A stretch of DNA of 32,798 nt from IMG/VR virus record IMGVR_UViG_3300032334_001169, positions 1 through 32,798 of that record; one strand, 5' to 3'. A program made the translations under genes and the position numbers. The notes below the pieces were generated by a model, which ran no database searches, had not been told where the DNA came from, and saw only the letters and a list, made by a program, of their open reading frames with translations. The DNA is from a virus. Positions 1 through 32,798 of the stretch are shown here, piece by piece (position 1 is the stretch's first letter; every line of letters starts with the position of its first letter).

Positions 1-354
1 ATTTAATGTTTGAGGAGTAATTGCTAATGAAGCACCTTGTTTAATAATAATTGAAGAATAACCAATATTAATAATAGGCATTTTAGCAGTTCCACGAGGT
101 AAAGTTACTAACTTATATTTCATAGTTTGAGTAGCTTGAGGAAAAGCCTCTAATAAAGGCATATTCACAATAGCTTCACCATAATAAGCAGAACCTGAAG
201 GATTGGTTGGATTATATAATGAATAATCAATTTCATCGTCTGCTAAAGAATACTGTGTAATCCTAAATTGACCATCGTTTTGAGCTAATAATTGACGTCC
301 TACATCTGTTAAGATTGCATCAACTGTTACTACTGTATTATTTAAATATCCCAT
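1..354 (-). CDS. Virion-region protein, C-terminus cut off by the window edge
   Basis: The ATG is at 354 and the frame stays open for 118 codons to base 1, so the C-terminus is missing. The protein begins MGYLNNTVVTVDAILTDVG and carries the stretch DDEIDYSLYNPTNPSGSAYYG. It has no signal peptide or membrane segment. It lies directly downstream of the giant baseplate gene, and an ATATTTATAA motif sits 17 nt before its start. Position and composition suggest a structural protein of the tail or baseplate. I do not recognise a named family, so the role is inferred from context only. Confidence 0.75.
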   Translation of the reverse strand, partial: MGYLNNTVVTVDAILTDVGRQLLAQNDGQFRITQYSLADDEIDYSLYNPTNPSGSAYYGEAIVNMPLLEAFPQATQTMKYKLVTLPRGTAKMPIINIGYSSIIIKQGASLAITPQTLN

Positions 355-371
355 TTGAGTTTAATATTTTG

Positions 372-381
372 TTATAAATAT
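372..381 (-). promoter_or_regulatory. Candidate late motif ATATTTATAA
   Basis: The minus strand reads ATATTTATAA, ending 17 nt before the ATG at 354. The same 10-mer precedes six other starts in the window. It may be a late-promoter core, but this is unproven. Confidence 0.4.
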
Positions 382-382
382 G

Positions 383-3300
383 TTAAATTAAGTTTTTCGA
401 TGCTAAGTTTTGAATGATATCGTTAAAGTTAGTAGTTAAAGCTTGAGACTTGTACTGTGGTAATAAGAATCCTGTTCCACCTCCAGCATTTACTATAGAT
501 GAAGTTGATCTAACAAGTATTAAACTTGGATTAGTCACATATCTTCTAATTAAAAAATAATTAGTATTAATAGTTGAAGTGTTTATAGGGGTTTGTAAAT
601 ATAAATAAAATAAGCCTGTAGTACTATTAAAAGATGAAGATTGAATTGTAGCAACATAATTTTCACTTCCATTAAATCTTATTTCATCATATGGGTTAAT
701 AGTCAATAATAAAGGATCATTAAATCCAGTTCCAGCTACTGGGTTTTGTTGGTAAGCTCCATATAGAGGTCCTAAAGTGATTGATGATGTTAAAACTGAA
801 GTAACAACACTACCTGTTGTCCAATAAGGGGTATTAACAACTACATTGTTTATTATAGGATTAATAGTCCAAGAATTTAAAGATACATCTACATTTTCAG
901 CTGTTGTTCTTATAGTTATATAATATTGTGAACCTGAGTTAAGGTATAAACTAGAAGTTACAAGAAAACTATTGGTATCACCAAAGTTTAATGTTTGAGT
1001 TTGTTGAGCTACTTGGGTATTATTTTCTAATAATTTAACTTGAACACTTGTGGTACCTCCTCCTAAATTTTCAATATCAAAAGAGGCACTAAAAGCTGAT
1101 TTTACTGGGGATGTGTTTTGAACAGTATAAACATAAGTTGTATTATTAAATCCTCCTGCTTGATCAATTTGAATAGTATTAAAACTAGCAGTTGCTGTAA
1201 CTCCAGAATTTATATTTTGTCCAGTACTTACTACACTTAAAGCATATGGTTGATTATATAATCCAGGAGCTATATCAAAATCAATACTAGATAAAAATCC
1301 ATTTCCTAAAGATCCACTGTCAGTATAAATAATAGGCCAAACCTCTACTCCTGGTTTAATTACAGGGAATGTTCTTGAACCCCCATCACTACCTGCTGTA
1401 TTATATAAAGCTAAAGTAGGAGTTGACTTATCAGGGTAAGTATCTATTAAATTATAGTAATAAGCTGAAGATGAGTTTCCAGGATTAATAACATTTCCTA
1501 ATTCATCTACCATAAATTTAGCGTGAACATTATATGCATTTTTTACTTCTGGATTGGCCGAACCAACCCAATCAAAATATATAAAGTATGATCCTAATTG
1601 TTCTACGTTAGGTACTTTACCAATTGAACTACCTGTAGTCATAGGTAAGTTAAATCCTGATGATGTGGTTCTAGAACCATAGTATCTTGGATTTGCTACT
1701 CTATAAGAGGTATAATTTGAGTCTTGAACTGAAGCTTTAGTAGCATAACCTCCTAAAATAGCGGCCTCGTTAGAGGCTGTTGTAAAACTATTGTTAAAGT
1801 CAGCCAACATATATTTAGAACTTTGTCTTTCAAGTTGTACATCTCCAGATAAAACTTCACAATCTTGGTCTATAAAAGCAACAGATGCTGTAAAGGCAGT
1901 TACTGTAAGATATGCTGAAACATTAGTTGTTGTAAACAATAAAGGAGGTATAATACCTTGAACCTCTAAATTATTTATAGTTCTGGATGTACCAGGAGCT
2001 AAATCACCACTTCCAGAATATATAACTCTTTGATTTCCTGATACATTGGATGAATCTGAAATTTGGACTGCTCCTGACCCAATAGCTAAAGCATCATTTG
2101 CTTCAGTAAAAGTTAAATAATATGTTTTATTAGTTTCAAAATCATAATCTGAAAAATAATAAAAAGTTATTCCTGTAAATGGTCCATTTATAGAACCTGT
2201 AGTGTATGCTTGGTGTAAAACAACTTGGCAATCACTTAATGATCCTGTTGTAACTGTTAATACGGATCCACTTAATTCTCCATTAAAGAATTCATCTTGA
2301 GAATCGTGAATATATCCTACATAACCAGAAGGAGTTAAATTACTACCTGACCAGCTTTGAGTAATGTTTGAAAAATAATTAAAAGATTGGGTTTGACCAA
2401 ACAAATCAGGCATTGTACCTCCATTACTTCCAGTAATGTTTCCTACTAAAATTGAGGCAGTAATAGTTTGGTCTTGAACAACATAAGGAATATTTGTTGA
2501 ACCTGAGGCAATATTAGCTAAAGAGGCAGTAAGTGTTACTTGTGGCGTAGGATATTTATTTCTTTCTAAAACGTGTTGTTTAACTACAATACCCGCAGCC
2601 AAATCAGATCTAGCTGGAATAAAGTCTTGTAACATCTTAAATAAAGAGTTATCAAAGAACTCAATTAATCGGATATAATCAAACCACTGATAATTAGAAG
2701 AGTATTTTTCAAAATAAGCATCCCTTAAAGCATCTAAAGCAGGATATGATTCTGCTTGGGATGATTGTAATCTTGGATCTCCAATATACTCACCAATATT
2801 AAAATAACCTAATTGCTCGTTAATATCATCGTTTATTTCATTTTGAGGTGAAAAAGCGATTTCAACATAGTTAATGTTTTTAGTATACGAACCACTCAAT
2901 GCATCTTGTTGTTGTATTGATCTGAATGGGGATAATACTTGATTGTAAGGAGTATTAGGATCGGTACTAGAACTATAAGGTAGTATTAGATTTTGTTGTT
3001 GGATTTTGTTTGAAATCCTATTTTTAATACCTGCTGGAAACTCATTTACAAAAATAACTTCTGTATTATTTTCAAAAGCAGGTGTTGATTTATAATAATA
3101 GCTACTATTAGAGGCAAATGAAGAGGTAGCAACCCAAGATCCTGTTACTTTAGGATGTATAGAGGTAGTTGAACCTGTAATTAAGTCTGAACCTAAAGGT
3201 GCTCTAAAAGCTAAAACATAAGGGGCAGAATTAACATAATTACCATCAATGGCATAAGGGTTCATTACATAATCATCAAAATTACTTTGAGATAAAGCAT

Positions 3301-5659
3301 TAGTATAATACCTAATTTCTTGTAAAGAACCAGTAAATATTTTTCCTGATAAAGAAGATGAAATACCAAAATAAGATTTAGTAGCATTATTCCAAGGATC
3401 TGCTGTAAATGGGTTTACGGAAGCAGATGCTTGGAAACCTATAAAGTTACCATCATCTCCAATATAAATTTTATTCTTAGCTGTTAAAGTATAATTTGTA
3501 CCCTCTTTATTCACTAAAACAGACCACCAACCTCCATCATAAAAAGGTAAATATATACTTGCTGAAGTATTTGGTGATGTTGGGTCGGGTGAAAAGTCTA
3601 ACTTAGCGTATTGGTTATAAGGATTTACTACTGAACCTGAGTAAGAACCACTTGCATATCCTGAACCAGTATATTTTAAGACTAGTTTAACAAAAGTATC
3701 AGTTTCCCATAAACTTTGAGAGGCAATACTTGCTGTGTTTTGAGATAAACCATCTGTTTTAAATCTAAATTCTATGGCTTGAGGAACATTGTTACTAGAG
3801 GCCCAATTAGTATTTAAACTAAAAGATGAAGTTACATAGTTTGAACCTGAGGTGTAAAAAGCATAATCAAATTGATTATACCAATAATCGTAATCATTAG
3901 TATTAACTTTGTTTTGACCTCCAAATTCAGAAATTCTTAATACAGTATCCGGAACCCCAAATAAATTAATTAAAGCTCTTAAACCAGCGTATGAACCTTT
4001 TTTCTTTAAAATATAAGGAACGCTGTTATATATTCGTTTATAAATAGAGGCATTTATGTCGTACGTGGGCATCAACGAACTGGTAGTTGATGCGGTTATA
4101 TACGTTGTTATATATTGTAAACCCGATCCTGATGGCACTGGTAGGGTCGGAGTAGTAAAAGGTAAATTATATAAACTACCTGAAGGAGTTATACCAATTA
4201 ATGCCTGATAAAGATCGTTTGATGAGAAGTTGTTTTGGTAAATTTTAATGCCTAAATCTCTTAAAACATCGGCTACTAAATCTTTAGAAACACCATACGT
4301 TAATCTGTTATCATTATTTGCTTTATCTGTAATTCCCTGTAGATAGACAAATACCTCATCAAATAATTGACCAACCATTTCAATAAACAAAATATATTGT
4401 TGGTTATTATCATCATCTCTTAGGTATGAAGGAATAGCTAAAGTTAAAGCATCGTTGTTTTCAGAATCATATAATTCTGCTACTGCTGATTGGTTTGCAA
4501 ACCAAGTTAAACCTGCTGAGGAGGTTGTAGGTACGTTTACATATGGGGGAGCAGTATTTGATTTAGGCCAATTAGTTGAACCTGAGTTGTAATAAAGATA
4601 GTACTCGTAATTATCAAAAGTAGTAATAATAGCATCTATCTTACTTTGATAGATTACACTACTTTGAGATGTATAGTAGTTTGCAGGAGCATTATCGGAT
4701 AAACTTGAACTATAAGAATATTGTTCAATTAACGATAATTTATAATAAAAATTTTCTAATCTTACTTGAGCATTAGAAAAATGTATAAAATTAGAATAAT
4801 CAGAATAATCTACGTTTACTGTTACCCCTGTTTGAGCTAATAAATTGTTTAATTGGTATTGTAAACTATTAGATCCTGTTTTAGCTGTAGTAGCAGATAA
4901 TGATTGGTAGCTAGAGTAATCAGTAGAGTTATTTATTTGGTTTTTAACACTAATATTAGTATTAGGACCTCTTAATTGTATATTATTATCAGCAATATCA
5001 AAGGTTTGAGAAATATTAATATTATAAGCAACCGGTTCTGATACTTGAGTTACAACCCATAATTGAGATTGTAAAATAAATTGAGAAGGTAATGGTTCGT
5101 ATAACTTAATTAAAACTGTAGGATTAGTAGGGTCTGTAGTATCTAATAAAGCATTAACAGCAATAACTAAATCATTATTACCAAAATCTAAGTAAAAATC
5201 ATAGTAACTTCCTGTAGAATTTGTAATATCATTAATTAACTCTGTTGCCGAAGAAATTACTAAAGTATTAGGAATAGAAGTTGTATCTAATCTAACCTCT
5301 GTTCTGTCTGAACTAATTTCTGAGATGTAGTAAGTAGTAAAACTATTAGAACCTAATTTAGGGCTTAAAAAATTATATAAAGTATTATATTGACCTTCAT
5401 TATAACCATAAGCTCTTAAATCAACCTCAGGATCTAAAACAACATCATTATTAATTAATCTATATCCAGGATACCCACTAACGTTTTGTACTAAAATATT
5501 ACCATTTAAATCATAAACAAAATACTCTAAATAATCCAGATTAGGATTAAATGTAGTATCTATGTTAAATGAAGTAATAAGAGAACTATCAGAAACAGAA
5601 TATTCCTGTAATTCAAATGTAAGTGGGTTTACGGGATTTATGTTAACTATTTCGGCCAT
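383..5659 (-). CDS. Giant baseplate/tail structural protein (tail-protein-I-like region plus LamG-like region)
   Basis: This 1758-residue protein is the largest in the window. Around residues 400-600 it has a block (FDEVFVYLQGITDKANNDNR, later KKKGSYAGLRALINLFGVP) that resembles the tail-protein-I type segment of giant baseplate proteins in marine T4-like phages. A following region (about 620-830) with GGWWSVLVNKEG and GSLQEIRYYTNALS resembles a concanavalin/LamG jelly roll, which could bind glycans. The remainder is Ser/Thr/Asn/Tyr-rich beta structure. It follows the gp25, gp6-like and small baseplate genes, the place where T4 has gp7, and overlaps the upstream stop by one base (TAATG). Structural role is likely; exact gp7 equivalence is inference. 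Confidence 0.75.
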   Translation of the reverse strand: MAEIVNINPVNPLTFELQEYSVSDSSLITSFNIDTTFNPNLDYLEYFVYDLNGNILVQNVSGYPGYRLINNDVVLDPEVDLRAYGYNEGQYNTLYNFLSPKLGSNSFTTYYISEISSDRTEVRLDTTSIPNTLVISSATELINDITNSTGSYYDFYLDFGNNDLVIAVNALLDTTDPTNPTVLIKLYEPLPSQFILQSQLWVVTQVSEPVAYNINISQTFDIADNNIQLRGPNTNISVKNQINNSTDYSSYQSLSATTAKTGSNSLQYQLNNLLAQTGVTVNVDYSDYSNFIHFSNAQVRLENFYYKLSLIEQYSYSSSLSDNAPANYYTSQSSVIYQSKIDAIITTFDNYEYYLYYNSGSTNWPKSNTAPPYVNVPTTSSAGLTWFANQSAVAELYDSENNDALTLAIPSYLRDDDNNQQYILFIEMVGQLFDEVFVYLQGITDKANNDNRLTYGVSKDLVADVLRDLGIKIYQNNFSSNDLYQALIGITPSGSLYNLPFTTPTLPVPSGSGLQYITTYITASTTSSLMPTYDINASIYKRIYNSVPYILKKKGSYAGLRALINLFGVPDTVLRISEFGGQNKVNTNDYDYWYNQFDYAFYTSGSNYVTSSFSLNTNWASSNNVPQAIEFRFKTDGLSQNTASIASQSLWETDTFVKLVLKYTGSGYASGSYSGSVVNPYNQYAKLDFSPDPTSPNTSASIYLPFYDGGWWSVLVNKEGTNYTLTAKNKIYIGDDGNFIGFQASASVNPFTADPWNNATKSYFGISSSLSGKIFTGSLQEIRYYTNALSQSNFDDYVMNPYAIDGNYVNSAPYVLAFRAPLGSDLITGSTTSIHPKVTGSWVATSSFASNSSYYYKSTPAFENNTEVIFVNEFPAGIKNRISNKIQQQNLILPYSSSTDPNTPYNQVLSPFRSIQQQDALSGSYTKNINYVEIAFSPQNEINDDINEQLGYFNIGEYIGDPRLQSSQAESYPALDALRDAYFEKYSSNYQWFDYIRLIEFFDNSLFKMLQDFIPARSDLAAGIVVKQHVLERNKYPTPQVTLTASLANIASGSTNIPYVVQDQTITASILVGNITGSNGGTMPDLFGQTQSFNYFSNITQSWSGSNLTPSGYVGYIHDSQDEFFNGELSGSVLTVTTGSLSDCQVVLHQAYTTGSINGPFTGITFYYFSDYDFETNKTYYLTFTEANDALAIGSGAVQISDSSNVSGNQRVIYSGSGDLAPGTSRTINNLEVQGIIPPLLFTTTNVSAYLTVTAFTASVAFIDQDCEVLSGDVQLERQSSKYMLADFNNSFTTASNEAAILGGYATKASVQDSNYTSYRVANPRYYGSRTTSSGFNLPMTTGSSIGKVPNVEQLGSYFIYFDWVGSANPEVKNAYNVHAKFMVDELGNVINPGNSSSAYYYNLIDTYPDKSTPTLALYNTAGSDGGSRTFPVIKPGVEVWPIIYTDSGSLGNGFLSSIDFDIAPGLYNQPYALSVVSTGQNINSGVTATASFNTIQIDQAGGFNNTTYVYTVQNTSPVKSAFSASFDIENLGGGTTSVQVKLLENNTQVAQQTQTLNFGDTNSFLVTSSLYLNSGSQYYITIRTTAENVDVSLNSWTINPIINNVVVNTPYWTTGSVVTSVLTSSITLGPLYGAYQQNPVAGTGFNDPLLLTINPYDEIRFNGSENYVATIQSSSFNSTTGLFYLYLQTPINTSTINTNYFLIRRYVTNPSLILVRSTSSIVNAGGGTGFLLPQYKSQALTTNFNDIIQNLASKNLI

Positions 5660-6000
5660 TATATACTTCCTGAGATTATTTGTTGTTGGAAACTAAGGTT
5701 TTCTTGTCTTAAAGATGTTACTTCCTCAACTAACGCTTGAATTGTATCATTTGTTTGTTGAGAGGTACCAATATAATCAGTACTTGTTTTTATAAGATAC
5801 TCATGAGAATTTATATCTCCAAGTTTAGGTATAATATAGAACAAATCTTGATAATATTGAAAAAATTGATCTACAGATATTACGGGTAAAGAAGCAGATA
5901 AGGAAGAAGAAACATTAACTAATTGGGTAAAGGAGGTATCAATTACCTTTTGGTATTGATTTTTATCATAAACTTGTTTATTTAAGTTTATTTGCTCCAT
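5659..6000 (-). CDS. Small baseplate-cluster protein with C-terminal coiled coil
   Basis: This 113-residue protein sits between two structural genes and overlaps each by one base, so the three are almost certainly co-translated. The C-terminal third (TIQALVEEVTSLRQENLSFQ) has a heptad-like pattern typical of a short coiled coil. The middle is aromatic-rich (VDQFFQYYQDLFYIIPKLG). There is no signal peptide. I do not recognise the family; an adaptor or assembly role in the baseplate is inferred from position. Confidence 0.7.
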   Translation of the reverse strand: MEQINLNKQVYDKNQYQKVIDTSFTQLVNVSSSLSASLPVISVDQFFQYYQDLFYIIPKLGDINSHEYLIKTSTDYIGTSQQTNDTIQALVEEVTSLRQENLSFQQQIISGSI

Positions 6001-7142
6001 TATCCGTTAATTACTTTAAAGTAGTATTGGTCATTAAATACAACTGTTGAACCATCAATAGTACTTTGAATTAAAATAGTGTAATATCTTTCTGGTTGGA
6101 GGAAATTCATATGTAAGTCAAAATAACTAGAGGTAGCATCAGCACTTAATTTAGTATAAGTAGAATCAAAAGCAACAATATATTCATTAGTTTCTAAATC
6201 CTTAACAGCCCAATAAGATGCTGTAGGTAAATAATAATTGTTAGTATAAACTGATTCGGTTTGCCATAACTGAATAGGATATTCAGGACGAGCATTTATT
6301 CTAAATCTATTAATACTTTCACTATAAAATGTTCCTGGATTTTGTGCTAAAGTAATTGTTGCAGGAAGTGTATTTAAAATTGTTTGTGTTGAAGAACCAG
6401 TATTAAATACAAAATCATCCCAACTAATTTGTAGAGCTGGAGGATAAATCGTATTAGTATCAACAGAAAAATATTTTAATTCTGGTTGGTAGTCTTTATT
6501 GTTTACCCATTCTAATTCTTGTTTTAATAAGAATCCATAATTAGGTAATTTTTGGGTTGGAATAGCTCCTGATGATGTAGTCCATGCTTTAACGGTATTT
6601 GTTACATCTAAATTAAGATCTTTATCTGTTCTATAAGTAAAAGTAACTGATGAGGAATATTGAGATCCTGTATACCATACACCACCTCCAGGATAAACTG
6701 AAGAAGTATAAGAAGCAGTAGCTCCTGTTGGAATACTTGCTGTCCAAGGAAGACTTCCTGAGTAATCTGCCCAACTCCAACTACAACCATTTGTTGAAAT
6801 AGGTTCATCTAAATAACGACCTGTTCCCATACCCCAAGAAACTCCTACAGGAAAACATTTAACAGTAGTATCAACAGCAATTCCTGTAACCGTGGCTACA
6901 AAACATTGTAGTTGGGCTTTCCAGTTATTATTATTAAATTTAGTTTGTGGGATTAGAGTAATAGCTGAGGCTAAGTCAGCATCAGCAAATTGAACTAAAA
7001 ATCTACTTGCTTGTGGGTTTGGGTTTGAATAAGCAAATGTTGTAAGAGTAGCTTCAACTATTTCATCTAATCCCGTATTCATGTTAGGGAATAGAGAATA
7101 TAATGTAGCGTCTTTATCGGGGAATATTTTTAATACTGCCAT
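6000..7142 (-). CDS. Tail/baseplate protein with jelly-roll (DNRLRE-like) features
   Basis: This 380-residue protein starts MAVLKIFPDKDATLYSLFP. The pattern of an early DATLYS strand, WGMGTGRYLDEP, a TW/SW-rich stretch, then LDVTNTVKAW and PNYGFLLKQE recalls DNRLRE-type jelly-roll modules, in which a V-x-x-W segment and a final strand frame the fold. It lies between the gp6-like wedge gene and the giant baseplate gene, where T4 keeps gp7/gp8. Four bases separate it from the upstream stop. Structural role is probable; the fold call is from pattern only. Confidence 0.65.
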   Translation of the reverse strand: MAVLKIFPDKDATLYSLFPNMNTGLDEIVEATLTTFAYSNPNPQASRFLVQFADADLASAITLIPQTKFNNNNWKAQLQCFVATVTGIAVDTTVKCFPVGVSWGMGTGRYLDEPISTNGCSWSWADYSGSLPWTASIPTGATASYTSSVYPGGGVWYTGSQYSSSVTFTYRTDKDLNLDVTNTVKAWTTSSGAIPTQKLPNYGFLLKQELEWVNNKDYQPELKYFSVDTNTIYPPALQISWDDFVFNTGSSTQTILNTLPATITLAQNPGTFYSESINRFRINARPEYPIQLWQTESVYTNNYYLPTASYWAVKDLETNEYIVAFDSTYTKLSADATSSYFDLHMNFLQPERYYTILIQSTIDGSTVVFNDQYYFKVING

Positions 7143-7146
7143 CTTG

Positions 7147-9006
7147 TTATAAATTTACCACCCTTCCTTGGATGTCTGTGTTAGGGTATTTTACTTCAAA
7201 AATACTTGGGTCTAGTGAAGGATATACTACATTAGAAATTGTAGCACCTTTTATGTCGTAAGCATAAGGTGAATATCCTAAATTTTCTCCTACTAAATTA
7301 GTAATGTTAACTGATTTAACTGTTTGAACACCCTCAATAGCATCTAATAAAATATAAAGATCTCTTAATACAACAGGTTCATTAACTGCCCATTTACTAA
7401 TAGCAAAGAAATCTTGTAATGCTAAAATACATTTTGATAAAACCTCATTACTATTAAAATTAGGTAATATAATAATATCAAAATTAACTCCTATGTTTAT
7501 AATAAAAGCATCTTTAATATTAACAGAATCATTAACCATTCTGTATTGAGAAAGGTAAGTAGTAATATTTTGTTTTAAAGCACGAGAGGCTGTGTTTAGT
7601 TTATTGTTAACATCAAAAGTTAAAACATATAAATCTAAAATTGAGGCATTTTGTCCTGATGTTTGGGACTGAGCTTTAGTTGGTTCAATAAAAGCTTTAG
7701 CAACAACCCCGTATTTAGCAGGCATTGAAAGCGTTCTTACTAAATAATCATCTTGAGTTACGTTACGTAACTGGGAAGCATAATTAGCTGAAGCGTTTTG
7801 TCTAATTTCCTCTATTGAATCTCCATCTCCACCTCCATCGGCAGCCAATGGATTAGTTACAGCTAATGAATTAAATATAGTATTTGCTGTAGTGGAATTT
7901 AAATTATTATTTAAAAAACTAATATTAGCTGTTATATTTGTTAAATCATTTGACGGTACGTTTGCTTCTGCTCCACCACCAGTTAAATATCTTACTGTTA
8001 AAGTAGTATTTGAAGGTGCAATACCATAAGTATTTGTAAATATAAAATTATTTGGTGAAAAAGCTGTTGTTAATTTGCTTTGTCCAAAAGGTAATCCTAA
8101 ACCCACGTTATCGGGGTTAGGAATAATTTCAGCATCATTGTCTGCTGTAGTACCTGATCCAAACTGAAGTTGTAATGTTGTTGAGTCTATAAAACGAGTA
8201 GCAAATCTTCTTTGGATTAGCTGTAGTTGTAATAAATAAGGAGTGTCTCCTTGATATTGTGATAAGTTAGGATCGTTTGTATTAGTATTTTTGATTGAAT
8301 CAAATACTGTTTCTTGAGCTAAATAATCTACCTCATACCAAATATTTCCATCACTATCTGTAATATCTAAAATACCTACAATCTTTTCACCTGTAATTTC
8401 TACTGTATTGAAAGGAACAGGAGCACCAAATGAAAAAGTAGTAGTATTAATAGTAGTAGATGATGCTTGTCTAGTTTTCTTTAATAGATAATAGGTTGGA
8501 TTGTTTCCACTTAATGAAAACACAGAAACTGAAGTTGGGTCACCTGAACTTGATACTGAAAAATCTATTGGATCTTCAATTAAAAAAGAAACATTAGTAT
8601 TGCTTGTAGATCTAACTACAGCATTTGAATCAATAAATAAAGAATAAGTAAAATCTGGAAAATAAGTTGAACCAGATAAAACTGAAGGAACTTGTTGGTA
8701 AAAATCAACTGGGGATGAAGCAACTTGAGTTACATTTGGTTTGTAACCAAACATGTAAGCCAGTTCATATAAGTTATTTGTCTGACGAGCATACTGTAAA
8801 AAGTTTTCTTGGATTTGGTTATCCATATAGAATGATAAAACATCACCTACATAGGCAGCCATCTCCATAAACATCATACCTGGTGAGGTAGGAGTAAAAT
8901 CATTATAAGTTGTAGGAAAATAAGTTCTAGCATAGTCAATTAAACTAGCCCTTAGTTCGCTAAAGTCCTTATTAATATAGGTTATATTTCTTTTTTTAGT
9001 AGCCAT
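7147..9006 (-). CDS. Baseplate wedge protein, gp6 / baseplate J-like
   Basis: This 619-residue protein has hallmarks of the baseplate J/gp6 family: the N-terminal ELRASLIDYARTYFPTTYND followed by SPGMMFMEMAAYVGDVLSFY, and a later GGDGDSIEEIRQNASANYAS block leading into TQDDYLVRTLSMPAKYGVVA. In T4, gp6 forms the wedge ring that closes the baseplate. The gene overlaps the gp25-like gene by one base (TAATG) and keeps the gp25-then-gp6 order seen in T4-related phages. The C-terminal region (VNEPVVLRDLYILLDAIEGV) also fits the family. Confidence in the family is high. Confidence 0.9.
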   Translation of the reverse strand: MATKKRNITYINKDFSELRASLIDYARTYFPTTYNDFTPTSPGMMFMEMAAYVGDVLSFYMDNQIQENFLQYARQTNNLYELAYMFGYKPNVTQVASSPVDFYQQVPSVLSGSTYFPDFTYSLFIDSNAVVRSTSNTNVSFLIEDPIDFSVSSSGDPTSVSVFSLSGNNPTYYLLKKTRQASSTTINTTTFSFGAPVPFNTVEITGEKIVGILDITDSDGNIWYEVDYLAQETVFDSIKNTNTNDPNLSQYQGDTPYLLQLQLIQRRFATRFIDSTTLQLQFGSGTTADNDAEIIPNPDNVGLGLPFGQSKLTTAFSPNNFIFTNTYGIAPSNTTLTVRYLTGGGAEANVPSNDLTNITANISFLNNNLNSTTANTIFNSLAVTNPLAADGGGDGDSIEEIRQNASANYASQLRNVTQDDYLVRTLSMPAKYGVVAKAFIEPTKAQSQTSGQNASILDLYVLTFDVNNKLNTASRALKQNITTYLSQYRMVNDSVNIKDAFIINIGVNFDIIILPNFNSNEVLSKCILALQDFFAISKWAVNEPVVLRDLYILLDAIEGVQTVKSVNITNLVGENLGYSPYAYDIKGATISNVVYPSLDPSIFEVKYPNTDIQGRVVNL

Positions 9007-9413
9007 TATATAAATGCTAATTGTATTTCGTCAGTCAATCCAGTATCTTTTATACTATATTTTAATATTACACTAATTTGATTAATATCAGGTGAAGATA
9101 AAATATCTAAACTTCCAATAATTACGTTTTGAAAATATATACCTAATTGAGACTGGATGTCTTGTTTTAAGTAATCTAAATTTCCTTCAGTTATTTGTTG
9201 AAATATAAAAGCTCGTAAATCACCACCAAAAGTTGGATTTAAATATCTTTCATTTTTATTTGTTAAAAAGAAATTAATTAAATTATTTTTGATTGATGCT
9301 TGAGTAGTATAATTTGGTTTAAAAACAGCAGGAGCATTAAAAGGAATATCCACCCCAACAGCCGTTCCTGGTTGAGTATCTATAGGGAATATCTTTTTTG
9401 CTCCGAAAGCCAT
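9006..9413 (-). CDS. Baseplate wedge protein, gp25-like
   Basis: At 135 residues it matches the gp25/GPW family in length. Key features are FLTNKNERYLNPTFGGDLRA, where the family has a strongly conserved N-E-R and a following FG, then an amphipathic helix (LDYLKQDIQSQLGIYF) and a terminal beta strand. gp25 is the sheath-initiating core component of contractile tails and is also found in T6SS. It lies directly before the gp6-like gene, the conserved pairing. One-base stop/start overlaps link it to both neighbours. Confidence 0.9.
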   Translation of the reverse strand: MAFGAKKIFPIDTQPGTAVGVDIPFNAPAVFKPNYTTQASIKNNLINFFLTNKNERYLNPTFGGDLRAFIFQQITEGNLDYLKQDIQSQLGIYFQNVIIGSLDILSSPDINQISVILKYSIKDTGLTDEIQLAFI

Positions 9414-9760
9414 TATTTATTCATTAAAGCCATTATTTGGTCTAATCCAACACTACCTTCAGGTAATGCTCCGTTAACAGCATCTACGGGTCCGTTTGCT
9501 TGAAAATTACCAGCATAGGCGGTAGTTGCTGCTCCTCCAACTTGCATTTCCTCTAAAATACCTCCAAACATTGCTTGTCTTTCAGCAGGAGTTAATTGTT
9601 TTGGTTTTGAAAGATGTGGTTGTGCGTAAGTGTCCTTAATTGACTCCGTAACAATTGTTTTAGGGGCACGAACAGCTTCCAATAGAATATCTTTCAATTC
9701 TTCTTGAATAGCTTCCCTTACTGCCTCTTTAATAATTTTTTTAAAATCTGATGGTTTCAT
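9413..9760 (-). CDS. Small baseplate-region protein with charged N-terminal helix
   Basis: This 115-residue protein begins with a strongly charged amphipathic helix (FKKIIKEAVREAIQEELKDI) and ends with a Gly/Ala-rich tail (GALPEGSVGLDQIMALMNK). It overlaps the gp25-like start by one base. An ATATTTATAA motif lies only 3 nt before the ATG. I do not recognise the family. The N-terminal helix resembles those at the ends of myovirus virion-associated or scaffold peptides, but that is a weak resemblance and context is the main evidence. Confidence 0.65.
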   Translation of the reverse strand: MKPSDFKKIIKEAVREAIQEELKDILLEAVRAPKTIVTESIKDTYAQPHLSKPKQLTPAERQAMFGGILEEMQVGGAATTAYAGNFQANGPVDAVNGALPEGSVGLDQIMALMNK

Positions 9761-9763
9761 TGT

Positions 9764-9773
9764 TTATAAATAT
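9764..9773 (-). promoter_or_regulatory. Candidate late motif ATATTTATAA
   Basis: This copy of the 10-mer ends 3 nt before the ATG at 9760. The very short gap is hard to reconcile with a standard promoter unless the transcript is leaderless. Confidence 0.35.
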
Positions 9774-9777
9774 TAAG

Positions 9778-10653
9778 TTAATAAGCTTTTAAATTGTCTC
9801 TGTCGATTATTAGTTTTAATTCATTAATTAAAGTTAATGGATCAGTAGTAAATGATAATTCGGTTTGTATTAAAATTATACCTTGTTGATTTTTACCAAT
9901 AGCACGCCTACGAGTAACAGTAGGTGTATAAGGTACTTCTGTTATTTCAATAATAAAACCATTATATGTTGTTTGATTTATTGTAGTTTCTGCTTGTTTT
10001 TGAGCATCCGCACTATTTTTTATTCCTTTAGAAATAGGTTCAAATGTAGAATTTGGACTACATTTTACTAAAATAGCATCTAATGAATTTAATATATTAA
10101 CTATTGTTAAAATATATCCATTAACTAAAGATATAGAAACCCCAGCAGAAGCAATTGTTTTTTGAATTTTTTCTAATTTAGAAGCACCAGTAGTAGTAAA
10201 TGTTAATTTTCTAATTAAAGTTTGGATATCATTTAATGCAGAAGTTATAGCTCCTGGAGCTATAGCTGCAAAAGGAGGAACTTTTAAGGCAGCAGAAGCA
10301 GCAATAGCTGTTAAATCTATAGTTACTATTGTAGTAATTACTAAATTAAAAAATGTGTTTAGCCCAGTGATAGATTTAGTTATAGTATCTAAGGTTCTTC
10401 CTATTTGGTTTAATTGAGTTACTAAAGCATTCCGTTGTAAAATTACTTTTTCTAAAATAGGTTGAGAAATACAAAGCCCATCAGTAGAAGTTGCTTCATT
10501 TAATAATTTAATAGCAATCGGAGTTAGTAATTGTTGAATAACTTTGCCTTTGTCATATATAATAATACCTAATTTTTCTGTACCTTGAGGTTTTAAACTA
10601 TTAGGAATAGAATTTTGATAATCTTGAACATTTATATCTGGTAGAGTAGCCAT
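9778..10653 (-). CDS. Unrecognised virion-region protein with long hydrophobic/helical centre
   Basis: This 291-residue protein has a central Ala/Ile/Thr-rich section (residues about 95-140, including LVITTIVTIDLTAIAASAAL) that could be membrane-active or a buried helical bundle. Predicted helices flank it on both sides. The C-terminus (RRAIGKNQQGIILIQTELSF) looks like a small beta domain. It lies between the gp5-like spike gene and the small gp25-proximal gene. A tail or baseplate hub role fits the location, but nothing in the sequence names it. It starts one base inside the upstream stop. Confidence 0.65.
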   Translation of the reverse strand: MATLPDINVQDYQNSIPNSLKPQGTEKLGIIIYDKGKVIQQLLTPIAIKLLNEATSTDGLCISQPILEKVILQRNALVTQLNQIGRTLDTITKSITGLNTFFNLVITTIVTIDLTAIAASAALKVPPFAAIAPGAITSALNDIQTLIRKLTFTTTGASKLEKIQKTIASAGVSISLVNGYILTIVNILNSLDAILVKCSPNSTFEPISKGIKNSADAQKQAETTINQTTYNGFIIEITEVPYTPTVTRRRAIGKNQQGIILIQTELSFTTDPLTLINELKLIIDRDNLKAY

Positions 10654-11888
10654 TAGGTAGTAAAATTGTTTTTAGATTTTATTGTTCCTTGGTTTAAATT
10701 AGTTTCTAATTCACTTAAAATACTAACAAGTTGGGAAGTTATAGTTGGCAAACCAGCTACACCTCCAGGAGTAGAAGCAAATAAAGGACTTGCTATTGTC
10801 ATCCATGCTTTTAAATTAATTACTAGTTTACTTAATAAATCTGTTGTTTTATTACCTAGTAATAAAGGTTCAGTAGCGTTTTTAGAACCTAGTTTAATTG
10901 AAGGAGATCCTACAACAAAATTTCCTTTAGTATCAAAATTAAAACCGCTAACGGCATTAAACCCTATTGTTTGATTAGAACTTAATAATAAATGATCTTG
11001 AGTAGTATTAAATACTAATCGACCTGAATTTAGGATAACTTGTTTTCCAGAATATTGATCAGGTGCTGTAGGGGCTGTCCTATAGCTATCATATATAGTA
11101 CTTGATGCTTTTAAAGGTATTTTTTGAGTACTTGCAACATAAATTGAGGAATCATCATTATTAATATCCTCTACTGTTGGTACCCAACCTTCTTCTGTTT
11201 GAATACCTTGTCCGTTTCTAATAATTAAAATAGGATCTCCGTTTGTACCAACTGTTGACCAATTGTTAGGAGTATCTTTAACAGTAGAACCAATACGAAT
11301 TGAATTACCCCATCTACCTTCATAAAGCATATCACCTTCAAAAGGTAATAAAGGATGAATATTAGAACGTTCAATAAAGGTTTTACCTAAAAATATTTCT
11401 GTGGATTGATCTGTTACTCTTCTAACATTACCTGCTTGGGTTTGGATATAATCTTTTTGTTGAGTTGGAGGTAATGAATTAGGTGAAGTTGGAAACGCAT
11501 TATGATGAGGATGATTCCAAAGCGAAACTATATTAATATAATATTCGGTTGAATTAGATGATATTGAAGCAATATCAGTATTAGGGAGTCCAATTAAATA
11601 AACAATTTCATTAATTAAAGGTAAATTTTTAAAATTACCTGTTAATGGTCGTGCTGTTTGTAATGATGGAGAAGGTAAAGGATTTATAACATCCTCATAT
11701 TCAACAATACCTAAAGCATTCCATTCACCTAATTCTTTAAAACGTGGGTGTGTTTCGTCTAAAACAATACTTAATACTCTAACTGCTCTAATTAAATTGG
11801 CTTGGGAAATAGCGTTTGCAACATTAAATCCATTGTTAGAATTAGCATTAAGATTATTATTTAAAGCTGAGAACCCATAATTAGCCAT
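10653..11888 (-). CDS. Baseplate spike/hub protein, gp5-like (OB-fold plus beta-helix spike)
   Basis: This 411-residue protein contains an OB-fold-like segment (PFEGDMLYEGRWGNSIRIGS, about residues 182-200) characteristic of gp5/VgrG-type spike proteins. After it come repeating short beta strands (SGRLVFNTTQDHLLLSS, SPSIKLGSKNATEPLLLG) typical of the membrane-puncturing beta helix. The lysozyme domain found in T4 gp5 is not visible, so wall digestion during entry must come from elsewhere or be absent. The C-terminal tail is a helix followed by Asn/Lys/Thr. Family assignment is good; the lack of lysozyme is an observation from reading only. Confidence 0.8.
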   Translation of the reverse strand: MANYGFSALNNNLNANSNNGFNVANAISQANLIRAVRVLSIVLDETHPRFKELGEWNALGIVEYEDVINPLPSPSLQTARPLTGNFKNLPLINEIVYLIGLPNTDIASISSNSTEYYINIVSLWNHPHHNAFPTSPNSLPPTQQKDYIQTQAGNVRRVTDQSTEIFLGKTFIERSNIHPLLPFEGDMLYEGRWGNSIRIGSTVKDTPNNWSTVGTNGDPILIIRNGQGIQTEEGWVPTVEDINNDDSSIYVASTQKIPLKASSTIYDSYRTAPTAPDQYSGKQVILNSGRLVFNTTQDHLLLSSNQTIGFNAVSGFNFDTKGNFVVGSPSIKLGSKNATEPLLLGNKTTDLLSKLVINLKAWMTIASPLFASTPGGVAGLPTITSQLVSILSELETNLNQGTIKSKNNFTT

Positions 11889-12223
11889 TATTTACCTCCT
11901 TTTAACTCATTCATAGCAGCTAATAGCTGGTCTTTTTCCTCATCAGAAATAGTTAAAGAACCATCAGATGTTACTGTTGCCATAGCACGTTGAGCTAAGG
12001 CAGCCATCTTAATTAAAATATCATCATTTTTAACACTGATTTCCATATATTCTTTAATTAGGGGAACTACTAAAGTAGCATCCCCAATATCGGAAATTAA
12101 AGGTTTTAATTCATTAATTAAAGCAGTAACCTGTTGGTCTTTTTTCTTTTGGTTATTATAAATTTCCTCCAAAACATCGGAGAATTTTTTCTTCCCAAAA
12201 ATTATATTATCAAATTGTGACAT
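11888..12223 (-). CDS. Small helical virion-region protein
   Basis: This 111-residue, largely helical protein (KKKFSDVLEEIYNNQKKKDQ near the start, SDEEKDQLLAAMNELKGGK at the end) is the first gene of the spike/baseplate run. An ATATTTATAA motif lies 18 nt upstream of its ATG. A tail-hub or chaperone role would fit its place, but the family is not recognised. It ends in a one-base overlap with the spike gene. Confidence 0.65.
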   Translation of the reverse strand: MSQFDNIIFGKKKFSDVLEEIYNNQKKKDQQVTALINELKPLISDIGDATLVVPLIKEYMEISVKNDDILIKMAALAQRAMATVTSDGSLTISDEEKDQLLAAMNELKGGK

Positions 12224-12241
12224 AAATATACAGTTAGTTTC

Positions 12242-12251
12242 TTATAAATAT
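12242..12251 (-). promoter_or_regulatory. Candidate late motif ATATTTATAA
   Basis: The motif lies 18 nt before the ATG at 12223, in the 33-base gap between the sigma-factor gene and the baseplate run. It is the best-placed copy for a promoter of the structural operon. Confidence 0.45.
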
Positions 12252-12256
12252 GAAAC

Positions 12257-12964
12257 TTAAAAATTTGTATATCCGTGTTCTAAATAAAACACATAGTTTT
12301 CTTTAAAAATATCGTAAAGTTGATTTGCTATTTTTGTAATTTTAGGAGTTTTAACTTCCACTATTTCACGGATATAAATGTAAAGTGCTTTTTTATTAAA
12401 TACATCTAAGTTTTCTCGTTTACGGAATAATTCTAAAATAGCATCCGCAATTCGAGCGTCATATTCCTTAGGAAATAAAGTATAAATATTTCGGGTGCAA
12501 TGTTCGGTGTAAATGTCTATAAACATCGATAGACGCTCATCGTGCGATGAATCATCAATGCTGTATGAATGTTCCTCATCTTCCTCAAGAGCATCTAAAC
12601 CAATAGTATCGATACGTTTTTTATAGTTCTTCTGATTAGATAAAATAAGATAACGCTTAGCAATTGTTCCAAAATAAGAATATGCTTTAGCCCCTCTTTC
12701 GGGATTAAATAAATGAATTTTAGATAATAGGAAAGTAATTACCTCATGTTGTAAATCCTCAATATTATCTACCTCAGTATAATAAAACTTAAAGGTGTGA
12801 ATAATGTTTTCGGTAAGTTTAAAAAAGGCGTAATGAATTCTATCGTGATAGATTCTACTTTTTACCTCAAAATCAGTAGTGTTATTGTATAATACAATAG
12901 CATCCTCTGTGTCTTGGGTAAAATATTGGACACCTTTTTTCTTCTTTACTACTACCTCTTCCAT
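12257..12964 (-). CDS. Late-transcription sigma factor, T4 gp55-like
   Basis: This 235-residue protein carries a sigma-70 region 2-like core: VDNIEDLQHEVITFLLSKI, then HLFNPERGAKAYSYFGTIAK, then RYLILSNQKNYKKRI. The NPxRGxxxxxYFxTIxKR pattern is typical of gp55-type late sigma factors in T4-related phages. An acidic linker (LEEDEEHSYSIDDSSHDE) follows. A C-terminal helix-turn-helix-like segment (TPKITKIANQLYDIFKENYV) could contact DNA. In T4, gp55 works with the sliding clamp to read late promoters. The gene is the last of the operon driven from 14260-14291. Family call is strong; the target motif is inference. Confidence 0.85.
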   Translation of the reverse strand: MEEVVVKKKKGVQYFTQDTEDAIVLYNNTTDFEVKSRIYHDRIHYAFFKLTENIIHTFKFYYTEVDNIEDLQHEVITFLLSKIHLFNPERGAKAYSYFGTIAKRYLILSNQKNYKKRIDTIGLDALEEDEEHSYSIDDSSHDERLSMFIDIYTEHCTRNIYTLFPKEYDARIADAILELFRKRENLDVFNKKALYIYIREIVEVKTPKITKIANQLYDIFKENYVFYLEHGYTNF

Positions 12965-13245
12965 TATTTTACAATATTTTTAATAACAAAAGAGTTTAAT
13001 GCTGTTTGAATGGTTTTAATTTGCTCAAAGAAAAATCCTACCTCATCATCTGATTTGAAACTGCCTTTAGCATCTACCTCCATCATTTTCTTCTCTGATA
13101 ATTCAATAGTGTCTGAAATTTTATTTAAGTAGGTCATATAACCTGCTAAAATGTCTTCTTGTTTCTCATTTTTCTTTAAAAGATTATAGGTCGTGTATCC
13201 AAGAGTCAAGACCAATACTGAGAGTAATATAATTGTTAGTATCAT
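12964..13245 (-). CDS. Single-pass membrane protein, unknown function
   Basis: This 93-residue protein has one N-terminal transmembrane segment (LTIILLSVLVLTLGYTTY) followed by a charged, mostly helical domain that is likely cytoplasmic or coiled (ISDTIELSEKKMMEVDAKG). Its start overlaps the HD gene's stop by ATGA and its stop overlaps the sigma-factor start (TAATG). Such translational coupling suggests matched production, but no function is visible. Confidence 0.75.
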   Translation of the reverse strand: MILTIILLSVLVLTLGYTTYNLLKKNEKQEDILAGYMTYLNKISDTIELSEKKMMEVDAKGSFKSDDEVGFFFEQIKTIQTALNSFVIKNIVK

Positions 13246-14027
13246 AAGTTAGCTAATAAATTTTTAAGTCCTTCACTTTTTACGCTACCTAATGCTTTTG
13301 ATTTAGCGGCTGAAGTTAATGGAGCTGATTTATTATTACCCAATGTAAATGGTTTCTTTTGAGACTCCACGTTACCCTGTAATTTAGGTAACCATTCCCT
13401 TTCAAACTCAATACGAGCAGCCATTAAATCCGCCTGATGTACAATAAAAGGTAATGCTGTACGTGGTTTTTGTTCTGGGAGGTAAGTCATTAAATATTTC
13501 TTATTAGCATCATCATATAAACCATCGTGTGTCTGGATAGTAATCATTTCATTAAATGTATACTGGATACCATGGGATTGGAGTAAGAATAATCCTCTAT
13601 CAGGAACAGAAGCAAATGCTACTTTAGTATTAAACATATAATCCTCACCTAATTTTTCACGTCTCCAATTATCAGTTTGAGGAATATAAGATTCATTTTC
13701 ATCATCACCCATCTTACCCAAATCATGATTTAAGGCAGAAAATACTAATTCTTCTTTAGTGTATGTTGAAACATCAGCACCCATTTGAGCCCACAAATCA
13801 TGAAGGTGAAGAGCACAAGTAATAACTCGATTAACATGTTCTACATAACCTCCCGGAAAAGCATTGTGGTATTCTTTTTTATGAGCAGCAGGCATTAACA
13901 TTAAACGCTCACTAAATTCTTCATAAAACTCAATTAATTTTTCTTTACGAGGGGATGTAATATGATCCTCAATAAAGCCAATTAATCTCAACCAATTTTG
14001 TTGGATTTGTTCTGCTGTTAAATTCAT
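13242..14027 (-). CDS. HD-domain phosphohydrolase
   Basis: This 261-residue protein shows the HD metal-binding set: H64 in YVEHVNRVI, the H101-D102 pair in ALNHDLGKMG, a further His in IQTHDGLYDD, and an Asp in HQADLMAARIEFE. HD enzymes hydrolyse nucleotides or other phosphoesters, and phage members often adjust dNTP pools or degrade signalling nucleotides. The substrate here cannot be read from sequence. The C-terminal ~40 residues are Lys/Ser-rich and probably disordered. It is co-transcribed with the late sigma factor. Confidence 0.8.
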   Translation of the reverse strand: MNLTAEQIQQNWLRLIGFIEDHITSPRKEKLIEFYEEFSERLMLMPAAHKKEYHNAFPGGYVEHVNRVITCALHLHDLWAQMGADVSTYTKEELVFSALNHDLGKMGDDENESYIPQTDNWRREKLGEDYMFNTKVAFASVPDRGLFLLQSHGIQYTFNEMITIQTHDGLYDDANKKYLMTYLPEQKPRTALPFIVHQADLMAARIEFEREWLPKLQGNVESQKKPFTLGNNKSAPLTSAAKSKALGSVKSEGLKNLLANL

Positions 14028-14029
14028 AA

Positions 14030-14227
14030 TTAAAATGGATTAACTTCTCCTTGACTCATAGGTTCTTGTTGAACGAATGATTTAGTGTCTTGGATTAACT
14101 CCCTAGTTTCTTGGATTAGGTCATTAAACTGTTCTCTTGTGCCTTGACGACTTAGGACAAAATTTAATTTCTCCATGTTTGATTCGGCCCTTTCTAACCT
14201 CCTCATTATAATTTCTCTATTTTTCAT
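14030..14227 (-). CDS. Small charged helical protein
   Basis: This 65-residue protein is almost entirely charged helix (RRLERAESNMEKLNFVLSRQ) with a short acidic tail. It is the first gene after the host-type promoter at 14260-14291 and sits 2 nt before the HD gene. An internal Met at residue 8 is an alternative start. The family is not recognised; a coiled-coil binding partner is a reasonable guess. Confidence 0.65.
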   Translation of the reverse strand: MKNREIIMRRLERAESNMEKLNFVLSRQGTREQFNDLIQETRELIQDTKSFVQQEPMSQGEVNPF

Positions 14228-14259
14228 ATTTTATTCTCTTTTTTCCTTTTCCCGTGATT

Positions 14260-14291
14260 GGAATATAATATTGGAAGTAAGACACTCCAAG
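14260..14291 (-). promoter_or_regulatory. Host-type promoter of the late-sigma operon
   Basis: The minus strand reads CTTGG, then a 20-nt spacer, then TATATTCC, the same geometry as the early promoters to the right. It overlaps the end of the upstream gene's 3' region and leads into the 65-residue, HD, membrane and late-sigma genes. Confidence 0.65.
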
Positions 14292-14292
14292 C

Positions 14293-14730
14293 TTAGGTTA
14301 AGAGAAGTTTTATAAATTCTAAATTCTTTTTGAGGTGTGAACACTTTTCATATTCCTCGTGTTCTTGGAAATAATTTATTGATAATTCTAAGGCAACCCT
14401 AAGATGTATGTCTGCGAATCTATATAAGGCTTCTTGGGTAACCAAGTTATCTGGGTCTACTTTCTGGATGTATTCCCAAGCTCTATTAAACACTATATAT
14501 TCACCTGCTTTATCCATATCGGCTGTATTTAACCCCTCATCTAATTTATCAAAAAATTTAAGTAATTGGTCGTTAAATGTTTGATGATTCTGGATTAATT
14601 TCTTAAACATACCAACCCAGAATAAAGGATGATTTTTATAATCTAATGTAATATCTACTTGTTGGGCTTTCTCCCTTAATGACTCAGGTTCATCTCCATT
14701 AAACAAGTTAAATATTTTATTAACATCCAT
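14293..14730 (-). CDS. Unrecognised helical protein
   Basis: I place the start at the ATG at 14730 (MDVNKIFNLFNGDEPESLRE), giving 145 residues; earlier starts at 14742 or a GTG at 14757 lie inside an inverted repeat. The protein is acidic and helical with no motif that I know (the C-terminus reads YEKCSHLKKNLEFIKLLL). It stands just downstream of the small EF-hand and endolysin genes. No function can be given. Confidence 0.65.
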   Translation of the reverse strand: MDVNKIFNLFNGDEPESLREKAQQVDITLDYKNHPLFWVGMFKKLIQNHQTFNDQLLKFFDKLDEGLNTADMDKAGEYIVFNRAWEYIQKVDPDNLVTQEALYRFADIHLRVALELSINYFQEHEEYEKCSHLKKNLEFIKLLLT

Positions 14731-14740
14731 ACCCCGATAC

Positions 14741-14776
14741 ATATAGGCGCCATACACTTTTATATAGCGCCTATAT
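14741..14776. repeat. Perfect 10-bp inverted repeat with 16-nt loop
   Basis: ATATAGGCGC at 14741-14750 is mirrored by GCGCCTATAT at 14767-14776. It lies in the gap upstream of the 145-residue gene and covers two of its alternative starts. It could be an operator, an RNA hairpin over the start region or a weak terminator; no U-run follows it. Confidence 0.6.
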
Positions 14777-14812
14777 TAAACGACCTCATATCGTTCATAG
14801 AGGGTATCGATT

Positions 14813-15190
14813 TTAACCTATAACGTCGTCTAGATGGTCAGGAATACCATCTCCATCAACATCACAAATATCAACGTAACCAAAAGCTTTCATAAAGCTA
14901 GTTACTCTTTCTTTTAAATCATTATCTGAATCTGCAAACCAATCCTCTTTAATAAGATCATGACTTAATAATGATGTTAAAGCAGTATAAAGAACCTCTA
15001 CATTTTCAACAAGATAAATATCTGCTGCTGTAAAGTCTAAACTGAATGCGTAATCATCTATTTGAGGTATTTCTAATAGATCATATATTTTACCTAATTT
15101 CTTTTCTGTAGGTACTTTACCTCCAAATTTATGAAAGTATTCACCTACGTAAATATATCCTTGTCCTTCTTTTAATTGAAACTCGCTCAT
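14813..15190 (-). CDS. Small protein with C-terminal EF-hand motif, possible degenerate GIY-YIG-like domain
   Basis: This 125-residue protein ends in DVDGDGIPDHLDDVIG, a textbook DxDxDGxxD calcium-binding loop. The N-terminal part starts GQGYIYVGEYFHKFGG and continues with KLGKI and a later VEVLYTALTSLL...EDWF, which loosely recalls the GIY-YIG (T5orf172-like) scaffold but lacks the catalytic Arg. I treat the GIY-YIG resemblance as weak. It overlaps the endolysin stop by one base (TAATG), so calcium control of lysis or of a wall enzyme is a possible reason for the pairing. Confidence 0.55.
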   Translation of the reverse strand: MSEFQLKEGQGYIYVGEYFHKFGGKVPTEKKLGKIYDLLEIPQIDDYAFSLDFTAADIYLVENVEVLYTALTSLLSHDLIKEDWFADSDNDLKERVTSFMKAFGYVDICDVDGDGIPDHLDDVIG

Positions 15191-16020
15191 TATTTTAATA
15201 AATTATAGTATTCGTTGAAATGTTTAATACGATCTGGTAGACCAATAGTTCCACCATTTACTCTTTTTGTAACAGCTGTTACTGTAGCTTGATCAGCTCC
15301 TTTATCACAAATACTCCAAAGTTTATTTTTATCAAAAAACCAAGCAGCAGACATTAAAGCATATTTACCTGCTACCAAATCTGGATTAGCTAAAATATCT
15401 TCGGGAACTGTCTTATCAAATTGAGTATAGTTATCTTTACCAGTTAATTGAATATATCCTCTACCTCTAAATTTATATCCATCTTTAGTAGCCTCAGCTC
15501 CATTACCCATTCTACCTCCATATACTTTAGAGGCAATCATTTCAGGTTTACGAGCATATTGTTCAGCAGTAGCAGCATTAAAATATCTTGAAAAGATACC
15601 TAATAATCCTTTTGATGAATAATTTAAATTTTCTGAAGTGGCTTTAAATTGTCCTGATTCATGTCCTGCTTGAGCTAAGAAATGAGCTAAACGTAAAACA
15701 TTTGTAATATTAAATTTAGCAGCAGTATCAGGAATAGCAGCAATTACTGAATCTGGAATATGTCCTTTTAGCTTATCTAATTTAAATGAACTAGGAGGAA
15801 TAACCACTACAGGGGTAGAAACAGCAACGGGAGCAGCTGAAGGGAATAATTTATTCCAAGTACCATCACCAACAAGACCATCATCTTTTAATCCATTAGC
15901 TTTTTGCCAAACTTTTACTGCGGCTTCAGTCTTAGGACCAAAAGTCCCAACTGCTTCTACACCTAACCTTACTTGGAGTTTTTTAACCAAGTCATTATTG
16001 TCACCTTTTTTTAATAGCAT
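15190..16020 (-). CDS. Endolysin: peptidoglycan-binding domain plus GH19 lysozyme/chitinase-like domain
   Basis: This 276-residue protein has an N-terminal peptidoglycan-binding type 1 domain (about residues 3-60, with LVKKLQVRLGV and TEAAVKVWQKANGL). A Pro/Val linker follows at about 61-80. The rest is a GH19 catalytic domain: E121 in AQAGHESGQF and E130 in SENLNYSSKGL are the expected catalytic pair, followed by KFRGRGYIQLTGKDNY. Phage GH19 enzymes cut the glycan backbone of peptidoglycan. It has no signal peptide, so holin-dependent release is expected. It lies beside the holin gene. Confidence 0.9.
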   Translation of the reverse strand: MLLKKGDNNDLVKKLQVRLGVEAVGTFGPKTEAAVKVWQKANGLKDDGLVGDGTWNKLFPSAAPVAVSTPVVVIPPSSFKLDKLKGHIPDSVIAAIPDTAAKFNITNVLRLAHFLAQAGHESGQFKATSENLNYSSKGLLGIFSRYFNAATAEQYARKPEMIASKVYGGRMGNGAEATKDGYKFRGRGYIQLTGKDNYTQFDKTVPEDILANPDLVAGKYALMSAAWFFDKNKLWSICDKGADQATVTAVTKRVNGGTIGLPDRIKHFNEYYNLLK

Positions 16021-16022
16021 AT

Positions 16023-16436
16023 TTATTTATCTTTATGTTTATCAATTTTTTCTAAAATTTTATTTAGTAATGAATGTTTAATAAAACCTGAATTAGAAGC
16101 ATTTTTTAGAGCACTAACTAATTGAAAGATTATAAATGGCATTATAATAGTTTCGGAGAGCCAAGACGTACCTGGAAATCCAATTTCAACCATTAATATT
16201 ACTGTTAATATAACTAACCAAGTAAAGGTTGTTTTTATTACTTTTAATGCTTTATAGGTTTTAAAACCTTCTTTCTTTGTACCAGCAACTATACCAAAAA
16301 ACCCATCCATAAAAGCCACCGCCACAACCGCCAAATACTGCTCACTGTTATCTATAGCTAATCCACCGAAATAGCTACAAACAAAAGCACAGGTTGTGGT
16401 TAATGATAATAGTAAAACTAGTAACGTAGATTTCAT
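16023..16436 (-). CDS. Holin, phage holin family 4/6-like
   Basis: This 137-residue protein has about three membrane segments: TLLVLLLSLTTTCAFVCSYF, VVAVAFMDGFFGIVAGT, and WLVILTVILMVEIGFPG, plus a hydrophobic stretch IMPFIIFQLVSALKNAS. The block DGFFGIVAGTKKEGFKTYKA and the C-terminal helix are as in Bacteroidota-phage holins. Its tail is Lys/Asp/His-rich, as usual for cytoplasmic ends. It is directly upstream of the endolysin and downstream of a second small membrane protein. Holin role is likely. Confidence 0.8.
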   Translation of the reverse strand: MKSTLLVLLLSLTTTCAFVCSYFGGLAIDNSEQYLAVVAVAFMDGFFGIVAGTKKEGFKTYKALKVIKTTFTWLVILTVILMVEIGFPGTSWLSETIIMPFIIFQLVSALKNASNSGFIKHSLLNKILEKIDKHKDK

Positions 16437-16699
16437 TATCCTTCTATATCTTTATCTTCTTCGTGTTTATCTTTTTTATTCAAAAATTTATCAACAGAAG
16501 CGATACCAAATGAACCTAAAATAATTACCATAAATCCATCAAAAATGAATTCGTTAAGTACTAAAGCGGTACCCATATAGCCTGTTACTAGGTCTACAAT
16601 AAGGGCAATACAAAGCATAAAGAAAGCTATAAAACCTACTAATGCTTTCTCATTAATTGAGTTGTTGTCGTCGAATAATTGTTTAAAGAAATTTTTCAT
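16436..16699 (-). CDS. Small two-pass membrane protein, possible second holin/antiholin
   Basis: This 87-residue protein has two membrane segments (about residues 19-42, VGFIAFFMLCIALIVDLVTG, and 52-70, FIFDGFMVIILGSFGIASV) and an acidic/Lys-rich tail. It overlaps the holin start by one base, and both have charged C-termini. Size and layout suit an antiholin or accessory holin, but no family motif proves it. Confidence 0.6.
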   Translation of the reverse strand: MKNFFKQLFDDNNSINEKALVGFIAFFMLCIALIVDLVTGYMGTALVLNEFIFDGFMVIILGSFGIASVDKFLNKKDKHEEDKDIEG

Positions 16700-16700
16700 A

Positions 16701-17150
16701 TTATAGTTGTTTTGTTGTTTTTGTTAAACTTTCTTGTAACGCTTTCGAGAACGCCTTTCGGTTTAACGGAACTTCATTATTTTCAACATTTAAAAATGCC
16801 GCGAAAATAAAGGTTTTTCTAACACCAACTGATTTAAAACAACTATTTCCAATACATATACTAGTTTCTACAAAATAATCTTTCTTTAACCATTGTAGAC
16901 CCATTATATTTACTATTTGTTGTGGGGAGTAAATACTATCTATACTCACTTGAGTTATAAATGCTACTCCTGAGTCAACCGGATTATATCCTTTTCCAAT
17001 TAATAATTCTTCTACAGTTTCTTTAACACCAAAAGTAACATCTCTATCTCCAATTTTTTGGATGTGTTGAACGTTATTTACGTGAACACTTACCTTTGTA
17101 GTATCAGAAGGTGTTAAAGCTAATAATATAGGAAATAAAAAATTTAACAT
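16701..17150 (-). CDS. Exported protein with alternating strand/helix pattern
   Basis: This 149-residue protein starts MLNFLFPILLALTPSD, a short signal-peptide-like stretch without a lipobox. The mature part alternates strands and helices (VTFGVKETVEELLIGKGYNP, AFITQVSIDSIYSP, AFSKALQESLTKTTKQL). This recalls the periplasmic domain of CsgG-type or YajG/LptE-like proteins, but the similarity is by pattern only. An ATATTTATAA motif lies 3 nt before the ATG. Its place between lysis genes and the envelope module suggests it belongs to the latter. Confidence 0.6.
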   Translation of the reverse strand: MLNFLFPILLALTPSDTTKVSVHVNNVQHIQKIGDRDVTFGVKETVEELLIGKGYNPVDSGVAFITQVSIDSIYSPQQIVNIMGLQWLKKDYFVETSICIGNSCFKSVGVRKTFIFAAFLNVENNEVPLNRKAFSKALQESLTKTTKQL

Positions 17151-17153
17151 CTT

Positions 17154-17163
17154 TTATAAATAT
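17154..17163 (-). promoter_or_regulatory. Candidate late motif ATATTTATAA
   Basis: The motif ends 3 nt before the ATG at 17150 and overlaps the end of the upstream gene. It is one of seven exact copies upstream of minus-strand starts. Confidence 0.35.
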
Positions 17164-18365
17164 TAATAAGAAACAGATCCAGCATAACCAGGTGCTATTA
17201 AGTAATAATTAAGTGTTCCTCCTGATGTTAATGTAGAAGTAGTAACAGAGGAAACACCAGGATAAGTAGCTCTAACATTACTTGTGGCTGCTTTTATAGA
17301 ATTATATTCTGTTGTAGTAAATATTCTAACATCAGGTGCTATTCTCCACTTAGAAAATCTACCTGCTTTTCTTGCGGCTACATAATACTTATCTGCTACG
17401 GTAATTTTTGTATCATCATTAACATCAAACATATGATAAGAAAGACCTGTAATGGATGTTTTATCTAAAACAATATTTGAAACAGCTTGAATATCGGTTG
17501 TAGTATAAGCTTGTATTCTGGTTGGAGCATCTACTTGAATTGTAAACTGATCTCCTGTTACTGTAGTTCTTGAAAAAGAATAATAGCCTGAAGTATTTGT
17601 ATAAGCAGTAGCATCCAAAGATGCTGTTGAGGATGTAGTAGTTAAGGATGTATTTATTTCCCAACTAGTACCGGAGAAAGATCCTGAAGTAACTAATGTA
17701 CTTTCAAGCCAAGCACTACCTGTAGATATACCCATCACCTCCTGGTTAGAACCATCTGCTGTAAATGTTCTCCAAACCACTATTTGTTTTGAGGATTGGT
17801 TTTTAATAAAGTATAAATCCCAAGTGTAGTTTACTCCTGTTTGATTATATTTGCAGTTACCCTCGTATCTTACTCTAAACACATCTCCGTAAGTTGCATC
17901 TGTATAACTTTCAGTTGAAATATAAGAAACATTATTATCTGTAGAGCTATTATCTACCGAACCAATATGAATAGTTGGTTGATTAGGACTAGTAGCATTT
18001 CCATTATACCCTGAACTTGAGGTTGTTCCAAAACCAAACCAAGAGTTAGCATTTACGTGACCTGACGAATAAGTAGTGCCTGCATAAGAAGGACTAAATC
18101 CGGAAGGAAATGTAATAGCAACTGAAGTTTCATCTGTGTTAGCAGTAGAAAAAAGTACTGAGGTTCCTCTTCCTCTATCAGAAGGAATGCCCGATGTTAT
18201 TTTAGCAAAAGTTCCTGATTTAGTAGAAGTACCAGCTGTACTCTTATAAAGTTTTACAGGAACATTGTTTGCTCCTGATCCATTAGCATTATAGAGATAA
18301 CCCGAATAGGTGAATTGGCCTAATAAATTATTTGTAAATAAAAGAAATACAATTAACCATCTCAT
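17163..18365 (-). CDS. Secreted protein with C-terminal dockerin-like pair
   Basis: This 400-residue protein begins with a signal peptide (MRWLIVFLLFTNNLLGQ). The main part is Ser/Thr/Gly/Tyr-rich beta structure with SYISTESYTDATYGDVFRVR. Near residue 300 there is a dockerin-like segment: a first helix (TTTDIQAVSNIVLDK) then DVNDDTKITVADKYYVAARK, with the D-x-N-x-D loop and following helix. The same module, and the sequence after it, recurs in the protein at 20766-22658, so the two are paralogues. It ends without a T9SS domain. ATGA overlap with the upstream gene. Confidence 0.7.
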   Translation of the reverse strand: MRWLIVFLLFTNNLLGQFTYSGYLYNANGSGANNVPVKLYKSTAGTSTKSGTFAKITSGIPSDRGRGTSVLFSTANTDETSVAITFPSGFSPSYAGTTYSSGHVNANSWFGFGTTSSSGYNGNATSPNQPTIHIGSVDNSSTDNNVSYISTESYTDATYGDVFRVRYEGNCKYNQTGVNYTWDLYFIKNQSSKQIVVWRTFTADGSNQEVMGISTGSAWLESTLVTSGSFSGTSWEINTSLTTTSSTASLDATAYTNTSGYYSFSRTTVTGDQFTIQVDAPTRIQAYTTTDIQAVSNIVLDKTSITGLSYHMFDVNDDTKITVADKYYVAARKAGRFSKWRIAPDVRIFTTTEYNSIKAATSNVRATYPGVSSVTTSTLTSGGTLNYYLIAPGYAGSVSY

Positions 18366-19783
18366 ATCTTCAATTTTGCTCCTAATAATATTTGAAAGTT
18401 TAAAATATCCTTACCAGCTATATAAGTACCACCAGCTGTTAATCCAACACCAAATGTTTTAGTTAATTTATAATTTAAATTTAAAAATGGTACTACAATT
18501 GGTCTTGCTTTAAATAAAGATTCTGTATAGTATTTTGAGTAAGGAGAATAAATACCTGCCATAATAATTGTAGCATCTAATGATTTAGTAACTTTTCCTT
18601 TGTACATAAAACCACCTATAGCAATAGTTGAAATCATTTCCTCACCAAATAATTTTCCATAGGTTGCAGCACCACCATACAAAGCAGTAAAGTTTTTAAT
18701 TGAATTTACTCTAACAAATAATAAAGTATTAGATAAAGCACTCGGCATAATACTTAATCCATCAGAAATAACATTAATATGTTTATTACCTTTATTATTG
18801 GAACCAATCCAAGAACGTACTACTGAAATATTTCCAATACGAGCATTAACCATATAATCTGCTGAAAAACCTATTGATGCTGTACCATCTCCTTTTACTT
18901 TAGTAAAAGACATAGTACCTCTAGCATCTTGAGCACCATTTGATTTTGTTTGAATACCTACAATATCCCCAGTCATTAGAATTGCTGGTTTTGAGGTTTC
19001 TACTTTACCTTTACCTGCTGCTTTTGCAGTAGCACTAGATTGAGATTTTTGGGTTTCGGTTTTAGTATTTTCTACTTTCTGTTCCGATGGTTTTTCTGTT
19101 TCGGTTTTTGGTTGTTCACTACCAGTACCCGACCCAGAACCAGAACCACTGGAACCGCTAGAAGAATTATTACTATTGCCTGAATTAGAGCTTCCACCTA
19201 CTATTCCTCCTCCTGATCCATTAGACCCGCTTTGATTTTCTGGTGGATTTCCTCCATTTTCGCCCGTTTGATTTCCTCCTTCGTTAGAAGCAGATCCACT
19301 ATTATCACTAGAATTACTACTATTAGAATTATTATCACCATCTTTTTTATTTGTTTTAATACTTCCTGTTCCTGAAGAAGTTGTTCCTCCAACATTACTA
19401 CCTACTCCTCCTGTAACCCCACCAGTTATAGAAGAAAGATCTAAACTTAACAAATTAGTAACATTTCCAATAATATTTGAAACTTGGTTTGTTGAGGTTG
19501 TAGTTGTAGTAGTTGTAAGAACGCCTTGACAAGGAGAGGTATTTTGGTATTTGGTATAAGTATTATTAATCCAAGTATCGAACGTACCGTCACTTAACTG
19601 TGCGTAAGTAAACGTTTGTATTTGTCCATAATACGAGATCACTATTGGAGCGCTCATATCGGCGTAAATAAATTTACTTTGTTTAGTACACGGGTCTATA
19701 TATGAATAAGTAAAGGACTGCCCTAAGAGAGGCAGTCCAATTAACATAAAAAATAATAATATTTTATTTTGTAAAGATACCAT
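18362..19783 (-). CDS. Secreted/outer-membrane-like protein with low-complexity linker
   Basis: This 473-residue protein has a signal peptide (KILLFFMLIGLPLLGQ) and an N-terminal domain with two Cys (about residues 25-95). A long Ser/Gly/Asn/Thr/Glu/Lys linker with almost no hydrophobic residues spans about 125-265. A C-terminal domain of alternating strands with short turns (DATIIMAGIYSPYSKYYTE and FGVGLTAGGTYIAGKDIL) resembles an outer-membrane barrel, with a terminal Lys-Ile. It overlaps the CsgG-like gene by 20 nt, which implies tight co-expression. Confidence 0.65.
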   Translation of the reverse strand: MVSLQNKILLFFMLIGLPLLGQSFTYSYIDPCTKQSKFIYADMSAPIVISYYGQIQTFTYAQLSDGTFDTWINNTYTKYQNTSPCQGVLTTTTTTTSTNQVSNIIGNVTNLLSLDLSSITGGVTGGVGSNVGGTTSSGTGSIKTNKKDGDNNSNSSNSSDNSGSASNEGGNQTGENGGNPPENQSGSNGSGGGIVGGSSNSGNSNNSSSGSSGSGSGSGTGSEQPKTETEKPSEQKVENTKTETQKSQSSATAKAAGKGKVETSKPAILMTGDIVGIQTKSNGAQDARGTMSFTKVKGDGTASIGFSADYMVNARIGNISVVRSWIGSNNKGNKHINVISDGLSIMPSALSNTLLFVRVNSIKNFTALYGGAATYGKLFGEEMISTIAIGGFMYKGKVTKSLDATIIMAGIYSPYSKYYTESLFKARPIVVPFLNLNYKLTKTFGVGLTAGGTYIAGKDILNFQILLGAKLKI

Positions 19784-20450
19784 TGTTAATTAAGCTCCCA
19801 ATTACTTTGGTACACGCCGTTTCTAACGATTTACGAGTTGCTTTACCTACGGTACTTTGAGAAAACTTCATATCAAGATTTTTAAGGAATGATTCACCTA
19901 CTTTTTGTGACTCACCCTCACCAGAACCAATATATATTTGTCCTGTTTTAGCATCAACAAATCTTACTTGTAGACGAATAAAAGTTGTTACAACTACTGT
20001 TGATTTTCCTTTTTGAACTGTTTCATCTTCATCTACAGCAAAATCAGCTACGGTAACATATACAAAATATTGAGCTGCTTTAATCTTTCCTTTACCATCA
20101 ATTGGTTCCTCAAAAACACCTTTTTTAGATGCCTTAAATTGAGTTACCATCCTCTCCTTGATCTCAGCCTTCTCTTCAGTAAATACAAAGCGATTCGTTT
20201 CATCTAAATAATCTAATACAGATTCAGCAAAACCTAATCCAACATTCTTTTCTTGAAGTGCTGGATATAAGGAAAAAAGTTTAGTCATATCAACATTAAC
20301 TACTTGAACTGTTTTCTTGATAGAATCAGTATAACCAGATACAGTAGAAATGTCGGCTTTTTCAATTACATCTTTTTCAGTTGTAGTAGACATTGAACCA
20401 CATCCAACTAAAATAACTAATAATAAAGCAACTAAAATATTTTTTACCAT
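19764..20450 (-). CDS. CsgG-like outer-membrane lipoprotein
   Basis: This 228-residue protein has a clear lipobox (ILVGC, with the lipidated Cys at residue 17). The mature part follows the CsgG family plan: a GFAESVLDYLDETNRFVFTE segment, then AAQYFVYVTVADFAV, then TFIRLQVRFVDAKTGQIYIG, then TACTKVIGSLINNGIF. CsgG forms the curli secretion pore in the outer membrane. In a phage it could make an outer-membrane channel for export, entry blockade or lysis. It overlaps both neighbours (7 and 20 nt). Family confidence is good; the pore role is inference. Confidence 0.75.
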   Translation of the reverse strand: MVKNILVALLLVILVGCGSMSTTTEKDVIEKADISTVSGYTDSIKKTVQVVNVDMTKLFSLYPALQEKNVGLGFAESVLDYLDETNRFVFTEEKAEIKERMVTQFKASKKGVFEEPIDGKGKIKAAQYFVYVTVADFAVDEDETVQKGKSTVVVTTFIRLQVRFVDAKTGQIYIGSGEGESQKVGESFLKNLDMKFSQSTVGKATRKSLETACTKVIGSLINNGIFTK

Positions 20451-20764
20451 GGTTCTTCGTCTTTTGGTTCAGGTTTAGTAGCGGGAGCAGCAGGTTTTTC
20501 AGTTACACGTTCTCTAATGATTGTGTTTGTACCTCCACCTTGCTTAACTTGTTGCTTGTTTTCTTGACTTTGTTGAACATTAATTACAACAGGTGCTGCT
20601 GCCGCAGGACTAGCTTGTTCTGTTTTAGCTTCATCTTTAGGCTCTTCACCACCGCCTAAGTGGGTTGCAAACCAGGCACCGCCGGCTGTAACTGCTGTAG
20701 TGATAGCACCAATAATTGCTTTTTTGGTTGCTGACATTACGCCTTCTTCTTTTTCTTCTGACAT
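20444..20764 (-). CDS. Small membrane-anchored protein with Pro/Glu/Lys tail
   Basis: This 106-residue protein has one hydrophobic N-terminal segment (KKAIIGAITTAVTAGGAWFA) after a charged start (MSEEKEEGVMSATK), then a Glu/Lys/Pro-rich, probably disordered tail ending in KPEPKDEEPW. The tail has short motifs such as VVINVQQSQENKQQVKQ. An inner-membrane anchor with a periplasm-spanning arm, like an inner spanin, is possible, but no family is recognised. It overlaps the CsgG-like gene. Confidence 0.6.
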   Translation of the reverse strand: MSEEKEEGVMSATKKAIIGAITTAVTAGGAWFATHLGGGEEPKDEAKTEQASPAAAAPVVINVQQSQENKQQVKQGGGTNTIIRERVTEKPAAPATKPEPKDEEPW

Positions 20765-20765
20765 G

Positions 20766-22658
20766 TTATTTATTTATAATTATTTTAGAGGTAGAGATTT
20801 GTGTATCTGTTTTAATAGACATTAAATAAAAACCATCACTTAATTGAGTTAAATTAACTAAGTATTTATAACTTCCACGAGGCATTTTAGTATTTAATAC
20901 TTCTAATACTTTTCTACCTACCATATCTGTTATAGCAATTTCGGTCTGTGAATCATTATTAACTTTAAACTGAACACAAACCTCACCATCGTTTGGATTT
21001 GGGAATACAATAATATCACTTAAATCATTTACATTAATAGGTTGTTTAATTCTACGAACCTCAACAATACCCATAGCTGGGGTGATATTCATATCACGAG
21101 AATCATTACCTCCAACATATTTAGGTCCTGTCCAAATAGCGGCTGTAGCCCAACTGTCTTGAGGTTTTTTAGCAAAGAACTGGATGTTGAATACTTGTTC
21201 ACCATCATTAACTAAATTTTTATCAGTCAAGTCAGCAGCACCAAAAGCAATAATTCCATTAGAAGGATTAGTATAAGAAGTCCAATTCATCATTTTTTCA
21301 GACAAATCAATTTTCTTAAACTCTAATAATGCTGTATCGTATTTCAATTCTAATTGTAAAGCACCTAATTGCTTGCCGTTTGTTAACATTTTAACAGGTA
21401 CGTTTACTAAATTACCATCATCTACCTTAACTTTAGGCATATTAACCTCAATAGTTTCAGTTACATTATCGTAAGAAACAGTGTTGTCAATAATGTAGCT
21501 TTTAGCGTTTGATTGGTTAATAATTTTAATAGGTGTTAAACGAGCCATTTTAAATCCTGTAGCGTTGGCATCACCTTTAACTGCTACCCAATAAGTAATA
21601 GAATCTTTACCATTGATAGTGTATGTAAAGTTATTAACACCTGGTTTAGAGGTTACATAGTTTGTAGAAGCCCCGTTAATAGAATCATATTGTGATTTAG
21701 TAAAGAACCAAACATCTTTTTGTGAGTTAGGCCAAGCACTAAATCTACCGGCTAAACGTCCGTAAACAGAATAAACATCAGCAACAGTAATATCACCTGT
21801 ATGTCCGTTTACATCCATTGTATAATAATCAAATCCTACAGGAGTGTATTGAGCTAAAATAGCTTGATTTACTTTCTGAGCATCAGCAGTTGAAATAACA
21901 TTACCAGGAGTCATTGTATCTCCTTTAACTGTCATTCTAACATCCCAATAAGTTGTATCTAACAACTTACGTAATACAACAACCCCAGAACTATTTGTTT
22001 TACCTGTAGCTACTTGAGTCCAAGAACCACCTGATTTAGGTTTTTTCTCTAAACTAACAGTTAAGTTTTTAGCATCTGAACCTGTTACGTTTTTAAACTT
22101 AGCGGCAAATCGAAGTAATTTTTGATTAAATCGACCACCATAAGAATAAACGACTAATGTAGTGTCATTACCCCAGTTTGTAGCTGCTTTGTTTGAAAAA
22201 CCAAATGCACCAGTAACTTTAAGGGTTTTAATACTGTCTAAAGTGTTCCAAGTAGCTGCAGAAGCGTGTGTAAACGTTAAATCAAACGTTGCACCAGTGG
22301 AGTAGCTAAATGTTGAACTGGTGCCAGTATAGACAACAGTAACCGTTAAATAACCGTTAGTTTTATTATCTACGTACTGCAAATATTGATCAGTAGCAGA
22401 TATTTTTAACGACGGAACCACAGCAGTAAAAGCTGTATTATCATAAAACAATCTAAATTGAAGACCTGTAATCTTCTCACTAGTTAAGGTGTTGTGAAAA
22501 TAAAGAGGAGCTACAGTATTACCTGCTGTTGAGGTACCTACTTGATAGCCCGAATCAACGACTACCCAATGACCTGTACCTGGGGAGGTAGAGTAAGATT
22601 GGGCGAAAGAGGTTAAAGATAATAACCCCAAGACCAGAGTAAATAATAAATTTTTCAT
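20766..22658 (-). CDS. Secreted T9SS cargo protein with two cohesin-like domains and a dockerin-like pair
   Basis: I place the start at the ATG at 22658, because an upstream in-frame extension reads through the 3' end of a tRNA gene. The 630-residue protein has a signal peptide (MKNLLFTLVLGLLSLTSFAQ) and a cohesin-like domain (LQFRLFYDNTAFTAVV). Next is a dockerin-like pair (ISTADAQKVNQAIL and DVNGHTGDITVADVYSVYGR), then a second cohesin-like domain (ALQLELKYDTALLEFKK). The last ~80 residues form a type A T9SS sorting domain, with FPNPNDGEV, LSDGFYLMSI and the terminal KIIINK. Secretion through the host type IX system is predicted. Confidence 0.8.
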   Translation of the reverse strand: MKNLLFTLVLGLLSLTSFAQSYSTSPGTGHWVVVDSGYQVGTSTAGNTVAPLYFHNTLTSEKITGLQFRLFYDNTAFTAVVPSLKISATDQYLQYVDNKTNGYLTVTVVYTGTSSTFSYSTGATFDLTFTHASAATWNTLDSIKTLKVTGAFGFSNKAATNWGNDTTLVVYSYGGRFNQKLLRFAAKFKNVTGSDAKNLTVSLEKKPKSGGSWTQVATGKTNSSGVVVLRKLLDTTYWDVRMTVKGDTMTPGNVISTADAQKVNQAILAQYTPVGFDYYTMDVNGHTGDITVADVYSVYGRLAGRFSAWPNSQKDVWFFTKSQYDSINGASTNYVTSKPGVNNFTYTINGKDSITYWVAVKGDANATGFKMARLTPIKIINQSNAKSYIIDNTVSYDNVTETIEVNMPKVKVDDGNLVNVPVKMLTNGKQLGALQLELKYDTALLEFKKIDLSEKMMNWTSYTNPSNGIIAFGAADLTDKNLVNDGEQVFNIQFFAKKPQDSWATAAIWTGPKYVGGNDSRDMNITPAMGIVEVRRIKQPINVNDLSDIIVFPNPNDGEVCVQFKVNNDSQTEIAITDMVGRKVLEVLNTKMPRGSYKYLVNLTQLSDGFYLMSIKTDTQISTSKIIINK

Positions 22659-22666
22659 ATGAACAA

Positions 22667-22676
22667 TTATAAATAT
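22667..22676 (-). promoter_or_regulatory. Candidate late motif ATATTTATAA
   Basis: The motif lies 8 nt before the ATG at 22658 of the T9SS cargo gene, just after the tRNA cluster. Confidence 0.4.
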
Positions 22677-22700
22677 GAAAAAAATATAAAAACGATTTTG

Positions 22701-22774
22701 TGGACCCAACAGGACTTGAACCTGTGACCCTCGCATTATGAGTGCGGTGCTCTAACCAACTGAGCTAAAGGTCC
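22701..22774 (-). tRNA. tRNA-Met(CAT)
   Basis: The minus strand folds as GGACCTT acceptor, D arm, anticodon loop CTCATAA (CAT), and T arm ACAGG-TTCAAGT-CCTGT. CAT could be elongator Met or a lysidine-modified Ile-2 tRNA; the sequence alone does not decide. It has no encoded CCA. Confidence 0.9.
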
Positions 22775-22779
22775 AATAG

Positions 22780-22851
22780 TACTCGGTAGGGGAGTCGAAC
22801 CCCTCTTTCTAGGATGAAAACCTAGCATCCTAACCGATAGATGAACCGAGC
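22780..22851 (-). tRNA. tRNA-Glu(TTC)
   Basis: The anticodon loop is TTTTCAT (anticodon TTC) on stem CTAGG/CCTAG, with T arm AGGGG-TTCGACT-CCCCT. The acceptor pairs GCTCGGT with ACCGAGT. Spacing to its neighbours is only a few bases, consistent with one transcript for the cluster. Confidence 0.92.
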
Positions 22852-22855
22852 AATT

Positions 22856-22928
22856 GTTACCCCCCAGAGATTCGAACTCCAATTAACTGGACCAAAACCA
22901 GTTGTCCTGCCGTTAGACGAGAGGGTAA
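22856..22928 (-). tRNA. tRNA-Gln(TTG)
   Basis: The anticodon loop is TTTTGGT (anticodon TTG) on stem ACTGG/CCAGT. The acceptor pairs TTACCCT with GGGGTAA, and the T arm uses two G-U pairs. The discriminator is C, which is unusual for Gln. All other features are canonical. Confidence 0.88.
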
Positions 22929-22929
22929 G

Positions 22930-23008
22930 TTAAGGGAGAGAACCCCTTAGTGTTGTTGGCACTCAGTCAAAGCCACTATATAACATTCCTTTCTCAAGGG
23001 AACAACAC
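22930..23008 (-). ncRNA. Structured RNA between tRNA-Gln and tRNA-Trp
   Basis: An 8-bp outer stem (GTGTTGTT with AACAACAC, 22950-22957 with 23001-23008) closes two inner hairpins. One is CCTT-GAGA-AAGG, a GNRA-tetraloop hairpin; the other is GGC...GCC. A further AAGGG...CCCTT hairpin follows at about 22931-22947. There is no tRNA anticodon or T-loop pattern. It may be a processed small RNA or a rearranged tRNA remnant. Confidence 0.45.
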
Positions 23009-23012
23009 TTTG

Positions 23013-23083
23013 CAGATGTGAATGGATTCGAACCACTATCAAAGGTTTTGGAGACCTTTATTCTGCCATTGAACTACACACCT
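23013..23083 (-). tRNA. tRNA-Trp(CCA)
   Basis: The anticodon loop CTCCAAA holds CCA on stem AAGGT/ACCTT. The acceptor pairs AGGTGTG with CACATCT, discriminator G. The T arm is AGTGG-TTCGAAT-CCATT. Confidence 0.9.
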
Positions 23084-23094
23084 AATTTGCTAGG

Positions 23095-23145
23095 TCACCA
23101 CCACCACCTAACATGAGGAGATTTAACGTGATTTCTTTCTTGCAC
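23095..23145 (-). other. Spacer with a 16-codon frame ending in three Trp codons
   Basis: In the spacer between tRNA-Ser and tRNA-Trp, a GTG at 23145 lies 12 nt after AAAGGAGG and opens a 16-codon frame ending TGG TGG TGG TGA, 11 bases before tRNA-Trp. It may be a leader peptide sensing tryptophan supply. It is as likely to be chance, since the end is a simple GGT repeat. Confidence 0.2.
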
Positions 23146-23194
23146 GAGAAGAGCAGGCCTCCTTTGTTCACGAACCTGAATTGGTATTAAGGTG

Positions 23195-23279
23195 TGGAAG
23201 ATGTAGGATTCGAACCTACGGTACCTTGTAGTACAACAGTTTTCAAGACTGCCGCGATCGACCACTCTGCCAATCTTCC
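23195..23279 (-). tRNA. tRNA-Ser(TGA)
   Basis: This class II tRNA has acceptor GGAAGAT/ATCTTCC, anticodon loop CTTGAAA (TGA), a long variable arm (GTACTACAAGGTACC region) and T arm GTAGG-TTCGAAT-CCTAC. Confidence 0.92.
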
Positions 23280-23289
23280 GAAAAAGACT

Positions 23290-23306
23290 CATAAGCAGTT
23301 CTTATG
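23290..23306 (-). other. Short hairpin in the tRNA spacer
   Basis: CATAAG and CTTATG pair around a five-base loop between tRNA-Ser and the initiator-like tRNA. No clear U-run follows, so it is more likely a processing or spacer hairpin than a terminator. Confidence 0.35.
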
Positions 23307-23328
23307 GTATGCTTACAAGTACATTTAG

Positions 23329-23399
23329 TTGCGAACCTAGGACTCGAACCTAGAACTCTGGGTTATGAGCCCAATATGTTACCATTACACCAACTCGCC
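23329..23399 (-). tRNA. tRNA-Met(CAT), initiator-like
   Basis: The anticodon stem is TTGGG/CCCAG around CTCATAA, giving three consecutive G-C pairs next to the loop. The acceptor pairs cleanly at positions 2-7 but 1-72 is a G-A mismatch. Both are hallmarks of initiator tRNA. The D stem has U11-A24, unlike most bacterial initiators. The T arm is CTAGG-TTCGAGT-CCTAG. Confidence 0.8.
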
Positions 23400-23404
23400 A
23401 TTTG

Positions 23405-23477
23405 AGCCACCTGACGGACTCGAACCGCCGACCACCTCATTACAAGTGAGGAGCTCTACCAACTGAGCTAAGGGGGC
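23405..23477 (-). tRNA. tRNA-Thr(TGT)
   Basis: The anticodon loop CTTGTAA holds TGT on stem CCTCA/TGAGG. The acceptor is GCCCCCT/AGGTGGC with discriminator T. The T arm is GGCGG-TTCGAGT-CCGTC. Confidence 0.92.
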
Positions 23478-23482
23478 AATTT

Positions 23483-23638
23483 TTACTTTACTAAAGTAGA
23501 ATCCATTGATACTGAATCACAACAAGCTGAATCAACACAAGTTGTGTCTGTAGTAGTTGTGTCTGTAGGAGTAGAGGTAGTTTCGTTTGAGCAAGAAGCC
23601 AAAGTAACTAAAGCAGCGATAATAAATAGGTTTTTCAT
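23483..23638 (-). CDS. Tiny Cys/Thr-rich lipoprotein
   Basis: This 51-residue protein starts MKNLFIIAALVTLASC and has a lipobox (LASC, Cys 16). The mature part is Thr/Ser/Asp-rich (TTSTPTDTTTTDTTCVDSAC) with three more Cys in its short span. It sits between tRNA genes, with an ATATTTATAA motif 5 nt before the ATG. Surface or periplasmic anchoring is expected; no function is known. Confidence 0.75.
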   Translation of the reverse strand: MKNLFIIAALVTLASCSNETTSTPTDTTTTDTTCVDSACCDSVSMDSTLVK

Positions 23639-23643
23639 GTGTT

Positions 23644-23653
23644 TTATAAATAT
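23644..23653 (-). promoter_or_regulatory. Candidate late motif ATATTTATAA
   Basis: The motif ends 5 nt before the ATG of the tiny lipoprotein gene, inside the tRNA region. Confidence 0.4.
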
Positions 23654-23661
23654 ATAATTTT

Positions 23662-23775
23662 TTAATTTTTGTTTTTTCCTCTATAAGTATCTGTTTGAGC
23701 ATGACAGTTAGGACATATTATTTCTAAATTAGAAATATGATGATTATGTCTATTACCATTTATCGTATCTATTAG
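23662..23775 (-). pseudogene. HNH endonuclease C-terminal remnant
   Basis: The minus strand encodes DTINGNRHNHHISNLEIICP then NCHAQTDTYRGKNKN and a stop at 23662. The N-H-H-I-S-N-L-E and C-P-N-C-H pattern is the end of a homing-type HNH nuclease. The upstream part, which should hold the first His, is replaced by tRNA-Leu, with no gap. The gene is therefore broken. Such nucleases often travel with phage tRNA clusters. Confidence 0.7.
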
Positions 23776-23858
23776 TGCCTTGGGTGGGACTTGAACCCAC
23801 AAGAGCTAAGCTCAACGGTGTTTAAGACCGTCTTGTTTACCAATTTCAACACCAAGGC
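23776..23858 (-). tRNA. tRNA-Leu(TAA)
   Basis: This class II tRNA has acceptor GCCTTGG/CCAAGGC, discriminator A, anticodon loop CTTAAAC (TAA), variable arm and T arm GTGGG-TTCAAGT-CCCAC. Its 3' end abuts the HNH remnant. Confidence 0.9.
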
Positions 23859-23863
23859 ATTTT

Positions 23864-24055
23864 TTAAACATCCCACTCATCTGCTCCTACTTGTAGACAT
23901 TCAAGTAATGAAGCATCACGGAATTGTTCTTTATGTTTAAAAGCAGACCAAACTACTTCAAGTTGTAATCCTAATTTATCTGCTTTAGATAAAATTTCAT
24001 CACACTTAGCATTAAAAATTGCCTCTTGTTTTGCTTGTTCTTCCAATTCGTTCAT
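23864..24055 (-). CDS. Small acidic helical protein, leaderless candidate
   Basis: This 63-residue protein is rich in Glu and helix-formers (MNELEEQAKQEAIFNAKCDE at the start). Its ATG lies only 4 nt after the -7 element of the promoter at 24060-24091, so the mRNA may start at or near the start codon. It precedes tRNA-Leu on the same transcript. Family not recognised. Confidence 0.7.
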   Translation of the reverse strand: MNELEEQAKQEAIFNAKCDEILSKADKLGLQLEVVWSAFKHKEQFRDASLLECLQVGADEWDV

Positions 24056-24059
24056 GTTG

Positions 24060-24091
24060 TTAATATAATATCTTTGTTTTACATTTCCAAA
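24060..24091 (-). promoter_or_regulatory. Host-type promoter for the 63-residue gene and tRNA cluster
   Basis: The minus strand reads TTTGG, a 20-nt spacer, TATATTAA, then CAAC and ATG. It has the same geometry as the other early promoters and is the only such element visible upstream of the canonical tRNA cluster. Confidence 0.65.
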
Positions 24092-24105
24092 CCTAAATAC
24101 GCCCC

Positions 24106-24906
24106 TTATGCAGGAACGTATTCAAGAGCCAAATCATACAATTTCTCGTTCAAAACCATATCTTGACTGAAATTCTTAATTTTACGAGCTTTACGAACTT
24201 TAGTTCCATAACCGTAATTAAACATTCCGTGTGTCAATTTCTCTTGAATCACATTATATACTGACCATAAATCATTTCCTCTATCTGCCTCACGAACGGG
24301 TGAAAGCAAATCATCAAAATCGATTTGAATGTTTTCGATTTCAGCCTCTGTGAAACGAGTTGCAAGTGCTTTTTGAGCAAAATCAAGCATTTGTTCTTGA
24401 CCTAACTCTACAGAACGGAATTTATTAAGTGACTCAACTGTCAAAGGCAATTTTTCAACAATTGACTTAATGGTGTTTTGCAATTCATCAAATGAATAAC
24501 CGTAGTGGCGAATCTTCATACTTTCAAATTCACGAGAAGAAACAACTAAACCATTCTCACACACCATACGGAACAAACCAGCTGTGAAGGTAAAAGCATT
24601 TTTACCATCATGTGAATTTGTCAATAGGATTTGTGGGAAAACGTTATCACCATCTTCGGCAGTGATTTGAATATCGTTGTTACGGAAAACAACTAAGTGT
24701 TTTTGGAAACCAACACCCTTACGAGCTTTAACTTCTTTAGCATCTACAACACCCCAACCCAAAGCTGACATATCGTCAATAATTTTGTCGGTAGGAATGT
24801 GAGCATACTTGTCACTAGTTCCAGGTGCTCCTTGAGCAGTGAAGATTGAAGGGGCCTGTTGGCGGATCTGACTTTTTGAAATGAATTCTTGATTAATGTT
24901 TAGCAT
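24106..24906 (-). CDS. DUF932-family protein, copy A
   Basis: This 266-residue protein matches the DUF932 phage/plasmid family: a segment FTFTAGLFRMVCENGLVVSS, a central helix pair and a WSVYNVIQEKLTHGMF region before the C-terminus. Family members occur in phages and plasmids, and their function is largely unknown. The gene has its own promoter (24938-24969) with a 31-nt leader ending AAAAGTTATG. A second, divergent copy lies at 26120-26905. Confidence 0.8.
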   Translation of the reverse strand: MLNINQEFISKSQIRQQAPSIFTAQGAPGTSDKYAHIPTDKIIDDMSALGWGVVDAKEVKARKGVGFQKHLVVFRNNDIQITAEDGDNVFPQILLTNSHDGKNAFTFTAGLFRMVCENGLVVSSREFESMKIRHYGYSFDELQNTIKSIVEKLPLTVESLNKFRSVELGQEQMLDFAQKALATRFTEAEIENIQIDFDDLLSPVREADRGNDLWSVYNVIQEKLTHGMFNYGYGTKVRKARKIKNFSQDMVLNEKLYDLALEYVPA

Positions 24907-24937
24907 AACTTTTATTTTTTATCTTTTTTCTATGCCG

Positions 24938-24969
24938 TGAATATACGAAAGATATCTTCGGGAGCCAAA
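24938..24969 (-). promoter_or_regulatory. Host-type promoter, DUF932 copy A
   Basis: The element is TTTGG-N20-TATATTCA, followed by CGGCATAG and an A-rich leader up to the ATG at 24906. Confidence 0.75.
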
Positions 24970-24980
24970 TTTACTGCGGA

Positions 24981-25017
24981 GGAAATGTCATTTAGAATGA
25001 TTCTAAATAGGATTTCC
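24981..25017 (-). terminator. Hairpin at the end of the 186-residue gene
   Basis: GGAAAT and ATTTAGAA pair with TTCTAAAT and ATTTCC around a TGA loop (14 bp with a 3x3 internal loop). It covers the stop codon of the 186-residue gene. No strong U-run follows, so it may be a terminator or an mRNA-stabilising hairpin. Confidence 0.45.
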
Positions 25018-25563
25018 AAGCAATGTTTTAGTACGCATCTCACCAGCTAAATAACGTTCGTAAGTTCCGTCGTCATTCATTTTTACTTCTTTACCTTTTA
25101 ATACCTTTTTAATTACTTCAGGATCTGTAACTACAGGAGCTCCTTTGGCTAATAAAATATCTTTTAGTTTACCTGATACCTCTAAATAATATCCTTTTTT
25201 ATTTAACAAGTCAGCATAGTGGTTAATAATCTTTGATTTTGCCTCAGGAGATCCATCGTGTCCAATAGCGGCTAATTTATTACCAGCAGGCTGTTTCTTA
25301 TAAGCACTTAAAGCATCTGGTTCAGGATCATCGTCTATATTAATTACCTCATAATCAGCATCGGCTTCCGCTCCTAATACGTCTGCTGCGCTCTTATAAT
25401 TTACATTACCGCCTATAGGCGCATATGCTGTGTTGATCAGGTTAAAGATATCATCAGCATATTCTCCTTTTTCTTTATCACTAAGGTCAACCCATTTATC
25501 TCTAGGAAATTCCTCTTGTAATAGGATATTATTTTTTAAGTAAGCTCTATAATTAAAAGACAT
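25003..25563 (-). CDS. Unrecognised acidic protein, possible GNAT-like fold
   Basis: This 186-residue protein is acidic, with a patterned region (EVINIDDDPEPDALSAYKKQ, then KIINHYADLLNKKGYYLEVSG and VIKKVLKGKEVKMNDDGTYE). A similar layout occurs in GNAT-like phage proteins, but I cannot confirm it. It shares one base with the stop of the YqiA-like gene upstream. Function not assigned. Confidence 0.6.
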   Translation of the reverse strand: MSFNYRAYLKNNILLQEEFPRDKWVDLSDKEKGEYADDIFNLINTAYAPIGGNVNYKSAADVLGAEADADYEVINIDDDPEPDALSAYKKQPAGNKLAAIGHDGSPEAKSKIINHYADLLNKKGYYLEVSGKLKDILLAKGAPVVTDPEVIKKVLKGKEVKMNDDGTYERYLAGEMRTKTLLGNPI

Positions 25564-26045
25564 TATTTTACGTATTTATTATAAATATTAACAAACACAT
25601 CAAACGGAACCCTGTGACCTAAATCTTCTACTTCCTCAATATCATAATAAAATAAAGCATCATCAAGGATTTCTTTAGTAATCAAAGGATTAATAACATC
25701 ATCTTGAAGACCTAAAATAACAACGGGTTGGAAATTAAAATTAGGTTCTCTAGCTTCTAAAATATCTAATTTAGGTTCGATTGGACGTGAGTGAATAGCT
25801 GGATTAAAAACAATAGCATCAATATTATAATAATTAGCTAACATTAAACCAACGTGACCACCCATTGATGAACCAATAATTAAATCAGGTTTAAATGCCT
25901 CAAACATATACATAAGCTCTTGCTCAATACTCTGCTTATTATAATCAATTGAAGGAGCTAAAACCTCAGCTCGTTCACGTAAAAAGTCAACTTTATCACA
26001 AACGTTGGAACTTTCTAAACCGTGTAAATACATTATTCTTTTCAT
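25563..26045 (-). CDS. YqiA-like alpha/beta-hydrolase esterase
   Basis: This 160-residue protein has the alpha/beta-hydrolase plan of the YqiA family: MYLHGLESS at the start, the nucleophile elbow GSSMGG with S60, the acid D115/D116 in GLQDD, and H144 in LGHRVPF. Family enzymes cleave short-chain esters; the substrate here is unknown. It has its own host-type promoter with a terminator-like hairpin embedded in the spacer, and an A-rich leader. Confidence 0.8.
   Translation of the reverse strand: MKRIMYLHGLESSNVCDKVDFLRERAEVLAPSIDYNKQSIEQELMYMFEAFKPDLIIGSSMGGHVGLMLANYYNIDAIVFNPAIHSRPIEPKLDILEAREPNFNFQPVVILGLQDDVINPLITKEILDDALFYYDIEEVEDLGHRVPFDVFVNIYNKYVK
25579..25588 (-). promoter_or_regulatory. 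Candidate late motif ATATTTATAA
   Basis: The motif lies within the end of the YqiA-like gene, 15 nt before the ATG at 25563. It could drive the 186-residue gene separately late in infection. Confidence 0.35.
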
Positions 26046-26069
26046 AACCTTTATTTTTCTTCTACCTCG

Positions 26070-26101
26070 TCAATATACGAAAGAGGGGTTGGAAAGCCAA
26101 C
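26070..26101 (-). promoter_or_regulatory. Host-type promoter, YqiA-like operon
   Basis: The element is GTTGG-N20-TATATTGA. The downstream leader ends TAAAGGTTATG. A GC-rich hairpin overlaps the -33 element and spacer. Confidence 0.65.
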
Positions 26102-26109
26102 CCCTTTCT
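26081..26109 (-). terminator. Hairpin overlapping the YqiA promoter
   Basis: GGGGTTGG and CCAACCCC form an 8-bp core stem (about 11 bp with flanking pairs) around AAAG (CTTT in transcript sense). It lies between the DUF932 copy B stop and the promoter's -7 element, so it may end the upstream transcript and also shape this promoter. Confidence 0.6.
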
Positions 26110-26119
26110 TCCTTTCTTT

Positions 26120-26905
26120 TTAAGCGTATGCGTGTGCTAATTGGAATAACTCTTTATTAATACGAGTATCTTCTCTAGAATCAGTAACAGCACCATACAT
26201 AGCACCATTTTCATCAGTAATACGATGTGCTTGAGTTAAGTTTTCTTGAATACGATTAAATACAGTCCAAACATCATCACCTTTATCTTCATCTCTTACT
26301 ATATTAAGTAATTGACTTACATCAAAATTTACATCTTTACCAAATCTAATATTAGCTGCTCTAGTAGCCATTGAAATTGCTTCAGCTGGAGTTAATTCAC
26401 TCTCTTTTAGTTTATTAAATTCTTCCATAACACCTTGAGTACGAATACCTAAATCACAAAGGATTTCTTGTAGGTCATATTGACCTTTTTCACTATGAGG
26501 TACTTTAGCATTACTATAAGATGTATGAGCAACAGCTCCATTAGAACAAACCAAACGATAAGCACCTAAATCCAATTCCATAGGTTTAGAACCATTACAA
26601 CTATTTTGAATGTTCATAGTAGCAACTGCTTCTGTTTGACCTTTTTTATTAAGAATTCTAAAATCGGGATGTTCCATTTTAATAAAATGATTAGCAACTT
26701 TTCGACTTTTATCTCTATTTTCCAATGCACCTGCAACATTCCAACCTTGACGTTGAAATTCACGTACAGCATCTAGGGATTCAATTTGAAAAGGTTTTGA
26801 ACTAATACGTTGACTAGTTCGCCAATCCTTATTAAGTGAAGGGATGAAAGCTGACAATTTGTTAATGTCGTTGTTTAGCGGGATAAAATTTAGGTTTTTT
26901 CTCAT
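26120..26905 (-). CDS. DUF932-family protein, copy B
   Basis: This 261-residue protein shares the DUF932 layout with copy A (segments LDLGAYRLVCSNGAVAH and VWTVFNRIQENLTQAHRI), but the two differ clearly in sequence. Its ATG lies 4 nt downstream of the -7 element TATATTTA (promoter 26910-26941), so it is a leaderless candidate. Separate promoters for the two copies suggest separate roles. Confidence 0.78.
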   Translation of the reverse strand: MRKNLNFIPLNNDINKLSAFIPSLNKDWRTSQRISSKPFQIESLDAVREFQRQGWNVAGALENRDKSRKVANHFIKMEHPDFRILNKKGQTEAVATMNIQNSCNGSKPMELDLGAYRLVCSNGAVAHTSYSNAKVPHSEKGQYDLQEILCDLGIRTQGVMEEFNKLKESELTPAEAISMATRAANIRFGKDVNFDVSQLLNIVRDEDKGDDVWTVFNRIQENLTQAHRITDENGAMYGAVTDSREDTRINKELFQLAHAYA

Positions 26906-26909
26906 AATG

Positions 26910-26941
26910 TAAATATACGAAATTTATTTTGATTTTCCAAA
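26910..26941 (-). promoter_or_regulatory. Host-type promoter, DUF932 copy B
   Basis: The element is TTTGG-N20-TATATTTA, followed after CATT by the ATG at 26905. No leader is possible if transcription starts a few bases beyond the -7 element. Confidence 0.65.
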
Positions 26942-26949
26942 TTTATTTT

Positions 26950-27174
26950 TTAATCTTCAATATTATATTTTTCTTTCATTCGTTCGTAAAACTCTGGAGT
27001 TTCGGGAGCGTATTTTTTGAGTAACTCTAGATAGTACTGATGTTTATATTCTTCATCATCAGTTGTTTCATATTTAATTAGGTCTCTTAATCTAGCAGCC
27101 ATTTCATAACGTTCTGTTTCAACACACCACTCTAAACGCTCTTGCATTACATCAACCAAATCACTCTGTGTCAT
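26950..27174 (-). CDS. Small protein with UVR-like motif
   Basis: This 74-residue protein carries ERLEWCVETERYEMAARLRD, which matches the UvrB/UvrC interaction (UVR) motif pattern of a short helix pair with AARLRD. The rest is charged helix. UVR modules mediate protein-protein contacts in repair and proteolysis adaptors. It is the last gene of the RecA-like/SprT-like operon. Assignment rests on this motif only. Confidence 0.65.
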   Translation of the reverse strand: MTQSDLVDVMQERLEWCVETERYEMAARLRDLIKYETTDDEEYKHQYYLELLKKYAPETPEFYERMKEKYNIED

Positions 27175-27178
27175 AATA

Positions 27179-27712
27179 TTATTTTTTATAAAGATTAATA
27201 AACATAGTCATATATTTTTCTTCCTCTAAAATATTATCAAAAAATTTATTTTGAGGAGTTCTTATATCAACCATATTATCTGAAATTTTAAATATAGCTT
27301 TTTTATTACCTTCAACATAAAGATCATACATCCCTTCTCCTACTTTTATTAACTCATTTGATCTAGGATTTGATTGATGAATACCTTGAGCTTTTACATT
27401 ATCATAACCAAAAACTTCTTTCATTAACATTTTCCAAGCAATTCCATGAGGAGCAGGATCATTATTCTGTGGTAATGATTTAAAATAATGATGGTCATAA
27501 GCATGACAAAGTTCATGACATATAGTATCTTTTTCTAATTCAGTATCTAATATAAAAGAAGATAAATTTATTAAATAATGACCTGGTTCTATATAACGAC
27601 AATGTCCAAACTTGGATTTGGCTTTATCTGATACTTTGTAAGTAATTTTTAATTTTGGAACTTCTAAATCATTTGAGATTTTAGTGTTCATTTTTTCTAA
27701 CAAATTATTCAT
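27179..27712 (-). CDS. SprT-like zinc metalloprotease
   Basis: This 177-residue protein has the SprT motif H66-E-L-C-H70 (ICHELCHAYDHHYF), with a further metal-ligand candidate H89 in APHGIAWKMLMKEVFG. SprT/Spartan-like proteins can cut DNA-bound proteins. No C-terminal zinc ribbon is visible. It lies between the RecA-like gene and the UVR-motif gene, a plausible DNA-damage unit. Confidence 0.75.
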   Translation of the reverse strand: MNNLLEKMNTKISNDLEVPKLKITYKVSDKAKSKFGHCRYIEPGHYLINLSSFILDTELEKDTICHELCHAYDHHYFKSLPQNNDPAPHGIAWKMLMKEVFGYDNVKAQGIHQSNPRSNELIKVGEGMYDLYVEGNKKAIFKISDNMVDIRTPQNKFFDNILEEEKYMTMFINLYKK

Positions 27713-27715
27713 ATA

Positions 27716-28510
27716 TTAGTTATTAATTGTTTCGTAAGAATAAAATACAGCATCTTTATGGATTGTAAAGTGAACACTAAAATCTTTATCACAATCTCTA
27801 TTTTTAGAAAAATACATAGAACGAGCTAAACCATCTTTAGAACGTTCAATATGACACATCGCATCAGTCATATGCTTTAATCTATTAGAACCAGCAAATT
27901 CACCAGCTTTAGTAACTTGTTGAATATTGATAAATGTAGTATAATAAGAACCTTTATTATTACCTTTTTTATGGCTATCTTGTAATTGTAAAAACCAACC
28001 TTCGGCAGCGCTTTCAGTTGTTTTGTAATTATCTTTAACCATTTCAATTACCTCAGCAATCGAGTCAACAGCAATAATATCATAACCTTGATTAAAAACA
28101 TACTCTAAAGTTTCTTTTACATTATCAGTATAGTTTTTCAAAAACAATGTTTGAACACAAGCAAACTTAGGTAAACGCTTACAATATTTGTAGTGAGCGA
28201 TCTCATCCATTTCACCACTAATAAACAAACACTTCAAACCTTGTTGAGTAAAATTAGATAACATATCTAAAGCAACAGTAGATTTACCAGAACCAGGACC
28301 ACCTACAAGCACCATATTAGTACCAGGCATAATACCTCCTTCAGTAGATAAAATAACGTCAACCTCTGAATTGGTTTTCATTGGTTGGAATAGTGAGTCG
28401 TTGAACTTAAGTTCAGAACCTCTTAACAATTTAACACTTGAAGGATCAAATGATTTAACTTCAGAAACTTTTGATGGACGACCTCTTTTCACGATTTGAA
28501 TGTTTTGCAT
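27716..28510 (-). CDS. RecA-superfamily ATPase, RadA/UvsX-like, with N-terminal AT-hook-like motif
   Basis: This 264-residue protein has Walker A (GGPGSGKST, 70-78), a strand ending FISGEM, and Walker B (YDIIAVDS, 143-150). These fit the RecA/RadA core. Near residues 8-15 it has KRGRPSKV, close to an AT-hook that grips the minor groove. A T4-like phage needs a recombinase for replication and repair; whether this is UvsX-like, RadA-like or another RecA relative is not resolved. It has its own host-type promoter. Confidence 0.75.
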   Translation of the reverse strand: MQNIQIVKRGRPSKVSEVKSFDPSSVKLLRGSELKFNDSLFQPMKTNSEVDVILSTEGGIMPGTNMVLVGGPGSGKSTVALDMLSNFTQQGLKCLFISGEMDEIAHYKYCKRLPKFACVQTLFLKNYTDNVKETLEYVFNQGYDIIAVDSIAEVIEMVKDNYKTTESAAEGWFLQLQDSHKKGNNKGSYYTTFINIQQVTKAGEFAGSNRLKHMTDAMCHIERSKDGLARSMYFSKNRDCDKDFSVHFTIHKDAVFYSYETINN

Positions 28511-28534
28511 AACCTTTATTTTCTTATTATGGGA

Positions 28535-28566
28535 TGAATATACGAATGATTTTTTAAATTTCCAAA
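28535..28566 (-). promoter_or_regulatory. Host-type promoter, RecA-like operon
   Basis: The element is TTTGG-N20-TATATTCA, then a leader ending AAATAAAGGTTATG. Confidence 0.72.
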
Positions 28567-28574
28567 TGAGTTTT

Positions 28575-28832
28575 TTATTTCTTTAACATTACGTTATTAA
28601 AATAACAATCATCTAATTTTTCAATTAATTCATAGTGTAATGAATTGTTGAAACGGTAAGGATTAGATAATCTTACTAAATTTTCTTTTAACATTACACG
28701 ACCTCTTGATGTTTTAGGTTGATTAATAATTCTATTGGCTTCAGCATCAGAGATGATTAAACCTTTTTCAGATTGAAATACAGTTACTTTTGTATTTTTA
28801 ACAATTACTTTTAAAACCTTTATTACTTCCAT
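28575..28832 (-). CDS. Small unknown protein, leaderless candidate
   Basis: This 85-residue protein begins MEVIKVLKVIVKNTKVTVFQ, a beta-rich start, with a basic middle (KTSRGRVMLKENLVRL). Its ATG lies exactly 4 nt after TATATTCA, so it may be leaderless. The usual leader sequence AATAAAGGTT is present but falls within the first codons, which makes the true start uncertain. Family not recognised. Confidence 0.6.
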   Translation of the reverse strand: MEVIKVLKVIVKNTKVTVFQSEKGLIISDAEANRIINQPKTSRGRVMLKENLVRLSNPYRFNNSLHYELIEKLDDCYFNNVMLKK

Positions 28833-28836
28833 GCCG

Positions 28837-28868
28837 TGAATATACGAACGGGATCTCGGGGAGCCAAA
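28837..28868 (-). promoter_or_regulatory. Host-type promoter, 85-residue gene
   Basis: The element is TTTGG-N20-TATATTCA followed by CGGC and ATG. Its -33 element partly overlaps the U-run of the terminator at 28866-28888. Confidence 0.68.
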
Positions 28869-28888
28869 AAGACAGTTCTTTTTCTGTC
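28866..28888 (-). terminator. Rho-independent terminator after the GIY-YIG gene
   Basis: A GACAG/CTGTC 5-bp stem with an 8-nt loop is followed in the minus direction by TTTTT. It ends the early operon that contains the GIY-YIG gene and runs straight into the next promoter. Confidence 0.6.
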
Positions 28889-28993
28889 ATTTAGAATGGG
28901 TACAAGTAACCCTATACATTTAGCTTGCTACCCACTTCAATCCAAATATCCGTATATACCCTCATTAATCCAACGGATTAAGCAAACTAGCTA
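28889..28993 (-). other. 3' untranslated stretch with two hairpins
   Basis: Between the GIY-YIG stop and the terminator there is no gene. A 7-bp hairpin (TTAATCC/GGATTAA, 28965-28981) and a weaker GGGT/ACCC hairpin (28898-28912) are visible. Nothing else is clear. Confidence 0.4.
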
Positions 28994-29491
28994 TCAATCT
29001 AGTTTTCCATACTCATTCCCCATATCAATAATCAACCCAATAGCATCATTTAAGTCAATATCAAAAAACTCGCGGTCGGCTCGAGATCTTAAATCAGCCA
29101 ACACAACATGAATTGCTTGCTCAAAATCATAGGGACGAGCACACTTGTAGGCATAGGCAAGCTCCCAATCATTAACCACACCGGCAGAATTTATTTGATG
29201 AAGTCGTTTTTCGGGAGAGGAGGTAGTCATACCAATCTTACACTTGTTGGGATAAGCCTTATTTACAAGTATATAAACATATCCACCCAAACGATTACGC
29301 GGGGATTCATTATCCAGGTGTGATCCTATATAACGATAATACTCAACATTATCCCAACCATCAAAAGAGGGTATACGGGTAAAATGGGTTGCCCCTTGAA
29401 AATTAGTCCCACCCAAGCTATTATGTTTAACAGTAATATGGATATACTGTTTGTTATCCTTTAGCTCCTCGGGTGTTATATATTGTATCAT
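28994..29491 (-). CDS. GIY-YIG (T5orf172-type) domain protein
   Basis: I place the start at the ATG at 29491, giving 165 residues, because it forms an ATGA overlap with the upstream stop. The protein has the GIY-YIG scaffold: GGYVYILVNKAYPNKCKIGM, then SPEKRLHQINSAGV with the expected Arg, a conserved acidic residue in FEQAIHVVLADLR, and EFFDI. GIY-YIG nucleases cut DNA, and the T5orf172 type is common in phages and mobile elements. It could act on host DNA or as a selfish element. Target unknown. Confidence 0.75.
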   Translation of the reverse strand: MIQYITPEELKDNKQYIHITVKHNSLGGTNFQGATHFTRIPSFDGWDNVEYYRYIGSHLDNESPRNRLGGYVYILVNKAYPNKCKIGMTTSSPEKRLHQINSAGVVNDWELAYAYKCARPYDFEQAIHVVLADLRSRADREFFDIDLNDAIGLIIDMGNEYGKLD

Positions 29492-29670
29492 AACGATTGA
29501 TTTATGGTTTGTGCTACCTTGGGCCAATCAATGGTGGTAGTTAATATAATACCGTGTTTAACGCGTATAAACGCCTCAAAACGTGCCTTATAGTCATCAC
29601 ACGGGACGGACTTAATAGAGTCCATACATTGGGGACTATTCTGGATTATATTAATTACTTTGTAAGTCAT
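29488..29670 (-). CDS. Small unknown protein
   Basis: This 60-residue protein starts at the ATG at 29670 (MTYKVINIIQNSPQCMDSIK), with an upstream TTG being a less likely start. It overlaps the preceding gene by 20 nt and the next by ATGA, a tight early operon. It may be a host-takeover peptide, but nothing supports a specific function. Confidence 0.55.
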   Translation of the reverse strand: MTYKVINIIQNSPQCMDSIKSVPCDDYKARFEAFIRVKHGIILTTTIDWPKVAQTINQSL

Positions 29671-29836
29671 CAATTAGCTCGGAAAGGGTGGTTATTGTGG
29701 CTTTTATTGTACCAATATACATTCCGCACTCGTAGGCAACGGAAATTTCTTGGCCTTTTTTATCTCCATCAATCAACATAATTTCTAGGGTGGATTTAAG
29801 GGCAGATAGCTGGAGTTTATATTCTTGGTTAGTCAT
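29651..29836 (-). CDS. Small unknown protein
   Basis: I choose the ATG at 29836, giving 61 residues (MTNQEYKLQLSALKSTLEIM), since longer frames run into the upstream gene. It starts 8 nt inside that gene's end. The protein is mostly helical, with no known motif. Confidence 0.55.
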   Translation of the reverse strand: MTNQEYKLQLSALKSTLEIMLIDGDKKGQEISVAYECGMYIGTIKATITTLSELIDDLQSN

Positions 29837-30206
29837 TGTTTTTGTTTTTATTTTCTTTTTTGATTTGTTTGTCGGCATAGTGGTAAACTTCAAAGAAATT
29901 GTTTCTTTCATTTTTGGTTAAGTCCAACAAACGGGATCCAACAGATTGGATTTCGGTACAGCGTTCGTTTTTGTCGTAAACAATAGTGGCTATTACGTAA
30001 CAACTTTCGGGGCTTTGGAAACAAGAATCATGTATGGTGTGATTACCTTTTGTTAGTATAAAATTATCATCATGGATGTTATGAAGTTGATATCCATCGG
30101 CTATGAGTTGTGCTTTGGTTCCAAAGTATTTATTTGGGTACCATTTAACAAACTCATATCGGTTTTGGGCAAACCTACATTCGATATTTTCTATTCTAAT
30201 TTTCAT
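29829..30206 (-). CDS. Unknown 125-residue protein
   Basis: I choose the ATG at 30206 (MKIRIENIECRFAQNRYEFV), one base after the stop of the micro membrane protein gene upstream. The protein has two Cys pairs by position (SCFQSPESC and CRF/RCTE) and a Lys/Asn-rich C-terminus. Upstream Met codons would overlap the preceding gene and are less likely. No family seen. Confidence 0.6.
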   Translation of the reverse strand: MKIRIENIECRFAQNRYEFVKWYPNKYFGTKAQLIADGYQLHNIHDDNFILTKGNHTIHDSCFQSPESCYVIATIVYDKNERCTEIQSVGSRLLDLTKNERNNFFEVYHYADKQIKKENKNKNND

Positions 30207-30207
30207 A

Positions 30208-30306
30208 TTATTTGTATGGATTAAAATTGTCATTACGGTACTTGGAATAAGCAAATGCTGATATCCAAATAAGACCTAGGATTAATAGTGTTGCTATTGT
30301 TTGCAT
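30208..30306 (-). CDS. Micro membrane protein, 32 residues
   Basis: This is a 32-codon gene beginning MQTIATLLILGLIWISAFAY, an almost complete single membrane segment, ending in a short charged tail. It is packed between two genes with 1-base gaps. Its stop is followed after one base by the next ATG. Small membrane peptides like this can be host-takeover or exclusion factors; function unknown. Confidence 0.65.
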   Translation of the reverse strand: MQTIATLLILGLIWISAFAYSKYRNDNFNPYK

Positions 30307-30307
30307 A

Positions 30308-30511
30308 TTATTTGTTATCAAATTTCTTAAACTGTTCATAAACAAAATCAACCAAAATTTCTTGGTTGGTATTTGAATAGTGGTGAATCAAATACTTTAC
30401 AAAACGTAAACGTTCTTGACCTTCTTCCATTAATTCTTGGTGGTGAACTTCTACCATAGCATCACTTAACATGCTTTGAATTACGATACTTACTTTAATT
30501 TTATCTTCCAT
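30308..30511 (-). CDS. Small early protein, helical
   Basis: I place the start at the ATG at 30511 (MEDKIKVSIVIQSMLSDAMV), 67 residues, because it follows the conserved leader AAATAAAGGTTATG. The protein is helical and charged (HHQELMEEGQERLRFVKYL). First gene of the long early operon from the promoter at 30536-30567. Family not recognised. Confidence 0.65.
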   Translation of the reverse strand: MEDKIKVSIVIQSMLSDAMVEVHHQELMEEGQERLRFVKYLIHHYSNTNQEILVDFVYEQFKKFDNK

Positions 30512-30535
30512 AACCTTTATTTTTCTTCTACCCCG

Positions 30536-30567
30536 GGAATATACGAACAAGAATTCGGGGAGCCAAA
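30536..30567 (-). promoter_or_regulatory. Host-type promoter, long early operon
   Basis: The element is TTTGG-N20-TATATTCC. Downstream genes run from 30511 to the GIY-YIG protein and its terminator. Confidence 0.72.
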
Positions 30568-30583
30568 TCTGTTTTTCTTTATT

Positions 30584-30826
30584 TTAAAATAAATCGTTGA
30601 TGTGAGTTAATTTATCAAATGAAACTGAATAAATATCCCCATTTTTATCTTCTATGAGAGCGTTTACTTTGTTTATTTTAGTAATAGTACCAAACATGCT
30701 ACCTACTTTACTCCATCCACTGTAGTTATCCCATTGTCCACCTGGTAAATTACCGATGAAAGTTACTCTTGAACCTACCATTAAGGCGGTTTTTACTTCT
30801 TCTTTTTTACTTACTAATTTTATCAT
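30584..30826 (-). CDS. Small beta-barrel-like protein
   Basis: This 80-residue protein has alternating short strands (VGSRVTFIGNLPGGQW, GTITKINKVNALIEDKNGDI) consistent with an SH3-like or KOW-type small barrel, often used to bind nucleic acids or proteins. It follows the standard leader AAATAAAGGTTATG. Function unknown. Confidence 0.6.
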   Translation of the reverse strand: MIKLVSKKEEVKTALMVGSRVTFIGNLPGGQWDNYSGWSKVGSMFGTITKINKVNALIEDKNGDIYSVSFDKLTHINDLF

Positions 30827-30849
30827 AACCTTTATTTATTTCTATGTCG

Positions 30850-30881
30850 TGAATATACGAACAGGATCTGCGGGAGCCAAA
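30850..30881 (-). promoter_or_regulatory. Host-type promoter, 80-residue gene
   Basis: The element is TTTGG-N20-TATATTCA, with a conserved CGACATAG start of leader. Confidence 0.72.
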
Positions 30882-30898
30882 TAAGCTTTCAAGCTTAT
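30881..30898 (-). terminator. Palindromic hairpin after the protease-like gene
   Basis: ATAAGCTT and AAGCTTAT form an 8-bp stem with a 2-nt loop, in a 30-nt gap before the next promoter. The U-run is weak (TTATTTGG), so it is a candidate only. Confidence 0.45.
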
Positions 30899-30911
30899 CG
30901 CAAATCTGTTT

Positions 30912-31454
30912 TTATTTTATTTCAAATCCCATCCAAACCGAACGATATAATCCAACTGCATTTTCTCCTGTATTGGCATATAACACTCCATTTACAACCG
31001 CTACTGCATGACCTTGAACGATTAATACAAATCGACCTACTGGATTATTTTCCATGAATGATTTTAATGTATAACCTGTGGCTTTTTTATATTGCTTGTT
31101 TACCAATATTTTACTTGAACCGATTCTACTGTTAATACCCTCTTTTGATGGGTGGGTTCCAATGTAACTAACTTTGTAACCGTTTTTTGTTTTACCAATA
31201 ATGTTTTTACTGTATTTTACTGTAAACGTACCTTTACGATCCTCACGTTGCATATTCTTTTTAACCCAAGCGTGTGCTTGGTCATATGAAATATCTAAGG
31301 CACCCATAAATGCTCTTACTACACAATCTCTATCTTCTTTTTTAGCTAACTCACTCTGTCTTCTAGAAATTTTTATAGTATCAACAAATAATGCTGACTT
31401 AATAACCTCAATTTCTTTACCCCAATGATTTATTTTTTCTGTAACTTGCATCAT
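30912..31454 (-). CDS. Papain-like cysteine protease candidate
   Basis: I choose the ATG at 31454, which follows the conserved GGTT leader end, giving 180 residues. C44 (KEDRDCVVRAFMGALDISYD), H149 (VQGHAVAVVNGV) and N161 (LYANTGEN) form a possible papain-like triad in the usual order and spacing. Such enzymes in phages can cut host or virion proteins. No signal peptide is present. It has its own promoter (31477-31508). Catalytic residues are read by pattern only. Confidence 0.55.
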   Translation of the reverse strand: MMQVTEKINHWGKEIEVIKSALFVDTIKISRRQSELAKKEDRDCVVRAFMGALDISYDQAHAWVKKNMQREDRKGTFTVKYSKNIIGKTKNGYKVSYIGTHPSKEGINSRIGSSKILVNKQYKKATGYTLKSFMENNPVGRFVLIVQGHAVAVVNGVLYANTGENAVGLYRSVWMGFEIK

Positions 31455-31476
31455 AACCATTATTATTAATATGTCA

Positions 31477-31508
31477 TAAATATACGTATATACTTTGCGA
31501 TAGCCAAA
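31477..31508 (-). promoter_or_regulatory. Host-type promoter, protease-like gene
   Basis: The element is TTTGG-N20-TATATTTA, with the leader ending GGTTATG. Confidence 0.7.
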
Positions 31509-31798
31509 TTTCTTTAAAAGACTTTCGGATCGCTTTTACGGCTTTCCGTAAAAATTTCCCTATAGTGAAACGTGGATTCATTTGGGGGGCATCGTATGGG
31601 ATCGTATATTTGTATATATTTGTCGATGGGTTGTACCTATAGTCGATATAGTTTTTGCGCTAAGTCCCTTTTCCGCCGTATACCCGCGCGTATGGACAAC
31701 GGCGCGCGTGGTGCTATATTAGGTACCTACGCGGTATATATACCGGCCGGCATACCCACGTACTACCCCCCGTCCCCGTACTACCTACCCAACAGGGG
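31509..31798. other. GC-rich, palindrome-rich gap without a convincing gene
   Basis: This stretch is locally richer in G+C than its surroundings. It holds perfect palindromes (TAGGTACCTA, GGTATATATACC, CCGGCCGG), two CGCGCG patches, and a minus-strand G-rich run with G4, G6 and G3 tracts. A frame of 98 codons on the plus strand overlaps a minus-strand gene and has un-phage-like codons, so I do not accept it. Origin, protein-binding array or recent insertion are all possible. Confidence 0.5.
31534..31553. terminator. Hairpin near the protease promoter
   Basis: TTTTACGG and CCGTAAAA pair perfectly (8 bp) around CTTT. The stem ends are A/T-rich on both sides, so it could act in either direction. 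Confidence 0.45.
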
Positions 31799-31906
31799 TT
31801 ATTTACCTGCCATAGTATACAGGGCAATCACCAGTACCGCACCCATGGCTGCCACCATAAAAATGTAAATCGCTCCAATGATGGATTGTTTGATCATATC
31901 TTTCAT
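31799..31906 (-). CDS. Micro membrane protein, 35 residues
   Basis: This 35-codon gene (MKDMIKQSIIGAIYIFMVAA start) has one long hydrophobic segment reaching about residue 32 and a short Gly-Lys end. Its leader ends AAATGTTATG, near the conserved leader. It lies just downstream of tRNA-like element A and likely belongs to the same transcript as the array. Function unknown. Confidence 0.6.
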   Translation of the reverse strand: MKDMIKQSIIGAIYIFMVAAMGAVLVIALYTMAGK

Positions 31907-31921
31907 AACATTTATTTTTAG

Positions 31922-32026
31922 TAGTCAGGACAGGATTCGAACCTGTAAGTGGGTTTATTTGTTTCACTCTTATATCACCCTTTCATATGATCTTTTAGAT
32001 AGCGTCTACCATTCCGCCACCTGACT
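31922..32026 (-). tRNA. tRNA-Leu-like element A, variable core, no clear anticodon arm
   Basis: Shell: acceptor AGTCAGG/CCTGACT, D arm GCG-loop-CGC with AATGGTA, T arm ACAGG-TTCGAAT-CCTGT, discriminator A. The shell is near-identical to elements B and C. The 55-nt core has a TATC/GATA stem around 21 nt and an AGTG/CACT hairpin but no 5-bp stem with a 7-nt anticodon loop. Leu-type D arm, 105 nt total. Confidence 0.6.
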
Positions 32027-32034
32027 ATTTTGTT

Positions 32035-32130
32035 TTAGTTTTTTAATTTATCAACTTCTTTTTTAAGGAGGTAAATTGCATAAAAAGAAAATACATTCAT
32101 CACTAAACTCAAGATCATAAGGTATTCCAT
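32035..32130 (-). CDS. Micro membrane protein, 31 residues
   Basis: This 31-codon gene (MEYLMILSLVMNVFSFYAIY start) is one membrane segment followed by a short basic tail, LLKKEVDKLKN. It sits between tRNA-like elements A and B, 9 bases from A and 17 from B. If the elements are cut by tRNA enzymes, this message would be freed from the transcript. Function unknown. Confidence 0.6.
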   Translation of the reverse strand: MEYLMILSLVMNVFSFYAIYLLKKEVDKLKN

Positions 32131-32146
32131 AGTTTTTTAATTTTAG

Positions 32147-32238
32147 TAGTCAGGACAGGATTTGAACCTGTATGAGAGTAAACCATTCCTTTTATCTCTC
32201 TGTCTGTTAACTAGCGTCTACCATTCCGCCACCTGACT
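32147..32238 (-). tRNA. tRNA-Leu-like element B, variable core, no anticodon arm
   Basis: The shell is the same as in element A, with T loop TTCAAAT. The 42-nt core forms a single long hairpin, GAGAG-A-TAAA/TTTA-CTCTC, after a 13-nt unpaired stretch. No anticodon stem-loop can be drawn. 92 nt total. Confidence 0.6.
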
Positions 32239-32245
32239 ATATTTG

Positions 32246-32317
32246 CTGATTAATAAGGATTTGAACCTTAATCCTGAGCTCCAGTTACGGTCTCTGTGCA
32301 CCATTACACTATAATCA
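32246..32317 (-). tRNA. Degenerate tRNA-like element D
   Basis: The acceptor TGATTAT/TTAATCA and T arm TAAGG-TTCAAAT-CCTTA are good, and the D arm is acceptable. The anticodon arm has only 3 of 5 pairs; a loop GTAACTG would give anticodon AAC, but this is uncertain. A decaying tRNA or a non-translational tRNA-like RNA. Confidence 0.5.
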
Positions 32318-32366
32318 ATCGAGAGTTTCGAACCTCTCAGCATTAGGGTAATTAATCCTAATGTTT
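32318..32366 (-). ncRNA. tRNA 3'-half-like remnant E
   Basis: A 7-bp hairpin CATTAGG/CCTAATG with a 9-nt loop is followed by a T-arm-like GAGAG-loop-CTCTC containing TTCGAAA. No matching 5' acceptor strand is present, so it looks like a truncated tRNA or part of the array. Confidence 0.4.
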
Positions 32367-32367
32367 G

Positions 32368-32499
32368 TAGTCAGGACAGGATTCGAACCTGTATTATACG
32401 TCTATATCAACTCGGTGGGATTTTTACCCACATCTACTGGCGGTTTTCCATTGCTTTTCAACCTACGAGTTAGCGTCTACCTATTTTCGCCACCTGACT
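32368..32499 (-). tRNA. tRNA-Leu-like element C, largest variable core
   Basis: The shell is the same as in A and B, with a slightly altered D loop. The 80-nt core is a three-way junction: AACTCG/CGAGTT (32409-32414 with 32466-32471) encloses hairpins GTGGG-TAAAAAT-CCCAC and GGTT/AACC. Its 5-bp stem with a 7-nt loop is anticodon-arm-like but lies deep in the core. 132 nt total, first of the array after the promoter. Confidence 0.6.
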
Positions 32500-32534
32500 A
32501 TTTTAATTTATTACTTCAATGAACTCCAACACGG

Positions 32535-32565
32535 TGAATATACGACCCTATCTTGGGAAGCCAAA
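32535..32565 (-). promoter_or_regulatory. Host-type promoter of the tRNA-like array
   Basis: The element is TTTGG, a 19-nt spacer (one shorter than in the others), and TATATTCA. Downstream come elements C, E, D, B, A and the two micro membrane genes. Confidence 0.68.
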
Positions 32566-32576
32566 TTTATTGTGAA

Positions 32577-32798
32577 TTATTTTAAAGAACTTCTGTAACG
32601 GTAATGTAAACACTGAACATAACCACCACACAATGTACCGAATGTTCTAAATACTTTACCATCCACAATGGCAATCACCTCAGCACCATCACCACCAATA
32701 TTTACCTTAATATCACTTGCACTCATATTATCATCAATGTGTTTTGCTAACGCACGGTTCAATTTAGCCATGTTTTGGGCAATGAAATCCTCACGGTA
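32577..32798 (-). CDS. Gene end, N-terminus beyond the right edge
   Basis: The frame stays open to the last base: residues YREDFIAQNMAKLNRALAKH precede and include the first ATG at 32771, so the ATG is probably internal. The visible C-terminal part has a small alpha/beta pattern (SDIKVNIGGDGAEVIAIVDG) and ends HYRYRSSLK. No family is recognised. Confidence 0.65.
   Translation of the reverse strand, partial: YREDFIAQNMAKLNRALAKHIDDNMSASDIKVNIGGDGAEVIAIVDGKVFRTFGTLCGGYVQCLHYRYRSSLK

What the first reader, a model, noticed from the sequence alone, without database searches (positions are those of the whole stretch)
31922..32499. Three tRNA-Leu-type shells around unrelated, oversized cores
Elements A, B and C share near-identical acceptor, D-arm and T-arm sequence (direct repeats TAGTCAGGACAGGATT at 31922, 32147 and 32368), while the 42-, 55- and 80-nt cores between D and T arms are unrelated. 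Normal Leu tRNAs carry about 32-35 nt there, with a 5-bp anticodon stem. None of the three has one in the normal place. Constant ends with variable centres look like a cassette family. They may be decoys for host anticodon nucleases, processing punctuation, regulatory RNAs with tRNA-like ends, or tRNAs with small insertions.
Basis: partly seen in the sequence, partly recalled or inferred. Interest (0 to 1): 0.92.

Follow-up and report, generated by a model that had tools for sequence, protein, structure and literature searches.

The report
Phage tRNA shells carrying swappable RNA cores
A large group of uncultured phages carries small RNA genes whose outer part is a tRNA, but whose decoding arm has been replaced by a different RNA domain in almost every case; near-identical phages swap these domains and distant phages share them, which points to a natural cassette system for delivering RNA effectors on a tRNA frame.

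Summary
Three elements on the minus strand (A 31922-32026, B 32147-32238, C 32368-32499) have a tRNA-Leu-like acceptor stem, D arm and T arm around unrelated cores of 55, 42 and 80 nt with no anticodon arm. One exact 24-nt piece of the shell hit 120 stretches of viral contigs, where the scan stopped. I parsed 203 distinct elements (54-191 nt) whose cores fall into 168 sequence clusters. A canonical anticodon arm occurs at about chance frequency in them, but in 43 of 44 ordinary tRNA-Leu genes of the same loci. The body is under tRNA-type constraint: tertiary pair 15-48 covaries, and acceptor and T stem carry compensatory changes. A phage 95% identical in a baseplate protein has an unrelated core at the same site. 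Phages only 49-51% identical share core A. Core B recurs unchanged with a swapped acceptor and with D-loop inserts, so the modules assort independently. Best reading: non-coding RNAs matured as tRNAs, with interchangeable effector domains, probably for host takeover or anti-defence. Body and modularity are shown; function is inferred. The closest known RNA is T4 RNA C, a single conserved RNA of unknown role.

The parts
31922..32026 (-). Element A: tRNA-Leu-like shell with a 55-nt core
   Evidence: (38.1 bits to Rfam tRNA, anticodon stem skipped); same core in L085 (103/105 identical) and L186
32147..32238 (-). Element B: tRNA-Leu-like shell with a 42-nt core (hairpin GAGAG-A-UAAA / UUUA-CUCUC)
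   Evidence: (39.6 bits); the 39-nt block of the core unchanged in L240, L241, L242 with other D loops or acceptor
32368..32499 (-). Element C: tRNA-Leu-like shell with an 80-nt core
   Evidence: a 22-nt piece of the core is not found in viral contigs
32246..32317 (-). Degenerate tRNA-like gene between B and C, acceptor UGAUUAU, no clear anticodon arm
   Evidence: 27.6 bits to Rfam tRNA, below the gathering score; counterpart with another core in L017 ~1650-1730 minus
32318..32366 (-). Hairpin CAUUAGG..CCUAAUG followed by T-arm-like hairpin GAGAGGUUCGAAACUCUC
   Evidence: Read; the same pair of hairpins with covarying letters in L017
31799..31906 (-). 35-aa membrane-peptide ORF directly behind element A; marks the orthologous site in relatives
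   Evidence: conserved behind the shell in L129 and L130, and present without a shell in L131
30912..31460 (-). 182-aa gene (phrog_3754, unknown function) used as anchor for relatives
22700..23858 (-). Ordinary tRNA cluster of the same phage (Met, Glu, Gln, Trp, Ser, Met, Thr, Leu), comparison set

Best explanation
A, B and C are non-coding RNA genes built on a tRNA-Leu chassis. Shown: the acceptor stem, D arm, T arm and elbow tertiary pair of a tRNA are kept; the anticodon arm and variable arm are replaced by a core that differs in nearly every element; a second insertion slot exists in the D loop; acceptor, D-loop insert and core recombine independently; cores are swapped between near-identical phages and shared between distant ones. 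Inferred: the chassis lets the host mature the RNA as a tRNA (RNase P at U-1, CCA addition to the encoded C74, protection from decay), possibly with leucine charging, since LeuRS of Escherichia coli does not read the anticodon (own knowledge). The variable core is the working part: an RNA domain that binds a host or rival-phage target, most likely a defence or takeover target, with repertoire turnover driven by an arms race. Shown part about 0.95; effector-on-a-chassis function about 0.5; anti-defence in particular about 0.35.
For: Family: exact 24-nt 3' half in 120 stretches, scan stopped at its limit; 203 distinct elements of 54-191 nt, 168 core clusters. Not tRNAs: full anticodon arm in 8 of 152 core representatives against 4.0 expected by shuffling, but in 43/44 ordinary tRNA-Leu and 161/206 parsed ordinary tRNAs of the same loci. 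tRNA body kept: Levitt pair 15-48 is A-U 130, G-C 9, A-C 8, G-U 4, Fisher p 1.6e-7, one element per core cluster; F1-core family of 23: 99.8% of cells paired, 9 of 19 pairs with double changes against 1.3 in shuffles, 0/500. Same 3' C (165/171 against 221/222) and U-1 context as ordinary tRNA genes. Core turnover: the site holds unrelated single elements in L129 and L130 and none in L131, while their baseplate protein is 95% and 92% identical to the window's. Core sharing: element A 103/105 identical in a phage 51% identical in that protein. Module shuffling: B core with two unrelated D-loop inserts and with acceptor GACCGAG/CTCGGTC; F1 core with and without a D-loop insert; one D-loop insert with two unrelated cores. 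Cores fold slightly better than shuffles, mean z -0.52, s.e. 0.08, and are conserved within a family: 85% identity outside the search pattern against 91% in the shell.
Against: No expression, processing, charging or binding data exist for any element here. Core structure is only weakly better than chance on average, and only one core pair in F1 covaries. No core matches a known RNA family and no motif is shared among cores, so a common target type is unproven. Most elements were found through an exact shell match, so the constancy of the shell sequence is partly ascertainment.
Confidence: 0.55

Rival explanations
1. The tRNA body itself is the working part: a translation-inert decoy or sink for enzymes that act on acceptor, T or D arm (tail-cutting nucleases such as Cas12a3, toxins acting on charged tRNA, or titration of LeuRS/EF-Tu). 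The core only removes decoding ability and drifts freely.
For: The body is kept and the anticodon arm lost. tRNA-targeting defences are common, and Cas12a3 contacts the T arm and acceptor and cuts the CCA tail (PMC12851939).
Against: A free core would not be kept: a 39-nt block of the B core is unchanged in four contexts although only 22 nt were searched, and F1 cores are conserved across 44 stretches. Cores of 50-140 nt are needlessly large for a decoy.
Confidence: 0.15
2. Antisense or guide RNAs mounted on a tRNA for stability: the core pairs with host or competitor RNA.
For: Hypervariable sequence with a constant stabilising frame; cores only weakly structured.
Against: No excess complementarity or identity to the phage's own locus: longest exact match 9.37 nt against 9.45 in shuffles. 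Host transcripts were not testable. Compensatory change in a core helix argues for fold.
Confidence: 0.13
3. Processing punctuation: the shells are RNase P/RNase Z cutting sites that split polycistronic phage transcripts; the cores are filler.
For: Elements sit tightly between genes: 36% start within 80 nt (median 10) of a long ORF's stop and 51% are followed within 60 nt (median 21) by a start codon, against 23% and 37% for ordinary tRNAs. In L129 and L130 a start codon follows the discriminator after 1-2 nt.
Against: Ordinary tRNAs would serve as well; conserved and horizontally shared cores are unexplained; L131 lacks the element but keeps the gene order.
Confidence: 0.07
4. tRNA-Leu genes with introns or permuted arms that become normal tRNAs after excision.
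For: C can pair AACUC/GAGUU around a large insert.
Against: A stem of 5 pairs anchored after the D arm occurs in 82 of 152 against 65.5 in shuffles, and canonical arms are at about chance level. No constant intron or junction, no group I or other ribozyme hit. The phages already carry ordinary tRNA-Leu genes.
Confidence: 0.03
5. Decaying tRNA pseudogenes or junk spread by recombination between tRNA genes.
For: Short shared shell blocks are natural recombination sites; AV115 shows such a fusion in T-even phages.
Against: Acceptor 7/7 paired in 193 of 203, tertiary covariation and compensatory changes, conserved cores. Decay would hit the shell too.
Confidence: 0.05

Closest known systems
T4 RNA C (species 1 RNA, rnaC, NC_000866 70908-71046)
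   Same: Phage RNA next to tRNA genes, 139 nt, closed by a T arm CCGGGUUCGAAUCCCGG and an imperfect acceptor-like helix, with long hairpins in place of an anticodon arm; Northern-validated late RNA of unknown function (PMC9697503; PMC3014915).
   Different: One stable RNA, 692 phage records hold at least 80% of it, most at 95% identity or more; no swapped cores seen there; no recognisable U8 and D arm with a 7-bp acceptor; no sequence relation to the shell here.
Flavobacterium phage immuto 'tRNA-Cys' (NC_055915 20246-20331)
   Same: Cultured relative of this phage (baseplate 45% identical); 84-nt shell with paired acceptor and T arm and no anticodon arm in the fold; its T-arm/acceptor end recurs in 18 viral contigs.
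   Different: Another acceptor (AAUCGGU/ACCGAUU), discriminator C; annotated as an ordinary tRNA; one copy.
Ordinary phage tRNA-Leu
   Same: D arm and loop, U8, A14, A15-U48, T loop, discriminator A, C74 and U-1 context.
   Different: Ordinary genes have varied acceptor and T stems and a constant anticodon arm (43/44); the shells are the reverse.
tmRNA
   Same: tRNA-like acceptor/T domain closing an RNA without an anticodon arm (own knowledge).
   Different: No tmRNA match; far shorter; D stem kept; pair 3-70 is U-A, not the G-U of tmRNA.
Racr RNAs (RNA anti-CRISPRs, PMC10651486)
   Same: Small phage RNAs that act on host defence, diverse and mobile.
   Different: Racrs mimic CRISPR repeats and the paper does not mention tRNA. 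No such mimicry was tested or seen here.

Membership tests
Transfer RNA (Rfam RF00005, decoding tRNA) | 7-bp acceptor stem, T arm with UUCRA loop, D arm, U8 | tested here: met
Transfer RNA (Rfam RF00005, decoding tRNA) | Tertiary elbow: Levitt pair 15-48 and GG of the D loop | tested here: met
   15-48 covariation p 1.6e-7; GG in 148 of 168
Transfer RNA (Rfam RF00005, decoding tRNA) | Anticodon arm of 5 bp with a 7-nt loop | tested here: not met
   A 3/5, B 3/5, C 2/5 pairs; 8/152 in the family against 4.0 by chance; 43/44 in ordinary tRNA-Leu
Transfer RNA (Rfam RF00005, decoding tRNA) | Charged with an amino acid and used by the ribosome | not testable with these tools
   Leu-type features present; no experiment
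tmRNA | Match to tmRNA models and a tag-coding region | tested here: not met
   No tmRNA from ARAGORN or Rfam
tRNA with group I or other known intron | Ribozyme core or constant intron between anticodon-stem halves | tested here: not met
   No Rfam hit but tRNA at a relevant score; 168 core clusters
T4 RNA C type phage RNA | tRNA-like acceptor/T end on a core without an anticodon arm, in phage tRNA-rich regions | tested here: met
   for T4; here. Analogy of architecture; no sequence homology shown
T4 RNA C type phage RNA | Stable RNA made during infection | not testable with these tools
   Known for T4 (PMC9697503); nothing for these phages
Racr (RNA anti-CRISPR) | Mimicry of a CRISPR repeat of the host | not tested
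   Host CRISPR repeats were not at hand

The most novel reading that the evidence does not exclude
Phages evolved a natural, combinatorial tRNA scaffold: a constant, host-matured tRNA body with two slots (D loop and anticodon/variable arm) into which interchangeable RNA domains are placed, giving each phage a small repertoire (up to 9 seen) of stable RNA effectors aimed at host defence or rival phages, a counterpart in RNA of accessory anti-defence protein islands.
Probability: 0.4. Interest if true: 0.96.

Novelty: categorically new. Interest (0 to 1): 0.92.

Why it matters
If the RNAs are made, this is a very diverse class of phage non-coding RNA, overlooked because gene finders either miss the elements or report them as odd tRNAs with random anticodons. 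It would offer a ready source of natural RNA domains selected to work on bacterial targets, a natural precedent for the tRNA scaffold used in biotechnology, and a testable frame for the long-standing question of what T4 RNA C does. The related immuto phage, which was isolated on a Flavobacterium strain, makes it testable now. The 'categorically new' grade refers to modular, hypervariable effector cores on a tRNA body; a single tRNA-ended phage RNA of unknown role was already known from T4, preprints could not be searched and many papers are not held, so prior description cannot be excluded.

Tried and rejected
Search of the region in GenBank phages: no match, and the joined shell halves are not both present in any of the listed isolates. 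Chance repeats and sequencing error: excluded by the family. Ordinary tRNA-Leu with a shifted anticodon: ARAGORN's calls on shells are scattered over many anticodons. Antisense to the phage's own locus: no signal. Shared motif in the cores: only D-arm remnants stood out. Known RNA families inside the cores: none. Derivation of T4 RNA C from tRNA-Asn, suggested by AV115: rejected on reading, it is a tRNA-Asn fused to the 3' end of rnaC. Inheritance from bacterial chromosomes: the 3' half occurs in only 10 stretches of the 84,980-species collection; nine places are oversized shells in MAG contigs and one is a 3' partial copy, probably phage contigs. Attempts at a host rRNA comparison failed on the handle rule and were not repeated; host RNAs were therefore not tested as targets. 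Literature: no description of such a family found.

Full report
What is there. The window is a 32,798-nt virus contig, a fragment. All the RNAs discussed lie on its minus strand. A (31922-32026), B (32147-32238) and C (32368-32499) begin AGUCAGG-U8-G9, continue with a Leu-type D arm ending GACGC, and end with ACAGG-UUCRAAU-CCUGU and CCUGACU-A. Between D stem and T stem are 55, 42 and 80 nt. Rfam's tRNA model matches A and B at 38-40 bits by skipping the anticodon stem and does not report C. The phage also has eight ordinary tRNAs at 22.7-23.9 kb.

A large family. The exact 24-nt 3' half occurs in 120 stretches of viral contigs, where the scan stopped at its limit, often several per contig; nine lie within 3.2 kb of L017. 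From these and relatives I parsed 203 distinct elements of 54-191 nt. Their cores form 168 clusters, 144 of them singletons. The same 3' half occurs in only ten stretches of a collection of 84,980 bacterial and archaeal species. These hold further oversized shells in MAG contigs, plus one 3' partial copy, so this is a phage feature. Searching is biased towards the exact shell; recurring cores, searched without the shell, gave an independent view.

Not decoding tRNAs. A full 5-bp/7-nt anticodon arm in the normal place is seen in 8 of 152 core representatives against 4.0 expected. The same test finds it in 43 of 44 ordinary tRNA-Leu and 161 of 206 parsed ordinary tRNAs of the same loci. ARAGORN's anticodons for shells are scattered.

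But a real tRNA body. Position 15 covaries with 48 (A-U 130, G-C 9, A-C 8, G-U 4; p 1.6e-7, one element per core cluster; relatedness of shells is not removed by this test). In 23 elements found through the F1 core, 99.8% of cells form standard pairs and nine pairs show double changes, four each in acceptor and T stem and one in the core; no shuffle reached this. Elements are followed by C and preceded by U like ordinary tRNA genes of these phages, as expected for RNase P cutting and CCA completion (inference).

Modular and mobile. The site behind which the 35-aa peptide gene lies carries A (with the degenerate tRNA, B and C upstream) in the window, one unrelated element in L129, another in L130, and none in L131. 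The baseplate protein of L129's and L130's phages is 95% and 92% identical to the window's; L131's record showed no match to it, so L131's distance rests on its 72% identical 182-aa neighbour. Element A is 103/105 identical in L085, whose phage is 51% identical in the same protein, and close in L186 at 49%. A 39-nt block of the B core is unchanged in L242 with the same shell, in L241 with a D-loop insert, and in L240 with another D-loop insert and a fully replaced but paired acceptor, GACCGAG/CUCGGUC. The F1 core occurs with and without a D-loop insert, and one D-loop insert (90% identical over 80 nt) occurs with two unrelated cores. D-loop lengths are bimodal: 219 elements with 8-14 nt and 19 with 21-92 nt. 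Acceptor, D-loop insert and core are thus separate modules.

How it probably works. The constant body gives maturation and stability; the core is the active domain. Conservation of cores across distant phages argues against free drift, and turnover between near relatives argues for fast-changing selection. That pattern is typical of anti-defence and takeover genes (inference). No antisense signal to the phage's own locus was found, no shared motif, no known family. I put effector-on-a-chassis at about 0.5 and anti-defence in particular at about 0.35. Leucine charging is plausible but untested.

Comparison. Phage relatives are T4-like myoviruses near Flavobacterium phage immuto: baseplate 45% identical, and an immuto-like capsid protein detected in 21 of 50 shell-bearing records, clearly so (44-68% identity over long stretches) in 16 and weakly in the rest. 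Immuto itself carries an anticodon-less shell annotated as tRNA-Cys. The nearest known RNA in architecture is T4 RNA C, whose role is unknown; it is conserved, not hypervariable. No paper in the library described such a family, but preprints are not held and many journals are missing.

Limits. Contigs are fragments, hosts are inferred, and there is no expression or binding evidence. Some elements may carry pseudoknots that the folding programs cannot show.

Noticed in passing
L017 1-3500 (62-kb virus contig): Nine AGUCAGG shells, ordinary tRNAs, shells with other acceptors and recurring intergenic blocks (one shared with L043) fill about 3.2 kb with little coding: an array of structured RNA genes.
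   Followed up: partly
L151, L153, L177, L023, L124: A separate 139-153-nt tRNA-like family with acceptors such as GGCUCUA/UAGAGCC that vary with compensation.
   Followed up: no
L019, L042, L054, L089: A 156-176-nt family with Leu-like D arm, a D-loop insert, a possible 5-bp/7-nt arm with GUC in the loop and a long variable region; acceptors vary with compensation.
   Followed up: no
L046 13031-13101 minus: A seemingly ordinary 71-nt tRNA-Lys (UUU) with the same acceptor and T arm as the shells; a possible source or product of the shell.
   Followed up: no
L187 20246-20331 (phage immuto): Annotated tRNA-Cys is an anticodon-less tRNA-like RNA; probable misannotation.
   Followed up: partly
L209 751-832 (Escherichia phage AV115): Annotated tRNA-Asn is fused within its T arm to the 3' end of T4-type rnaC, so T stem and acceptor look broken.
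   Followed up: partly
L129 9572-9574 and L130 9566-9568: A start codon follows the shell's discriminator base after 1-2 nt, so 3' maturation of the shell would leave a leaderless mRNA for a small membrane peptide.
   Followed up: no
window 31480-31800: About 320 nt between the peptide gene and the 182-aa gene is G+C-rich with palindromes such as CCGGCCGGTATATATACC and is strongly conserved in L129 and L130 without an obvious gene: a possible regulatory or replication element.
   Followed up: no
L143 and L145 (one 104-kb contig): A full shell and, 68 kb away on the other strand, a copy of only its 3' 38 nt.
   Followed up: no
window 28994-29527: Protein with a homing-endonuclease-like domain (phrog_18411, phrog_681) close to the variable region.
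   Followed up: no
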